From PS1 clade bacterium (lineage in GTDB: Bacteria; Pseudomonadota; Alphaproteobacteria; RS24), in contig QOQK01000001.1 in NCBI GenBank assembly GCA_003331985.1, positions 1 through 64,000 of the forward strand: a stretch of DNA of 64,000 nucleotides, read 5' to 3'. The number at the start of each line of letters is the position of its first letter. Positions within the stretch are counted from its first letter, which is position 1. The notes beneath the pieces were generated by a model that was given only the letters and a program-made list of their open reading frames with translations, had not been told where the DNA came from and made no database searches. A program made the translations under genes and the position numbers. Of the stretch, positions 1 to 64,000 are shown piece after piece.

Positions 1-246
1 TTCCGCAACCTCGGCAATACCAATACCGTGCGGTAAGGTGCAGATAAGCTCAAACAACGCCTCGCGCTTTTTTTCGGAGAGTTTTTTGCTGTCATTGAGG
101 CCTACAAGCCCCCGCGCTTCATAATCGGAAGGCAAATAAACCGCCGCCGCAACCACCGGACCCGCCCAAGGGCCGCGCCCGGCCTCATCGACCCCGACGA
201 CCCTTTTTTCAGGCCAGCCTCGCGCTGTTTCTGCCGCGATATCTAT
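1..246 (-). CDS. rnhB: Ribonuclease HII, N-terminal part (runs off the left edge)
   Basis: RNase HII nicks RNA in RNA-DNA hybrids, including single misincorporated ribonucleotides. About 82 codons are visible. They contain the family's first catalytic motif, read as [15 protein letters not shown], followed by [13 protein letters not shown], also typical of RNase HII. The C-terminal two thirds lie outside the window. The start is unusual. No ATG or GTG occurs in frame near the expected N-terminus. An ATA codon at 244-246 sits 6 bases after an AGAGGA ribosome site and gives the usual short leader before the catalytic motif; the alternative is TTG at 295-297, inside gcvPB. The gene follows gcvPB on the same strand with an 11-base gap, so it is probably co-transcribed. 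Identity is secure; the start is not. Confidence 0.85.
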
Positions 247-257
247 GGCGTATCCTC

Positions 258-1802
258 TTATTCGGCAGCTTGGGCTGTTTCCTCTGCCGCCTGCCAACGT
301 AAAATCGGCTGACGCGCCGCACGGGTTTCATCCAAACGACTACGCGGGGCAAGCTCAGGCGCATTCGTAAAGCGTTCCGTTTCGCCCGCATTGGCACTGC
401 GTACCAAATCCCGCAAGGTTGCGATAAACAAATCCAGCGTGTCGCGGCTTTCAGTTTCCGTCGGCTCAATCAGCATCGCGCCATGCACCACCAATGGGAA
501 ATACATCGTCATCGGGTGATAGCCCTCATCAATCATGGCCTTGGCGAAATCAAGCGTCTCAACGCCCGTGCCTTTTAAGAAGCCGTCGTCAAACAGCGCC
601 TCATGCATGCAGGGTCCGGCAAATGGCGCCGTCATCACATCCTGCAAAGACGCCAGAACATAATTGGCGTTCAACACCGCATCTTCCGCCACTTGGCGAA
701 GACCATCAGAGCCATGACTTTTCATATAAGACAAAGCACGGACAAACATGCCCATCTGCCCATGAAAAGCCACCATCCGACCAAATGGTTGGTTAGCACT
801 TTGCGCTTCAAGCTCAATCAGGTCAAAACCATTCTCGCCGGCAACCACATAGGGCAGTGGCGCAAAAGCTTCCAGCCTGTCGGACAGAACCGTCGGCCCT
901 GACCCCGGACCACCGCCGCCATGCGGGGTGGAGAAAGTTTTATGCAGATTAATATGCATTGCATCAATGCCGAGATCTCCCGGTCTGACACGCCCGACAA
1001 TGGCGTTAAAATTCGCCCCGTCACAATAGAAATAGCCGCCAGCCTCGTGCAAAGCATCGGCAATCTCAATGATATCGCGCTCAAACAATCCGCATGTGTT
1101 CGGATTGGTCAACATAATCGCGGCAACGTCATCGCCCAGCTTGTCCTTAAAAGCGGCAAGGTCAACACGACCGTCCGCATTGGCAGGGATTTCATCAACT
1201 TTAAAGCCCAACAAAGCCGCTGTCGCCGGATTGGTCCCATGCGCGGATTCCGGCACAAGGACACGGCGGCGGGTTTCCAACTCGCCGCGCGCTTCAATCG
1301 CCGCACGTATCGCCATCATGCCGCATAATTCACCATGCGCACCCGCTTTGGGTGAAAGCGCAACGGCAGGCATATTGGTCAATGTCTTCAACCAATGCGC
1401 CAACTCATCCATCAGTTCCAGCGCACCCTGTACAGTCGAGACAGGCTGAAGCGGGTGAATATCTGAAAAGCCGGGGAGACGCGCCATTTTTTCATTGAGA
1501 CGCGGATTATGTTTCATGGTGCAAGAACCCAAAGGATAAAGCCCCGCATCAATTGAGTGGTTTTTTTGACTGAGCCTAACAAAATGGCGTAAAGCTTCAG
1601 GCTCTGACAAACCGGGTAGATCCGGCTTGGCAGGAGCCATGCAATCACCCAGTCTGGTATTCACTTCCGGCACAGGCTCAAGGTCAACACCCGACTTATC
1701 GGCACTGCCAATCTCAAAAATAAGTTTTTCTTCCAGTATCAGAGCTTGATGCCCTGTAAAGGTTTGCTTTCTGTCCTGCTTCATAGGTGTCATCTCATTC
1801 AT
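258..1802 (-). CDS. gcvPB: Glycine dehydrogenase (decarboxylating) subunit 2, P-protein beta half
   Basis: This is the PLP-binding half of a split P-protein. With GcvPA it decarboxylates glycine and passes the aminomethyl group to the lipoyl arm of GcvH. The PLP lysine is at about residue 288 in [16 protein letters not shown], next to the glycine-rich loop expected of the family. At 514 residues it has the normal length for the subunit-2 form. Its ATG overlaps the end of gcvPA by 4 bases (1799-1802), so the two halves are translationally coupled, as suits a 1:1 complex. It is the last gcv gene before rnhB and is under the riboswitch that precedes gcvT. Confidence 0.96.
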
Positions 1803-3154
1803 GCCGATACCCCTTTCAGCACATCTCGCAGTGCTGCTTCATAAATTTCTAAATCCGCTTCAGTATTTGCTTCGGTAGCCGCCACCAGAAGCACATCATC
1901 CATATTCGAGTCCGGCATAAGCCGCGATACAGGCACACCGCCCAGAACAGACTTCTCAGCCAAAGCCTCAACAATCTGTTCGGCGGGGGCAGGTAGGCGA
2001 ATGGCAAATTCATTGAAGAAAGCCGGTGTCACAACCTCTACGCCGGCAATGCCCTCTAGCTTGTCAGCCAAATGCACAGCGCGGGCATGGTTCAATGCAG
2101 CAAGATGTCGAAGCCCCTGACCACCAAGCAATGTCATATGAGCGGTAAACGCCAGAGAGCAAAGACCTGAATTGGTGCAAATATTGGATGTCGCCTTATC
2201 CCGGCGAATATGCTGCTCGCGTGTTGAGAGCGTCAGCACAAATCCGCGCTTGCCGTCAGCATCAACTGTCTCGCCGCATAGACGACCCGGCATCTGGCGG
2301 AGATATTTTTCCTTGGCCGCAAACAGCCCGACATAAGGCCCACCAAAATTAAGTCCATTGCCAAGGCTTTGCCCCTCGCCGGTCACGATATCGGCTCCCA
2401 TATCACCGGGACGCTTCAACAACCCCAGCGAAATAATTTCCGGTACAACAACTATCAGCAAACAGCCACGTGACTGGACTTCGCTCGCGAGTGTCGAATA
2501 ATCCATAATGTTGCCAAAAAAATCAGGATATTGCACCACGACGCTTGATGTATCCTCATCAATAAGCGCAACTAAATCTTCGACACCATTAACGGAGTCA
2601 GCAGGTGACGCGACGTCAAATCCGCCCATATCTGAGAGGTTATCAATCACACCGCGATAATGGGGGTGCAAGCGTGCCGAAATGACAGCACGTTTTTTGC
2701 GCGTAATCCGGTGCGCCATTAATACAGCCTCACCTGTCGCCGTTGACCCGTCATACATTGACGCATTAGCGACCGGCATACCAGTCAGCTCACAAACCTG
2801 AGTTTGGAATTCAAACAAATACTGCAAAGTACCCTGGGTAATTTCTGGCTGATAAGGGGTGTAGGAAGTCAAAAACTCCGAACGCTGAATAATATGGTCC
2901 ACGCTGGCGGGCACATGGTGCTTATAGGCTCCGGCACCACAAAAGAAAGGCACAGTAGAGGCTGTTTTGTTTTGCGCTGCCATAGCAAGCAGATTGCGCT
3001 CAACCTGCATCTCAGTTTGGTGCGGCGGCAGATTAATCGGGCCATCAAGACGCGCGGCTTCAGGCACATCTATAAAAAGATCATCAATGGTATCTACGCC
3101 GATACGCGATAACATCGCACCTCGGTCGGTCGGGGTTAGAGGTAAATAACGCAT
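1799..3154 (-). CDS. gcvPA: Glycine dehydrogenase (decarboxylating) subunit 1, P-protein alpha half
   Basis: This is the N-terminal half of the split P-protein of the glycine cleavage system, 451 residues, the usual size. The protein begins [19 protein letters not shown] and contains the family's conserved [17 protein letters not shown] and [15 protein letters not shown] stretches. It supports the PLP-binding GcvPB subunit and does not carry the PLP lysine itself. The start codon overlaps the gcvH stop by one base and its end overlaps gcvPB by four, so gcvH, gcvPA and gcvPB form one coupled unit. The split form is common in many bacteria, whereas enterobacteria have a single fused gcvP. Confidence 0.96.
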
Positions 3155-3528
3155 TAACCTAGCTCCTTCACATAATCGGCATAAGCTGCCTCATCCATCA
3201 AATCGTTCAACTCGTCAGGGTTGGACACTTTCATGGTAAAAAACCATCCACCTTCTGCAGGGTCCTGATTGACCAAAGCAGGCTCATCTTCCAATTTTAC
3301 ATTCGGCTCAACAATTTCACCCGATACCGGCGCGTAGACTTCACTCGCAGCCTTAACACTTTCGACAACAGCCGCATCATTACCCTGTTCGACCTGTCGT
3401 CCTGCTTCAGGCAATTCGACGAAAACAACATCACCAAGCTGTTCTTGGGCGTAATCCGTAATGCCGATGCGCGCTAAATCGCCCTCAAGACTGATCCATT
3501 CATGGTCTTTGGTAAATTTCTTACTCAT
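3154..3528 (-). CDS. gcvH: Glycine cleavage system H protein
   Basis: GcvH is the lipoylated carrier protein that shuttles the aminomethyl group from P- to T-protein and is then reoxidised by the L-protein (lipoamide dehydrogenase, not in this window). At 124 residues it has the standard length. The lipoylation lysine is K59 in [11 protein letters not shown], in the expected beta-hairpin. The N-terminal KFTKDHEWI is also a family hallmark. The start ATG overlaps the gcvT stop by four bases (3525-3528) and the gene lies second in the gcvT-gcvH-gcvPA-gcvPB operon. Confidence 0.97.
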
Positions 3529-4706
3529 GATTTTGTCCTCAAATATTTATGTTCTACAAAGGGCATGCTGGAGATTTTTGCCAGCATCGGTTTACCGCGA
3601 ATTATAAGTTGTACTTGTGTGCCTGGCGCCGCATGCGCGGCACTCACATATCCCATCGCTATTGGTGCCTGCAAACTTGGTGCAAACCCGCCGCTTGTGA
3701 TGCGACCGATAGGATTATTCTCCATGTCATGAATTTCAGTACCTTCCCGCGCAGGCGCTCGGCCTTCAGGTTGAATACCAACACGTAAACGGTCAGGCTT
3801 TTGTGATAATTGTTGAGAAACTTTATGCGCGCCCGGAAAATCAAGCGACTCACGCCGACGGCGTGGGACCGACCACATTAAATCGGCTTCTACAGGCGTT
3901 GTGCCGGTATCAATATCGTGACCATACAGACAAAGCCCTGCCTCAAGCCTTAAACTGTCTCGTGCGCCTAAGCCGATAGGCGCAACCGCGTCATTTTCCA
4001 TGAGAAGCGCTGCAAACTGGGACGCCATATCATTAGGGAGAGAAATTTCAAACCCATCCTCGCCAGTGTACCCACAGCGCGAAATAATAACCTTTTCTCC
4101 TTGATAATCTGCATGACAGGCCTGCATAAAAGCCAAATCCGCCGCGGCAGGTAAATGCTCTTTCAGGACTGCTTCTGCCAACGGCCCTTGCAAGGACAAG
4201 AGCGCGCGATTTTCGACAGATAGTCTTGCTTTACCGACAAGCGACTGGGCGATATGAGCAAAATCATCATTCTTACAAGCGGCGTTCACAACCAACCAGA
4301 GGGTGTTGCCGAAACGAGTAACCATCAAATCGTCAAGTATCCCGCCATCTTGATTTGTTAGTTGCGTGTAACGAATACCACGCTCTTTTAAGGATATTAT
4401 ACCGCCGGGAACGAGCGCCTCGAAAACAGGCGCAACATCGCTATCCGGGTCTTCAGGAAATAACTGCGCTTGCCCCATATGGGAGACATCAAACAAGCCA
4501 GCTTTCTCGCGTGTGTGGAGGTGTTCGCCCATAACACCTAATCCATATTGGACAGGCATCTCATATCCGGCGAAAGGAACCATTTTTGCGCCCAACTGCA
4601 AATGCATGTCATAGAGCGGGGTTCTGGCGTAGCCGTTTAAACCTTGCTCAGAGGATGCACCTGATACTTTGCCGGTACCGTCAAAATCTGATGTAGAGTT
4701 GGTCAT
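3525..4706 (-). CDS. gcvT: Glycine cleavage system T protein (aminomethyltransferase)
   Basis: GcvT transfers the methylene carbon from lipoyl-bound aminomethyl to tetrahydrofolate, releasing ammonia. Family homology begins at [20 protein letters not shown] and runs to the C-terminus, with the folate-domain signature [20 protein letters not shown] chose the ATG at 4706 (MTNSTSDFD...). The frame stays open up to an ATG at 4751 and a GTG at 4754, which would add about 15 residues unlike the family. Neither start has a well-spaced ribosome site, so the exact N-terminus is uncertain. It is the first gene of the operon, directly downstream of the tandem glycine riboswitch. Confidence 0.94.
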
Positions 4707-4782
4707 TAAACGGACAGGAAACCTGCTCCCAAAACTCAAGAGTAAACACATCACTTCCGAACCATTACTATGGAACGTGCTG

Positions 4783-5005
4783 TGCCCTCCTCTGTCTTGG
4801 GAACCTGAGAGATTGATGGCAGAGATAAATTGAATACCAATTCAACTAACTACCATTTACCCCGTCGGTGAGATAAGCCGTATCCAAAACAAGAATTAGA
4901 GCTTATCTGCTTTCCAGAGTCCTTAATTGAAGCGGTCCTTTTGCCTGAGAGTTTCCGAGGGCGGTTGCTCCTTCGGCGCTGAATTTAATCAGTCTCTTCC
5001 ACTAC
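4783..5005 (-). promoter_or_regulatory. Tandem glycine riboswitch (two aptamers) upstream of gcvT
   Basis: This region fills most of the 330-base gap before gcvT. Read on the minus strand, aptamer 1 (about 5005-4910) contains the conserved GCGCCGAAGGAGCAA, AAACTCTCAGGCAAAAGGAC and GGACTCTGG blocks. Aptamer 2 (about 4908-4783) contains CACCGACGGGGTAAA, AATCTCTCAGGTTCCC and GACAGAGGAGGG. This order and pairing is that of known glycine riboswitches, which sense glycine cooperatively and usually turn gcv expression on. I see no clear intrinsic terminator between aptamer 2 and gcvT, so control may act on translation or through an RNA switch I cannot fold here. Boundaries are approximate. Confidence 0.93.
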
Positions 5006-5023
5006 AATGTTAAAGGTCTTTAT

Positions 5024-5052
5024 AATATGGAATCGAGTCGACCAAGAGTCAA
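5024..5052 (-). promoter_or_regulatory. Probable promoter of the gcv operon
   Basis: On the minus strand TTGACT (5052-5047) is a good -35 element. CATATT (5029-5024) lies 17 bases downstream; the overlapping TATTAT is 19 bases away. The predicted start falls just before aptamer 1 of the riboswitch. The spacer and -35 contain three GANTC sites (see findings). Confidence 0.55.
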
Positions 5053-5085
5053 TGTTGAGACATATTTTTCGGTTAATAAACCTGC

Positions 5086-5616
5086 CTAATATCCCAGACG
5101 GCGTTTCTTTTCTGAGATATTTGATGCCAGTTCCTCGGCAGATAATTCAAAACCAATAATAACCTGCATACCATTTGAAATCGCATCTAATTGAACATTA
5201 AGTCCATTTACCATTTGCTTGAAACTGACAAAATCACCCGATATATCGGCTTTTAAAGACACAGAGATATTTTTGGTCATGCGCGAAATAACCTCATCAT
5301 CTGGCGTTACAAGCGCAATAAATACCGGGAGTGTCGCATTATAAGCACCTGCGGAATTGGCATAAAAACGACCACTGACAAATAATGCCATCTCCATATT
5401 AGAGGGACCCGTTACTTCACAAGCCAAATCAACCCAATTTAACTCCGCCGTCCAGTTTTGCTGATCACTTTTGACCAGGCGTTCCCCATCAGCAAGAATG
5501 AAAGGCTTGGGGCATTCAACATAGGGAAGAGGCTTCTCCACTGCGCAGGCTGACAGCAAGGTGCCCATGAAAGTCACCAGCAGAAAAGTTTTTGTTATTT
5601 TGGACATAAACATCAT
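5086..5616 (-). CDS. Putative lipoprotein of unknown function
   Basis: I do not recognise the family. The 176-residue product starts with a signal peptide ending in a lipobox, LLSAC, with the acylated cysteine at about residue 24, so it should be lipidated and held in the cell envelope. The mature part has conserved-looking cysteines (VECPKP, LACEV) that could form one disulfide and an alternating hydrophobic pattern suggesting a beta-rich fold. An AAGGGAAA ribosome site precedes two adjacent ATG codons (5616, 5613) and another at 5607; the true start may be any of them. The gene is divergent from ispH and ends just upstream of the gcv promoter. Confidence 0.75.
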   Translation of the reverse strand: MMFMSKITKTFLLVTFMGTLLSACAVEKPLPYVECPKPFILADGERLVKSDQQNWTAELNWVDLACEVTGPSNMEMALFVSGRFYANSAGAYNATLPVFIALVTPDDEVISRMTKNISVSLKADISGDFVSFKQMVNGLNVQLDAISNGMQVIIGFELSAEELASNISEKKRRLGY

Positions 5617-5809
5617 GTTTCCCTTTTATAATGTCGCCTGTAAGTCAGTTTCGGTTTATAAGTGTTATGGTTTTAAATATCCAGTGATTTGCTCATTTGA
5701 TGTCTTAAGAAAGGCATGACGTTAAACTAACCAAGCCAATTACATTGGGCAAGTATATTGGGCTAATACAATGGGCAAGTCTTATGATTATCAGCATACG
5801 GATCAATTA

Positions 5810-6772
5810 ATGTCAGATATGTCCAAACCCTCACTAAAACTCCTACTCGCCACGCCGCGAGGATTTTGCGCAGGTGTGGATCGAGCCGTACTGATTGTTG
5901 AACGTGCGCTCGAAATATACGGGCCACCAGTTTATGTGAGACATGAGATTGTTCATAATAAGCGCGTCGTTGACGACCTTGCCGATAAAGGCGCGGTGTT
6001 TATCGAAGAACTGAGCAATTTACCTGACGACCTTAATGAAAAAACACCTGTGATTTTTTCTGCCCATGGCGTGCCCAAAGCTGTAACGCAGGAAGCCAAC
6101 CGGCTGGAACTGAATTGGCTGGATGCAACCTGCCCGCTGGTCTCCAAGGTTCACATTGAAGCGCAGCAACATTTTTCAAATGGCTATGAAATTTTAATGA
6201 TTGGTCATGCCGGTCATCCCGAAGTTATTGGCACAATGGGGCAACTGCCTGAGGGAAAAATTAAGCTGATTGAAAACACTGATGATGCAGAAGCAGTAGA
6301 GGTTTCCGATGCGTCGCATATTGCCTATATCAGTCAAACCACCTTATCGGTAGATGACACAACCGCAATAATCGCAATCCTGAAACGGCGCTTCCCAGAC
6401 ATAGCGGAGCCGCACAAGCAAGATATCTGTTATGCGACAACTAACCGTCAAGCCGCGGTTAAGGATATTGCACCTCAGTCAGATATGGTGCTGGTAATCG
6501 GCGCGCCGAATTCGTCCAATTCAATGCGTCTTGTTGAGGTTAGCCTGACATCCGGCTGTCCTGAAGCGCATCTCATCACTGGGCATACAGATATTCCTCT
6601 TGAAAGATTAAACGGCATTTCCACATTGGGATTGACCGCAGGTGCGTCGGCACCTGAAAGCTTAATGGAAGAAGTCATTGAAGAATTATCCACTCATTTC
6701 TCGCTTGTAATTGAAGAAGTTGTCCATACGACCGAGTTGGTAGAGTTTAAACTTCCAAAACAAATACGATAA
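5810..6772 (+). CDS. ispH: 4-hydroxy-3-methylbut-2-enyl diphosphate reductase
   Basis: IspH catalyses the last step of the MEP pathway, reducing HMBPP to IPP and DMAPP with a [4Fe-4S] cluster. The three cluster cysteines are present: [14 protein letters not shown] near the N-terminus, [11 protein letters not shown] in the middle and [11 protein letters not shown] towards the C-terminus. I chose ATG 5810 because it puts the first cysteine at residue 20, as in relatives; the frame is open back to an ATG at 5771. It is followed at short distance by thrB and rnhA, a linkage common in alphaproteobacteria. It supplies isoprenoid precursors for the ubiquinone and heme O made by UbiA and CtaB elsewhere in the window. 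Confidence 0.96.
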
Positions 6773-6793
6773 AGGTGCCGGAGACTTTTCCTT

Positions 6794-7780
6794 ATGGCTG
6801 TATATACCGATCTCACTGATGAACAGCTAACGGACTTATTGTCTGATTATGACATTGGTAGTGTCTTATCACTTAAGGGGATAGCTGAGGGAGTTGAAAA
6901 CTCCAATTTTCTCCTTACCACCGAACAAAACGGACATGCAGAAAAGTTTATCCTCACGCTTTATGAAAAACGGGTAAACCCCGACGACTTACCTTTTTTT
7001 ATTAACCTTATGTCACATCTCGCTGAGTCAGGTCTTCCTTGCCCTGTCCCGGTAAAACGCAAAGATGGAGCCACACTCTCTCATGTTGCCGGGCGTCCTG
7101 CAGCGATTATCAGCTTTCTTGAAGGTCTCAGTCTCCGTCGACCGGAAGCCGTACATTGTCATGCGCTGGGCGCCAGGATGGCTGAGATGCACCTCGCGGC
7201 ACAACGGTTTGACATGGAGCGCATGAATAATCTGTCAATTGATGCTTGGCCGGGTCTTTATGATACTTCGCGCCATAATGCAGACACGCTCCATGCCGGT
7301 TTAACCGACTTGATTGATGGAGAGTTGGCACGACTAAAAGAACACTGGCCTGATAAAGAAACTGCCCTGCCACGCGGTATCATTCATGCCGATTTGTTTG
7401 CCGATAATGTATTTTTTATTGGCGAAGAGTTGTCTGGCATAATTGATTTCTACTTTGCTTGCACAGATATGCTGGCTTATGACCTCGCCATTGTTCTCAA
7501 TGCGTGGTGCTTTGAGACTGACACAAGTTTTAATATTACGAAAGCACGCGCCCTGATGGACGGATATAACTCAGTACGGAAACTCTCATCTGAAGAAATT
7601 GAAGCTTTGCCAATTTTAGCCGCAGGGGCTGCCATGCGTTTTCTTCTTACCCGTTTACATGATTGGTTTGCCCCTCAAGAAGGTGCGCTCGTGAAACCGA
7701 AAAATCCCCTGGACTACCTGCACAGGCTGAGGTTTCACAAGAAAACAAAATCTGCAGCTGAATATGGAGTTGAGCTATGA
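6794..7780 (+). CDS. thrB: Homoserine kinase (type II, ThrB2 family)
   Basis: ThrB phosphorylates L-homoserine in threonine synthesis; its product is the substrate of ThrC, encoded at 11.3-12.7 kb on the other strand. The 328-residue protein is of the aminoglycoside-phosphotransferase-like type rather than the GHMP-kinase type. The catalytic loop is [13 protein letters not shown] with Mg-binding [16 protein letters not shown] after it, and the N-terminal [13 protein letters not shown] segment is typical. The start lies 21 bases after ispH and the stop overlaps rnhA by four bases (ATGA), so the three genes probably form one transcript. Confidence 0.95.
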
Positions 7781-8205
7781 TGACAGCCTATACTGATGGA
7801 GCATGTTCGGGTAATCCCGGCCCCGGTGGATGGGGTGTATTAATGATTATAGACGGGCAAGAAACCGAGCTATGTGGCGGTGAAGCAGAGACCACCAATA
7901 ACCGTATGGAACTTAAAGCAGCTATTGAAGCATTGCGCGCGCTGCCTAAAAATGGCGCTGTGAAAATTGTTACAGACTCTACTTACGTAAAAGACGGCAT
8001 CACATCATGGATGGGAAATTGGAAGCGTAATGGCTGGAGGACTGCTGCCAAGAAACCTGTCAAAAATGAAGATTTATGGCGTGAATTAGACACTGAAAAC
8101 GCGGCGCATCAGGTCGAATGGGCTTGGGTAAAAGGTCATAGCGGCCACCCCGAAAATGACCGCGCCGATGAATTGGCACGGCGTGGAATGGCCGCTTATC
8201 AATAA
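7777..8205 (+). CDS. rnhA: Ribonuclease HI
   Basis: RNase HI degrades the RNA strand of RNA-DNA hybrids. The 142-residue product has the complete catalytic set: [16 protein letters not shown] (first Asp), [12 protein letters not shown] (Glu), VTDSTYV (second Asp) and [12 protein letters not shown] (His and last Asp). The start is one of two adjacent ATG codons at 7777 and 7780, overlapping thrB. With rnhB at the left edge the organism has both RNase H classes. The gene is convergent with the peroxiredoxin gene. Confidence 0.97.
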
Positions 8206-8219
8206 AGCTCTAAAAAAGA

Positions 8220-8705
8220 TTAGAGTTGGCTGATCAGGTTTTCAGCACCTGAGTCCACGGCTTCGCCGGGATTGGACTCAATATTGAGTGTATCCACAAC
8301 GCCGTCGCGAACAATCATGGAGTAGCGCAAAGATCGTGTGCCAAGACCAAAACCTGAGCCGTCCATTTCAAGGCCAATAGCTTTAGTAAATTCACCATTG
8401 CCGTCACCGACCATCATAATGTTACCACCTGTACCCTGATCTTTTCCCCAAGCGTCCATGACAAAAGCATCGTTCACTGAGAGACAGACAATCGTATCAA
8501 CCCCTTTTTCACGGATGCTTGCAGCATGCTGGACATAACCCGGCATATGCTGATTAGAACATGTCGGGGTAAACGCCCCGGGGACGGCAAATAAAGCGAC
8601 GGTTTTGCCACCAAAAAGTTCCTCTGTAGAAATTGGCGCGGGGCCAGCATCAGACATGTGCATAAAGGTTACTGAAGGGAGTTTTTCTCCGGCTTGAATG
8701 GTCAT
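8220..8705 (-). CDS. Peroxiredoxin, Prx5/AhpE-like
   Basis: This protein reduces peroxides through a peroxidatic cysteine, here C49 in VPGAFTPTCSNQHMPGY, the hallmark of the Prx5 subfamily. The 161-residue length, the GGKTVALFAVPGAFTP strand-helix and the later GLGTRSLRYSMIV segment fit this group, which is often glutathione- or glutaredoxin-dependent. No second cysteine is visible, so it is likely a 1-Cys enzyme. A single gene, convergent with rnhA. The gshA gene further on would supply glutathione. Confidence 0.93.
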   Translation of the reverse strand: MTIQAGEKLPSVTFMHMSDAGPAPISTEELFGGKTVALFAVPGAFTPTCSNQHMPGYVQHAASIREKGVDTIVCLSVNDAFVMDAWGKDQGTGGNIMMVGDGNGEFTKAIGLEMDGSGFGLGTRSLRYSMIVRDGVVDTLNIESNPGEAVDSGAENLISQL

Positions 8706-8771
8706 ATTACTATCCTCTAATTATGAGAATTCACCATATCTTATCGCCAATAGATTACCAAGAGGCAGGGT

Positions 8772-9683
8772 TTATTCATTTACAGATTTTTTTGATTGAA
8801 CATAGCGAGATTGAAAAACGGCGCCGGCAGTGTCCGTTATGACAAATTTCAGCGCTCTGTCTAAAAAACTATCGTCAACGGGCACTACAGGGACACTAAA
8901 AACCCAGAGGTTTGACGATTGAGAAACAATTTCAGGTTCATCAAAAAAATCGCCATCTCGTCCGGCAATAAAAACGTCAGGTCTTGTTAAATTTTCTCCG
9001 GCAATAGCCACTTGAAGGTTGTTTTCAATAAAACTGACCTCTTTGACAAATAATTCATCATTCGACGGCTTTGGGAGAGCCGTTAGGGCTTTGCTCACCC
9101 ATTTCTGGTCAAGGGAATGCCTTATATCTTTCAGGGTGATGCGTTCAGAAAATGTGAAGCTCGCAGGAACACAAATGTCTTTGCACAGACCCAAGCTGAA
9201 TGTGAGGCTAAGAGCAAACACTGTCTCATCTCTATTTTCAAAAGACTCATTGAACGCCAAGGGGATGAAAATAACCGTCTCACCATCATACCCATATGTA
9301 GGGCCCCCAGGTTCTTTGAAGCGTTTTGGAGGCAAAAAAAGGGGTTCCCCTGCAGAAAAATATGGCGATGCCCCCCACTCAAATGTGGGCGCAATACCTG
9401 CCGCCCCGGGGAAATACCAATAACTATGCCAGCCCTCAGACATAATGAGATGTAACGCAATAATCGGCTGTCCCTCATAAATACCTGTCACGAGCTTGGC
9501 CTTGGCTGCCTCCAATGGCTTGCCATAAAGGGACGTTGGCTCCTGCCAATCTTCATAAAAAGAAGGAGATGTCGCGGGTATGGTGAGTCTCTCCAGTTCT
9601 GACGCATATGATTGCGAGGTTAGCCCTATGCCTGAAAGCATAAAAACAAGCGCCAAAATCAGAAAGGATTTACTATCGAACAT
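8772..9683 (-). CDS. Exported DsbD N-terminal-domain-like protein
   Basis: The product has a cleavable signal peptide (MFDSKSFLILALVFMLSG...) and an immunoglobulin-like domain related to the N-terminal domain of the thiol reductant protein DsbD. The paired cysteines in SLGLCKDICVPASF match the redox or cofactor-handling motif of that domain. The transmembrane electron-transfer and thioredoxin parts of DsbD are absent, so the protein is a stand-alone periplasmic domain. I chose ATG 9683, which starts directly at the signal peptide; the frame is open to a GTG at 9719. It is divergent from yqgE, an arrangement I recall from other alphaproteobacteria. A role in periplasmic thiol chemistry is inferred. 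Confidence 0.8.
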   Translation of the reverse strand: MFDSKSFLILALVFMLSGIGLTSQSYASELERLTIPATSPSFYEDWQEPTSLYGKPLEAAKAKLVTGIYEGQPIIALHLIMSEGWHSYWYFPGAAGIAPTFEWGASPYFSAGEPLFLPPKRFKEPGGPTYGYDGETVIFIPLAFNESFENRDETVFALSLTFSLGLCKDICVPASFTFSERITLKDIRHSLDQKWVSKALTALPKPSNDELFVKEVSFIENNLQVAIAGENLTRPDVFIAGRDGDFFDEPEIVSQSSNLWVFSVPVVPVDDSFLDRALKFVITDTAGAVFQSRYVQSKKSVNE

Positions 9684-9751
9684 TGATTTGTTTGCATCCC
9701 GTCTGCTTAGATGTTTCACTGCAGGGATGATGTTAGGTTATATGAACCGGT

Positions 9752-10321
9752 ATGTCTTTAATGAATGAAAATTTAAGCGGGCAATTGCTTTTGGCTATGC
9801 CTGGCATCGGCGATCCAAGATTTGATCGCAGCGTTGTTTATATTTTTGAACATGGCCCTGATGGGGCAATGGGGTTTGTCGTTAATCAACCTGCCGAAGA
9901 TGTATCCTTAAACGATATACTTGAAAGTCTTGACCTGCCAGTCAGTGATAATGGAGACAGGGTAAAAGCCTATCTAGGCGGTCCGGTTGAAACCGGACGC
10001 GGATTTGTCTTACATACGAGCGATTATACAGCATCCACAACCAGCCTCGGAAATAATCACCGCATCGCCCTGACAGCTACATTGGAGATTATGGAAGTCC
10101 TCGGTAAGCATGGCGCACCTGATAGATCACTTTTATTTCTTGGCTATGCAGGTTGGGATGCAGGACAATTAGATGCAGAACTTCATGAAAACGCTTGGTT
10201 GGCCTGCGACGCAGATTTAGATTTGATTTTTTCAATTGATCCAGAAAAAAAATATCCGGCAGCTATGGCGCGGATGGGCATTGACCTTGGCAAGCTCAGT
10301 TCAGACCAAGGCCAAGCTTAA
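9752..10321 (+). CDS. YqgE/AlgH family protein (DUF179)
   Basis: Conserved cytosolic protein of unsettled function. The 189-residue product has the family's N-terminal block LSGQLLLAMPGIGDPRF, then YIFEHGPDGAMGFVVNQP and the later LGGPVETGRGFVLH and FLGYAGWDAGQLDAEL motifs. A second ATG at 9761 gives MNENLSG, closer to the usual family start, and may be the true one. The gene is divergent from the DsbD-N-like gene with a 68-base gap, so the two probably share a promoter region. Confidence 0.93.
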   Translation: MSLMNENLSGQLLLAMPGIGDPRFDRSVVYIFEHGPDGAMGFVVNQPAEDVSLNDILESLDLPVSDNGDRVKAYLGGPVETGRGFVLHTSDYTASTTSLGNNHRIALTATLEIMEVLGKHGAPDRSLLFLGYAGWDAGQLDAELHENAWLACDADLDLIFSIDPEKKYPAAMARMGIDLGKLSSDQGQA

Positions 10322-10335
10322 ATCTCTAATACCTT

Positions 10336-11283
10336 CTATTTTTCGGGTAATTTAATCGATATGACAACTGCCAGACATAGCAATATGGACGGGATGACAA
10401 GGAACATCTCAAGCCAGTCAACAGTCATAGCTCCCAGAAAGCCCGGGGAAAAATAATGTGCCCCCCAACCAAAAATAACGAATAACAATATCAGATCCAC
10501 ATTTAATATCACGCTGCGCCAGTATCTCTCTGAAATCGCCGATACCCGCATCATAGAGAGATGCGCAATAATCAATGCCAATGACATAAGAGCCATAGCA
10601 ATACGCAAATCGTTCAAATCCAAATAATTCATAAAAATCTGCCAGCGCACCAACATGATAACAACAAAAGAGAGCGCAAACACAGATGGAATAATCAGCC
10701 GCCTTCTGTTGCGTAAATAAGCGACGACCAGAGCAAGTGTGGCGACAAAAATCAGCGCGACCAAAACAAATTGGTGGAAATAAAAACGCTTCTGTTGAGT
10801 CTCAGATTTGTAGTCCGGATTCCACAACCAAAACTTAGTCTTGGTGGGAATATCACCATTTAAAATATATCTTCGAACAGCTCCGGGCGGGACTTCCCAA
10901 TCAATTTCATTATCCATGGCATCGCGTGGGGCAATCTCAGAGTCGTCAGAACTGATGAGCCGCAAATTAAATGGCACATTTAGCCTTGGATTTGTTGCTA
11001 TATGAAAAATATCCGGGCGGGAAAGTTCAAGCGTCAGATACATGGTCTCATCACCCGTATTCTGGATGGCAAAATCGTATATACCTGGCTTAACCTGCTT
11101 AATATGCCGCGTGAGATCTATATAACGCATATTGCTGGAGACAAGCACAACATCGACAGCCAAGGCTTTTGAAGGCAACAAAGCCTGTGCCGGAAGCAAC
11201 GCAAGGAAACACAAAAATACCAGAACAGCGTGTCGTAACAGCCGGATAACATTTACCCCTGTACTATCCGTGATTTTCTTCAT
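10336..11283 (-). CDS. Membrane protein with periplasmic beta domain and multiple helices, 7TM-DISM-like
   Basis: The 315-residue protein begins with a hydrophobic signal or anchor segment (about residues 15-42). A beta-rich extracytoplasmic domain follows (about 43-165), then at least five transmembrane helices to the C-terminus. The layout resembles the 7TM-DISM receptors, where a DISMED-type periplasmic domain precedes a membrane bundle. No histidine kinase, GGDEF or other output domain follows: the protein ends with IKLPEK after the last helix. It lies downstream of thrC on the same strand, 58 bases away, at the tail of the cytochrome oxidase cluster. The family assignment is my inference from topology; a novel membrane protein is equally possible. 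Confidence 0.55.
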   Translation of the reverse strand: MKKITDSTGVNVIRLLRHAVLVFLCFLALLPAQALLPSKALAVDVVLVSSNMRYIDLTRHIKQVKPGIYDFAIQNTGDETMYLTLELSRPDIFHIATNPRLNVPFNLRLISSDDSEIAPRDAMDNEIDWEVPPGAVRRYILNGDIPTKTKFWLWNPDYKSETQQKRFYFHQFVLVALIFVATLALVVAYLRNRRRLIIPSVFALSFVVIMLVRWQIFMNYLDLNDLRIAMALMSLALIIAHLSMMRVSAISERYWRSVILNVDLILLFVIFGWGAHYFSPGFLGAMTVDWLEMFLVIPSILLCLAVVISIKLPEK

Positions 11284-11341
11284 TGTTTCAGTATATCACG
11301 GAATACCGGCAAAGTTAAAAGCCGTTCAGTGCCAAATTTCT

Positions 11342-12748
11342 TCAGTCAGTTTTTTTCTGGCGAATAAAGTCTTGAACCTGGGCAAGATCATTAGGGTAAG
11401 TTTCGTATGTTTCGTCTTGCTTCATCATCACCTTAACCCTTTCCGGGGTAACGATAATTTCTTCCGCCTGACGATTGCAGGCCTTTTCGACAGAGGCAGG
11501 AAATTTTGCAGGATGCGCGGTGGCAAGCGTCACTATGGGCGTTGAAACCGGTAAGTCACTCCGCAGTGCCGCACCATATCCAACAGCGGTATGCGGATCG
11601 AGCAACATCCCATCCTTCTCAAACATATCCTTAATGATTTTTGCAGTCTCAACTTCATCAACACGCTCAGCGGCAAAGCTTCCGCGAATAACATCAAGCA
11701 CATTTGAAGAAAGTGAGAATTTTCTTTTTTCAGTCAATTCTCTCATTAAGCGACAAACTTCAGCAGCATTGCGGCCAGTGGCCTCAAACAATAGACGTTC
11801 AAAATTACTCGACACCTGAATATCCATACTCGGACTGGTTGAGGCTACGACATCCCCAATTTCATAAGTACCTGTCTTGAGCACCCGCGCGAGAATGTCA
11901 TTTATGTTTGTCGCAATCATAAGTTGCGCGATTGGTAATCCCATCTGCTTGGCAACATATCCGGCAAAAATATCGCCAAAATTTCCAGTCGGAACAGAAA
12001 AAGCAACCTCTTTATCAGGACCACCCAACTGCGCTGATGCCGTGAAATAATAAACTGTTTGCGCCATGACACGCGCCCAGTTAATTGAATTCACACCCGC
12101 TAGACCGGTTTCGTGACGGAAATCCGCATCGTTAAACATATCTTTGACGAGCGCCTGACAATCGTCAAATGTACCGTCAATAGCAAGCGCATGAACATTT
12201 GAGTCCGTCGGAGTTGTCATTTGTTTTCTTTGAACGTCGGATACACGCCCCTCGGGAAAGAATATGAAAATATCTATATTTTCGCGTCCGCGAAACGCCT
12301 CAATTGCTGCGCCGCCCGTATCCCCTGAGGTCGCTCCGATAATTGTTGCGCGTCGACCACGACGTAACAAGGCTTCATCCATTAAACGCGCGAGAAGTTG
12401 CATAGCAACATCTTTAAAGGCAAGGGTCGGGCCATGAAAAAGTTCCAGCAAATAATGCTGCCCGCCCAACGGCACAACAGGTGCAACATCAGGAACTTCA
12501 AAGGCCTGATATGCGGACTCCAGAATTTCCCTGAAGCGGTCATTATCAGGCGTGCCGCCAATAAAGGGCTGCAAGACCTCATAGGCTACCTCGGCATAGG
12601 ATTTATCCTTGAAACTCGCCAGCGTTTCGCGCGACAGGCGCGGCCAACTTTCAGGCACGTAGAGTCCACCATCAGTCGCCAGACCCGCCAGAAGCGTATC
12701 TGCAAAATCAAGAACCGGGGCGGTGCCGCGTGTGCTGATATATTTCAC
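11342..12748 (-). CDS. thrC: Threonine synthase
   Basis: ThrC is a PLP enzyme that turns O-phosphohomoserine into threonine. The PLP lysine is K112 in HGPTLAFKDVAMQLL, and the phosphate-binding loop is ATSGDTGGAAIEAF. The 468-residue length and N-terminal MKYISTRG...LLAGLATDGGLYVPE are those of the longer proteobacterial class. The start overlaps the SURF1 stop by one base, so it is probably transcribed with the oxidase assembly genes although its role is amino acid synthesis. ThrB, the preceding enzyme in the pathway, is encoded at 6.8-7.8 kb. Confidence 0.96.
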   Translation of the reverse strand: MKYISTRGTAPVLDFADTLLAGLATDGGLYVPESWPRLSRETLASFKDKSYAEVAYEVLQPFIGGTPDNDRFREILESAYQAFEVPDVAPVVPLGGQHYLLELFHGPTLAFKDVAMQLLARLMDEALLRRGRRATIIGATSGDTGGAAIEAFRGRENIDIFIFFPEGRVSDVQRKQMTTPTDSNVHALAIDGTFDDCQALVKDMFNDADFRHETGLAGVNSINWARVMAQTVYYFTASAQLGGPDKEVAFSVPTGNFGDIFAGYVAKQMGLPIAQLMIATNINDILARVLKTGTYEIGDVVASTSPSMDIQVSSNFERLLFEATGRNAAEVCRLMRELTEKRKFSLSSNVLDVIRGSFAAERVDEVETAKIIKDMFEKDGMLLDPHTAVGYGAALRSDLPVSTPIVTLATAHPAKFPASVEKACNRQAEEIIVTPERVKVMMKQDETYETYPNDLAQVQDFIRQKKTD

Positions 12749-13509
12749 TACTCTGTCTCGTTTTCAGGTTTCGCACGATTAGTCTGCTTTATGAGCCACT
12801 GCACATAAACAATTACAAGAGCCAAAGCAAGACCGTACCATGTCACAACATATTCTAAATGCCGATTCGGTAAATTGACCCGTGTTTGTCCACCAATTGG
12901 AGCTTGAACTGGGAAGACGTTTTCCGGTTTTTCTAGACTATCAATAAAAAAAGGTGCAATTGGCCAGCTATTCTTTTCATAACCGGCATTCTCTGCCATG
13001 GCATTAACATCTTTTACAAACCAGAGATTATTATCTGGCTCATCGGGCGGCTCAAATACATTCCGTTCACTGGGCCAGACCATCAACCCTTCTAAACGGA
13101 CTTTACCTGAAATCTGACCGTCTTGTCGGGTAGCGGAGGCTTGCTGAGATGCTGGGATATAGCCACGATTCACCATAACAATTCGTTCCTCACCTATCAC
13201 AAAAGGTGTAATGACCTGATAGCCTGGACCAAATTTTTCATGATGCACAAACCAGAACTGCTCTACTCGATGATCAAACACGCCCTCTATAAAGACCGGT
13301 TGGTACATATAGTCATCAGAGGAAAGTTTATCCCATTCGACTGGCGGTGGAACAATTTGAGCGGGGGCAGCAAGACGCGCCTCAATCACTTCAATAAGGT
13401 TTTTTTTCCATGTCAGACGCTCCATCTGCCAATTGCCGAGACTTACAAGAAAGGCCAAGACCGGAAGGCAAATCAGTGTCGGTATCAAATAAACCTTTAG
13501 CTGCGTCAT
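12748..13509 (-). CDS. SURF1 family cytochrome c oxidase assembly protein
   Basis: SURF1 proteins help insert heme a into subunit I of cytochrome c oxidase. The 253-residue product has the typical two-helix topology: an N-terminal helix (about residues 7-26) with LGNWQMERLTWKKNLI just after it, a periplasmic domain with FVHHEKFGPGYQVITPF and VMVNRGYIP, and a C-terminal helix beginning RHLEYVVTWYGLALALV. These are the defining SURF1 motifs. It is located between the DUF983 gene and thrC at the end of the oxidase cluster, as in other alphaproteobacteria. Confidence 0.94.
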   Translation of the reverse strand: MTQLKVYLIPTLICLPVLAFLVSLGNWQMERLTWKKNLIEVIEARLAAPAQIVPPPVEWDKLSSDDYMYQPVFIEGVFDHRVEQFWFVHHEKFGPGYQVITPFVIGEERIVMVNRGYIPASQQASATRQDGQISGKVRLEGLMVWPSERNVFEPPDEPDNNLWFVKDVNAMAENAGYEKNSWPIAPFFIDSLEKPENVFPVQAPIGGQTRVNLPNRHLEYVVTWYGLALALVIVYVQWLIKQTNRAKPENETE

Positions 13510-13534
13510 AACTCAATCCGCAAATAAGCGGGCA

Positions 13535-13903
13535 TCACTTACCCTCATTGTGCTTGTCATCATTACCCTTGTGAAGTCTGCCTTCATGCGCATTGTGCCG
13601 ATATTGGGAATGAATTAGCCAAGCTTTAGCAGGACGCAACATCATCATCGGTACAGCAAAGCCAATCGGAAGCCAGATGGCGAAATGTATGATGTAAGCG
13701 GGTTGCCAGCGTAATTCGACATAAAGTGCTGCCCCGGTTACGAGCAACCCAGCCAGCATAATCACAAATACAGCAGGACCATCACCTGTATCTATCTGAC
13801 TATAATTAAAGTTACACCCCGAACAGCTTTTGGGCAGTGACAAGAAACCCTCAAACAATGGGGTCTGCCCGCATGCAGGGCATCTTGATGAAAAAATGCC
13901 CAT
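13535..13903 (-). CDS. DUF983 family zinc-ribbon membrane protein
   Basis: Small protein of 122 residues. The N-terminus carries two CxxC-type pairs, CPACGQ and CSGCNF, that should bind zinc, followed by two transmembrane helices (FVIMLAGLLVTGAALYVE and FAIWLPIGFAVPMMM regions) and a His-rich basic tail. DUF983 genes regularly lie between ctaE and SURF1 in alphaproteobacterial oxidase operons, as here, but their molecular role is not known to me. Eight bases separate it from ctaE. Confidence 0.9.
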   Translation of the reverse strand: MGIFSSRCPACGQTPLFEGFLSLPKSCSGCNFNYSQIDTGDGPAVFVIMLAGLLVTGAALYVELRWQPAYIIHFAIWLPIGFAVPMMMLRPAKAWLIHSQYRHNAHEGRLHKGNDDKHNEGK

Positions 13904-13911
13904 ATTTGTCC

Positions 13912-14745
13912 TTAATGGGCTGCCGGAGTTCCCGCGCCAATGATGTAAATCACCACAAACAGGAATAGCCAGACAACATCAACAAAGTGCCAATACCAAG
14001 CAGCGGCTTCAAAGCCAAAATGCTGTTTAGCCGTAAAGCCACCATTCAGTGCGCGTAACAAACAAACCAGCAAGAAGATGGTACCAACAAGTACGTGGAA
14101 ACCATGAAACCCGGTTGCCATATAGAAAGTCGCGCCGTAAATATGACCTGAAAAACCGAAGGCGGCGTGTTGATATTCATATACTTGGAATACTGTGAAT
14201 AATGCGCCAAGCGCGACAGTCAGCACGAGACCCCATTTAAGCTCTTCACGATTATCTTCAAGCAATGCATGGTGCGCCCATGTCACAGTCGTGCCGGAAG
14301 TCAGCAATATCAGTGTATTAATCAGTGGCAAATGCCATGGGTCAAAAGTTTCAATACCTTGAGGTGGCCAATGTCCACCCGTCAACTCTGTTCTGGAATA
14401 CTGAATGGCTTCACCCGGATAAAGGCTTGCATCAAAATAAGCCCAGAACCAGGCGACAAAAAACATAACCTCAGAGGCAATAAACAGGATCATGCCATAG
14501 CGGTGGTGAAGTTGAACAACAGGTGTATGGTCGCCACTATTAGCTTCAATAATAACATCCCGCCACCATGACACCATGGTGTAAAGCACACCCATCAGGC
14601 CAATGAGCATCACCCATGGACCATTATCGTGAAAGAATAAAACTGCCCCAACAGCCATTATAAAAGCACTTAGCGAGCCAACAAACGGCCAAGGACTCGG
14701 ATTGACAAGATGATAGTCGTGTTTTTTAGCGTGTGCATCTGCCAT
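13912..14745 (-). CDS. ctaE: Cytochrome c oxidase subunit III
   Basis: Core subunit of the aa3-type cytochrome c oxidase, a membrane protein of seven helices. The 277-residue sequence has the family features [50 protein letters not shown], the glutamate-rich [13 protein letters not shown] and the C-terminal [17 protein letters not shown]. It is placed after ctaG and before the DUF983 gene, in standard alphaproteobacterial order. Confidence 0.97.
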
Positions 14746-14790
14746 TTTTTTCCCCTGTATTCATAGCGTAGGCATTTCTTTGAATGCTTA

Positions 14791-15399
14791 CTAACCCTGC
14801 GGTATCTGTTTTGTGTTTAACGTCGTCTGATTGGATACCTTTTCAGACGTCAATTTGGATTTTAAAAAGAAAGTATAAGACAAGGTGATGGTTTTGACAT
14901 CCATCATCTCTTCATCATCTACAATTTCCGGATCAATAAAAAATGTCACCGGCATATCTACTGTCTCGCCAGGCGCCAAAGTTTGCTCAACGAAACAGAA
15001 ACAATCAATTTTTGAAAAATAATATCCGGCTTTTTGCGGTGTTACATTAAATGTCGCCGTGCCTGTTATCTCTTCATTAGTTGGATTATGAGCCTTATAA
15101 AAAGCCAGACCAGTCTCACCGATTTTCAAACTCACGGCATCATCAGGCGCCGTAAACTCCCAAGGCATTTGGCGGTTACGTGACGCATCAAAACGAACTG
15201 TCACCTGTCTTTCGATAATTGTGTCCGATGCTGTCTCAGCACGATTGGTGGTACCCGCATACCCCGTAACACGGCAAAATAGGTCGTAAAGCGGAACGGC
15301 GGCATAAGCCATACCCCCCATAAAAAGAACACCGGCTAGACAAAACCCAACGGTTCTGTTTAAAGCAGGCGATTTTTTTCGGGGAGACTGTGTTGACAT
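14791..15399 (-). CDS. ctaG: Cytochrome c oxidase copper chaperone CtaG (Cox11)
   Basis: CtaG delivers copper to the CuB centre of subunit I. The 202-residue protein has one N-terminal helix (TVGFCLAGVLFMGGMAYAAV) followed by VPLYDLFCRVTGYAGTT and a periplasmic Ig-like domain carrying the copper-binding motif KIDCFCFVEQTL. All are diagnostic for Cox11. It lies just downstream of the 54-residue membrane gene and upstream of ctaE. Confidence 0.96.
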   Translation of the reverse strand: MSTQSPRKKSPALNRTVGFCLAGVLFMGGMAYAAVPLYDLFCRVTGYAGTTNRAETASDTIIERQVTVRFDASRNRQMPWEFTAPDDAVSLKIGETGLAFYKAHNPTNEEITGTATFNVTPQKAGYYFSKIDCFCFVEQTLAPGETVDMPVTFFIDPEIVDDEEMMDVKTITLSYTFFLKSKLTSEKVSNQTTLNTKQIPQG

Positions 15400-15420
15400 G
15401 AGTAACCTTTAATAATGTCC

Positions 15421-15585
15421 TTATAATGCTCTTTGCACGATATTCGAGCCAAGCTTGACCACCGTGACAAGGAAGAAAAGTACAACAAAACCCGCAAGTA
15501 CCCAGCCCATAACAGCGGCTCTTTTGCGTCGACGAGCGAGCAATTCATCACTCCATTCAGGTGTTCCTTCGAATTCTTCTTTCAT
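15421..15585 (-). CDS. Small single-helix protein in the cytochrome oxidase operon (CoxF-like)
   Basis: A 54-residue reading frame lies exactly in the gap between ctaB and ctaG. It starts with ATG at 15585 and ends with TAA at 15421. The N-terminal half is charged (EEFEGTPEWSDELLARRRKR), followed by one hydrophobic helix of about 20 residues (VMGWVLAGFVVLFFLVTVV) and the short tail KLGSNIVQRAL. Tiny one-helix proteins at this position occur in other alphaproteobacterial oxidase operons, and the charged-then-membrane pattern supports a real gene. Its function is not known to me; assembly or stability of the oxidase is the natural guess. Confidence 0.8.
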   Translation of the reverse strand: MKEEFEGTPEWSDELLARRRKRAAVMGWVLAGFVVLFFLVTVVKLGSNIVQRAL

Positions 15586-15598
15586 TTTAAACACCTAT

Positions 15599-16573
15599 CT
15601 AAATACCAATGAGCTTGTCGGCAGGAAATCCAGCAAAAAGCAGGAATAAATACAAAATGGAATAAGCAAACAGTGCCTTAGATGCAGCCGCTTGCCGCGC
15701 GTCAGGTGCGATGAAAAGCCAGAAGCTCATAGCAACAAACACGGCGCTTAAAGCTGTTGAAAACAGAGCATAAAAAAGACCTGCATGACCCAACAGAGCC
15801 GGTAAAGCAGCAAATCCAGCCATGACAAGCGAATATGCAAGGATCTGAAAACGCGTATTTTTTGATCCGGCAACCACAGGCATCATAGGGATATTATTCT
15901 CTGTGTAGTCCTTGTTTTTCAAAAGAGCCAACGCCCAGAAATGCGGGGGCGTCCAGAAAAAGATAATCGCAAACATTAAAACAGGAAGCACATCCACTGT
16001 GCCAGTTGCGGCTGCCCAGCCTACGACCGGTGGAAAAGCCCCAGCGGCACCACCAATCACGATATTTTGAGCCGTATGGCGCTTGAGCCATACAGTATAA
16101 ACCACCGCATAAAAGAAAATCGTGAAGGCCAAAAGTCCGGCTGACAACCAATTGACGAAAACGCCGAGACACATAACTGAACCTGCAGACAGTGTCAGCC
16201 CGAAACCCAAAGCCGAGTCTTTAGAAACCCTACCCGATGGGATGGGCCGTGTTCGTGTGCGCTCCATATTGGCATCAATATCTGCGTCATACCACATGTT
16301 CAGTGCGCCTGAAGCCCCGGCACCAAGTGCTATCAGCAACAGAGCTGTAAAGGCTACAACCGGGTGTACCCCTCCATCTGCACCAGTCGGTGCCATAATC
16401 ATGCCAATAAGTGTGGTGAACACAACCAGAGACATGACGCGGGGCTTGAGCAATTCAAAATAATCAGCAGCGCTTGCCATCTCAGAAACCATCTCTTTGG
16501 TCGCATCTGAGACATCATCCGCTCTGGGGACGGATGTGTCAAAAACTGGCAAGTCGGTGCTGTTATTCGCCAT
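15599..16573 (-). CDS. ctaB: Protoheme IX farnesyltransferase (heme O synthase)
   Basis: CtaB attaches a farnesyl group to heme b to form heme O, the precursor of heme A. It is a polytopic UbiA-superfamily enzyme. The 324-residue sequence contains the Asp-rich motif ALNMWYDADIDANMERTRTRPIP and the second motif region WTPPHFWALALLKNKDYTENNIPM, together specific for heme O synthases. It follows ctaD by 17 bases. An N-terminal cytosolic extension of about 35 residues precedes the usual YFELLKPRVMSLV start of homology. Confidence 0.96.
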   Translation of the reverse strand: MANNSTDLPVFDTSVPRADDVSDATKEMVSEMASAADYFELLKPRVMSLVVFTTLIGMIMAPTGADGGVHPVVAFTALLLIALGAGASGALNMWYDADIDANMERTRTRPIPSGRVSKDSALGFGLTLSAGSVMCLGVFVNWLSAGLLAFTIFFYAVVYTVWLKRHTAQNIVIGGAAGAFPPVVGWAAATGTVDVLPVLMFAIIFFWTPPHFWALALLKNKDYTENNIPMMPVVAGSKNTRFQILAYSLVMAGFAALPALLGHAGLFYALFSTALSAVFVAMSFWLFIAPDARQAAASKALFAYSILYLFLLFAGFPADKLIGI

Positions 16574-16590
16574 AGGTAGTATCTCCGAGC

Positions 16591-18213
<1,623 letters not shown>

Positions 18214-19068
18214 TTATTTTGATAATTGTGTGGCTGAAACTTCTGCCAGATTGGTGTTAGCTCCGTCATAAGAAGCAAATTCAACTTTGGCTTGCTCAAC
18301 CCAAGCAGCAAATTCTTCTTTTTCGACAACTTTAACCATTATCGGCATAAAAGAATGGCGAATGCCACAAAGCTCGGAACACTGACCATAATAGGTGCCT
18401 GTTTTGTTGGCTCTGAACCATGTTTCGTTGAGGCGTCCGGGATAGGCGTCCATTTTGACACCGAAAGAGGGCATAGCCCAATTGTGAATGACATCTGCAG
18501 CAGTCACAAGAACACGTACCGTTGTATCAACAGGCACAACCACTGCGTTATCTGTTGACAACAAGCGTGGCTGACCTGGTTGCAATTCATCCTCTTCAAG
18601 CATCAGCGCATCAAAAGCAATATCGCCATGGTCGGGATATTCATATCCCCAATACCACTGATAGCCCGTCGCTTTAATAGTCATGTCGGCTTCAGGTGTC
18701 GCCTGATCATATAGAAGGCGAAAAGACGGCACGGCGATAACCAACAGAATCAAAATCGGGATAACTGTCCAAACAACCTCAATCATCGTGTTGTGGCTCG
18801 TTTTGGATGGCACAGGGTTGGCTTTGGCGTTAAAGCGCACCATGACATACACCATTAAACCCAGTACAAAAACTGTAATGGCTGTCATGAGAATAAGCAG
18901 GAAATCATTAAAACTGGTAATCCGCGCCATCATATCTGTCGCGGCAGGTTGAAAACCAAGCTGCCAAGGCTCAGGCTGTGCAGCACGAGCAGACGTTATT
19001 CCCATCAAGCTCATCACACAGAAGGCAAGCAGCTTTGCGGAAGGATTAGTTATGTTATTCAGGCGCAT
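18214..19068 (-). CDS. ctaC: Cytochrome c oxidase subunit II
   Basis: Subunit II receives electrons from cytochrome c through its dinuclear CuA centre. Ligands are present in GQCSELCGIRHSFMPIMV plus the upstream HNWAMPSFGVKMDA histidine. A signal peptide is followed by two helices and the periplasmic cupredoxin domain, with the aromatic region GYQWYWGYEYP in the expected place. I chose ATG 19068, which has AAGGG 8 bases upstream and begins directly at the signal peptide; the frame is open to 19158. First gene of the oxidase cluster, divergent from tldD. Confidence 0.96.
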   Translation of the reverse strand: MRLNNITNPSAKLLAFCVMSLMGITSARAAQPEPWQLGFQPAATDMMARITSFNDFLLILMTAITVFVLGLMVYVMVRFNAKANPVPSKTSHNTMIEVVWTVIPILILLVIAVPSFRLLYDQATPEADMTIKATGYQWYWGYEYPDHGDIAFDALMLEEDELQPGQPRLLSTDNAVVVPVDTTVRVLVTAADVIHNWAMPSFGVKMDAYPGRLNETWFRANKTGTYYGQCSELCGIRHSFMPIMVKVVEKEEFAAWVEQAKVEFASYDGANTNLAEVSATQLSK

Positions 19069-19250
19069 GGAATTACCCTTAAATTCAGTTGGTTGATTAC
19101 ACATATAGTATAATAGCCCACTGCACAAAATCACTGAATTAAGTGACCATGCGACCAAATGCCCAAAACAGAAACTATAATCTAAAAATCAATCTCAAGC
19201 TGTAAGGAACAAAAAAGTGGCATTTAAAATTGAGCATGTCAGACTAATTT

Positions 19251-19280
19251 TTGACATCAATATCATACGCAACATATTAT
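19251..19280 (+). promoter_or_regulatory. Probable sigma-70-type promoter of tldD
   Basis: TTGACA (19251-19256), a perfect -35, is followed after 18 bases by TATTAT (19275-19280), with an AT-rich run beyond it. It is located about 55 bases upstream of the tldD start, within the 266-base divergent region between ctaC and tldD. Confidence 0.6.
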
Positions 19281-19334
19281 TATATAAACGATACGCCTAA
19301 TCATGGAAATCCCCTTAATCAGAAACGGTGAGAT

Positions 19335-20753
19335 ATGAAACCCGAAAATTTATTTTTTGACACTTCCGGCCTCGACCAAGATCACGTACAACGTCTTACT
19401 GAAGAAGCTCTGACTGGCGCCGATGACGGAGAACTTTTTATGGAGCATACGCTGTCAGAGAGTTTTTCATTTGATAATAATAGATTACGTGCCGCCAATT
19501 TTGATACATCCCGTGGATTTGGCCTGCGTGCGGTTAAAGACGAAACTGCAGGATATGCGCATAGCACAGATTTGAGCGAAACAGCCATTAAACGTGCGAC
19601 TTCTGCTCTTTCACCGGTTATTTCAGGTCATAGCGGAACGATATCCGATGCCCCAACAAAAACCGAAACAAGCCTCTATACGGACTCCAACCCGCTAGAA
19701 GGGGAAGGCTTCTCAGACAAAGTCAAAATTTTAGAAGATATTAATGCCTATGCACGCGCCAAAGATAACCGCGTCAGGCAGGTCTCTATTGGTCTTTCAG
19801 GCGAATGGCAGGCTGTTGCGATTATCCGACCTGACGGGCAGCCTGTTTTTGATGTGCGGCCCCTTGTTCGCCTTGATGTCTCAGTTGTTGCCGGCGAGGG
19901 TGACCGCCAAGAAAGCGGGCATTGCGGACGCGGTGGTCGTGCCGGATACGCTAAATGGCTTACCCCTGAAAACTGGCAAGGTCAGGTTGATGAGGCTTTG
20001 CGTTCAGCCCTAGTCAATCTTGACTCGGTTCCTGCGCCGGCAGGCGAAATGGATGTCGTTCTGGGCCCAGGGTGGCCAGGCATTTTATTGCATGAAGCAG
20101 TCGGTCATGGCCTGGAAGGTGACTTTAACCGGAAAAAAACGTCTGCTTTTTCCGATCGTATTGGGCAACGTGTTGCTTCTCCGGGTGTCACCGTGATTGA
20201 TGATGGCACCTTACCTGACCGAAGAGGCTCGTTATCTATTGATGATGAAGGCACACCGACCGAAAAAACTGTTCTCATTGAAGACGGGATTCTGACCGGT
20301 TATATGCAAGATCGCATGAATGCGCGCCTTATGGGCATGCAACCGACGGGAAATGGCCGCCGCGAGAGTTTTGCCTGTCAACCCATGCCGCGCATGACCA
20401 ACACTTATATGTTAGGTGGCGATAAAGATCCGGATGAAATTCTGGCAGATGTTAAAAAGGGTGTTTACGCGGTCAGTTTTGGTGGCGGGCAGGTTGATAT
20501 TACATCAGGTAAATTCGTGTTCTCTTGCACGGAGGCCTATCAAATTGAAGACGGGAAGTTGGGCGCACCCATCAAAGGCGCGACACTTATCGGCACTGGT
20601 CCTGAAAGCATGCAACGCATTTCCATGATTGGTAATGATATGAAGCTTGATGATGGGATTGGCACCTGCGGCAAAGACGGACAAGGTGTTCCAGTCGGTG
20701 TCGGTCAACCCACATTAAGGCTGGAAGGTCTTACTGTCGGCGGCACGGGCTAG
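19335..20753 (+). CDS. tldD: Metalloprotease TldD
   Basis: TldD is the catalytic subunit of the TldD/TldE heterodimeric zinc protease, which cleaves unstructured peptides and processes modified peptides and antitoxins in other bacteria. The zinc-binding HEAVGHGLEGDF motif is at about residue 252 and the C-terminal cysteine-containing segment SGKFVFSCTEAYQIEDGK is conserved. The 472-residue length is standard. The ATG has a GGTGAG ribosome site. Its partner is encoded about 3.4 kb downstream on the same strand (pmbA), with gshA, rsmE and ubiA between. Confidence 0.97.
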   Translation: MKPENLFFDTSGLDQDHVQRLTEEALTGADDGELFMEHTLSESFSFDNNRLRAANFDTSRGFGLRAVKDETAGYAHSTDLSETAIKRATSALSPVISGHSGTISDAPTKTETSLYTDSNPLEGEGFSDKVKILEDINAYARAKDNRVRQVSIGLSGEWQAVAIIRPDGQPVFDVRPLVRLDVSVVAGEGDRQESGHCGRGGRAGYAKWLTPENWQGQVDEALRSALVNLDSVPAPAGEMDVVLGPGWPGILLHEAVGHGLEGDFNRKKTSAFSDRIGQRVASPGVTVIDDGTLPDRRGSLSIDDEGTPTEKTVLIEDGILTGYMQDRMNARLMGMQPTGNGRRESFACQPMPRMTNTYMLGGDKDPDEILADVKKGVYAVSFGGGQVDITSGKFVFSCTEAYQIEDGKLGAPIKGATLIGTGPESMQRISMIGNDMKLDDGIGTCGKDGQGVPVGVGQPTLRLEGLTVGGTG

Positions 20754-20774
20754 AAAGATCAGGCTGTTTAAAGG

Positions 20775-22127
20775 TTAATAAGTTAAGGCTTTATAGACAG
20801 AAGTAATGTCACCTTCCCACTCAGTGGAAAGTTTTGTTGCCAATGCCTCCGCAGGACTACACCCTTGTTCGATAACAGCTTCTAGCGGCCTTAAATATTG
20901 GGTTTCATCTGCACCCTCATAGTCTATTGCCCCACGGGCAACCAGACCCTCACGCGACAAGTCGAGTGCCTGACGCGCAATATCTAACACATGGCCATCC
21001 CTAAACTCTGCTTTTAGTCCTTGCCGTGCAGCATTGATACGCAAAGCATTGCGCTCCTCCGAAGACCAATCAGATATCATATCAAGCGCTTTCTTCTGCG
21101 TAGCCTCATCATAGAGTAACCCGACCCAAAAAGCGGGCAACGCACAAAAAGTATCACGCGGGCCACTATCAGCGCCGCGCATTTCTATAAATCGTTTCAG
21201 TCTTGCTTCGGGAAACAGCGTGGTCAGATGGTTCTCCCAATCTTCTCCCGTCGGCTTCTCACCCGGCAGAGCTGACAAATCCCCATCCAGAAAGTCTTTA
21301 AAACTTAAACCTGTCGCATCAATAAAACGCCCGTCCCGAATAACAAAATACATTGGTACATCCAACGCATAATCCACATATCGTTCATAACCGAAATCAT
21401 CAAAAACAAAAGGTAGATTGCCTGTACGCTCTGCGTCAGTATCCAGCCAGACCAGAGAGCGCTCGGACACATGCCCCATGCTTTGACCATTTATAAAGGG
21501 TGAATTGGCAAATAATGCAGTCGCAATGGGTTGCAGAGCTATCGCAATCTGCATTTTCTCAACCATATCGGCTTCGGAAGCAAAATCGAGATTCACCTGC
21601 ACTGTCGCTGTGAGGTACATCATCTCCAGACCCCTCGTACCCCGCGTCGGCATGTAGTTCGTCATAATGTCATAACGACCCTTAGGCATTTTTGGCATAT
21701 CCGCCACCGACCAATCAGGCGCATAGCCGATGCCCATATAGGCTTGCCCCAAACTCTCGGCAAGTTGCAAAACCTCTTTAAGATGCGTCCCAACTTCGGC
21801 ACAAGTTTGATGTATGTTTGCTAAGGGTGCACCGGAAAGCTCCAATTGCCCTCCCGGTTCAAGCGTTACAGAGCCGCCACCTTGTTCTTGAGGACGGGTA
21901 AGTGCAACCAGCGTTTCACCCTCATATTTGCCTTGCCAACTATTACCTATAAGCCCTTCAAGCATTGCTTTAATGCCATCCGGCCCATCATATGGCAGGG
22001 GGCTGAAATCACTGGAACGATAACCAAACTTTTCGTGTTCAGTTCCAATACGCCACTGATCTTTGGGTTTTTCGCCGGCGGCAATCCATTCAATGAGGGA
22101 TACCTTATTTTCCAGATATTCTGTCAT
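20775..22127 (-). CDS. gshA: Glutamate-cysteine ligase (plant-type/alphaproteobacterial GCS2)
   Basis: First enzyme of glutathione synthesis, joining glutamate and cysteine. The 450-residue sequence is of the class shared by alphaproteobacteria and plants: WRIGTEHEKFGYR, TLEPGGQLELSGAPLANIHQT, MTNYMPTRGTRGLEMMYLTATVQVN split by the substrate loop, and FIEMRGADSGPRDTFCALPAFWVG. It is convergent with tldD across a 21-base gap and lies downstream of rsmE, a pairing I know from Rhizobiales and relatives. Confidence 0.95.
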   Translation of the reverse strand: MTEYLENKVSLIEWIAAGEKPKDQWRIGTEHEKFGYRSSDFSPLPYDGPDGIKAMLEGLIGNSWQGKYEGETLVALTRPQEQGGGSVTLEPGGQLELSGAPLANIHQTCAEVGTHLKEVLQLAESLGQAYMGIGYAPDWSVADMPKMPKGRYDIMTNYMPTRGTRGLEMMYLTATVQVNLDFASEADMVEKMQIAIALQPIATALFANSPFINGQSMGHVSERSLVWLDTDAERTGNLPFVFDDFGYERYVDYALDVPMYFVIRDGRFIDATGLSFKDFLDGDLSALPGEKPTGEDWENHLTTLFPEARLKRFIEMRGADSGPRDTFCALPAFWVGLLYDEATQKKALDMISDWSSEERNALRINAARQGLKAEFRDGHVLDIARQALDLSREGLVARGAIDYEGADETQYLRPLEAVIEQGCSPAEALATKLSTEWEGDITSVYKALTY

Positions 22128-22209
22128 TCAACTCGTCTCTTAAGCCGATGTAAGCTTGTTTTCTGAATCGCGCAAGACGGGAAATGATCGATATTTCTAA
22201 ACGCCACTT

Positions 22210-22977
22210 CTATACCCAGTCCCCTAGAGTCATCTGACAAAGTGAAAGAGCAGCTACCAAAGCGGTATCGGCGCGTAAAATCCGTGGGCCGAGACTAATT
22301 GCAAGCGTATCAGGACGGTTATGAAGCTTTTGTCTTTCTGCTGGTGAAAACCCGCCTTCAGGCCCGATAAGAATCGCAACAGGCTTATTATTCATTGCCT
22401 CTAGCGCTTGTCGTGAGGCCTTGGTCAATATCGGCCCCGCGCCCTCATCACAAAAAACAAGAGAACGAGAGGGCAGAGTTTCACTCAGTTTTTCAAGCGC
22501 TAATTCCAAATCAATGGGGTCATTCAATTGAGGTACTTGTAGCAAATTACATTGTTCAGCAGCTTCGACCATATTTGCTTTGAGGCGCTCATAATTTAAT
22601 CGTGCCTTTTGTGTATATTGCGTCAAGACAGGCGTCAAAGATGCCGCCCCCATTTCAGTAGCCTTTTGAACCATATAATCAAGGCGGGCTTTTTTGACCG
22701 GAGCAAACAGCATGTGAATATCCGGAGCAAAGGTTTGTAAGCGGGTTTGAATCTGGGCCTGAATCAAAGCTGATTTTTTATCAAGCTTTGAAATCTCAGC
22801 AAGCCACTCCCCGTCGCGCCCGTTAAAAACCAAAATATGCTCACCGGGCTGACAGCGCATGACATTCCGCAAATAATGGTGCTGGCTTTTGTTTAATGTA
22901 CAATTCCGATTTTCATTAAGGTCTTCGGATATATAAAGCCTGATTTTACCTGTCATCTTGTTATCTGTTGACGCCAT
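22210..22977 (-). CDS. rsmE: 16S rRNA (uracil-1498-N3)-methyltransferase
   Basis: RsmE methylates U1498 of 16S rRNA with S-adenosylmethionine. It is a knotted SPOUT-fold enzyme. The C-terminal motifs LIGPEGGFSPAERQ and SLGPRILRADTALVAALS are diagnostic, and the N-terminal PUA-like domain includes HHYLRNVMRCQPGEHILVF. Length 255 residues, normal. It lies upstream of gshA with an 82-base gap and is divergent from ubiA. Confidence 0.95.
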   Translation of the reverse strand: MASTDNKMTGKIRLYISEDLNENRNCTLNKSQHHYLRNVMRCQPGEHILVFNGRDGEWLAEISKLDKKSALIQAQIQTRLQTFAPDIHMLFAPVKKARLDYMVQKATEMGAASLTPVLTQYTQKARLNYERLKANMVEAAEQCNLLQVPQLNDPIDLELALEKLSETLPSRSLVFCDEGAGPILTKASRQALEAMNNKPVAILIGPEGGFSPAERQKLHNRPDTLAISLGPRILRADTALVAALSLCQMTLGDWV

Positions 22978-23114
22978 TGGTCTCTCTACCCATTTATGTC
23001 GTGAGCAGGTATAGTGAGCTCAGCTTGGTTTGGTCGGCTTATTTATAGTGCTGTCCATACTAACAAAACACCAGTTATTTTTTTTCCAATTAATGAAATT
23101 CAAAGACTAGAAAT

Positions 23115-24035
23115 ATGCGTGACCAATCGCCTGCAGATGCCTCTAACAATAACTGGGTAAACCAATTTCTCCCGACTCCATTTATTCCCTATGCCCGACT
23201 TGCACGGCTGGACCGCCCTATCGGAAGCTGGCTACTTTTCTGGCCTTGTCTTTGGGGTGTCTGGTTGGCTCAACTTGAAACCGGTCTCATCCCATTGTCA
23301 CAAACATTTTATATCAGCGCGCTTTTTGCTGTCGGCGCCATCGTGATGCGCGGCGCAGGATGCACTTATAATGATATTGTTGATCGTGACTATGATGGCA
23401 AGGTTGAGCGAACACGCAACCGACCCCTCCCAGCCGGTCAAATTACAGTGAAACAAGCATGGGCATTTTTGATTGTTCAATGTCTCATCGGGCTGTGTGT
23501 TTTATTGCAGTTTAATATACAAACCATCATCCTTGGCGTTCTATCGCTCGCCCCCATTGCAATTTACCCGTTCATGAAACGATTTACTTGGTGGCCACAG
23601 CTTTTTCTGGGTATTGCATTTAATTGGGGTGTATTTATGGGTTATGCGGCGTTAGCAAGCAATCTTTCAGTTACGGTAGGGTTGGTCTATGTTGCAGCCA
23701 TATTCTGGACCATAGGGTATGACACCATATATGCCCATCAAGATCGTGAGGATGACGACCTGATTGGCCTTAAATCCTCTGCTATCCGACTGGGTGATAA
23801 AACCTATATCGCACTCTGGGTAATTTATGGCTTAAGCGCATTAAGCTTTCTCGCGGCAGGGTTAATGGCGTTTGCGGGTTTGTGGTTCTATCTTATTATG
23901 GGTGCAGTGGCTCTGCATCTGGCATGGCAGGTTTTAAACACGGACATTAATGACAGCGATAAGTGTCTGGCTGTTTTTAAATCCAACAGAATTCTGGGCT
24001 TTATCATTATGATGGCATTTGCGTTATCCCTATAG
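23115..24035 (+). CDS. ubiA: 4-hydroxybenzoate octaprenyltransferase
   Basis: UbiA prenylates 4-hydroxybenzoate in ubiquinone synthesis; it is a multi-helix membrane enzyme. Both Asp-rich substrate motifs are present: CTYNDIVDRDYDGKVERTRN followed by RPLPAGQI, and IGYDTIYAHQDREDD. LARLDRPIGSWLLFWPCLWG near the N-terminus is family-specific. At 306 residues it has the expected size. Ubiquinone would be the electron donor pool feeding the respiratory chain that ends at the oxidase encoded here. Confidence 0.96.
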   Translation: MRDQSPADASNNNWVNQFLPTPFIPYARLARLDRPIGSWLLFWPCLWGVWLAQLETGLIPLSQTFYISALFAVGAIVMRGAGCTYNDIVDRDYDGKVERTRNRPLPAGQITVKQAWAFLIVQCLIGLCVLLQFNIQTIILGVLSLAPIAIYPFMKRFTWWPQLFLGIAFNWGVFMGYAALASNLSVTVGLVYVAAIFWTIGYDTIYAHQDREDDDLIGLKSSAIRLGDKTYIALWVIYGLSALSFLAAGLMAFAGLWFYLIMGAVALHLAWQVLNTDINDSDKCLAVFKSNRILGFIIMMAFALSL

Positions 24036-24071
24036 TCGAAATTGGCTTAAAGATAGAAGCGCCTTAAAAGC

Positions 24072-24100
24072 TGACGAATGCCATAAAGGGTCTATATAAT
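24072..24100 (+). promoter_or_regulatory. Possible promoter upstream of pmbA
   Basis: TATAAT (24095-24100) is a perfect -10. TGACGA (24072-24077) 17 bases before it is a weak -35. It lies about 70 bases before the pmbA start in the 135-base gap after ubiA. Confidence 0.4.
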
Positions 24101-24170
24101 TTAAATACAGATGAGGCTTATCTTCCAGTAATGAGATTTTGCCTGAAGACAAATATGGAGATAAATAAAA

Positions 24171-25517
24171 ATGTCTGACCCAGTTTCAAACCCAATGGAC
24201 TTTGCCCAACAGGCAGTTGAGAAAATGCTGGCTTATGGCGCAGACCAGGCAGATGCACTGGTTAGCGAAAGCCTCTCCATAGGGGCGTCCTCCCGGCTTG
24301 GAAATATGGAAGATATTGAACATGCGGAGTCTGCAGATGTTGGTCTGCGCGCCCTCATCGGAACCCAACAAGCATTTGTATCTTCCTCCGGCATGAATGC
24401 CGACCAATTGGACAGCCTCGCAGAGCGCGCTGTTGCGATGGCTCGCATGGCACCTGCCGACCCATTTTGCGGATTGGCGGATGGGAGCCGACTAGCTAAA
24501 GAAATTCCACAACTTGATCTGGAAGACGCCAATGAACCAGAAATGGCGAAACTCACCCAGATGGCGGTTGAAACAGAGGAAACCGCACGCGCCATGGAAG
24601 GTATTACCAATTCCGAGGGTGCGGGGGCTGGCTGGGCGAGAAGCACAACCGGTCTGGTCACTTCTGACGGTTTTGCTGAGAATTATAGTGCAACCTCATG
24701 GTCGCTCAGTTGTGCCGTTCTTGCCGGTAATGGCGATAATATGGAAAGAGATTACGCAGGACATACAGTTCGGCACAGAGAAGATTTGGAAACGCCTGAA
24801 CAAATTGGGGCAGAAGCAGCCAGCCGCGCATTGGCGCGACTCAATCCGCGCAAACTTGAAAGCCGCAAAGCCCCCGTCATTTATGACAAAAGGGTGTCGG
24901 CTAGTCTGCTCGGTCATTTCGCTGCCGCTATTTCAGGAACAGCTATCGCACGCGGCACAAGCTTTTTGAAAGATTGCATGAATGAAGATGTATTTTCCAA
25001 AAGCATCACCGTCACAGATGACCCCAAACGCACAAGGGGACTTCGCTCTATGGCCTTTGATGCTGAAGGCTTGGATTGTGAGAAACTTACCCCCGTATCG
25101 GAAGGGCAGCTCACCTGCTGGCTTCTTGATACCTCGACGGGGAAACAACTTGATATGCCAAGTAATGGGCGCGCGGCGCGGGGTATTGGCAGTCCACCCT
25201 CACCTTCTGCATCCAATCTCTATATAGAAGACGGAAACGCATCCCTTCAAGAACTCATGCAGCAAATTGGCGAGGGACTTTATGTCACCGAACTGATTGG
25301 TATGGGGGTTAATGGCGTCACTGGCGATTACAGCAGGGGCGCTGCTGGTTACTGGATTGAAAATGGCGAGCTGGCCTATCCCGTCAGTGAAATTACAATT
25401 GCCGGCAACCTTAAAGATATGTTCAAGAACATCACACCTGCCAATGATTTAAGTTTCAGATACAGCATTAATGCGCCCACTTTACTTGTGGAAGAGATGA
25501 CACTTGCAGGTCTCTAA
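24171..25517 (+). CDS. pmbA: TldE/PmbA protease subunit
   Basis: PmbA (TldE) is the non-catalytic partner of TldD; the pair forms a zinc protease. The 448-residue protein shares the TldD fold but lacks the HExxxH zinc site, as expected of TldE. Family features are the central SRKAPVIYDKRVSASLLGHF, the GTSFLKDCMNEDVFS region and the C-terminal MGVNGVTGDYSRGAAGYWIE. It overlaps the start of the cysQ-like gene by 14 bases. Having both partners near each other but not adjacent is common in alphaproteobacteria. Confidence 0.95.
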   Translation: MSDPVSNPMDFAQQAVEKMLAYGADQADALVSESLSIGASSRLGNMEDIEHAESADVGLRALIGTQQAFVSSSGMNADQLDSLAERAVAMARMAPADPFCGLADGSRLAKEIPQLDLEDANEPEMAKLTQMAVETEETARAMEGITNSEGAGAGWARSTTGLVTSDGFAENYSATSWSLSCAVLAGNGDNMERDYAGHTVRHREDLETPEQIGAEAASRALARLNPRKLESRKAPVIYDKRVSASLLGHFAAAISGTAIARGTSFLKDCMNEDVFSKSITVTDDPKRTRGLRSMAFDAEGLDCEKLTPVSEGQLTCWLLDTSTGKQLDMPSNGRAARGIGSPPSPSASNLYIEDGNASLQELMQQIGEGLYVTELIGMGVNGVTGDYSRGAAGYWIENGELAYPVSEITIAGNLKDMFKNITPANDLSFRYSINAPTLLVEEMTLAGL

Positions 25518-26319
25518 TCCCCTAACGTCTTCTCTTAAAGAAGACTTTGAACTTTTATGTTCTGCTGTCCGGCAAGCCGGAGATTTGAGCATGCGCTATT
25601 TCGGTCAATCGCCTCAGCATTGGGAAAAAGAGGAAAATCAACCCGTTAGTGAAGCGGATATAGCCGTCAATGACCTGTTGCATCAACAGCTGCAAACCCC
25701 CAGACCAGATTATGGGTGGTTATCAGAAGAAACCCCAGATGAGCAACACAGGTTAACATGCTCACGTGTTTGGGTTGTTGATCCAATTGACGGCACGAAA
25801 GCATTTATTCAGGGCAAGCCAGAATTCACGATTTCGGTTGCTCTTGTCGAAAACCGCAGGCCCATCGGCGCGGTTGTCTATAATCCAGCTCATAAAGAAT
25901 TTTACGCTGCCATGTTGGACATGGGTACTCATTGTAATGGCAAGCCTGTTCAAATCACAGAACGTGAAACCCTCGAAAACAGCCGAATTTGCGGCTATGA
26001 AAAAATGTTTGCGCATGAGGGCTGGGCTCATTTATGGCCGCAATTAACTGTCGAAAACAGAAATTCCGTTGCCTATCGTTTGGCTCTCGTTGCTGGCGGT
26101 CAATTTGATGCGACATTAATTATGAATGCCAAAAATGATTGGGATATTGCCGCCGGTGATCTTCTTGTCCATGAGGCGGGCGGCGTTGTCTGTGGATTAG
26201 ACCGCAAGCAACTGACCTATAATAATCTAACCACCCGTCATCGGGGGTTGATGGCAGGGTCCGAGACGCTCACAGCAGAATTTGCATCACGTGTTGAGAC
26301 TATTAAACATAATCTGTGA
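25504..26319 (+). CDS. cysQ: Inositol monophosphatase family protein, probable 3'(2'),5'-bisphosphate nucleotidase
   Basis: Metal-dependent phosphatase of the FIG superfamily. Motifs are SEETPDE (first metal site), WVVDPIDGTKAFIQGKPEF (the DPIDGT core) and NDWDIAAGDLLVHEAGG. The KAFIQG variant after DGT, and the position next to pmbA, fit CysQ, which removes PAP during sulfate assimilation; inositol monophosphatase is the alternative. The only start giving a full N-terminus is a TTG at 25504 inside the end of pmbA, preceded by GGAAGAG, so translation is probably coupled. 271 residues. Confidence 0.85.
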   Translation: MQVSNPLTSSLKEDFELLCSAVRQAGDLSMRYFGQSPQHWEKEENQPVSEADIAVNDLLHQQLQTPRPDYGWLSEETPDEQHRLTCSRVWVVDPIDGTKAFIQGKPEFTISVALVENRRPIGAVVYNPAHKEFYAAMLDMGTHCNGKPVQITERETLENSRICGYEKMFAHEGWAHLWPQLTVENRNSVAYRLALVAGGQFDATLIMNAKNDWDIAAGDLLVHEAGGVVCGLDRKQLTYNNLTTRHRGLMAGSETLTAEFASRVETIKHNL

Positions 26320-26364
26320 TATGCTGAATATATGAATAGCATCAGAATCACTTAGTGAATTTAA

Positions 26365-28137
26365 ATGTCTAAAGACTCAATAAAACCCCCACATCGGTCA
26401 AAAACACTGGCTGTCAGCACAAGAACATTTTCGGTTTACATCAAACCGTTTCTTGGGTTGATACTATTGGGAATTTTAGCAAATTTGATTATCGCAGGGG
26501 CAGCAGGAGCGCTTCCCTGGTTTATTCAGCAAGCTGTCGACTCGGTCTTTGTTAATGGGGATAGAAGCATGTTGGTGATAATCCCGCTTGGCGTGGTAAT
26601 CATGTCGGTTGTCAGAGGCGGCGCAACATATCTGTCCAATGTTATCCTAAATTATGTCGGGCAAAAAATCACCGCTCGGCTTCAACTTGAAATATACGAA
26701 AACATCATCAAAGCTGATCTGGAAACACTTGGCGACTCACATACCGGAAACTACATCGCCATATTTCTGAATGATGCCAAACTCATGGCGAACACCCTAA
26801 ACCAAACCTTGATTAACTTGTTCAGGCACTTTTTTACCCTGATTGTCCTCACGGGCATGATGTTTAGCCTAAATTGGAAACTGGCCAGTATCTATGTGAT
26901 CATAGTTATGCCGGCAGGTATTTTGTCAATGCGACGGCTCGGCAAAGTTACGCGCAAAGCCTCTCATCAAGGTCTAACAGAGACCGGGCTTCTCTCAAGA
27001 CTCATATCAGAAACCATCAAAGGAATCCGGGTTGTCAAAGCCTATGCAGGTGAAAAACTGGAGGCCAAAAACGCTGACCGGGTCATTAACCGCGTTCTGG
27101 AATTCACGATGCGTTCGGTACGCGCCAAATCCGCATCCAGTCCTATTGTTGAGTCTCTAGCGGGTATTGCAGTTGCCGGCATCATCTTCTGGGGAGGAAG
27201 CCAAAGCTTTGAAGGAAATTTGACTGCAGGTGAATTCATGGGCTTCATCTCCGCACTCCTTCTTGCTTATCAGCCGCTCAGATCCGTAGCCAATCTACCT
27301 GTCGTTTTGCAAGAGGGTGTGGCAGCAGGATTGAGGGTTTTCGACATTATCGATAAGCCCATTGAGATTAAAAATAAGCCTGAGGCCACTGAACTAAAAA
27401 TCTCAAGAGGCGGCATCGGATTTAAAAACGTCTCATTTGCTTATGGCAATCGTGATGTTGCTGCATTAGATGGCATTTCAATAGACATTAACCCGGGGGA
27501 AACAGTCGCTCTTGTTGGCCCTTCAGGGGCAGGGAAATCAACCTTACTCAATCTGGTTTTGCGTTTTTATGACCCTGTGTCCGGCAGCATTGAGATAGAT
27601 GGTCAAGATATTCAAAATGTTACAATTGAAAGTCTGAGAGCATCAACGGCACTCGTGACACAAGAGCCGTTCCTATTTGATGATACAATCGCCGCCAATA
27701 TTGCTTATGGCCAAAATAATGCCAGTCAAAAAGACATAGAAAAAGCCGCAAAAAGCGCTGCGGCACATGATTTTATTTCTGTCTTGCCAGAGGGCTACAA
27801 CACAAGATGCGGGGAAGGTGGCATGCAATTATCCGGCGGTCAGCGTCAACGCATCGCTATTGCCCGCGCCATGGTGAAAGACACGCCAATCCTGTTACTG
27901 GATGAGGCAACCTCGGCATTAGACAATAAGGCCGAGAAAGAAGTTCAAAAAGCACTTACATATTTAATGCAGGACAGAACATCTCTCGTCGTAGCGCATC
28001 GGTTATCAACCATTATAAATGCTGATAAAATATATGTCATTAATCAGGGTAAAGTCGTCCAGTCCGGTTCGCATGAAGAATTATCAAAAGCCAAAGGTTT
28101 ATACGCTGAATTATACAAGGCACAATTTGAGGATTAA
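26365..28137 (+). CDS. ABC transporter, MsbA-like exporter (fused membrane and ATPase domains)
   Basis: A half-transporter of 590 residues: six transmembrane helices in residues about 25-320, then an ATPase domain with Walker A GPSGAGKST, signature LSGGQRQRIAIARA, Walker B ILLLDEATSALD and the H-loop VVAHRLSTI. It would act as a homodimer in the inner membrane. Its place at the head of a run of lipid A/Kdo genes suggests flipping of lipopolysaccharide core-lipid A, the job of MsbA; this is inferred from context, and other lipid or drug exporters share the same architecture. Confidence 0.88.
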   Translation: MSKDSIKPPHRSKTLAVSTRTFSVYIKPFLGLILLGILANLIIAGAAGALPWFIQQAVDSVFVNGDRSMLVIIPLGVVIMSVVRGGATYLSNVILNYVGQKITARLQLEIYENIIKADLETLGDSHTGNYIAIFLNDAKLMANTLNQTLINLFRHFFTLIVLTGMMFSLNWKLASIYVIIVMPAGILSMRRLGKVTRKASHQGLTETGLLSRLISETIKGIRVVKAYAGEKLEAKNADRVINRVLEFTMRSVRAKSASSPIVESLAGIAVAGIIFWGGSQSFEGNLTAGEFMGFISALLLAYQPLRSVANLPVVLQEGVAAGLRVFDIIDKPIEIKNKPEATELKISRGGIGFKNVSFAYGNRDVAALDGISIDINPGETVALVGPSGAGKSTLLNLVLRFYDPVSGSIEIDGQDIQNVTIESLRASTALVTQEPFLFDDTIAANIAYGQNNASQKDIEKAAKSAAAHDFISVLPEGYNTRCGEGGMQLSGGQRQRIAIARAMVKDTPILLLDEATSALDNKAEKEVQKALTYLMQDRTSLVVAHRLSTIINADKIYVINQGKVVQSGSHEELSKAKGLYAELYKAQFED

Positions 28138-28187
28138 TAAACCGGTAAGTGTCAGTAAAGTTCAATAGTTAGTATTCAAGTTGCGTT

Positions 28188-28898
28188 ATGAATGTAGTGA
28201 TTAAAAAAATCTTACGAAGCAAAGCAATGCTGTATTTTGCAGCACTCCTGCTCAAAATCTGGATTGGTTTTGTCTTTCTGTCTTGCCGTAAGGTTATTGT
28301 CGGACAGCCGCATCTAGATGAGATGCAAACCACCAAAGACACATTCATTCTCACCATGTGGCACAGAAACCTCCTCATGGCCCCCAAAACTTTGGTGTCA
28401 TCAAAATCATATGCCAGCCTGAGTTCTAATCATGTGGATGGCAAAATAGGTGTTTTTTATGCTCGGCTGACAGGCGTCACCCCCGTGACTGGCTCTGGAA
28501 CAGGCACAGCCTCAAAGCGACCCGTTAAAAATAAAAAAGGCGCCACCGGTTTACGGCATTTAATCCGTTATTTAAACAATCATACCTGCGTATGGCTAAC
28601 CGCCGACCTTCCCCCCGGCCCCTCGCGTGAATGTGGGAGAGGGGTTATCGCGTTGGCGCGGCTTAGTCAAAAGCCAATAATGCCAACAGCTATCCGCTCA
28701 GAAAACGAGATTATTATTGAAAAGGCATGGGACAAATTCATTATCCCAAAACCTTTTGGTAAGTTGATAATACTCTTTGGCGCGCCGCTCACAGTGCCAC
28801 GAGATGCAGACGATGAGACGAGTGAAATCTGTCGCCAACAATTGGAAAAAAACCTTAATGACCTTCATGAAAGGGCTGAAAATCTGTTAAAAGGCTAA
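28188..28898 (+). CDS. DUF374 lysophospholipid acyltransferase-like protein, copy 1
   Basis: A 236-residue protein of the DUF374 group within the acyltransferase superfamily: an N-terminal helix, then MWHRNLLMAPK in the position of the catalytic His motif, HVDGKIGVFYARLTG, GSGTGTASKRPVKNKKGA and TADLPPGPSRECGRGVIALARLSQKPIMP. In alphaproteobacteria a single such gene usually sits just before waaA. Here it is followed by a second copy of exactly equal length (28940-29650). Its start has no clear ribosome site. A role in lipid A or another envelope lipid is inferred from context. Confidence 0.85.
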   Translation: MNVVIKKILRSKAMLYFAALLLKIWIGFVFLSCRKVIVGQPHLDEMQTTKDTFILTMWHRNLLMAPKTLVSSKSYASLSSNHVDGKIGVFYARLTGVTPVTGSGTGTASKRPVKNKKGATGLRHLIRYLNNHTCVWLTADLPPGPSRECGRGVIALARLSQKPIMPTAIRSENEIIIEKAWDKFIIPKPFGKLIILFGAPLTVPRDADDETSEICRQQLEKNLNDLHERAENLLKG

Positions 28899-28939
28899 TT
28901 ATAACTCATAAAAAAAGCGCATTAAGAAAGCTAATAATA

Positions 28940-29650
28940 ATGAAAAAAGTGCTAATAGAACGTTTGCCAAGCCATGCTTTAATTTATGTCATTGCCTTCC
29001 TAATGAAAATTTGGATGTGTTTTGTAGTTCTTTCCTGCCGAAAAATTGTAATTGGCAAGGAGCATGCAGAGGCAATGCAGAATGGTGACGATAGCTATAT
29101 CAAAGCTATGTGGCATCGAAATATTCTGATGGCCCCCTTATCCATGTTGAAAAAGAAATCCTATGCCAGCCTCATCACCCCGCATGAGGATGGAGAAGTT
29201 GGCGTCGCATATGCACTCATCTCCGGGTTTAAGGTCGTTCGAGGGTCCGGCACAGGGTCATCTCATGACAAAAAACCAAAAGACAAAAAAGGGGCCGCAG
29301 CCTTTCGGAAATTACTAAGATATTTGAGTGATGGGACATGCGGGTGGATTACTGCAGATATTCCACCCGGTCCAAAATTTGAATGTGGAAAGGGTATTAT
29401 AGTTTTGTCGCGTCTGAGTCAGAAACCAATTATGGCCACTGCCATCCGGACACAGAACGAAGCCTATATCAGAAAATCATGGGACCAATTTATAATTCAC
29501 AAGCCTTTTGGCAAATTGGTTATCGCATATGGCAAACCTATTTACGTCCCCAAAGATGCCGATGACGAGATGATTGAGGCCTATCGTTTGAAATTGGAAA
29601 AAAACCTTAATGAACTTCATGAAAAGGCTGAAAATCTGTTAAAAGGCTAA
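28940..29650 (+). CDS. DUF374 lysophospholipid acyltransferase-like protein, copy 2
   Basis: A paralogue of the preceding gene, also 236 residues, with the same motifs: MWHRNILMAPLSM, HEDGEVGVAYALISG, GSGTGSSHDKKPKDKKGA and TADIPPGPKFECGKGIIVLSRL. The two proteins are clearly diverged through most of their length. The last 62 bases (29593-29654) differ from the matching part of copy 1 (28841-28902) at only two positions. That shared stretch contains the stop codon and the AAAAGG ribosome site used by waaA, whose ATG overlaps its end. Function as for copy 1. Confidence 0.85.
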   Translation: MKKVLIERLPSHALIYVIAFLMKIWMCFVVLSCRKIVIGKEHAEAMQNGDDSYIKAMWHRNILMAPLSMLKKKSYASLITPHEDGEVGVAYALISGFKVVRGSGTGSSHDKKPKDKKGAAAFRKLLRYLSDGTCGWITADIPPGPKFECGKGIIVLSRLSQKPIMATAIRTQNEAYIRKSWDQFIIHKPFGKLVIAYGKPIYVPKDADDEMIEAYRLKLEKNLNELHEKAENLLKG

Positions 29651-29652
29651 TT

Positions 29653-30933
29653 ATGCCTTTGGTGTTTTATATTTATCGAGTCGTAACCTGGTTCATTGGA
29701 CCGCTTACAAGCATTTTGTTTCGATTACGGAAAAGAATGGGGCGAGAAGATGGGTTCAGAAAATTTGAACGGCGCGGATACGCAGGTATGGCGCGCCCCA
29801 AAGGTCTTTTGGTATGGGTGCATGTCGCCAGTGTCGGGGAGATGATTACTGTTCTGCCCCTAATACGTAAACTGCTTGAAAGTCATCCCGCAGCCCAGAC
29901 CTTACTCACAAGTGGGACTGTTACTTCTGCCAAAATCGCAAATGACAATCCGCATGAAAGAATTATTCACCAATATGTGCCAATGGATCATCCGGGATTT
30001 GCCAAGCGCTTTGTCAAACACTGGCATCCCGATATTGGCCTGTTTGTAGAGTCTGAAATCTGGCCGAACCTGATGTATCAGGCGGAACAGAATAATGTGC
30101 CTCTGTTTCTAATTAATGCGCGAATGTCGCAAAACTCATTTAAGAATTGGAAGCGGTTTCCTAATAGTGTCAGACATCTGCTCAATCAATTCGACCTCAT
30201 TCTCGCACAAGATAACCATTCCTGCGTTCGTTATGAAATGCTGGGGGCGCGGCGTATTATATCAGCGGGTAATCTTAAATATGACACCCCGCCTTTACCT
30301 CACAAAGAAACCGAACTTCAAAATCTCAGCCAAGCTATAGGTAGCCGCCCTATCTGGTTAGCCGCCAGCACCCATGAAGGCGAAGAACTAATGGCCGCTG
30401 AAACTCATAAAAACCTCAAAAACAAACATCCTGGATTGTTGAGTATCATCGCGCCTCGCCACCCACAAAGAGGTGATAGTCTTGTTAAACAACTCACAGA
30501 GTTGAATCTAACGATTGCCCGACGAAGTGAAAGTCAGGCCATTAACGCAGATACCGATATCTATTTGGCCGACACGATTGGCGAAATGGGGCTTTTTTAC
30601 AGGCTAAGTGATATTGCTTTTATTGGAGGAACTGTCACACCCCAAGGAGGACAGAATCCTCTGGAAGCGGCAAGGCTGGACTCCGCCATTTTTTACGGCC
30701 CGTCGAATGAAAACTTTTCAGAAATGTTTACACTTATTAAAGAGGTGGATGCAGGACGGGAAATTTTCTCGCAAAATGATATGACCGATATGGTCGACCT
30801 CCTTCTTTCGGATAGCGACTTTAGGAAAAAACTCAAAAATAATGCCCTGAAAATGATTGATAAAAATGCCGGCGCAACGGATCAAACTCTCACCGCTATC
30901 ACCCCGTTTTTAGAGAAAACAACCTCTGGATAG
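29653..30933 (+). CDS. waaA: 3-deoxy-D-manno-octulosonic acid (Kdo) transferase
   Basis: WaaA adds Kdo to lipid IVA at the inner membrane. The 426-residue protein has an N-terminal membrane anchor, the GREDGFRKFERRG acceptor-side motif with the catalytic glutamate, WVHVASVGEM, the VESEIWPNL motif and the C-terminal donor-binding FIGGTVTPQGGQNPLEAA. The start lies two bases after the DUF374 copy 2 stop, with its ribosome site inside that gene. Nine bases separate it from lpxK. Confidence 0.96.
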   Translation: MPLVFYIYRVVTWFIGPLTSILFRLRKRMGREDGFRKFERRGYAGMARPKGLLVWVHVASVGEMITVLPLIRKLLESHPAAQTLLTSGTVTSAKIANDNPHERIIHQYVPMDHPGFAKRFVKHWHPDIGLFVESEIWPNLMYQAEQNNVPLFLINARMSQNSFKNWKRFPNSVRHLLNQFDLILAQDNHSCVRYEMLGARRIISAGNLKYDTPPLPHKETELQNLSQAIGSRPIWLAASTHEGEELMAAETHKNLKNKHPGLLSIIAPRHPQRGDSLVKQLTELNLTIARRSESQAINADTDIYLADTIGEMGLFYRLSDIAFIGGTVTPQGGQNPLEAARLDSAIFYGPSNENFSEMFTLIKEVDAGREIFSQNDMTDMVDLLLSDSDFRKKLKNNALKMIDKNAGATDQTLTAITPFLEKTTSG

Positions 30934-30941
30934 GATGAAAT

Positions 30942-32009
30942 ATGCGCGATCCTAAATTTTGGCGTTTTCCCCCAAATAAAATCCACGCGGCTAAATTTGC
31001 ACTCCGGCCCTTAGGGTTTGTTTATGGTCTAATCGTTAACTTGAGACTGAAGTTTTCTCATTCCGAAGATATAGGCAAACCTGTTATTTGCGTCGGGAAC
31101 TTTACGCTGGGCGGGAGCGGAAAGACACCCGTTACACTCAAGCTTGCTGAACATCTTCAATCTATGGGGGAACAACCATCTATTCTTTCAAGAGGCTATG
31201 GTGGAAATAACAAGCAAGCACTTAAAGTCGATCCGAAACTGCACCACGCCCAAATAACTGGTGACGAACCCTATATGATGGCGCATCACTATCCAGTTTA
31301 CATCGCCCCCAATAGAAGAGATGCCGCAAAACTTGCCTTAAAAGATAAGCAGGTCAATCCGAGCGTCTTAATTATGGATGACGGGATGCAAAGCCCAAAC
31401 CTTCATAAATCTCTTACCTTTGCCGTCATAGATCGTCAGGCCGGGTTTGGAAATGGCGGGGTATTCCCTGCAGGTCCGTTGAGAGAAAACATAGATGCCG
31501 CTCTTACAAGAATTGACGCTATCATCATAAGTGGACCCTCGAACGAATTGCTTAGGGCTGATGTTAGCGCGGTCATTTCAAAAGCAGGTGAGCGCGACAT
31601 ACCTGTATTTGAAACGGAGCTTGCCGCAACCAATGCACAAGCAGAAAAAGTCGTCGCTTTTTGCGGTATTGGACGACCTGCAAAATTTTACAACCAGCTT
31701 GAACAGCTTGGATACGATATTCAATTTAGCCAAGATTTTAATGATCACCATTATTATTCTGAGCAGGATGCGGCAGATTTGCTGGCACTTGCCGAAAAAT
31801 ATAATGCGCAACTCATCACGACTAGAAAAGATGCTGTAAGGCTTGAAGGTTTTGATAAATCCAGTAAACGCTTTAAACTTGCCGAAATCTGTAAAACATT
31901 GGATGTTGTTGCCATGTTTTCTGAAGATAAAAAATTGGAAGAATTTCTAATCGGGCGATTAGCTGAAGCCAGACAATCAAAATTATATACGGCACCCGGA
32001 AATAATTAA
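30942..32009 (+). CDS. lpxK: Tetraacyldisaccharide 4'-kinase
   Basis: LpxK phosphorylates the 4' position of the lipid A disaccharide. The 355-residue product has an N-terminal membrane-associated helix, the P-loop GNFTLGGSGKTPVTLKLAE, and the family motifs LSRGYGG, GDEPYMMA and LIMDDGMQSPNLHKSL. It is translated nine bases after waaA and followed within 11 bases by the LpxL-type gene, so waaA-lpxK-lpxL form one unit for late lipid A synthesis. Confidence 0.96.
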   Translation: MRDPKFWRFPPNKIHAAKFALRPLGFVYGLIVNLRLKFSHSEDIGKPVICVGNFTLGGSGKTPVTLKLAEHLQSMGEQPSILSRGYGGNNKQALKVDPKLHHAQITGDEPYMMAHHYPVYIAPNRRDAAKLALKDKQVNPSVLIMDDGMQSPNLHKSLTFAVIDRQAGFGNGGVFPAGPLRENIDAALTRIDAIIISGPSNELLRADVSAVISKAGERDIPVFETELAATNAQAEKVVAFCGIGRPAKFYNQLEQLGYDIQFSQDFNDHHYYSEQDAADLLALAEKYNAQLITTRKDAVRLEGFDKSSKRFKLAEICKTLDVVAMFSEDKKLEEFLIGRLAEARQSKLYTAPGNN

Positions 32010-32020
32010 TTATAGAAGCA

Positions 32021-32908
32021 ATGGGCAGTGCCATTATGCTGAAAACTTTCAAACATATAATTGAACTTATCTTCGGAATGGCTTTCATTAAGCTTGCTCG
32101 TGGTTTGGGACTAGAAAAAAGTAGCCGATTTTTTGGCTATCTGTTTACCAAGATTGGTCCCATCTTCCCACAGAACAAGATTGCATTAAAAAATAAAACA
32201 GCTGCTTTTCCAGAAGCCAGCAAGGCTGAGATTAGATCTTTAAATATTGAGATGTGGCGCAATCTCGGCATGTTTTTTGGGGAATTTAGCAATCTGGACA
32301 GATTGCGCGCAGAGGCTGATACGAGAATAAATATTTCAGGATTGGATCTCACACAGAAGGCGTTTGACGAAGGGAGAGGCCTGATATTCTTTTCGGGGCA
32401 TATGGGAAACTGGGAGGTCATGGCCTCCGCGACACATATATTTGATAAGGATGTCATTGGTGTCTATCGCAAAGCGAACAATCCATTTTTTGAGAAATGG
32501 ATAACCACGATACGCAGCAAATCAACTTTGACAAAACTTGTGCAAAAAGGCGCCGAGGGCGCAAAAAAAATCATCAAGACTTTAAAAGCCGGAAATACAG
32601 TTTGCGTGTTAAACGATCAGAAAATGAACGACGGGGCTGAACTAAAGTTTTTTGACCGTCCGGCGATGACGGCAACAGCTATCCCTAAAATTGCCAGAAA
32701 ATTTAATGTACCGATGGTTTTCGTGAGTGTTAATAGGCGTGAAAATTGCCAATTTAATGTCATTTTTCACCCTCCTTTTCTGCCTGAAACCACCGAGGAC
32801 ACGCATCAGGATATCCTTAATACAGCCCAAAAAATGAATGATATGATGGAAGAAGCAATTAGACAGCAACCCGCTCATTGGTTGTGGCTTCACAATCGTT
32901 GGAAATAA
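32021..32908 (+). CDS. Lipid A biosynthesis acyltransferase (LpxL/HtrB family)
   Basis: The protein adds a secondary acyl chain to Kdo-lipid A. The acyltransferase HX4E motif is in FFSGHMGNWEVMA at about residue 126, and VCVLNDQKMNDGAELKFF and PAHWLWLHNRWK are family-typical. N-terminal hydrophobic segment; 295 residues. The start is ATG 32021 or ATG 32036. Whether it is LpxL, LpxM or the long-chain LpxXL type cannot be told by eye. Its stop abuts the stop of the convergent M23 peptidase gene with no gap. Confidence 0.93.
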   Translation: MGSAIMLKTFKHIIELIFGMAFIKLARGLGLEKSSRFFGYLFTKIGPIFPQNKIALKNKTAAFPEASKAEIRSLNIEMWRNLGMFFGEFSNLDRLRAEADTRINISGLDLTQKAFDEGRGLIFFSGHMGNWEVMASATHIFDKDVIGVYRKANNPFFEKWITTIRSKSTLTKLVQKGAEGAKKIIKTLKAGNTVCVLNDQKMNDGAELKFFDRPAMTATAIPKIARKFNVPMVFVSVNRRENCQFNVIFHPPFLPETTEDTHQDILNTAQKMNDMMEEAIRQQPAHWLWLHNRWK

Positions 32909-33727
32909 TCAGTTTTCACCGCTTACTAGCAAGGCAGGATCTAACCTCTGGTCACGCCAATAAACCCGCCAATCCAGATGCGGCCCCGTTGACCGCCCCG
33001 CAGACCCAACTCGCCCGATAATTTGCTGAGCGTTTACCTTATCACCGCTTTTCACATTAATTTGCGATAAATGAAGATAGGCGGAGAGCACCCCCATGCC
33101 ATGGTCAATAAACACCAAACCGCCTTCATAATACATACTCTGTTCAGCTAGCGTGACCGTACCTGATGTCATCGCCATTACCGGTGTCCCGGCTGGCGCA
33201 GCAATATCGATTCCGTAATGCGGGCGCCGAGCTTCGCCATTAAAATATCTCTGACTACCATAGACACCTGTGATCCGGCCTTTCAGAGGCCAATAAAACT
33301 TTTTCCCAAAAAGAGCTTTTGGCGCACTGTTAAGGCGCGCTTGCTTTTTTTGTTGCCCCTCTAGCCGGATACGTTTCAGCACAGTCTCTGGCGGGGAAAC
33401 ATATTTCTGCGCCACACCCTCAACATATTGAACATTGTAATCTCTTTTTTCCAATGGGCGTATAACCGCATAGTCCTGCCCGTCTACACTGAATTTTAGC
33501 GTTGTCTCTTTTCCGGCATCCCGTCCATAACCAAACACGGCAAGACCATTATCCGTAGTTACCAATCGATTATCGACCTTTACTGAAACCCCCGGCTTAA
33601 GCTGTAACGCCACCATCCCGCCAGGTTTAAAATGCCCGGCAGCAGACTCGACAAGTGTGTCAGGAAAACTCTGCTGCTCCAGCGGCGCGAGAGATAACAG
33701 TCCGGTCAAAAAAAAGGTAGGTATCAT
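32909..33727 (-). CDS. M23 family peptidase (LytM-like), exported
   Basis: An exported cell-wall hydrolase-type protein of 272 residues. The signal peptide covers about the first 20 residues, followed by an all-beta domain and a C-terminal M23 domain (about 155-265). The first zinc motif HYGID is intact. The second motif reads GPHLDWRVYW instead of the usual GPHLHF, so one of the two histidines is an aspartate. I recall this HLD variant from many proteobacterial M23 proteins, so it need not be inactive. The start overlaps the DUF2093 gene by four bases. Confidence 0.9.
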   Translation of the reverse strand: MIPTFFLTGLLSLAPLEQQSFPDTLVESAAGHFKPGGMVALQLKPGVSVKVDNRLVTTDNGLAVFGYGRDAGKETTLKFSVDGQDYAVIRPLEKRDYNVQYVEGVAQKYVSPPETVLKRIRLEGQQKKQARLNSAPKALFGKKFYWPLKGRITGVYGSQRYFNGEARRPHYGIDIAAPAGTPVMAMTSGTVTLAEQSMYYEGGLVFIDHGMGVLSAYLHLSQINVKSGDKVNAQQIIGRVGSAGRSTGPHLDWRVYWRDQRLDPALLVSGEN

Positions 33728-33942
33728 GTGTCGTGATGTTGTCTTTGCTGCTCGGCCTGAAGCGAGGCGGCAGCATCAATATAAGGTTCCTGAAAATCGA
33801 CACTCCAGTAGCGCAACATCTCCATCAAAATCGGCTTGCCGGTAATTGAGCAAAAAACATGCGTCCCTGGAACTTCGATTATAAAGTCCCCGTCCAGATA
33901 TTTAATTTTTGCTTCTGCACCAAGATTTGCCAAATCACTCAT
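33724..33942 (-). CDS. DUF2093 family small protein
   Basis: A 72-residue protein with IKYLDGDFIIEVPGTHVFCSITG-type sequence split across its core: KYLDGDFIIEVPGTHV, then CSITGKPILMEMLRYWSVD and QEPYIDAAAS. These are the DUF2093 features. The family is found beside xseA in many alphaproteobacteria. It overlaps xseA by four bases at its start and the M23 gene by four bases at its end. Function unknown. Confidence 0.9.
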   Translation of the reverse strand: MSDLANLGAEAKIKYLDGDFIIEVPGTHVFCSITGKPILMEMLRYWSVDFQEPYIDAAASLQAEQQRQHHDT

Positions 33943-35432
33943 TCAAATAATTTACCTTGTTGTGAGGTTTTTGTCTCGTTTTTAGCCTTCTCGTTTCTGG
34001 GCTTTTCTTTATCGAGATCAGACGCTGACTTAGATTTATGTTTAGCAGATTCTTTTGCAGATGGGGTTTCCTCAACACGCGCACCAAGCTTTTCACCTTT
34101 GGCAAGATGAATATCCAGTAAACTGCCTATCTTGGCCTTGGAAGCCTGACGCAAGGGTACGCCTTGCTCGTCCAGCACGAGCGCAAACCCTCGGTCCAGG
34201 ACAGACTCATGACTAAGCAAATCTAACTGTTTGCTCAAAGCTGCCAATTTTTGAGCCGCGTCTTTTATCTTTCTCTCTCCCGCGAGGGCTGCCCGGTGTT
34301 GCAGCCCATTAATATTTTGGCGTGATTGATGGACATGCCTCAGCATCGGTCTGAAAGACAGCCCAACGGCTATGCGATCAAATTGGGCTTTTTGATTTGT
34401 CAGATTCGCAGTGAGGGCGCGCGCCAAACGGCTCGCAATCGAATCAAATAACTGTCGCGGAATAGCGAGTATATCCTCAAGGCGGGGCATTCCTCGTGAC
34501 AGCCCAGTCAGACGGTCACGGCGTGTTGTTATAATTGTATGACTGCTCCGCATCATCCGACGCGTCAAATCCATGAGACCTGACGTTAGGTCAGCCCTTA
34601 CCGGCACTGCCATTTCAGCCGCGGCAGTTGGCGTTGGCGCACGAATATCTGCAACAAAATCAATAAGGGTTGTATCCGTTTCATGGCCTATGGCGGAAAT
34701 AACAGGAATATCCGACTGTGCTACTGTACGTACAACTATTTCTTCGTTAAACCCCCAAAGGTCTTCAAAGCTGCCGCCACCTCGTGCAACAATCAACAAA
34801 TCTGGGCGCGGGGTCGCTCCACCCAGTTTAATTGCATTAAAACCTGCAATGGCGCGGGACACCTCGTCGGCGCAATTCTCTCCCTGCACCCGTACAGGCC
34901 AGACCAATACATGGCGCGGGAATCTATCTTCCAGGCGATGAATAATATCTCTGATAACGGCACCTGACGGGCTGGTAACAACACCTATTGTCTGAGGCAA
35001 AAAGGGAAGCATTTTTTTGCGCGCCGGTTCAAACAATCCCTCTGCAGTGAGTTTCTTTTTGCGTTCTTCCAGCAAGGCCATTAACGCACCGACGCCAGCA
35101 GGTTCCATATATTCAATTATCATCTGATATTTTGATTGGCCCGCAAATGTCGTCAGTTTTCCTGTGCAAATAACCTCAAGCCCTTGTTCAGGTTGCAAAG
35201 GAAGTTTCTGGGCTGTCCCCTTCCAGATAACACCTGATAATACGGCTTTTTCGTCTTTTAAATCTAAATAGAGGTGCCCCGAAGCCGGACGGGAGACACG
35301 TCCAAGTTCAGCGCGCACACGAATATGTGCAAACCCGTCCTCAATTTGACGTTTTACCAGTCCGGAAATTTCACTGACGGAAAATTCCTGTACATTTGCA
35401 TTCCGATTTTCAGTTTCTTGAAATTGACTCAT
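33939..35432 (-). CDS. xseA: Exodeoxyribonuclease VII large subunit
   Basis: XseA is the catalytic subunit of exonuclease VII, which degrades single-stranded DNA from both ends. It has an N-terminal OB-fold (from EFSVSEISGLVKRQIEDGF), then the catalytic domain with GVVTSPSGAVIRDI, VARGGGSFEDLWGFNEE and SAIGHETDTTLIDFVAD, a coiled-coil region and a Lys/Glu-rich C-terminal tail. I chose ATG 35432; the frame is open to a GTG at 35474, which adds residues unlike the family. No xseB is in the window. Confidence 0.95.
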   Translation of the reverse strand: MSQFQETENRNANVQEFSVSEISGLVKRQIEDGFAHIRVRAELGRVSRPASGHLYLDLKDEKAVLSGVIWKGTAQKLPLQPEQGLEVICTGKLTTFAGQSKYQMIIEYMEPAGVGALMALLEERKKKLTAEGLFEPARKKMLPFLPQTIGVVTSPSGAVIRDIIHRLEDRFPRHVLVWPVRVQGENCADEVSRAIAGFNAIKLGGATPRPDLLIVARGGGSFEDLWGFNEEIVVRTVAQSDIPVISAIGHETDTTLIDFVADIRAPTPTAAAEMAVPVRADLTSGLMDLTRRMMRSSHTIITTRRDRLTGLSRGMPRLEDILAIPRQLFDSIASRLARALTANLTNQKAQFDRIAVGLSFRPMLRHVHQSRQNINGLQHRAALAGERKIKDAAQKLAALSKQLDLLSHESVLDRGFALVLDEQGVPLRQASKAKIGSLLDIHLAKGEKLGARVEETPSAKESAKHKSKSASDLDKEKPRNEKAKNETKTSQQGKLFE

Positions 35433-35578
35433 TCTATTTGTTACTGCTATCCACTGATATCTAACATGGCCCACCCGAACCCTTCAGACAAGTCCGGCTA
35501 AATTTGATAGTTTGATTTTACCTTTAATTTATTCACGATACTATCCCAAACAGTTTGAACACCCAACAGGTCGAACAT

Positions 35579-36865
35579 ATGAAAGAAAAAAGTCTTAAAA
35601 TTCTTGTTCTTGGCAGCGGCGGGCGTGAGCATGCACTTTGCTGGAAAATCGCTCAAAGCCCCCTACTAAAAAAACTCTATTGCGCTCCGGGTAATGGAGG
35701 GATTGAGTCTGTCGCAGATTGCGTCACCCTTGATATTGAATCACCGGATGCGGTGTTAAAATTTGCCAAAGAACAAGCTATAGACCTGGTTGTCATCGGG
35801 CCTGAAGGCCCTCTCGTCGCAGGGCTCGCGGATGCACTCATGGCAGAAAATATTGCGGCTTTCGGGCCCGTGGCGGCGGCCGCACAACTTGAAGGCTCGA
35901 AAGGCTTTACCAAAGATATTTGCGCCGCCTATGACATTCCAACCGCCGCATACGGCCGTTTCAAATCTGCCGCAGATGCTCATGCTTATCTTGATACCCA
36001 CCCTGCCCCCATCGTCGTTAAAGCTGATGGTCTGGCAGCAGGCAAAGGCGTTATTATTGCTGAGACTGATGCTCAGGCTCGTGCCGCAGTTGATGATATA
36101 TTTGATGGCGCATTCGGTCAGGCTGGCGCTGAACTTGTAATTGAAGAATTTATGACCGGTGAGGAGGCCAGTTTTTTTGTCCTCACTGACGGCGTGAATG
36201 CGCTCCCACTGGCTACGGCTCAAGATCATAAGCGTGTCGGCGAGGGTGATACCGGCCCGAATACCGGCGGCATGGGCGCCTATTCACCTGCTAAAATTGT
36301 TACGCCTTCTTTATTAGAAGACACGATGCGGCGCATTATCCAACCGACATTGACCGCGATGGCAGATAAGGGGTCACCCTATCGGGGGGTACTCTATGCA
36401 GGTTTAATGCTGACCGAAGACGGGCCAAAACTGGTGGAATATAATGCACGCTTTGGCGATCCTGAATGTCAGGTGCTGATGTTGCGACTAAAAAGTGACC
36501 TTGTCCCCGCCTTGATGGCAACGGCAATAGGAGACATTAGTGATCTTGATCTTGAATGGTTCGACGAAGATGCGATGACGGTTGTTATGGCGGCACAAGG
36601 GTATCCGGGTAGCTATTCCAAAGGCACAGAAATTGATGGGCTTGATTCAGCCGTGGCAGATTCAGATACACAAATCTTTCATGCAGGCACAAAGACCGAA
36701 GATGGAAAAACACTTGCAGTTGGTGGACGTGTGCTTAATGTCACCTCTAAAGGTCAAGACTTAAATGCTGCAAGAGACAAAGCCTATGCTGCGCTAGAAA
36801 AGATTGACTGGGAGGAAGGGTTTTATCGTCGCGATATTGGCTGGCGCGCACTGGATGAAATTTAG
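35579..36865 (+). CDS. purD: Phosphoribosylamine-glycine ligase
   Basis: PurD (GARS) makes glycinamide ribonucleotide, the second step of purine synthesis. It is an ATP-grasp enzyme: N-terminal [19 protein letters not shown], the [16 protein letters not shown] nucleotide loop, [17 protein letters not shown], the [19 protein letters not shown] loop and the metal site [16 protein letters not shown] chose ATG 35579 with AGG nine bases before it; an in-frame TTG at 35555 is less likely. Divergent from xseA. Glycine use links it loosely to the gcv operon at the left. Confidence 0.96.
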
Positions 36866-36900
36866 CGTTTCTTTCTAACAGAGACATTTCAGAGAAACGC
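36865..36900. repeat. Inverted repeat between purD and the next gene
   Basis: GCGTTTCT (36865-36872) and AGAAACGC (36893-36900) are perfect 8-base inverted arms with a 20-base loop, starting right at the purD stop. No T-run follows in either direction, so it is not a standard intrinsic terminator; it could be an mRNA-stabilising hairpin or a binding site. Confidence 0.4.
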
Positions 36901-36925
36901 GAAAGAGGGAGTTAAAGGGTCATAA

Positions 36926-38002
36926 ATGAGTGATAGACAGGAAAAGTTCGGCGGTACAAAAGAAGTCGCTGAAACACTTAAATTTGATGTCAAAAATCTT
37001 GAAGACTTCATGCACGCACATGTTGAAGGCTTTGAAGGCCCTCTTGAAGTGACGCAATTTAAAGGCGGACAATCAAACCCGACCTATCAGCTCATCACCC
37101 CTAACAAAAAATATGTTCTCAGACGCAAACCGCCAGGAAAGCTTTTGCCTTCGGCGCATGCTGTTGACCGCGAATATCGCGTTATCACCGCGCTGGCTTC
37201 AGTCGGCTTTCCTGTGCCACGCAGTTATTGCCTATGCGAGGATGAAAGTGTGATTGGAACCATGTTCTATATTATGGATATGGTCGAAGGGCGCATCTTA
37301 TGGGATGTGACCCTAAGCGATTACGCTAAAAAAGACAGATGGCCGATTTTTGAAGCGCAGGTCAAAACGATTGCCCAGTTGCACTCGCTTGACTATGAAG
37401 CCATCGGCTTAGGCGATTACGGCAAGCCGGGCAATTATTTTGAGCGCCAAATTGGTCGCTGGACAAAACAATACATCGCTTCTGAGACTCAAAAAGTCGA
37501 CAATATGGATAGGCTTATGGCATGGCTGCCGGGGCAAATTCCACAAGATGACGCGACCTCAATTGTCCATGGTGATTTCAGGCTTGATAATATGGTGTTG
37601 CATCCGAGCAAACCAGAGGTGAGCGCTGTGTTGGATTGGGAATTATCTACGCTGGGTCATCCGCTTGGCGACTTCACTTATCATCTGATGCAATGGCACA
37701 TGCCGTCGATTAAAACCATGGTGTCGGCATCACTTGCTGGCAGAGATTTGGACGAATTAGGGATTCCGACAACCGACCAATATATCCGTATGTATTGCGA
37801 CGCGGTTGGACGGGACGGTATTGAAAATATTGACTTCTATCTGGCTTTTAATATGTTCCGGCTTGCGGCTATTTTGCAGGGTATTGTCGGGCGTGTCAGA
37901 GACGGCACTGCAAGTTCGGCACATGCGGGTGAAATGGAAAAGAATATTCCACCCCTAGCAGATGTAGGCTGGGCCTTCGCGCAAAAAGCTGGCGCAGTTT
38001 AA
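36926..38002 (+). CDS. Phosphotransferase family protein, ACAD10/11 N-terminal-like
   Basis: An aminoglycoside-phosphotransferase-fold protein of 358 residues. The kinase-like motifs are QSNPTYQLITPNKKYVLRRK (nucleotide lysine), SIVHGDFRLDNMVLHP (catalytic Asp and Asn) and VLDWELSTLGHPLGDFTYHL (metal Asp). This subgroup is the free-standing form of the N-terminal domain of mammalian ACAD10/ACAD11, proposed to phosphorylate hydroxyacyl substrates on the way into beta-oxidation. Its bacterial members often lie with acyl-CoA dehydrogenases; one is encoded 2.2 kb downstream (40190-41413). Ribosome site GGGAG upstream of the ATG. Confidence 0.85.
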   Translation: MSDRQEKFGGTKEVAETLKFDVKNLEDFMHAHVEGFEGPLEVTQFKGGQSNPTYQLITPNKKYVLRRKPPGKLLPSAHAVDREYRVITALASVGFPVPRSYCLCEDESVIGTMFYIMDMVEGRILWDVTLSDYAKKDRWPIFEAQVKTIAQLHSLDYEAIGLGDYGKPGNYFERQIGRWTKQYIASETQKVDNMDRLMAWLPGQIPQDDATSIVHGDFRLDNMVLHPSKPEVSAVLDWELSTLGHPLGDFTYHLMQWHMPSIKTMVSASLAGRDLDELGIPTTDQYIRMYCDAVGRDGIENIDFYLAFNMFRLAAILQGIVGRVRDGTASSAHAGEMEKNIPPLADVGWAFAQKAGAV

Positions 38003-38006
38003 TTCT

Positions 38007-38561
38007 TCAAGAAGTATATGAGAGCAAGGTGATTTCTGTATCACCATAAGTGCGCCTATTGATTTCATCAAAACCCAAAGGCGTCATAAAACCCGCGCGC
38101 TTGTCTTCCTCAACCACCAGCAATGCATCCTCTGCCAACCAGCCGCCCTCTTTCAAACAAAGCAGAGTTTTTTCCGCCAGCCCCTTACCATAGGGGGGAT
38201 CAAGAAACACAAGATTAAATAAAGGTGCTTGCTTGTCGTGGTTTCCCAATTTAACCGCATCACGTTTCAGAAGATGTGTTTTATCGCCAGCATCAAGCGC
38301 GTGAATATTATTTTCAATAACAGCCCAAGCAGCAGTCATTTTTTCTACAAAATAGCAGGTCCCTGCACCGCGCGATAAAGCCTCAAGTCCTAACGCACCG
38401 GTTCCGGCGAAAAGGTCAAGAACATGAGACTCATTAAGCTCGATACGGCTTTCAAGCGCAGAAAATAATGCCTCTCTAATACGATCAGATGTCGGACGTG
38501 TCAGATTATTTTTGGGCGTTTGAAGGGTGTGCCCTTTCCATTTTCCGGCAATGATACGCAT
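38007..38561 (-). CDS. rsmD: 16S rRNA (guanine-966-N2)-methyltransferase
   Basis: RsmD methylates G966 of 16S rRNA. The 184-residue protein has the N-terminal MRIIAGKWKGHTLQTP and TSDRIREALFSALES motifs, the SAM-binding VLDLFAGTGALGLEALSRGA and the catalytic VFLDPPYGKGLA. It is 6 bases downstream of the pseudouridine synthase gene on the same strand, a linkage seen widely, and convergent with the phosphotransferase gene across a 4-base gap. Confidence 0.96.
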   Translation of the reverse strand: MRIIAGKWKGHTLQTPKNNLTRPTSDRIREALFSALESRIELNESHVLDLFAGTGALGLEALSRGAGTCYFVEKMTAAWAVIENNIHALDAGDKTHLLKRDAVKLGNHDKQAPLFNLVFLDPPYGKGLAEKTLLCLKEGGWLAEDALLVVEEDKRAGFMTPLGFDEINRRTYGDTEITLLSYTS

Positions 38562-38567
38562 ATCAGA

Positions 38568-39587
38568 TCATTTGTTTTTAAGCTTTAGCGTTTTCTTTTT
38601 TGATGTCGTTTTAGTCTCTGACATCTTCCAGGGTGTCATATTTTTTTCGGGTAGATTTTTAGGGGGCTTATCACTTTGAGATTTTTCTTTATGCGATTTT
38701 GCCTTGAAAGAGGTGTCCGATTTAGAAACTGATTTAGAAACTGGTTTATTTTGCGCCCGTGCCGGTTTCTTTTCTGGGCGGTCTGCCGTTTGCTTGCTTC
38801 GGGTTTTCGGTTTGACCTGCGGCACGCGCCCCTCTGCAATATCGGACCATGTTGAGCCCAGTTGCTGACGCAAAACACGACGAGGAACTTCTTCAACAGC
38901 ACCGGTTTCCAAATTGCCGAGTTGAAATGGCCCAAATGAAAGCCTAATCAAGCGATTAACTTCCAAGCCGACATAGCTGAGAAGTTTTTTGACCTCACGG
39001 TTCTTGCCTTCTCTAAGCGAAATTGTTAGCCAGACATTCCCGCCTTGCTGGCGTTCAACATCTACATCAACACCGCGATAATGAACATCCTCAAGGGTGA
39101 TACCCTTTTTTAGCTCGAGTAATTTTCGCTGATCAGGTCTACCGTAAGCGCGAACACGGTACCGCCGCAACCAGCCAGTTTCAGGTAACTCAAGATAACG
39201 CTTAAGCCCCCCATCATTCGTTAGCAACAACAAGCCTTCGGTATTAATATCCAGTCGCCCGACAGACAATACACGCGGCAAATTATCGGGTAATTTTGAA
39301 AAAATTGTTGCACGGCCTTGCGGGTCACGTTCAGTCGTGACAAGGCCACGCGGCTTATAATACCGCCATAGTCGCGGTGAATCAGGTTGAGCCAGTTCTT
39401 TCCCGTCAACCGTGATACGATCGGAGGGTAGAACATTCAATGCAGGCGAATTAATGGTTTTTCCGTTAACTGTTACACGCCCAGCCTGAATAATCGTCTC
39501 AGCTTCACGCCTGGATGACAGACCCGAGCGAGCCAAAACCTTGGCTATGCGGTCGCCTTTAATTGCCTGATTTATCTTGTCATTCAT
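38568..39587 (-). CDS. RsuA/RluB-family pseudouridine synthase with basic tail
   Basis: An S4 domain (AKVLARSGLSSRREAETIIQ, residues about 17-65) precedes a pseudouridine synthase domain with the catalytic VGRLDINTEGLLLLTNDG. The later REGKNREVKKLL and LIRLSFGPFQLG motifs place it in the RluB/RsuA group, most likely RluB acting on 23S rRNA. The last 95 residues or so are a low-complexity Lys/Ser/Pro-rich tail, probably disordered and RNA-binding. A 12-base tandem repeat in the tail (38719-38743) encodes repeated KSVS-like residues. Followed by rsmD. Confidence 0.9.
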   Translation of the reverse strand: MNDKINQAIKGDRIAKVLARSGLSSRREAETIIQAGRVTVNGKTINSPALNVLPSDRITVDGKELAQPDSPRLWRYYKPRGLVTTERDPQGRATIFSKLPDNLPRVLSVGRLDINTEGLLLLTNDGGLKRYLELPETGWLRRYRVRAYGRPDQRKLLELKKGITLEDVHYRGVDVDVERQQGGNVWLTISLREGKNREVKKLLSYVGLEVNRLIRLSFGPFQLGNLETGAVEEVPRRVLRQQLGSTWSDIAEGRVPQVKPKTRSKQTADRPEKKPARAQNKPVSKSVSKSDTSFKAKSHKEKSQSDKPPKNLPEKNMTPWKMSETKTTSKKKTLKLKNK

Positions 39588-39641
39588 AATGCACCATGTA
39601 GCATTATATTTTCAGAAAGTCCTGAGAATGTTGACCACCTA

Positions 39642-40136
39642 ATGAATGACCCAGTAACACCATCAAGCAAACCTCAAGCCAAGCCGAACGCTTCACCTAT
39701 GCAACTAGCCCTTCAGCAAGCTGTGGCCGCAGCAGAACGAGGAGAAGTGCCTGTTGGCGCCGTCATCACAGATGCAAAGGGGTATGTAATTGCAGCCAAT
39801 GGCAATAGAATTATAGAATATGCCGACCCCACAGCGCATGCCGAGATGTTGGTCATCCGTGAGGCAACGACGGCGTTAAAAAATGAACGGCTCGTTGATT
39901 GCAATCTCTATGTAACGCTGGAACCTTGCCCTATGTGCGCTGGGGCTATCTCGCTCGCGCGCATCAAACGGCTTTATTATGGAGCTGCAGATGAAAAAGC
40001 CGGCGGCGCAGAGCATGGCATAAGATTATTTTCTCACCCATCATGTCATCACCGCCCAGAGGTTTACGGCGGGATAGAAGAAATTGCATGTGCGACAATT
40101 TTACAGAGTTTTTTTGCCGCTAGGCGTCAATCATAA
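39642..40136 (+). CDS. tadA: tRNA-specific adenosine deaminase
   Basis: TadA converts A34 to inosine in tRNA-Arg(ACG). The 164-residue protein has the zinc and catalytic motifs: PTAHAEMLVIREA and LEPCPMCAGAISLARI. The tRNA-interacting RLYYGAADEKAGGAEHG follows. An N-terminal stretch of about 20 residues precedes the domain. Divergent from the pseudouridine synthase gene. The gene should be essential. Confidence 0.95.
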   Translation: MNDPVTPSSKPQAKPNASPMQLALQQAVAAAERGEVPVGAVITDAKGYVIAANGNRIIEYADPTAHAEMLVIREATTALKNERLVDCNLYVTLEPCPMCAGAISLARIKRLYYGAADEKAGGAEHGIRLFSHPSCHHRPEVYGGIEEIACATILQSFFAARRQS

Positions 40137-40189
40137 CTTGCATCAAATCTCCATTCATCTGAGTATAATGCCCATTAAGGAGAAGCCCA

Positions 40190-41413
40190 ATGAATTTCGA
40201 TTATTCTGATAAAACCAAGTCACTGATTGATGATGTCTCAAGCTTTATGGATAAACATATTTATCCTGCTGAGCCGATTTACAATCAGCAGATGAAAGAT
40301 TTTGGAGATGATCGCTGGCAGGTCGTTCCGGTTCTGGAGGATTTGAAAGTCAAAGCGCAGGAAGCAGGCCTTTGGAATTTGTTTCTGCCTGAAAGTAGTT
40401 TAGGTGCTGGCCTAACTAATTTGGAATATGCTCCCCTCGCCGAATTAATGGGTCGGGTAGTCTTCGCCTCCGAAGTGTTTAATTGCAGTGCGCCTGATAC
40501 AGGCAATATGGAAGTGCTTGTCCGTTACGGTACACCAGCACAACAGGAAAAATGGCTGACACCTCTTCTTGCCGGAGAAATCCGCTCTGCGTTTTTGATG
40601 ACTGAGCCTGATGTCGCTTCCTCAGACGCTACAAATATCAAAACCTCTATCACTCGCGATGGTGACGAATATGTCATTAATGGTCGTAAATGGTGGTCCT
40701 CTGGCCTCGGTGACCCGAGATGTAAAGTGACAATCCTGATGGGAAAATCCGATTTTGATGCCCCCCGTCACCAACAGCAATCCATGATTCTTGTCCCAGT
40801 CGATACGCCCGGCGTTGAAATTATAAGACCCCTGACTGTTTTCGGTTATGATGATGCCCCGCATGGTCACATGGAAGTAAAGTTGGATAATGTGCGCGTA
40901 CCGGCCGAAAATATGCTGCTGGGCGAAGGTAGAGGATTTGAAATCGCCCAAGGACGTCTCGGCCCAGGTCGTATCCATCATTGCATGAGAACAATTGGTC
41001 TTGCCGAACGCGCTCTTGAAAAAATGTGCGCGCGCCTCGCTTCACGCCAAGTTTTCGGTAAGAAAATCTATGAACATTCACTCTGGGAAGAGCGCATTGC
41101 GGAAGCCAGAACTGATTTGGAAATGACCCGTCTCCTATGCCTTAAAGCTGCCCATATGATGGATACAGTCGGAAATAAAGTGGCACAAGCAGAGATTGCC
41201 ATGATTAAAGTTGCCGGTCCGAAGACAGCGCTTAAAATCATTGATAATGCAATACAGTCCCATGGCGGCGGTGGTGTCAGTCAAGATTTTGATTTGGCTA
41301 AAATGTATACAAATGCGCGCACCATGCGTTTGGTTGATGGTCCTGATGAAGTTCATAACCGCGCTATTGCCCGTATTGAAATGAAAAAATATATTGATCA
41401 GTCGCAAGCCTAA
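40190..41413 (+). CDS. Acyl-CoA dehydrogenase, ACAD10/11-like
   Basis: FAD-dependent acyl-CoA dehydrogenase, 407 residues. Motifs include [16 protein letters not shown] (FAD and substrate binding), [59 protein letters not shown] in two blocks, and [18 protein letters not shown] plus [16 protein letters not shown] at the C-terminus. GPDEVH is typical of the ACAD10/11-like group. A strong AGGAG ribosome site precedes the ATG. It ends 3 bases from the convergent mutL stop. Possible partner of the phosphotransferase at 36.9 kb. Confidence 0.9.
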
Positions 41414-41416
41414 AAA

Positions 41417-43321
41417 CTAGCGACGTCCAAATAGTTTTTCGATATCAGCCAATTTTAGCTCCACATAGGTTGGGCGACCATGATTGCATTGCCCGGCATG
41501 TGGTGTGGCTTCCATCTCGCGTAACAATGCATTCATTTCCGTGCCATTGAGCCTACGCCCGGCCCGCACCGAGCCGTGACAAGCAAGCGTGCTGCATATT
41601 TCTTCAAGTTTTTCCTTAATGGCAAGTGCTGCCCCAAGCTCCGCAATTTCATCCGCCAGATCCTGCACGAGCTGCTTGACATCCGCGCTCCTAAAAAGGG
41701 TCGGAATTTCTCGAACCAGAACCGCACCATCGCCAAAGCTTTCAAGTACAAATCCAATCTCTGCAAGCTCTGTACTTCGCGCCATAAGGCGGTCAGTCTC
41801 GGTGCTATCAAGCTCGACAACTTCGGGCAGGAGCAAAATTTGACGCTCGACCCCTTTGGCCGCCATACCCTCTTTCATGCGCTCATAAACCAGTCTCTCA
41901 TGAGCGGCATGCTGGTCAACAATCACCAGCCCGTCACCAGTCTGGGCGAGAACATAAGTCTCGTGAAGCTGTGCGCGTGCCAACCCCAGAGGGTAAGAGT
42001 CTAAACTCTCAGTTGGGTTTTCACTCCCACCCATCCCGGCTTGACCGGTTTGGTCTTCACTAATCTGGGCTTCGCTGGCATGAGGTGGCGCTTCATAACC
42101 ACTAAGTTGGGCAAAACCGCCCTGTTGCCCATCGACTTCACGGGGTTGCGTCATATCCAACATGGGAGGCGCTGAGGGTCTTTCACCTCGACCACCAAGC
42201 CCATAGGACGGCACGGAAAAAGATCTTAATGCTGTATCCGCCACCGTTGTTGAAGCTCGGTGGCCCGCTTCTGCGAGTGCTGTTCTGAGCGCTCCGACAA
42301 TCATACTACGTGTCAAACCTGGATCCCGAAAACGCACCTCGGTTTTAGCCGGATGAACATTCACATCAACCTCCGAGGAGTCAAGATCAACAAAAAGCGC
42401 TACTGCAGGGTGTCGATTGCGCGCCAGAAAATCCTGATATGCACCTCGCACCGCACCGTTCAGAAGACGATCTTTAACAGGACGGCCATTAACAAAAAGA
42501 TACTGCATTTGCGCGGTTGCACGATTAAATGTCGGCAACCCGGCAAAACCCGTAAGACGCATATACCCTTTTTCTGTCTCCCTTTCGGCAGAAACAGGCA
42601 CGGCATTACGTCCAAAATCCTGCCCCATAACACCAGCAAGGCGGTTTAGACGAGATGTATCTGAAACATCAGGCTCAGCTGTAACTGCAAAACTCCTTCG
42701 CCCCTCCGAAGTCAGACTAAAACCAACCTCTGGATATGCCATGGCCAGTCGGCGAACCACATCGCCAACAGCTGTGGTTTCGGCCCGGTCGCTTTTTAAG
42801 AACTTTAAACGCGCTGGGGTTGCGAAAAATAAATCCCTAACCTCTATGCGCGTGCCATGTGAGCCCGATGTCGGCTTTAAATCACCAACTTTTCCAGCCG
42901 TTAACGTTAATTGCATAGCTGAATTTATATCGTTCTCGCCACCAGAAGCATGGTCTTGCAGAGGTCGGGATGTAATAGTCATTTTCGACACAGCCCCAAT
43001 TGAAGGTAATGCCTCGCCACGAAAACCGAGCGTGGATACACGAAACAGGCGATCCCCATCATCGCCCTCCGGCAATTTAGATGTCGCATGACGTTCAATC
43101 GCAAGCATCATGTCATCGGAGCTCATGCCGTGACCATTATCACTGACAATAATCAAAGACTTCCCGCCGGCACCCAAGGTTATGTCAATGCGGTTAGCAT
43201 CTGCGTCAATTGCATTTTCGACAAGTTCTTTGACGACGCTGAAAGGTCGCTCAACTACCTCACCCGCAGCAATACGATTAATTGTTCCCTCAGGTAATTT
43301 GCGTATCTTTTTTTCAAACAT
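41417..43321 (-). CDS. mutL: DNA mismatch repair protein MutL
   Basis: MutL couples mismatch recognition to strand incision. The 634-residue protein has the N-terminal GHKL ATPase motifs [28 protein letters not shown] and [16 protein letters not shown]. Its C-terminal domain contains the endonuclease motif [12 protein letters not shown] (form DQHA-x2-E-x4-E), so this MutL should nick DNA itself, as expected in organisms without MutH. A further conserved [11 protein letters not shown] and [10 protein letters not shown] lie near the C-terminus. Confidence 0.96.
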
Positions 43322-43427
43322 TTTTGTGTTACCAGACTGATTCTTTTTTCATTTTAACAAAATCATCTCCCTTGCGTCGCCCCATAGAGGCGATTAGCAT
43401 GTTGATAAATCTATGAGGGTTGAAAAC

Positions 43428-45692
43428 ATGTCAGACACAAACAACAACAATTCATCCAATACTGCCAAAATTATCTCCGGGGTTATTCTCGGACTTATTT
43501 TATTTTGCAGCTTTTATGTGGTTGGCATCTACCTAGACCTCTATGGCAAAACCCGTGACGCAGGGCTTATTCAAGCTGGAGGCCTCGAACCGGAAATCAT
43601 TTCCCAGCGAGTAGATACGCAACAAGCCGCCATTGGTCAAATGGATGAAAATAACGAAGCTCAAATCTTATTCGGTGATTTACATGTTCATAGCACCTTC
43701 TCAACCGATGCATTTTTATGGTCCATGCCACTTTATGGCGGCGAAGGTGTTTATCCAATCGCAGATGCGTGCGATTATGCGCGCTACTGCTCTGGCATAG
43801 ATTTTTGGGCAATCACCGACCATGCAGAGGCCACAACAAAAAAGAGATGGTCACAAACCAAGCAATCGCTGCGTGATTGTAATGCCCGCGCGGGTGACCC
43901 ATCTAACCCGGATATGATTAGTTATCTTGGCTTTGAGTGGTCTCAAGTCGGCGCTACACCAGAAACGCATTATGGTCATAAAAATGTAATTTTTGAAGGT
44001 CTTGAGGATAAAGAGCTGGCTATGCGCCCTATTGCCTCCGGCGGTCTGGCAACTGAGGTGCTTCGTAATCAGTCCTCAAATATGATGCCGCGTTCAACCG
44101 TATTTCTAGATTTTGAGAATCGTCAGGTCTATTACGACATCAGAAAATATCTCGCAGAGATTGGAGAGGCACCATCATGCGACCCGACATTACCTTCAAA
44201 CGAATTGCCGGAAGATTGCTTTGAAATTGCCGAAACACCCGTTGATTTAGTGGAGCGCCTTGGGCAACAAAATCTAGACCCTTTGATTATTCCGCATGGC
44301 TCAAGCTGGGGCTTTTATACCCCGTTCCTAACCAACTGGGACAAGCAACTTAAAACTGCTATGTATCCTGAGAAATTTAAGCTGATTGAAATTATGTCCG
44401 GTCATGGTAATTCCGAGGAATATAGGGATTATAAAAACGCTATTCCCGGTGAAGACGGCATGCTCGCTTGCCCTGAACCCACAGAAAATTTCACACCATT
44501 ATGTCAACGAGCTGGTGAAATTTTAATGGAAAGATGCCTGGCATCAGGTGAGGCACAGGATGTTTGCGATGACCGCGCTGAATATGCCCGTTTTGCTGCA
44601 GTCAATATGATTACAGCCGGGCATTTATCTATTGGGGCCAGCGAACCAAGCGATTGGCTTGATACGGGTCAATGCATTGACTGTTTCAGACCTTCCTTCA
44701 ATCACCGCCCCGGCACAAGCATCCAATATGGGCTAGCGATTTCCAATTTTGACGACCCTGAAAATCCTACCCGGTTTAACTGGGGCTTTATATCAGCCAG
44801 TGACAATCACCGCGCCCGACCCGGCACCGGCTATAAGCCTGCCCAAAGATTGCGGACTACCGAAATGGCACGTATCGAGTCGGATTATCTGATTGATATG
44901 ATGCGTCAGACTAGTGAAGAATATGCCGAAGCAGAATTAGAGACACTTGAAGATAGGCGTGACGATCTTAGCTTCAATATGCTGGAAGTTGAACGACAAG
45001 GCAGTTACTGGACAACAGGGGGTCTGGCGGCGGTTCATACACCAAGCCGTGACCGCAAGTCGGTTTTTAATGCTATGGAAAACCGTCAGGTTTATGCCAC
45101 ATCCGGCCCGCGAATTTTGCTCTGGTTTGATATGAAAACGACCAAAGAAACAATACGCATGGGCGGCACAACTAGCTCAGATGTCAACCCGACATTCAGC
45201 GTCAAGGCAGTTGGTGATTTTGATCAACTCCCCGGATGCCCGAGTCATGTTGTCGATAATCTGGGTACGGAGCGTGTGCAGAAATTATGTGGCGGCGAAT
45301 GTTACAATCCGTCTGATGAAAGATTACCAATCACCCGCATTGAGATTATTCGGATTAAGCCCCAAATATCACCTGATGAAAATGTTGGCGATTTGATTGA
45401 AGACCCATGGCTTGTGCATCAATGTGATACATCTGCAGAGGGTTGCCAATTCAGCTTCACTGATAAGGATTTTGTCAAAGACGGGCGCGATACGACCTAT
45501 TACGCCCGCGCCATTCAAAGCCCGACACAGGTCATTAACGCCGATCCGTTACGTTGTGAATATGACGAAACCGGACAATGTGTAAAAGTTAACCTTTGTT
45601 ACGGTGATTATCGCCAAGATCCTGAAGATCAGTGCGATGACCCATCCGAAGAACGTGCATGGTCTTCTCCAATTTATGTAAATATTAAGTAA
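43428..45692 (+). CDS. DUF3604 protein: membrane-anchored, cysteine-rich PHP-like metallophosphoesterase candidate
   Basis: A large protein, 754 residues from the ATG at 43428, which has GAGGG eight bases upstream; the frame opens at ATG 43413. One N-terminal helix (ISGVILGLILFCSFYVVGIY) anchors it. The rest should be periplasmic: it carries about 20 cysteines, an even number, as in disulfide-rich secreted proteins. PHP-type metal motifs are visible: GDLHVHSTFSTDAF near residue 85, FWAITDHAEATTKKRW, IIPHGSSWGFYTP and FISASDNHRARPGTGY. These are the DUF3604 hallmarks. Substrate unknown. The stop and the next start share one base (TAATG), so it is coupled to the prolyl isomerase gene. Confidence 0.88.
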   Translation: MSDTNNNNSSNTAKIISGVILGLILFCSFYVVGIYLDLYGKTRDAGLIQAGGLEPEIISQRVDTQQAAIGQMDENNEAQILFGDLHVHSTFSTDAFLWSMPLYGGEGVYPIADACDYARYCSGIDFWAITDHAEATTKKRWSQTKQSLRDCNARAGDPSNPDMISYLGFEWSQVGATPETHYGHKNVIFEGLEDKELAMRPIASGGLATEVLRNQSSNMMPRSTVFLDFENRQVYYDIRKYLAEIGEAPSCDPTLPSNELPEDCFEIAETPVDLVERLGQQNLDPLIIPHGSSWGFYTPFLTNWDKQLKTAMYPEKFKLIEIMSGHGNSEEYRDYKNAIPGEDGMLACPEPTENFTPLCQRAGEILMERCLASGEAQDVCDDRAEYARFAAVNMITAGHLSIGASEPSDWLDTGQCIDCFRPSFNHRPGTSIQYGLAISNFDDPENPTRFNWGFISASDNHRARPGTGYKPAQRLRTTEMARIESDYLIDMMRQTSEEYAEAELETLEDRRDDLSFNMLEVERQGSYWTTGGLAAVHTPSRDRKSVFNAMENRQVYATSGPRILLWFDMKTTKETIRMGGTTSSDVNPTFSVKAVGDFDQLPGCPSHVVDNLGTERVQKLCGGECYNPSDERLPITRIEIIRIKPQISPDENVGDLIEDPWLVHQCDTSAEGCQFSFTDKDFVKDGRDTTYYARAIQSPTQVINADPLRCEYDETGQCVKVNLCYGDYRQDPEDQCDDPSEERAWSSPIYVNIK

Positions 45693-46591
45693 TGACTGAT
45701 ATGGAAAAAACGTCCTCAGAAAACCTGCCATATATGCCTGTTCTACTTGGGCTAATGGCACTAGCCGGTCTCATCGTCGCGGTTAGTACAGTGTTTGATA
45801 CACCTCAGCCTGACTATGAAGGCACCGCCGTCGCTTTTGTTAACGAAGCGCCCATACCTGAAACAGGTTACCTCAGAGCCTTATCTATGCTTGAGCAAGA
45901 TAAGCGCGGCCCAATTACAGATGCTGACAGAACCCGCATACTAGATTTATTGATTGAAGAAGAATTGCTCATTCAACGCGCCGATGAGATTAATCTTATT
46001 GGGATTGATAGTTCAGTCCGTAAATCCCTAACAAACGCCATGATACAATTTATCATATCTGAAAATGGCGATACCGAGATAACGGAAGACATTCTCAACT
46101 CGCATTTCTTAAATAACCTCGATTATTTTACCCCGAGCAAACAAATATGGGTGAAACGGATTTATGTAAGAGGCGCACGGGATGATGCTGAACAGCGACT
46201 GCAAGAAATTCGCACGGCCCTCCAGCAGGGGGAAAATTTCGATACTGTCGCGTCGCGGCTTGGTGATGAAATTTTTCCTGAAGTTCCAGACAGCCTATTG
46301 CCGCCAGCAAAATTACAAGCCTATCTAGGGCCAGCTCTGACCCAAACCGTCATTTCTTTGAGTGAAGGGGCAATTACAAATGCTATTCGGGTCGGTAGTG
46401 GGTGGCATTTTTTATATCTTGTGCAACAGCGCAAAGGCGTTGTACCGGAATTTGAAGACATCCGAGATCAAGTCGAAAATGACTATCTCAGAAAAGTTGA
46501 AGAAAAAGCGCTCCGCGATTATCTTGATTGGCTGCGGGAGCGCGCCGATATTGATCAAACCGCCTCTCAACTTCAACCGGCCGATTTTTAG
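45692..46591 (+). CDS. Membrane-anchored parvulin-type peptidylprolyl isomerase (PpiC/SurA-like)
   Basis: A 299-residue protein with one N-terminal helix (PYMPVLLGLMALAGLIVAV) and a SurA/PpiD-like chaperone part (LIEEELLIQRADEINLIG), followed by a parvulin domain at about residues 150-270. That domain contains IWVKRIYVR, LQQGENFDTVASRLGD, ISLSEGAITNAIRVGSGWHFLYLVQQRKG. The protein probably helps fold exported proteins; the cysteine-rich DUF3604 product encoded just before it, with a one-base overlap, is the obvious client. The next gene, HupE-like, starts 12 bases later. Confidence 0.88.
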   Translation: MTDMEKTSSENLPYMPVLLGLMALAGLIVAVSTVFDTPQPDYEGTAVAFVNEAPIPETGYLRALSMLEQDKRGPITDADRTRILDLLIEEELLIQRADEINLIGIDSSVRKSLTNAMIQFIISENGDTEITEDILNSHFLNNLDYFTPSKQIWVKRIYVRGARDDAEQRLQEIRTALQQGENFDTVASRLGDEIFPEVPDSLLPPAKLQAYLGPALTQTVISLSEGAITNAIRVGSGWHFLYLVQQRKGVVPEFEDIRDQVENDYLRKVEEKALRDYLDWLRERADIDQTASQLQPADF

Positions 46592-46603
46592 ACTGGAAAG
46601 CTC

Positions 46604-47908
46604 ATGCTCAAAAGTCTTGTGAAGGCTTGCGCTCAAAAACTGTTTGGCTTTGCATTCATGGTTGCTCTTGCACCAGCTCTATTGGCAAGTCATGAACTTA
46701 TTCTAAGTGGTATTGGCTTAGACAGTGTTCACGCGCATGAAAAAAGTCAGTCATTCTCAAAATGGCGCAGCACCGAAAAAGGTATTGCCGTTATTTTCAC
46801 AGTAGCCGCGCGTCAGGTAACACTTTTACCGCCTACCAATCCTAATGCCCCATCGCTGGAACGTACATTGGGTCAACATTTAGATAACACGATAACATTA
46901 TCAAAACCTGAAGCCCCTTGCATTTCTTCTGGCTTTACGCCCCGCAAAGCCCGCCCTGGCTTTATCAGCATGGAAAATTACTTCATGTGCCCTGCCGAAG
47001 AAGCTGAGGATAGCGATACAGTAACTATTGGCATTGAGAGCTTTATGGATTTCGCAGAAACCCATATTCATTTCGCACAATTCAGGAATGAAACCGGTCA
47101 ATATCGTGGCTATCTATTTAACTATGACCGGAGGCAGGATATTTTGAGCCTTGAAGCTGATGGCAATATGGTCGCTGAGGATATCGGCCTCGTTAAAACC
47201 TTTTTCCGTTATAGTCAAATAGGTATCACTCATATTTTAAGCGGCATTGACCATCTGGTTTTTCTGCTCGGTCTTTTACTTTTGACCAACCGCTTACGTG
47301 ACGTCGTGCTGGTGGTGACCGGCTTCACTATTGGCCACAGTCTGACACTGGGGCTGAGTGCGATGAAGATTGTCTCAACACAGTCTGCCATTGTTGAGGG
47401 GCTTATCGGCTTTACAATTTTAGTTGTTGCTGCCGAGGCTGTTATGGCGCGGCGCAATCTGATGTGGTTGGCAGGTGGTGTATTTGCGCTGATGCTGTTT
47501 TTCATGGGGCTTTATTCCATCATGCTGGAAGCCCCCATGCCAATTAATGGATGGGCCGGTTTGATGCTGTTTGCTGTGGCCTATGGATTTTATTCTCAAA
47601 ACCTAAACATCGTGAGGCAAACTTTGCCTATTATGGTTGTGATTTTTGGTCTCGTTCATGGATTTGGCTTTGCCGGTGTTCTTGTTGAGGCAGGTCTACC
47701 GAATGACCGACTGTTATCAGCGCTTATCGGGTTTAATCTTGGCGTTGAAATCGGTCAACTTTTGATTGTCGCCATCCTCTGGTTCGGTTTCTTCCGGTAT
47801 ATGCATTCACACTTTTCAGAGAAGCTGCGCGGTGCAATAATAGACTTTGCTGGCATCGCTATGTGCGGCGTCGGCATGTTCTGGTTTGCCTCAAGACTAC
47901 TGATTTAA
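46604..47908 (+). CDS. HupE/UreJ-type membrane protein with extracytoplasmic N-domain
   Basis: A signal peptide and an extracytoplasmic domain (about residues 40-200) precede a membrane domain of about six helices. The latter contains the HupE/UreJ core: ILSGIDHLVFLLGLLLL, VVTGFTIGHSLTLGLSA and VHGFGFAGVLVEAGLP. Conserved His, Asp and Glu in these helices are thought to bind metal, and HupE/UreJ proteins move nickel. No hydrogenase or urease genes are present, so a different metal or role is likely. Last gene of the DUF3604-parvulin-HupE unit. 434 residues. Confidence 0.88.
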   Translation: MLKSLVKACAQKLFGFAFMVALAPALLASHELILSGIGLDSVHAHEKSQSFSKWRSTEKGIAVIFTVAARQVTLLPPTNPNAPSLERTLGQHLDNTITLSKPEAPCISSGFTPRKARPGFISMENYFMCPAEEAEDSDTVTIGIESFMDFAETHIHFAQFRNETGQYRGYLFNYDRRQDILSLEADGNMVAEDIGLVKTFFRYSQIGITHILSGIDHLVFLLGLLLLTNRLRDVVLVVTGFTIGHSLTLGLSAMKIVSTQSAIVEGLIGFTILVVAAEAVMARRNLMWLAGGVFALMLFFMGLYSIMLEAPMPINGWAGLMLFAVAYGFYSQNLNIVRQTLPIMVVIFGLVHGFGFAGVLVEAGLPNDRLLSALIGFNLGVEIGQLLIVAILWFGFFRYMHSHFSEKLRGAIIDFAGIAMCGVGMFWFASRLLI

Positions 47909-47917
47909 GTATTGATT

Positions 47918-48427
47918 TTACTTTAACTTTTGAGGGGCGATAAGCACACCATCAGCATCGGCATATAGCCATGCGCCAGGGTAGATATTAACCCCATCAA
48001 TACGAAGCGGGACATTAATACTGCCCACACCACGTTTGACGCTCTTTTTAGGATGTGTACCCAAGGCTTTAATCCCGACATTAGCTTCAGCCAATTCAAG
48101 CGTATCTCTTACAAAACCATTTATCACAATGCCGGCCCAACCATTCGCTTCAGCAAGCTCGCCCAGATTGCCACCAAGTAGGGCGCACCGGGTGGAGCCG
48201 TGACCATCAACGACAATCACCTGCCCCTCCCCCTTACTTTCCAGCAATTCTCTCAGCGCTCCATTATCCTCAAATGTATCGAGTGTCACAATCGGCCCGC
48301 TGAAAGCTAAGCGCTTCCCAAAATCTCTGAACGCCAGCCCGAGATAAGCCAGTTCGTCAGAGTAAGCATCTGACAAGTCGGCTGTGCAAATTAACTCTCC
48401 GGGTGTTGGTTCAGAAGTTCCAGCCAT
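47918..48427 (-). CDS. RraA family protein (ribonuclease E regulator-like / aldolase-like)
   Basis: A 169-residue protein of the RraA fold. Family motifs are STADLSDAYS-like TADLSDAYSDELAYLG at the N-terminus, VIVDGHGSTRCALLGGNLGE and GWAGIVINGFVRDTLEL. In metal-dependent HMG/oxaloacetate aldolases of this fold an Asp follows the Arg; here it is Cys (TRC), so the RraA-type role in inhibiting RNase E fits better. The start overlaps the aceA stop by one base, so it is expressed with isocitrate lyase. Convergent with the HupE-like gene. Confidence 0.85.
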   Translation of the reverse strand: MAGTSEPTPGELICTADLSDAYSDELAYLGLAFRDFGKRLAFSGPIVTLDTFEDNGALRELLESKGEGQVIVVDGHGSTRCALLGGNLGELAEANGWAGIVINGFVRDTLELAEANVGIKALGTHPKKSVKRGVGSINVPLRIDGVNIYPGAWLYADADGVLIAPQKLK

Positions 48428-50031
48428 TAGAACTGGTTCATGGTGTTATCTTCACCAGATGCCAGTAGGGCATTATCACCAGAGAAATATTCTTTATGGT
48501 CATCCCCGATATTTGAACCGGCAAGGTCTTGGTGCTTCACAGATGCTTGACCGCGACGGATTTCTTGACGCTGAATATCACGAACATAAGCCAGCATGCC
48601 CAAGTCTCCGAAGTAACCTTCAGAAAGCATATCCGTTCCAAGAGCTGTTTCGTGATAAGTCGGCAGAGTAATCAGATGGTGGAAAATACCAGCCTCACGA
48701 GCGGCATCCGCTTGGAAAGATTGAATGAGCTGATCGGCTTCACCTGCCAGTTCGGAAGCATCAAATTCGACGCTCATCAAACCACGCGGAACCTCTATCG
48801 GATCTGGATAGGCTGATACGTCTTTACCCGCAGCTGACCACTCAGCATAAACTTGCTCGCGGAAGGACAACGTCCAGTTAAAGCTTGGAGAGTTATTATA
48901 AACCAGCTTGGCATTCGGAATAACCTCACGAACACGGTTCACCATGCCGGCAATCTGGTCGAGATTAGGCTTTTCGGTTTCAATCCAAAGCAAATCTGCT
49001 CCGTTTTGGAGACTGGTGACACAATCAAGCACAACCCTGTCTTCACCGGATCCGTCTCGGAAGGCATAGAGGCCATTCGGCAAACGATGTGGTTTCACAA
49101 GGTCATCATTATGTTTGAAAACAATATCGCCTTCACCTAACGCAGCCGCGTCTGTTACCGGTTCAGTTTTCAAGAATGCATTATACTGGCTAGCCAAATC
49201 ACCTGGTTGTTGAGAGACAGGGATTTTTTGAGTCAGTCCGGCTCCAAGTGAGTCAGTCCGCGCAACGATGATACCATCATCAACACCTAACTCTATAAAG
49301 GCATAGCGAACGGCATTAATCTTGGCGAGGAAATCCTCATGTGGCACCGTCACTTTACCATCTTGGTGACCACATTGTTTGGCATCAGAAACTTGATTTT
49401 CAATCTGAATACAGCACGCACCCGCTTCAATCATTTTCTTGGAAAGCAAATAAGTTGCTTCTTCATTACCAAAGCCAGCATCTATATCTGCAATAATCGG
49501 CACGATGTGGGTCTGGAAGTTATCAATCTTATTGAGAACAGCATCAACGTCACCACCGGCAGCTTTGACCTCATCCAGCTCAACAAACAAATGTCTCAGC
49601 TCTCTGGCATCCGCTTGCTTCAGAAAGGTATAAATCTCTTCAATCAAACTGGATACGGCTGTTTTTTCATGCATAGACTGATCCGGAAGCGGACCAAAAT
49701 CTGAACGCAGAGCCGCAACCATCCAACCGGAGAGATAAACATAACTTCGATTAGTCGTTTGTTTGTGGCGCTTAATCGCCATCATCATTTGCTGGGCGGT
49801 AAAACCATGCCAGCAACCGAGAGACTGCGTGTATTTCGAGGTATCGCCATCATAGTTTTCCATGTCAGCGCGCATGATAGAAGCTGTATAGCGCGCAATG
49901 TCCAGACCGGTTAGAAACCTGTTCTGAAGACGCATGCGGACAGCATATTCAGGGTTAATTCCGCCCCATGCATCACCGTTAGATGTTTTGGCGGCTGTTA
50001 AAGATTTAACCTGCTCAAGATAGTTTGACAT
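48427..50031 (-). CDS. aceA: Isocitrate lyase
   Basis: AceA splits isocitrate into glyoxylate and succinate, the entry to the glyoxylate shunt used for growth on acetate and fatty acids. The sequence is of the long proteobacterial class (534 residues from ATG 50031). The catalytic loop reads SDAKQCGHQDGKVTVPHEDF, with the catalytic cysteine in KQCGH. The substrate region YNNSPSFNWTLSF is also clear. I chose ATG 50031, preceded by GAGAGG; the frame is open to 50103. No malate synthase is in the window. The divergent ScfR-like regulator probably controls it. Confidence 0.95.
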   Translation of the reverse strand: MSNYLEQVKSLTAAKTSNGDAWGGINPEYAVRMRLQNRFLTGLDIARYTASIMRADMENYDGDTSKYTQSLGCWHGFTAQQMMMAIKRHKQTTNRSYVYLSGWMVAALRSDFGPLPDQSMHEKTAVSSLIEEIYTFLKQADARELRHLFVELDEVKAAGGDVDAVLNKIDNFQTHIVPIIADIDAGFGNEEATYLLSKKMIEAGACCIQIENQVSDAKQCGHQDGKVTVPHEDFLAKINAVRYAFIELGVDDGIIVARTDSLGAGLTQKIPVSQQPGDLASQYNAFLKTEPVTDAAALGEGDIVFKHNDDLVKPHRLPNGLYAFRDGSGEDRVVLDCVTSLQNGADLLWIETEKPNLDQIAGMVNRVREVIPNAKLVYNNSPSFNWTLSFREQVYAEWSAAGKDVSAYPDPIEVPRGLMSVEFDASELAGEADQLIQSFQADAAREAGIFHHLITLPTYHETALGTDMLSEGYFGDLGMLAYVRDIQRQEIRRGQASVKHQDLAGSNIGDDHKEYFSGDNALLASGEDNTMNQF

Positions 50032-50195
50032 GATTTGCCTCTCATATTGTCTGCGTCTGCCGATCGGGGCTGAGTTTTCCGGCTGACCTGAAATAAATGG
50101 CAACTGGTAACGAAATATTTAATTACGTTGGAATTGCCGATATGTGGAGGAAGAAAATCCCCGATAAATGTCTCCACAAATAAGTCCTGAGTTCT

Positions 50196-50309
50196 ATTTA
50201 CATCATTTACATTAACACTCAAGTGATATGTTAAGCTATTGATAATAATAAGGTAAATTTATTTACAAGCTTTTTGTTGATTTCTGTAAATAATGTAAAT
50301 ATTGTAAAC
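50196..50309. promoter_or_regulatory. Array of GTAAA/TTTAC half-sites between aceA and the ScfR-like gene (putative operators)
   Basis: Three groups stand out. ATTTACAT occurs twice, 9 bases apart (50196-50203 and 50205-50212). GTAAATTTATTTAC (50253-50266) is a perfect palindrome. TGTAAA occurs three times at a 9-base period (50285, 50294 and 50303). The last group spans a possible promoter TTGATT (50277-50282), 17-base spacer, TATTGT (50300-50305) and ends two bases before the ScfR-like ATG. These are likely binding sites of the regulator encoded next door. Confidence 0.6.
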
Positions 50310-50311
50310 TT

Positions 50312-51757
50312 ATGAGTGAAGTTAGAGGCACAAATCAGGATAGAAAACTGTTTGCCGGCATGCGCATTCGCAGGCTGCGTCGCGACCTAGGACTCACGCA
50401 AGCCGTTATGGCAGATTCACTTGGAATCTCAACAAGTTATCTTAATTTGATCGAACGCGACCAGCGCCCCGTTTCAGCACAAATTCTTATCAAAATGGTT
50501 GATGTTTTCGACATAGACCCACGCGGCCTAGCAGGTGACGAAGAGGCCCGTGCTTACACCCAATTACGCGAGATTTTTGCTGACCCGATGTTCCATGACA
50601 CACCCGTTGCAGATCAAGAAATACGCGATATTTCTGCCGCCAGCCCAAATGCAGTGGATGCGATTGCTCGTCTATTCCAAACCTATCGCGATGCCAGCAC
50701 AACATCATCTATGCTGGCCGAGCGTCTGGCAGACAACACCCATGGCGAAACCACCAGCGCATTAATGTCATTTGAGGAAGTCCGGGACTTTATCAACCAG
50801 CGCTCTAATCACTTTCCTGAACTCGATGATTATGCCGAGGAACTCTTTATGAAAGCGGGTCTGGTTGATGACGACCCCTTTCTTGCGCTCAGACACTATC
50901 TCCAAGAAACTCACGGCGTATCAACACGCATTGGACCGGTTGATTTAATGGGAGATGATTTAAGGCGTTACGACCGTCACCGCCAGACCTTGTTTCTTTC
51001 GGAACTACTCAATCAATCCAGCAGAGCCTTTCAGATTGCTTATCAACTCGCCTATTTTGAACATAGCAAAGCTGTTGAGGAAATTATCAATGGTTCCAAA
51101 CTGGAAAACCCGGAAGCTCAACGTCTCGCGCGACTAGCCTTAATAAATTATGCCGCCGCAGCTATTTTGATGCCGTATGGTATTTTTCTACAAACCGCGG
51201 AAGATAATGGATATGACATTACACTTCTCAGCCGACGCTTTGGCACCAGCTTCGAGCAAGTGTGCCATCGGCTGACAACCCTGCAACGCCCAGGTGCGAA
51301 AGGTGTGCCGTTTTTTCTTATACGTATCGACAATGCAGGAAACGTCTCTAAGCGTTTTGCCGCGGGTGGATTTCACTTTTCACGATTTGGCGGCACCTGC
51401 CCACGCTGGAATATTCACGACAGCTTCAGACAACCCGGTAAAGTCATGACTCAAATCATCTGTATGGAGGATAGTACTCGTTATTTCTCTGTCAGCCGCA
51501 CAGTAAGCCGAAACCGCTCTGCCTTTGACAAGCAGGATAATCAATTTGCTATCGGGCTTGGTTGTGAGATTTCCCATGCCAGCAAGCTGGTTTATTCACA
51601 TCAGTATAATCTTGAAGAAACCAAAAGTGATATGCCCATTGGGGTGAATTGTCGACTTTGCGAAAGATTGGATTGTCACCAGCGGGCCACACCGCCTTTG
51701 ATGCGAAGTTTACGGGTGGATGATAATATTCGCGGCTTATCACCTTTTGACTTTTAA
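50312..51757 (+). CDS. XRE-family regulator of short-chain fatty acid / glyoxylate metabolism (ScfR/RamB-like)
   Basis: A 481-residue transcription factor. An XRE helix-turn-helix (residues about 14-72: MRIRRLRRDLGLTQAVMADS, then GISTSYLNLIERDQRPVS) is followed by an ImmA/IrrE-like domain and a C-terminal DUF2083-type domain. That last domain has conserved cysteines (CRLCERLDCHQR) and RSLRVDDNIRGLSPFDF. This architecture is that of regulators sensing acyl-CoA or propionyl/acetyl-CoA state and controlling aceA, prp or related genes. No ribosome site precedes the ATG, and the nearest promoter-like pair would start transcription at the ATG. Confidence 0.9.
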   Translation: MSEVRGTNQDRKLFAGMRIRRLRRDLGLTQAVMADSLGISTSYLNLIERDQRPVSAQILIKMVDVFDIDPRGLAGDEEARAYTQLREIFADPMFHDTPVADQEIRDISAASPNAVDAIARLFQTYRDASTTSSMLAERLADNTHGETTSALMSFEEVRDFINQRSNHFPELDDYAEELFMKAGLVDDDPFLALRHYLQETHGVSTRIGPVDLMGDDLRRYDRHRQTLFLSELLNQSSRAFQIAYQLAYFEHSKAVEEIINGSKLENPEAQRLARLALINYAAAAILMPYGIFLQTAEDNGYDITLLSRRFGTSFEQVCHRLTTLQRPGAKGVPFFLIRIDNAGNVSKRFAAGGFHFSRFGGTCPRWNIHDSFRQPGKVMTQIICMEDSTRYFSVSRTVSRNRSAFDKQDNQFAIGLGCEISHASKLVYSHQYNLEETKSDMPIGVNCRLCERLDCHQRATPPLMRSLRVDDNIRGLSPFDF

Positions 51758-51796
51758 AGGTGTGATTTTTAAGCTGGTGAATTCTGATTCAGATAA

Positions 51797-51824
51797 CTTG
51801 CTCGTGCCTGAACAATCCTATAGG
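51797..51824 (+). promoter_or_regulatory. Weak promoter candidate for hisS
   Basis: CTTGCT (51797-51802), 16-base spacer and TATAGG (51819-51824), about 20 bases before the hisS start. Both elements are imperfect. The 88-base gap after the ScfR-like gene shows no terminator that I can see. Confidence 0.3.
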
Positions 51825-51845
51825 AAACGAGTTGGAGTTTAAGCC

Positions 51846-53321
51846 ATGGCCAAAAAACAGAAAATATTCAAACCAAAAGCGCGTATTCCCCGCGGTTTAC
51901 GAGATATGCAAGGATCTGAACTGGCTTTTCAGAAGCTGATGCTTGAAAAAATTTCAGGCGTTTATGAAAGCTATGGCTTTGATGCATTGGACACATCTGC
52001 CTTTGAGTACGCTGATGCATTGGGCAAATTTCTTCCGGATGATGACCGCCCCAATGAAGGCGTTTTTTCCTTCGAAGATGATGACGGACAATGGCTAAGC
52101 ATGCGCTATGATCTGACGGCCCCTCTGGCGCGTTTTGTTGCCGAGCATTATGACCGGCTTCCTAAACCTTTCCGCCGCTATCAATGGGGATCGGTTTTCA
52201 GAAATGAAAAACCCGGACCTGGCAGGTTCAGACAATTTCTGCAAATAGATGCCGATACTGTTGGTGCAGGGGGCAGTCAAGCGGATGCCGAAATGTGCCT
52301 GATGGCAGCCGACTGCATGAAAACGCTCGGCTTATCTGACAATCAGTTTTCTGTAAACATTAATAACCGCAAAATACTTGATGCTATTCTAGCGCAGGTT
52401 GGTCTTGACGCGCAGGCTGAGGACTATGATATGCGCCGCCTAACCATTCTACGCGCCCTCGACAAACTCGACAGGCTTGGCATTGGCGGTGTCGCTGATT
52501 TACTCGGCGACGGGCGAAAGGATGAAAGCGGGGATTACACAAAAGGCGCGGGGCTAGATAAAGCATCCATTTCAAAGCTGACGGATTTTGTGCAAGCCGG
52601 TCGGGATACGCGCGCGGACACCCTAAAAGCCCTCGCAGAAATTATCGGTGACTCAGAAATCGGCACGGCCGGATTAGAAGAACTCACCCTTATGGACGCC
52701 TTAATGAAAGATGATAGCGACAGCATCCGTTTTAATCCGTCGGTTGTGCGTGGTCTCGGTTATTATACTGGTCCAGTTTTCGAAATTGAGTTGAATATCG
52801 AAACTGAAGACGAAAACGGCGAAATCGCTCGTTTTGGATCCGTCGGTGGTGGCGGGCGCTATGATGATCTTGTAAAACGCTTTAAAGGCATTGAAATCCC
52901 GGCAACAGGTATTTCAATAGGCGTCAGTCGCCTAGCTGCCGCGCTCACCCTACTTGGCAAAGCCGACACCAAGACCACGCAGGATTTGGTGGTCTTGCTG
53001 GTCATGGATAAAACCCGTTTGGCGGAAACCTCTGAGTTGGTTAAAACACTGAGAAATTCAAGCATACGCGCTGAAATGTATATGGGTGACAGTGGGATGA
53101 AAGCACAAATGCGTTACGCCGATAACCGCAATGCCCGCCTTGTGGTCATAGAGGGTGAGGATGAGCTAGCCGCCGGTATTGTAACCCTGAAAGACCTTCA
53201 ATTGGGGCAACAAAATGCCCAAAATATTAAAGATAATGAAGAGTGGCGCGCCTCTGAACATGCACAAACACAAGTTTCTCGCAAGGACTTGGCCCAGAAA
53301 ATCAAAGAAATACTGTCCTAG
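51846..53321 (+). CDS. hisS: Histidyl-tRNA synthetase, alphaproteobacterial type
   Basis: HisRS charges tRNA-His. The 491-residue class II synthetase has RIPRGLRDMQGSE at the start (motif 1 follows), motif 2 as FRRYQWGSVFRNEKPGPG, and motif 3 near SVGGGGRYDDLVKRF and GISIGVSRLAAAL. The motif 2 loop RNEKPGPGRFRQF differs from the common bacterial RHERPQ form. It is characteristic of alphaproteobacterial enzymes that recognise a tRNA-His lacking the extra G-1. It precedes hisZ-hisG after a 170-base gap. Confidence 0.95.
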   Translation: MAKKQKIFKPKARIPRGLRDMQGSELAFQKLMLEKISGVYESYGFDALDTSAFEYADALGKFLPDDDRPNEGVFSFEDDDGQWLSMRYDLTAPLARFVAEHYDRLPKPFRRYQWGSVFRNEKPGPGRFRQFLQIDADTVGAGGSQADAEMCLMAADCMKTLGLSDNQFSVNINNRKILDAILAQVGLDAQAEDYDMRRLTILRALDKLDRLGIGGVADLLGDGRKDESGDYTKGAGLDKASISKLTDFVQAGRDTRADTLKALAEIIGDSEIGTAGLEELTLMDALMKDDSDSIRFNPSVVRGLGYYTGPVFEIELNIETEDENGEIARFGSVGGGGRYDDLVKRFKGIEIPATGISIGVSRLAAALTLLGKADTKTTQDLVVLLVMDKTRLAETSELVKTLRNSSIRAEMYMGDSGMKAQMRYADNRNARLVVIEGEDELAAGIVTLKDLQLGQQNAQNIKDNEEWRASEHAQTQVSRKDLAQKIKEILS

Positions 53322-53333
53322 CCTTTTCTTTCA

Positions 53334-53476
53334 TTGACATAATATCGCACCAATATTCATAAATTATGAATACTCTCATTTAATTTTGTAAATAATTTAG
53401 ATATTTTATATTTATGAAGTTCATTTTTTATGTAATTAGCTAATAATTCATTTTTCTTGATTTAATAATGAACTTC
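53334..53476 (+). promoter_or_regulatory. Promoter and palindromic TTCAT/ATGAA operator candidates upstream of hisZ
   Basis: TTGACA (53334-53339) and TCATAA (53357-53362) have a 17-base spacer. The 19-base near-palindrome TATTCATAAATTATGAATA (53354-53372; perfect 9-base arms around one A) covers the -10. Downstream are the palindrome ATGAAGTTCAT (53414-53424), TTCAT (53447-53451), and a perfect 10-base inverted repeat GAAGTTCATT (53416-53425) / AATGAACTTC (53467-53476). Six TTCAT or ATGAA half-sites fall within about 120 bases of very AT-rich sequence. Confidence 0.55.
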
Positions 53477-53491
53477 TGACATAAAAACACC

Positions 53492-54802
53492 ATGACCCGA
53501 TTAACCACAGCAACTGACGTGATTGATGCCCTGGGAGGGACGCAGGCCGTCGCGCGCCTGCTCAATGTCGGCGCATCTGCTGTATCGAATTATCGCCGCC
53601 TAGGTTTCCCTGCCCGCGCCTATTACAAGCTATCTCAGGCTTGCGCTCAAAAAGGGCTTGATGTTGCTGAGGCTGTTTTTGGGGGTCTTCAATCTCTTGA
53701 AACCACGCAACCAATGAGAGCCCCATTTCATCAGTTAAGAACCGGAGTTCAGGCCGGAGTTCATAAAAGCAGTACCAAAGAAACCGGAGCTATGGGCTTT
53801 TTGGCAAACCTTATTGAAGATGGTTATGAACCCGTCACACCTTCCATACTCCAGCCTTCCTCACCATTTGTTGATAGGATGGGGCCGGAAATGCAACGTC
53901 GTCTTTTTACATTTACCGACCCGGCAGGCGACCCCTTATGTTTAAGGCCGGATTTAACCATCCCAACAGCGCTCGAACACTTAAAGCGCGGCAGGGATGG
54001 TGAGAAGCGTTATTGCTATCAGGGGACAGCATTCCGCTATCAACCTCGCGGCAGTGGTAAGCCCGAAGAATTCACCCAGCTTGGTATCGAGATTATCGGT
54101 GAAGCGACAGATGGCACTCCGCAAAAGCAAGCAAATGAAGCTGAAGTTTTTGAACAAATATTAAAAACCATACTTACCTGCGGAGTCAGGGGGTTTCAAA
54201 TCGTCTTTAATGATATGTCTTATCTGGCAGATAGGGTTGATGATTATGCCTTTTCCGATGCCTTTAAAAACCAATTAAAAAGACGATTGATGCAAAACGA
54301 CAGCTTGGAAGACATTCAACAAACGCTCACGACGCTTTCACAAAATACAGCCCCTCCGCCCAACCCGGTACGCATGAATTTTGAGGCAACGGATAATATT
54401 ATCGGGCGCTCAGGTGCTGAAATCTTCGCGCGTCTGGAACGCAAGCAACAAGAAAGCCAGAACACCGCGTCTGATTTGAAGGAATTACATCGTATGCGCG
54501 CCGATTTAGATAAACAATCAGAAGGCAACTCAAATCCACCTGATTTTGCGCGTCCTCTTATTGAGCCGGCGCTGAAGATGAGCTGTCGGGAAGATCAACT
54601 TATCTATGCCCCTAATCTTGGTCAGAAAATGGCTTACTATACCGGCTTATTTTTTGAAATTCATGTGCCGGCATTGCAGGAAAAGCGGGTCATTGCTTCA
54701 GGCGGGCGATATGATGATTTACTGCACAGCCTCGGCGCAGAAAGTCCCATTCCTGCAATTGGCGGAGCCATCGCGCTTGAACGACTGCAGGAGGCAATAT
54801 AA
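53492..54802 (+). CDS. hisZ: HisZ (ATP phosphoribosyltransferase regulatory subunit) with N-terminal helix-turn-helix-like domain
   Basis: Residues from about 85 onward are HisZ, a catalytically dead paralogue of HisRS that activates HisG and senses histidine. Supporting motifs are LIEDGYEPVTPSILQPSSPF, FTDPAGDPLCLRPDLTIPTA, RYCYQGTAFRYQPRGSG and the C-terminal VIASGGRYDDLLHSLGA. The first 65 residues or so do not belong to HisZ. They contain VIDALGGTQAVARLLNVGAS and AVSNYRRLGFPARAYYKL, the helix-turn-helix pattern of small Cro-like proteins of alphaproteobacteria. The gene has no ribosome site and follows an AT-rich, palindrome-rich region. It overlaps hisG by one base. Confidence 0.88.
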   Translation: MTRLTTATDVIDALGGTQAVARLLNVGASAVSNYRRLGFPARAYYKLSQACAQKGLDVAEAVFGGLQSLETTQPMRAPFHQLRTGVQAGVHKSSTKETGAMGFLANLIEDGYEPVTPSILQPSSPFVDRMGPEMQRRLFTFTDPAGDPLCLRPDLTIPTALEHLKRGRDGEKRYCYQGTAFRYQPRGSGKPEEFTQLGIEIIGEATDGTPQKQANEAEVFEQILKTILTCGVRGFQIVFNDMSYLADRVDDYAFSDAFKNQLKRRLMQNDSLEDIQQTLTTLSQNTAPPPNPVRMNFEATDNIIGRSGAEIFARLERKQQESQNTASDLKELHRMRADLDKQSEGNSNPPDFARPLIEPALKMSCREDQLIYAPNLGQKMAYYTGLFFEIHVPALQEKRVIASGGRYDDLLHSLGAESPIPAIGGAIALERLQEAI

Positions 54803-55836
54803 TGCCAATTGATTTGAATGATGAACCCCAAGACCTCAAAACCTTTATCCTTGCCGTCCCGTCCAAAGGCCGCCTTGAGGAGAAGTCTGCCGAGATTTTT
54901 TCTAAAGCGGGCTTGACCCTAATACGCGACGGCGCCCGTGGCTATCAGGGAGAGATGGCTGGCATTGATAGTGTAAGGGTAGAATATGTGTCTGCCGGAG
55001 ACATCGCCGCACGGCTAGCGGAAGGTTCGGCGCATATGGGCATAACCGGCGAAGATTTACTGCGCGAAGAAATCGCCGATTTCAACAGTGCCATTCATCT
55101 AGTCAGTCCGCTTGGTTTCGGGCAAGCCGATGTTGTTGTTGCGATACCTGATGGATGGGTTGATGTCACGACCATGAACGACCTTGCCGATGTCGCCGCC
55201 GAATTTAGAGCCAGACACGGGCGACGCTTGCGTGTGGCAACGAAATACACTCATCTCACAACCGATTTCTTTGGGCGGCACGGCGCCGATGACTGCGAAC
55301 TTGTGCAAAGTTTTGGCGCAACCGAGGGCGCCCCCGGCTCTGGTGCGGCAGAGGCGATTGTCGACATCACCTCAACTGGCGCAACCCTGGGGGCAAATAA
55401 CCTGCGTATTCCTGAAGATGGGGTCATACTAAAAAGTGAAGCTCAACTGGCGGCATCCTTGAAGGCAGACTGGTCAGATAAGGCACGCGCGGCGGCAAAA
55501 TTTATACTGACACGCCTGGAGGCTTACCAGATCGCCAAAAAACAAATCAAAGTCTCCCTCAGATCTTCACCCGGCATGGCTTCTCCAAAATTAAATCCCC
55601 AAAAAGAAATTAGGGAACTAAACGAAAAATATGACGCAAAACTGGTTGATATGTTCACCGGGTCAACCGATCAAGGGTCATCCTATACCTTTGTATTGCC
55701 GGCCAACCAACAGGCGGCATTTATGGATGATATGATAAGCAATCAGCTTTTTGCGATTGGGGAAGTGTCAAAACCGGATTTTCTGTATTTTCAGCGATGT
55801 GAAATGCTGGAGCGTTTATTGGGTCGGCTGGTTTAA
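54802..55836 (+). CDS. hisG: ATP phosphoribosyltransferase catalytic subunit, with C-terminal extension
   Basis: HisG starts histidine synthesis from ATP and PRPP. The core (residues about 14-225) has AVPSKGRLEEKSAEIF, the HMGITGEDLL segment, GHRRLRVATKYTHLTTDFF-like RRLRVATKYTHLTTDFF and the PRPP loop EAIVDITSTGATLGANNLR. A HisZ-dependent, short-form HisG usually ends soon after this point. Here about 115 further residues follow, so the protein has 344. I do not recognise this part; it may be a diverged form of the regulatory C-terminal domain of long-form HisG. A perfect AGGAGG ribosome site lies in the end of hisZ. Confidence 0.93.
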   Translation: MPIDLNDEPQDLKTFILAVPSKGRLEEKSAEIFSKAGLTLIRDGARGYQGEMAGIDSVRVEYVSAGDIAARLAEGSAHMGITGEDLLREEIADFNSAIHLVSPLGFGQADVVVAIPDGWVDVTTMNDLADVAAEFRARHGRRLRVATKYTHLTTDFFGRHGADDCELVQSFGATEGAPGSGAAEAIVDITSTGATLGANNLRIPEDGVILKSEAQLAASLKADWSDKARAAAKFILTRLEAYQIAKKQIKVSLRSSPGMASPKLNPQKEIRELNEKYDAKLVDMFTGSTDQGSSYTFVLPANQQAAFMDDMISNQLFAIGEVSKPDFLYFQRCEMLERLLGRLV

Positions 55837-55851
55837 CCTTCCTCATAACGC

Positions 55852-55893
55852 AAAATAAAACCGGGATCTTCAGTTTTATTTTAAAGACCCCGG
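55852..55893 (-). terminator. Intrinsic terminator, minus strand
   Basis: A stem of ten positions with one A-C mismatch, loop of about 13 bases, and a TTTTATTTT tract on the minus strand. On the plus strand no T-run follows the stem, so it is not a good terminator for hisG. The plus strand can also form an alternative AAAATAAAAC/GTTTTATTTT hairpin overlapping it. Confidence 0.65.
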
Positions 55894-55980
55894 CTTGATG
55901 GTGTTTCAGGGCGCACCATTGAATCGGCAGATAGGTTTGGCCCCTCAATGACTGAAAACCACTAACCTACCCAGTGCCGC
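55852..55980 (-). ncRNA. Candidate structured small RNA with its own intrinsic terminator
   Basis: This fills most of the structured half of the 354-base gap between hisG and groES. On the minus strand, GGTAGGTT (55971-55964) pairs with AACCTATC (55937-55930). CGGCA (55979-55975) pairs with TGCCG (55929-55925), separated from the first stem by a 3-base bulge. ATGGTG (55919-55914) pairs with CACCAT (55904-55899). CCGGGGTCTT (55893-55884) pairs, with one mismatch, with AAGATCCCGG (55870-55861), followed by TTTTATTTT: a standard intrinsic terminator. No minus-strand gene lies upstream, so the transcript should start in this gap. I could not match it to a known RNA family, and no strong promoter is visible. 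Confidence 0.5.
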
Positions 55981-56076
55981 ATAAGCAAATTTCAAACAAT
56001 GGGGTTAATATCAGCAAAGTTAGACCATTTAAAAAATTGAAAAATAAAATTAATTGCAGTTTTTTTATTTTTACCT

Positions 56077-56106
56077 CTTGAAACTATCGAAGCAGGCTCT
56101 TATCTC
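56077..56106 (+). promoter_or_regulatory. Probable groESL promoter
   Basis: CTTGAAA (56077-56083), the heat-shock sigma-32 -35 consensus of alphaproteobacteria, is followed by CTTATCT (56099-56105) after 15 bases. Read as a vegetative promoter, TTGAAA has TATCTC 17 bases downstream. It is about 85 bases before groES. I looked for the CIRCE inverted repeat of HrcA and did not find it. Confidence 0.5.
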
Positions 56107-56190
56107 TGACTTGTTTCAGTAACCCGACTTTTATGGGACGGTTAATGACAATAGAAATACAAGCTTATTCCAAGATGAGGAGGAAGAAAA

Positions 56191-56478
56191 ATGGCATTTC
56201 GCCCAATGCATGATCGCGTATTGGTTCGTCGTATGGACGAGGATTCCAAAACTGCGGGCGGGATTATCATCCCCGATTCCGCGCAAGAAAAACCATCACA
56301 AGGCGTCATTGTCGCTGTCGGTACTGGTATCAGAACCGAAGACGGCAAAGTTACACCGCTTGATGTGAAGCCCAAAGATAAAGTTCTTTTTGGGAAATGG
56401 TCAGGAAATGAAGTCACTATTGATGGTGAAGAACTTCTGATTATGAAAGAGTCCGACATCCTCGGCATTATCGACTGA
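56191..56478 (+). CDS. groES: Co-chaperonin GroES
   Basis: GroES caps the GroEL folding chamber. The 95-residue protein has [20 protein letters not shown] split over the N-terminus, the mobile loop [19 protein letters not shown] and the C-terminal [14 protein letters not shown] strong GAGGAGG ribosome site precedes the ATG. GroEL follows after 54 bases, in the usual operon order. Confidence 0.97.
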
Positions 56479-56487
56479 ACAGTTTAA

Positions 56488-58173
<1,686 letters not shown>

Positions 58174-58194
58174 GCTGTCTGCTTAAAGACTTTT

Positions 58195-58224
58195 AAAAGG
58201 GCCGCTATATGCGGCCCTTTTTTT
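58195..58224 (+). terminator. Intrinsic terminator after groEL
   Basis: GGGCCGC (58199-58205), a 5-base loop TATAT and GCGGCCC (58211-58217) form a perfect GC-rich stem with flanking A-T pairs, followed by seven Ts. It lies 22 bases past the groEL stop. Confidence 0.93.
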
Positions 58225-58226
58225 AT

Positions 58227-58997
58227 CTAAAATCCGTTAATGACCTGACCGCCATCTATCGTTAGGGTCTGACCATTCACATATGAACCGGCAGGTGAGG
58301 CCAAAAATACCGCAGCGCCGGCGATTTCATCTGGTGAACCAATACGTTTCATTGGTGTCGTAGACGTTGCAACTTCAAGAATTTCGGGGTTATCCCAGAG
58401 CGCTTTCGCAAAATAAGTTTTAATAAGCCCCGGCGCGATAGCATTCGTACGAATATTATCCACGCCATGTTCAACTGCCATATTACGCGCCAGCGCAGAG
58501 TCTGCCGCCTTTGACAGGCCATAAACGCCAAGAGTTGGCTGACCCATTTGACCAGCGATTGAGGAAATAACAATAATCGCGCCGTCCTTGCGTTCCTTCA
58601 TGCCGGGAACAACCATGTTCATCAGCCAGTGATTGGATTTAACATTACATTCCATCACGCGGTCAAAAGCGTCATCAGGACAATCTGCGGAAGGGCCATA
58701 ATAAGGATTCACCGCAGCATTACACACTAGAATATCTATCTGCCCGAATGCTTTTTCAGTTTCATCAACGAGATTCTGTAAGGCATCTTTATCGCCAATA
58801 TGGGCGGCTATGGTTTTGGCGCGCCCTGGATACTTAATGTTAATCGCCTCGGTGACAGCATCACAGGCATCCGCTTTACGGCTGGAGATAACGACATTCG
58901 CACCATGCTCAGCCATCCGAACAGCAATCGCTTCGCCGATACCTCTTGATGAACCGGTAATGATGGCTGTTTTGCCAGATAGATCAAATAATTCCAC
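58227..58997 (-). CDS. Short-chain dehydrogenase/reductase
   Basis: A classical SDR of 256 residues, with the NAD(P) loop ITGSSRGIGEAIAVRMAEHG, the NAAVNPYYG stretch in the place of NNAG, the catalytic serine in VISSIAGQMGQ and the YGLSKAADS active site (YxxxK). The C-terminal VNGQTLTIDGGQ is standard. Substrate cannot be read from the sequence; 3-hydroxyacyl or other secondary alcohols are likely. Convergent with groEL, separated by the terminator. A single gene. Confidence 0.93.
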   Translation of the reverse strand: MELFDLSGKTAIITGSSRGIGEAIAVRMAEHGANVVISSRKADACDAVTEAINIKYPGRAKTIAAHIGDKDALQNLVDETEKAFGQIDILVCNAAVNPYYGPSADCPDDAFDRVMECNVKSNHWLMNMVVPGMKERKDGAIIVISSIAGQMGQPTLGVYGLSKAADSALARNMAVEHGVDNIRTNAIAPGLIKTYFAKALWDNPEILEVATSTTPMKRIGSPDEIAGAAVFLASPAGSYVNGQTLTIDGGQVINGF

Positions 58998-59112
58998 TTC
59001 TTTACCCCTCGCATAAATCCCGTAAAAATAAATCTGTCCGTAAGGTATCAGCTTTTAAAAAATCTGCAATTTTCATCTTGAACTAACGACTTGATTGGGG
59101 CAATTTCCTGCC

Positions 59113-59982
59113 ATGTCAGCAGAGAAATCACTTCCAATAAAAATAGAGAGCTTACAGGCTGTAGCATCCGATTATGATGCTCTTCTTTGTGATGTATGGG
59201 GCGTCATTCATAACGGCTATAATTTGTTTCCCGGCGTTGGCGAAGCCTTGCAAGCTTGGCGGGAAAATGTAGGCCCTGTTTTATTACTTACCAACGCGCC
59301 AAGACCTGCGGAAGCCGTTCAACGCCGCCTAGATCGCATGGACTGCACACGCGACGCCTATGATGGCATTCTGTCCTCTGGTGATGCGGCGCGCGAGATA
59401 CTTTCACAACGCGGTGCCGAGGGACAGGTTTGTTATTTTGTCGGCGCAACCAAAGACGTTGATGTGCTGAACGGCATTGATATTGAATTTGCTCCAGTTG
59501 AAGAAGCTGATTTCATTTTGCTCACAGGGATGAGCAATGACATGGAAGAAACGCTTGAAGATTATGACGACGAGATTGCACTTTGGCATAAACACAATCT
59601 ACCTTTGATATGCGCTAATCCCGATCGCATTGTTCAGATTGGAGAGCAAGTAATTTACTGTGCAGGTGCACTGGCAGAAATTTACGAAGATAAAGGCGGA
59701 GAAGTTATCTGGCTCGGCAAGCCACATTTACCGATTTATGATACGGGGTTCTCCCGACTTCAAAAAATGACCAATATGGAAAAACCGCGTATTTTGGCTA
59801 TTGGTGATGGTTTTAAGACCGATATACCCGGCGCCAATGCAGCTAATTTGGATGTGCTTTTCATTACGGGAGGGCTAAGCGAAACACTGACGCAAGAATC
59901 GCAAACCCCAGAAGATGTAGCTGCAATTCTGCGAGACTATGATTCATATGCGCATTATTTTATGAAACATCTGATATGGTGA
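59113..59982 (+). CDS. HAD-IIA family hydrolase (TIGR01459-like)
   Basis: A haloacid dehalogenase-like phosphatase of 289 residues from ATG 59113; an in-frame TTG at 59095 is possible. Motif I is CDVWGVIHNG, motif II LLTNAPRPAEAV, the lysine motif GKPHLPIYDTGF and motif III ILAIGDGFKTDIPGANAAN. The Asp-x-Trp form of motif I and the gene's position before ribF and ileS fit the alphaproteobacterial TIGR01459 group. Substrate unknown; possibly a flavin-pathway phosphatase, given ribF three bases downstream, but this is only context. Confidence 0.88.
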   Translation: MSAEKSLPIKIESLQAVASDYDALLCDVWGVIHNGYNLFPGVGEALQAWRENVGPVLLLTNAPRPAEAVQRRLDRMDCTRDAYDGILSSGDAAREILSQRGAEGQVCYFVGATKDVDVLNGIDIEFAPVEEADFILLTGMSNDMEETLEDYDDEIALWHKHNLPLICANPDRIVQIGEQVIYCAGALAEIYEDKGGEVIWLGKPHLPIYDTGFSRLQKMTNMEKPRILAIGDGFKTDIPGANAANLDVLFITGGLSETLTQESQTPEDVAAILRDYDSYAHYFMKHLIW

Positions 59983-59985
59983 CCT

Positions 59986-60948
59986 ATGGGATTGTTTCGA
60001 GACCTTTCACAACTACCTGAGACTGCCAAAGGCGGCGTATTGGTAATCGGCAATTTTGATGGCGTACATAAGGGCCATCAAGCCGTGCTTTCACGTGCCC
60101 TTGAAAAAGCCCAAGAAATCGAGGGAGATAGAAAGACAGAGGTCACGGTTCTGGTGTTTGACCCACATCCCCGACAATATTTCGCCCCCCATGCACCTTC
60201 CTTGAGGCTGACGCGACTGGAGACACGCGCGCGTCTACTCGAACAATATGGCGCAACCAATATAGTGGCATTAACATTTAATAAGAACATGGCGGAAATG
60301 TCTGCAGAAGATTTTATACAAAAAATCATTATTGAAAGTTTTGATGCGCGCGCCGTGTGCATCGGCCATGATTTTCATTTCGGCAAGAACCGTGCTGGGA
60401 CACCAGACATGTTAAAAACAGCCGGAGATATGCATGGCTTTGACGTGCTATTCATCGCTGCGGTGTCTCCCGATAATGCCGGAGAAAGACCTTATTCCTC
60501 AACCGCAATAAGGGAGTGCCTAACCCGCGGAGAAATCTCTCAGGCCACCAACCTTCTTGGCGACTACTGGCGTTTAGAAGCCGACGTTCAACAAGGCGAT
60601 CAGAGAGGCCGTACCATTGATTTTCCAACAGCCAATCTGTCCCTTGAAGATTATCATCTGCCTCTATTCGGTGTATATGCCGTCACCATTGAGATGCTAA
60701 ACGGGTCATTTGGCGGACAAAAATTCACAGGGGTCGCTAATCTTGGTATTCGCCCAAGTTTTGAAACCGAAGCTCCGCGTCTTGAAGTTTTTATTTTTGA
60801 TTTTGACGGCGACATTTATGGCGACACATTAAGCGTTGGGCTGGTTGACTTTATCCGCCCTGAACAGCAATTTGACAACCTTGACGCACTTAAGGCACAA
60901 ATCGCACGGGATGTTCAATCAGCCCGTGAAGTGCTTGCAAGCCTCTAA
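59986..60948 (+). CDS. ribF: Bifunctional riboflavin kinase / FAD synthetase
   Basis: RibF makes FMN and then FAD. The N-terminal nucleotidyltransferase domain has VLVIGNFDGVHKGHQAVL and VCIGHDFHFGKNRAGTP; the C-terminal riboflavin kinase domain has GDQRGRTIDFPTANLSL and GVANLGIRPSF. The 320-residue length is normal. It lies three bases after the HAD gene and 20 before ileS, an order common in proteobacteria (ribF-ileS-lspA). Confidence 0.96.
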   Translation: MGLFRDLSQLPETAKGGVLVIGNFDGVHKGHQAVLSRALEKAQEIEGDRKTEVTVLVFDPHPRQYFAPHAPSLRLTRLETRARLLEQYGATNIVALTFNKNMAEMSAEDFIQKIIIESFDARAVCIGHDFHFGKNRAGTPDMLKTAGDMHGFDVLFIAAVSPDNAGERPYSSTAIRECLTRGEISQATNLLGDYWRLEADVQQGDQRGRTIDFPTANLSLEDYHLPLFGVYAVTIEMLNGSFGGQKFTGVANLGIRPSFETEAPRLEVFIFDFDGDIYGDTLSVGLVDFIRPEQQFDNLDALKAQIARDVQSAREVLASL

Positions 60949-60968
60949 CCGCATTGGTAAAACCCCGC

Positions 60969-63827
60969 ATGGATGAAAATCTAAGAGACTATAAGGAAAC
61001 ACTTAAACTTCCCCAAACCGACTTTCCGATGAAAGCAGGGCTGCCGAAGCGTGAGCCGGATATTTTAGCTTATTGGAAAAAAATCGGGCTTTATGAGCGT
61101 TTGCGTGATGCCGCGAAAGATAAAGAAAAATTCGTGCTGCATGATGGCCCCCCCTATGCCAATGGCGATATTCATATCGGACATGCGCTGAATAAAATAC
61201 TTAAAGACATTATTGTTCGCTCCCGTCAGATGACAGGCAAAAACGCCGTCTATGTCCCAGGATGGGATTGTCACGGATTACCGATTGAATGGAAAATTGA
61301 AGAACAATATCGCGCCAAAGGTTTGAACAAGGATGAAGTCCCCGCCACTGAATTCCGGGCCGAATGCCGGAGCTTTGCTGAAAAATGGGTCGCGATACAA
61401 TCGGAGCAATTCCAACGCCTCGGTATTATCGGCGATTGGGACAAACCCTATACGACCATGGCATATGATGCCGAGGCGGTCATTGTTCAGGAATTCCAGA
61501 AATTCGTTATGAATGGCGCACTATATCGTGGTTCAAAACCCGTCATGTGGTCAGTGGTTGAAAAAACCGCACTCGCCGAGGCCGAGGTTGAGTATGAGGA
61601 ACATGTCTCACCAACAATTTTCGTTAAGTTTCCAGTAATTGGAGTTGGTGACCAGATAGCTAGACCAAAAGGGACGGCTAAACCAGAATTTTGGAAGCAC
61701 GCTATAGGAGCTTCAGTAGTTATCTGGACAACAACGCCTTGGACCATTCCCGGCAATCGGGCGATGGCATATTCCAAAAACCTCTCTTATGGAATTTACG
61801 AAGCGCAAGGTGAAAAATTCATTCTGTGTGATGACCTCGCTGAACGATCTTTTCAGGCGGCACAAATCGAGGAATATCAACGCATTTGTGACGTTGAAAG
61901 CCCCGCAGAACTCAGATGTAAGCACCCTTTACATAAAGATGGCTATGATTTTGATGTGCCAATACTGGCCGGTGATTTTGTGACAGCCGAAACAGGGACA
62001 GGGCTGGTCCATATTGCCCCCGGGCATGGTCAGGATGACTTTGAACTTGGTTTAAAACACAAAATAGAAGTCCCCTTCACAGTTGATGAAGCGGGCGTGT
62101 ATTTTGACCATGTGCCGATTTTTGCCGGCAAAAGAGTGTTGGATGAAAATGGCAAAAACGGCGATGCCAATGGCGCAGTCATTACAGCACTGATTGAAGC
62201 TAATGGGCTTTTTGCCAAAGGCAAATTACGTCACCAGTATCCCCATAGCTGGCGGTCAAAGGCCCCGTTAATTTTCAGAAACACGCCACAATGGTTCGTG
62301 TCTATGGAACACAATAATCTGCGAGATAAAGCCCTGAAAGCCATTGATGAGGTCAACTGGTTCCCTCAAGCCGGGCGTAACAGAATTCACGCAATGATAG
62401 AAAACCGCCCCGACTGGGTGCTGTCGCGGCAACGCGCTTGGGGCGTACCGCTGACGGTCTTTATGCACCGCCAATCGGGTGAGATTTTACGCGATGAAGC
62501 CGTCAATCAACGCATTGTCGACGCAGTGAAAACCCAAGGTGCAGATGCGTGGTTCAACACCGACCCGCAGGTTTTTCTCGGTGACGCCTATCAAGCATCA
62601 GATTACGAGCAAGTAACCGATATTCTTGATGTCTGGTTTGATAGCGGCACAACACATGCCTTTGTGCTGGAAGAGCGCGACAACCTTCACTGGCCTGCTG
62701 ACGTTTATTTGGAAGGCTCTGACCAACATCGTGGCTGGTTTCACTCCTCCTTGCTCGAGTCCTGCGCGACGCGCGGTGTCGCCCCCTATAAAAATGTAGT
62801 TACCCATGGTTTCACCATGGATGAAAAAGGTCGTAAAATGTCCAAATCTACGGGCAATGCTGTCGACCCGCTTAAAGTCATTGACCAATCAGGAGCTGAG
62901 ATTATCCGGCTCTGGACCACCAGTTGTGACTACAGTGAAGATCAACGTATCGGGCCGGAAATCATCAAAGCTAATACAGATGCTTATCGCAAAATGCGAA
63001 ACTGTTTCCGTTTTCTGCTCGGTAACCTATCAGTTTTCACTGATACTGAAAAAAGTGACCTGCAAGATTTACCGGAGCTTGAGCGTTATATGCTGCATCG
63101 CCTCAGCGAGGTTAGCGATGAAGTGCGCGCCGGATATGAAGGTTTTGACTTCCGACGTGTTTACCAAACATTGTTTAATTTTATGACAGTGGAACTGTCG
63201 GCGTTTTATTTCGATATCCGGAAAGATGCATTATATTGCGACCCCGAGGACAGCCCCGAAAGACGCGGTTGCCGCACCATTATGGATATAACTTTTGACT
63301 GCCTGACAAGTTGGCTGGCTCCGGTTTTATGTTTCACCACTGAAGAGGTTTGGCAAAGCCGTTTTGGTGAAACCCGTGGTTCCATTCATGAGCAACAATT
63401 CCCTGACATTCCTTCAGATTATAAAAATAATGACCTAGCGGCAAAATGGGACGTCATTCGCAAAATTCGCCGCGTCGTAACCGGCGCACTAGAAATTGAA
63501 CGGCAGGAAAAGCGTATTGGCTCCAGTCTTGAGGCCGCGCCTGTTGTTTTTATTCCCAAGGCAGACTGGTATGATAAAACGCAAGACTTGAACATGGCCG
63601 ATATTTGTATCACCTCGCAAATTGATATCCGCAATGAAGCGCCGCCCACAGATGCTTTCACGCTAGATGATGTCAAAGAAGTCGGCGTAATCCCGGCTTT
63701 AGCCGTTGGACAAAAATGTCGCCGGAGCTGGAAAATCTTACCGGATGTCGGCAGCATTGAGGCTTATCCGGATTTAAGCCCCCGCGATGCTGAGGCTGTG
63801 TCAGCTTTTGACAACCAAAGCGGATAG
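60969..63827 (+). CDS. ileS: Isoleucyl-tRNA synthetase
   Basis: IleRS charges tRNA-Ile and edits valine. The 952-residue class I enzyme has HIGH as DIHIGHALNKIL, the second signature KMSKS in GRKMSKSTGNAVDPLK, the editing-domain segments WTTTPWTIPGNRAMAY and TGTGLVHIAPGHGQDDF, and an anticodon-binding C-terminus. I chose ATG 60969; the frame also opens at a TTG at 60954. No good ribosome site is visible at either, suggesting coupling to ribF. Confidence 0.97.
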   Translation: MDENLRDYKETLKLPQTDFPMKAGLPKREPDILAYWKKIGLYERLRDAAKDKEKFVLHDGPPYANGDIHIGHALNKILKDIIVRSRQMTGKNAVYVPGWDCHGLPIEWKIEEQYRAKGLNKDEVPATEFRAECRSFAEKWVAIQSEQFQRLGIIGDWDKPYTTMAYDAEAVIVQEFQKFVMNGALYRGSKPVMWSVVEKTALAEAEVEYEEHVSPTIFVKFPVIGVGDQIARPKGTAKPEFWKHAIGASVVIWTTTPWTIPGNRAMAYSKNLSYGIYEAQGEKFILCDDLAERSFQAAQIEEYQRICDVESPAELRCKHPLHKDGYDFDVPILAGDFVTAETGTGLVHIAPGHGQDDFELGLKHKIEVPFTVDEAGVYFDHVPIFAGKRVLDENGKNGDANGAVITALIEANGLFAKGKLRHQYPHSWRSKAPLIFRNTPQWFVSMEHNNLRDKALKAIDEVNWFPQAGRNRIHAMIENRPDWVLSRQRAWGVPLTVFMHRQSGEILRDEAVNQRIVDAVKTQGADAWFNTDPQVFLGDAYQASDYEQVTDILDVWFDSGTTHAFVLEERDNLHWPADVYLEGSDQHRGWFHSSLLESCATRGVAPYKNVVTHGFTMDEKGRKMSKSTGNAVDPLKVIDQSGAEIIRLWTTSCDYSEDQRIGPEIIKANTDAYRKMRNCFRFLLGNLSVFTDTEKSDLQDLPELERYMLHRLSEVSDEVRAGYEGFDFRRVYQTLFNFMTVELSAFYFDIRKDALYCDPEDSPERRGCRTIMDITFDCLTSWLAPVLCFTTEEVWQSRFGETRGSIHEQQFPDIPSDYKNNDLAAKWDVIRKIRRVVTGALEIERQEKRIGSSLEAAPVVFIPKADWYDKTQDLNMADICITSQIDIRNEAPPTDAFTLDDVKEVGVIPALAVGQKCRRSWKILPDVGSIEAYPDLSPRDAEAVSAFDNQSG

Positions 63828-63831
63828 CTTC

Positions 63832-64000
63832 ATGGGCACCCTCACCTCATTTAAGTCTCTCTTGAAACAGGGGCCTGCCAGAAAAGGGCTCATTATTTGC
63901 TTGGCGCTCATTTTTATCGACCAATTGAGCAAGCAAACCGTTTTGATGCAAATTTCAGAGACAGACCGCATTCAAGTTCTACCAATCCTCGATTTTATCC
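63832..64000 (+). CDS. lspA: Lipoprotein signal peptidase (runs off the right edge)
   Basis: LspA removes signal peptides from prolipoproteins after lipidation, such as the lipoprotein at 5.1 kb. The first 56 codons are visible. A basic N-terminus leads into a first helix, GLIICLALIFIDQLSKQ, whose DQLSK motif is the family hallmark, followed by QVLPILDFI. The catalytic aspartates lie beyond the window. The ATG is four bases after the ileS stop. Confidence 0.88.
   Translation, partial: MGTLTSFKSLLKQGPARKGLIICLALIFIDQLSKQTVLMQISETDRIQVLPILDFI

Follow-up and report, generated by a model that had tools for sequence, protein, structure and literature searches.

INTRODUCTION

The biotin ligase-repressor BirA, PutA and NadR are 'trigger enzymes', in which a DNA-binding domain sits on a protein of the very pathway that it regulates; BirA carries an N-terminal helix-turn-helix (HTH) on a class II synthetase-like domain and acts as a repressor of the pathway that it serves. 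Autorepression is the classic role of Cro-type domains, which are found in standalone Cro proteins. That enzymes can evolve into regulators by taking up a DNA-binding domain is well accepted, and BzdR consists of an HTH fused to a shikimate kinase-like domain that has lost its enzymatic activity (PMC3602430). For histidine biosynthesis, another study describes HisR, a TrpR-family repressor of his genes that is also present in 11 Rhodobacterales/Caulobacterales genomes (PMC9413887). ATP phosphoribosyltransferase is an octamer built around a tetramer of HisZ, its regulatory subunit, and the histidine pocket lies in HisZ (PMC9734150).

Here we analyse a window of 64,000 nucleotides (the whole stretch of DNA under study) from a PS1 clade bacterium, which encodes an HTH fused to HisZ. 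The initial annotation of this DNA knew of no described HisZ of such a kind, and a literature search at the title and abstract level found no description either. Likewise, no such protein was described in the titles and abstract openings of the literature on HisZ with a DNA-binding domain, on a repressor or operator role of HisZ or on HTH-enzyme fusions, and no paper was found on the name carph-isopro, which belongs to the HTH model NF046037.

Compared with the HisZ of the short-form ATP phosphoribosyltransferase (PF13393, NF008953/TIGR00443; 1z7m, 3od1, 5m8h, 8oy0), the fusion protein shares the HisRS-like domain without an anticodon-binding domain, the hisG neighbour and the LRPDLT, YYTG and GGRYD stretches, but adds an N-terminal Cro-like HTH and a linker; reading by eye found neither in 31 other HisZ proteins of the class. 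It resembles BirA, PutA and NadR in carrying a DNA-binding domain on a protein of the pathway concerned, although for HTH-HisZ the regulation is inferred, and it resembles BirA also in placing the HTH on a class II synthetase-like fold. One criterion for membership among the trigger enzymes, a DNA-binding-type domain fused to a pathway protein, is fulfilled; the differences are that the HTH is Cro-like and not winged, that the pathway is another one and that the partner is a non-catalytic allosteric subunit. With P22 Cro, Xfaso 1 Cro, YdaS (PF14549, PF15943) and carph-isopro it shares the fold and a weak sequence match, but Cro proteins stand alone, whereas this HTH is joined to a biosynthetic regulator. 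BzdR (PMC3602430) and HTH-HisZ are both metabolic proteins that recruited a DNA-binding domain through a linker, but HTH-HisZ retains the HisZ motifs and the hisG neighbour. HisR and HTH-HisZ are alike as predicted protein repressors of histidine biosynthesis with a palindromic operator in Alphaproteobacteria, but HisR is a separate TrpR-family protein with a 20-bp motif of another sequence (PMC9413887). The Trp repressor model is absent among the Pfam matches to the window protein at E values up to 10 (with filters that drop most matches above about 0.1). A metabolic protein turned regulator by a DNA-binding domain is a kind already known; an HTH-HisZ with a well-defined predicted operator is, as far as titles and abstract openings show, new.

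RESULTS

A divergent HisZ between hisS and hisG

The fusion gene (53492..54802, forward strand), recognised by its open reading frame, profile matches and relatives, encodes 436 amino acids. It lies between hisS (51846..53321; TIGR00442, 369.8 bits), encoding histidyl-tRNA synthetase with its anticodon-binding domain, and hisG (54802..55836; TIGR00070, 161.3 bits), encoding ATP phosphoribosyltransferase, and all three genes are on the forward strand. A 170-bp AT-rich gap separates hisS from HTH-hisZ, and the stop codon of HTH-hisZ and the start codon of hisG overlap by one base (TAATG). The HisG of the window is 344 amino acids long; its Pfam HisG match stops at residue 240 and the final 100 or so residues are without a convincing Pfam match. 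Further upstream, an isocitrate lyase gene (48427-50103, reverse strand) is divergent from a gene (50312-51757, forward strand) for an HTH-IrrE-like-ScfRs regulator, a short-chain fatty acyl-CoA regulator, and the two are likely to form a glyoxylate-shunt pair.

The HisZ (HisRS-like) domain was placed by profile matches and alignment at residues 109-432 (53816..54787, forward strand): PF13393 matches these residues with 123.2 bits against a gathering threshold of 25, and HisZ homology sets in at about residues 97-109, NF008953 matching from residue 97. PF13393 matches hisS as well and alone does not tell HisZ from hisS, but in Pfam searches HGTP_anticodon is present in the adjoining hisS and absent from HTH-HisZ, which is therefore distinct from hisS. 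The curated cut-offs for HisZ equivalogs are not met by the window protein (185.3 against 384 bits for NF008953, 132.4 against 271.65 for TIGR00443); the fusion tested from another family, f121, passes that of NF008953 (402.9 bits). Because the NCBIfam cut-offs are missed, the window protein is a divergent HisZ on domain and gene context only, and the membership test of a HisZ next to hisG is met. The LRPDLT, YYTG and GGRYD stretches are invariant in 16 aligned fusions. Histidine binding and activation of HisG by this protein are inferred from its kinship with HisZ, without biochemical data.

A Cro-like fold is predicted for the N-terminal domain

The initial annotation read the first 65 or so residues as a compact HTH, a reading borne out by structure prediction and by Cro/YdaS-type profile matches. 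We place the domain at residues 4-65 (53501..53686, forward strand). Residues 8-58 match the Cro/YdaS-type models, each below its curated cut-off: 34.8 bits against 38 for NF046037, 23.2 against 30 for YdaS_toxin and 21.6 against 30.2 for P22_Cro. The NF046037 cut-off is passed by relatives, namely G294 of family f49 (39.0) and three members of f121 (42.8-43.5). With scores under the cut-offs, the window domain can be named Cro-like on its sequence, but we do not place it as a family member.

The isolated HTH was modelled at a pLDDT of 88.6, with helices at residues 7-14, 17-24, 28-37 and 41-53, and thus passes the check by structure prediction that had been proposed for it. The first three Foldseek matches were chains of Xfaso 1 Cro (TM 0.61-0.65, E 0.03-0.08), with P22 Cro and N15 Cro among the first nine rows, and a second structure aligner also gave Xfaso 1 Cro (3bd1; Z 7.2, 2.1 Å, 59 of 65 residues), its next rows standing at 5.7. 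In that aligner a Z below 8 may reflect a common arrangement, and the 7.2 obtained here is under the safe level. A sequence profile of the HTH matched P22 Cro and Xfaso 1 Cro as well (E about 2e-4). The membership test for a Cro-type helical fold is met, and judging from the models the closest known folds would be those of phage-type Cro proteins. The enzymes HppE and MPnS are also among the fold matches; we know of no DNA binding by their HTH-like domains. The position of the HTH relative to HisZ was not taken from the full-length model, because the quality of that model is only middling (mean pLDDT 66.2, residues 64-101 below 50).

The long reading frame is conserved

The HTH-HisZ fusion is real. 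HTH and HisZ are joined in a single unbroken frame, as first annotated, but the accompanying claim that there is no internal start was too strong, as ATG codons occur at residues 75 and 101. These lie within or at the end of a variable linker (residues 66-103; 53687..53800, forward strand), delimited by alignment, dN/dS and low pLDDT, and are not conserved between genera. When 16 full fusions, drawn from four genera, are aligned, 29 of 64 positions are invariant in the HTH against 65 of 333 in HisZ, and the linker between them changes in length; an alignment of 13 HTHs shows the domain conserved across six genera. For four same-genus pairs, analysed with our own Nei-Gojobori script, dN/dS was 0.15, 0.09, 0.05 and 0.02 in the HTH, 0.81, 0.34, 0.19 and 0.26 in the linker and 0.12, 0.12, 0.08 and 0.10 in HisZ (dS exceeds 1 in part of the third and fourth pairs). 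By these estimates the HTH codons are under purifying selection, and because the HTH dN/dS is only 0.02-0.15 the long form is taken to be under selection. The long form is the conserved one, and a shorter second product is not excluded.

HTH-HisZ occurs in three alphaproteobacterial families

The 28 genomes searched from the order of the window's genome all belong to one family (f1), with six genera. hisZ was found in 24 of them, the window's own included, and in 24 of 24 the HTH is in frame at the N-terminus (in G008, G002 and G005 the contig stops downstream of the HTH and truncates the locus, and the locus of G012 contains N's); the same search returned no hisZ in G011, G013 and G018 and only a weak hisS-like match in G023. 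The initial annotation had proposed this search of related genomes, and would have fallen with the lack of a predicted HTH fold or with a fusion absent from close relatives and due to a misread start. Neither is the case, as an HTH fold was predicted and the hisZ-bearing relatives in the order have the fusion throughout. HTH-HisZ is also present in 15 of 18 genomes of family f49, in frames of 454-466 amino acids, and in 4 of 4 genomes of f121, and is carried by IMCC14465, which NCBI places in the PS1 clade, Alphaproteobacteria, and which we take to be a cultured strain.

In a sample of 385 genomes of the class, 14 have this HTH at E 1e-5: five f1 and three f49 genomes with HTH-HisZ, four f109 genomes with the HTH on CoaBC (Pfam confirms CoaBC in three of four, the three scanned), one genome with a PyrB fusion and one with a standalone frame of 68 amino acids. 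NF008953 matches 355 of the 385 genomes at E 1e-10, mostly weakly, and matches hisS too. By our own cut of at least 119 bits, 52 genomes have a clear HisZ; 11 of these carry the HTH, the 31 mentioned above were read by eye as lacking it, and the other 10, unread by eye, gave no HTH match at hisZ in profile searches (the HTH match of G179 is at another place, in a frame of 99 amino acids). In the HisZ tree f121 stands apart from f1 and f49, f1 is near f49 and the HTH-less f98 is placed beside f49; inner support is weak, branches are long and composition warnings were raised, and the tree leaves open whether the fusion had one origin or several. Among the HTH-less hisZ matches, L205, L206, L189 and L181 (G124, G398, G232 and G321, genomes of about 1.2 Mb) contain an in-frame TGA or TAA, which in G232 is merely the codon preceding the start Met.

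A palindrome precedes HTH-hisZ in two families

The segment 53330-53490, which the initial annotation singled out as a likely DNA target, does hold a perfect 5-N5-5 palindrome (predicted operator O1, TTCATAAATTATGAA, 53356..53370) and a copy with one mismatch (predicted operator O2, TTCATTTTTTATGTA, 53420..53434), and the same palindrome stands before the gene in two families. Both predictions, neither assigned to a strand, come from the comparison of upstream regions, with no binding data. O1 is the core of a 9-1-9 inverted repeat at 53354-53372, and O2 is exact in the relative G009.

In 39 regions upstream of HTH-hisZ (24 from f1 and 15 from f49, 5,458 bases, some f1 regions including the start of the coding sequence), the 15-bp palindrome TTCAT-N5-ATGAA occurs in 45 exact copies and in 64 copies at up to one mismatch, the latter in 38 of the 39 regions. 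In a scan of spacers from 0 to 20, no other spacing exceeded 4 exact copies, and the coding controls from the same loci contained 0 (hisS) and 2 (hisZ). Perfect 5-N5-5 inverted repeats numbered 77; in 100 dinucleotide shuffles the figure was 19.0 (sd 4.2) and never rose above 29. Gaps of 1, 3, 7, 8 and 9 were also above the shuffle maxima (52, 62, 55, 38 and 37 repeats); at odd gaps, longer palindromes that share this centre would produce such an excess, which leaves the gap of 8 unexplained.

The exact TTCAT form is present in 30 of the 39 regions, and within f1 alone in 15 of 24, with a TTCAA form in 3 more. All three regions of genus g5 have TTCAA-N5-TTGAA and none has the TTCAT form, so both arms have changed jointly; one region of genus g4 has both forms. 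Kinship among the genomes inflates all of these counts; at the level of genera, all nine have an exact TTCAT or TTCAA form. Upstream of HTH-less hisZ the motif was found at up to one mismatch in 0 of 28 regions, a weak control in that only two of them are AT-rich. Family f121 has a different motif, GTCCTG with a four-base gap. In L217, one of the four genomes, it makes up a 14-4-14 palindrome; by eye, the other three have imperfect copies or half-sites only.

With an A/T centre (TTCATW5ATGAA), the 28 f1 genomes contain 18 sites, 14 of them before HTH-hisZ, each in a different genome, and the remaining 4 within long open frames that belong to other genes; a reversed control pattern, of the same base composition and itself a palindrome, gave 0. 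The 18 f49 genomes contain 35 such sites, 28 before HTH-hisZ and 7 elsewhere (loci unread), against 3 for the control, and the site is absent from the 3 f49 genomes without an HTH match (completeness 83%, 55% and 93%). A chance palindrome is ruled out by the spacer scan, the shuffles and these genome-wide counts. The prediction of a specific operator at the promoter of the protein's own pathway has strong comparative support, and no binding data.

When any centre is allowed, f1 genomes contain 1-10 palindromes each against 0-1 for the control, and most any-centre sites are therefore not at hisZ. Of six such sites outside hisZ in G000, five lie within open frames and one outside frames of at least 90 amino acids. 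The latter (G000:C12:41447-41461, L109; TTCATAAATGATGAA) is, by eye, some way upstream of a dnaA-like gene, and sites of the same sequence occur in G007, G009 and G010 of the same genus; it is a possible second target. A wider his regulon in f1 was considered and no second target is claimed, the 4 other exact A/T-centred sites lying in long open frames (exact sites only).

Site positions relative to candidate promoters

Two weak promoter candidates, both called by a loose consensus, compete in the window. One combines a -35 hexamer TTGATT (53457..53462, forward strand) with a weakly matching -10 hexamer CATAAA (53480..53485, forward strand) over a 17-bp spacer, with 8 of 12 matches, and five of the six regions from the window's genus have a TTGATT/17/CATAAA-like promoter at -34 or -35. 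The alternative, TTGACA-18-CATAAA at -158 (53334..53363, forward strand; 10 of 12), scores better, is ranked first in 3 of the 6 regions (L001, L003 and L020, the window included) and has its -10 (53358-53363) inside O1. A stricter scan returned neither candidate and no other promoter on the forward strand here, and one site on the reverse strand against a shuffle mean of 1.7.

In all six regions from the window's genus a distal site keeps to positions -136 to -138 relative to the start codon, even though region length varies. Seven of ten regions of genus g6 contain TTCATTGACTTTGAA, a one-mismatch site that includes the candidate -35 TTGACT. Family f49 has two sites 39 bp apart in 15 of 15 regions, and the proximal one lies over the candidate -10 in all 14 regions for which a promoter was called. 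This geometry would be consistent with a promoter-occluding repressor, to the extent that promoter calls by loose consensus can be relied upon.

Related HTHs on other metabolic proteins

Cro/YdaS-like HTHs of the same group were seen on the N-termini of many unrelated alphaproteobacterial metabolic proteins, some over and some under the cut-offs. NF046037 matches 115 of the 385 genomes, and 30 of its loci, then 20 more, were read by eye. Its strongest matches (most of L119-L148) fall close to the N-terminal end of large proteins that by eye resemble mitofilin and contain a hydrophobic stretch (FGGIRPMA..TTVQGWK), which may place a DNA-binding-type domain on a membrane protein. Domains over a curated cut-off cap NnrD/NnrE (L143 and L164 by NF046037, L159 by YdaS and P22_Cro), crotonyl-CoA carboxylase/reductase (L147, NF046037), a TorD-like chaperone (L165, YdaS) and PyrB (G139, NF046037, 41.9 bits). 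Under the cut-off are those on ArgB (L154, L157), pyruvate dehydrogenase E1 alpha (L156), CoaBC (L041-L044) and GlmU (L158, HTH found only in the genome search, 28.5 bits); L154 and two relatives counted as over the NF046037 cut-off in the genome search only together with frame neighbours. An 8-5-8 palindrome, AAATTGCGATTAACGCAATTT, was noted upstream of a PyrB fusion (L045/L213). The CoaBC fusions of four genomes have one good upstream palindrome, TTCACAATTTTGTGAA (L211), and otherwise degenerate repeats, and we claim no operator for them. Any regulatory function of these capped proteins remains putative, without functional data.

DISCUSSION

The initial annotation suggested that a DNA-binding domain on HisZ could make one chain both an enzyme regulator and a transcription factor, and the predicted operator at the gene's own promoter supports this, with DNA binding itself still inferred. 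We consider it probable that HTH-HisZ is a regulatory subunit of ATP phosphoribosyltransferase and also a transcription factor for its own operon, acting as a repressor with histidine as the most likely co-repressor. Both DNA binding and the response to histidine are inferences here, as no binding, expression or ligand data stand behind the autoregulation reading. In such a mechanism a flexible linker would tether the Cro-like HTH to HisZ, and the HTHs would dimerise on the palindromes. Because HisZ forms the tetrameric core of the octamer (PMC9734150), the tetramer could present HTH pairs that fill two operators and thereby keep RNA polymerase off the hisZG promoter. Histidine in the HisZ pocket would shift DNA binding, most likely as a co-repressor, an assignment that follows pathway logic only and whose direction is a guess. 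How much of the pathway's first enzyme is made, and how active it is, would then be set by a single protein. Against this reading stands the absence of the exact palindrome from part of f1, where the A/T-centred copy is present in 14 of 28 genomes.

A more far-reaching version is conceivable, although we hold it only tentatively. It proposes that the ATP phosphoribosyltransferase holoenzyme itself is the histidine-responsive repressor, with four HTHs per HisZ tetramer bridging two operators, and with control of catalysis, feedback inhibition and control of transcription in one assembly. It would further be one case of a general alphaproteobacterial capping of metabolic proteins with a Cro-like HTH (HisZ, ArgB, PyrB, CoaBC, pyruvate dehydrogenase E1 alpha, GlmU, NnrDE, crotonyl-CoA carboxylase/reductase), with a separate operator read by each of them.

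The operator evidence for a histidine-responsive repressor serves just as well a protein that binds its own promoter and is blind to histidine, a simple autorepressor reporting free HisZ. In a stoichiometric version of this idea, the HTHs would be hidden in the HisZ-HisG octamer, and unassembled HisZ would shut down hisZG when HisG is scarce. That exact A/T-centred sites lie mostly at the gene's own promoter (14 of 18 and 28 of 35) suits such self-control, as does the reputation of Cro-type domains as autorepressors. Coupling to histidine would nevertheless be cheap for a protein whose HisRS-like motifs are invariant in 16 fusions and whose relatives bind the ligand (PMC9734150), and we think it rather unlikely, though by no means negligible, that histidine plays no part.

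HTH-HisZ might instead activate its own promoter, and in the window's genus the distal site near -136 would be a candidate place for this. Such a role could account for the fixed position of that site in 6 of 6 regions of varying length, but we give it little credence. The geometry is that of a repressor, with the proximal f49 site over the candidate -10 (14 of 15 regions), the g6 site over the candidate -35 (7 of 10) and O1 in the window covering the -10 of the better-scoring candidate promoter. Even less credible is that the HTH-like domain is a structural or protein-contact module that does not bind DNA, the palindromes being owned by another regulator. HppE and MPnS among the fold matches are the best precedent for such a module, and the HTH models do score under their cut-offs; however, the site occurs together with the fusion, mostly at its promoter, and in one genus both of its arms changed together. 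Finally, a misread start, with translation from the ATG codons at residues 75 or 101 and the HTH stretch untranslated, is refuted as the source of the sole product by the codon conservation of the HTH, whose low dN/dS, 29 of 64 invariant positions and persistence over six genera leave such a start, unconserved between genera as these ATGs are, next to no room.

If HTH-HisZ is indeed a histidine-responsive repressor, it would be a self-contained device for histidine feedback, with allosteric and transcriptional control in one chain and no separate regulator, in lineages that have small genomes (assemblies of 0.9-2.0 Mb in the two families with the TTCAT site). The claim is directly testable, as IMCC14465 carries the fusion and the predicted operators are short sequences found mostly at a single promoter. 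The same HTH on other enzymes suggests that the step from enzyme to autoregulator may be an evolutionary route taken repeatedly.
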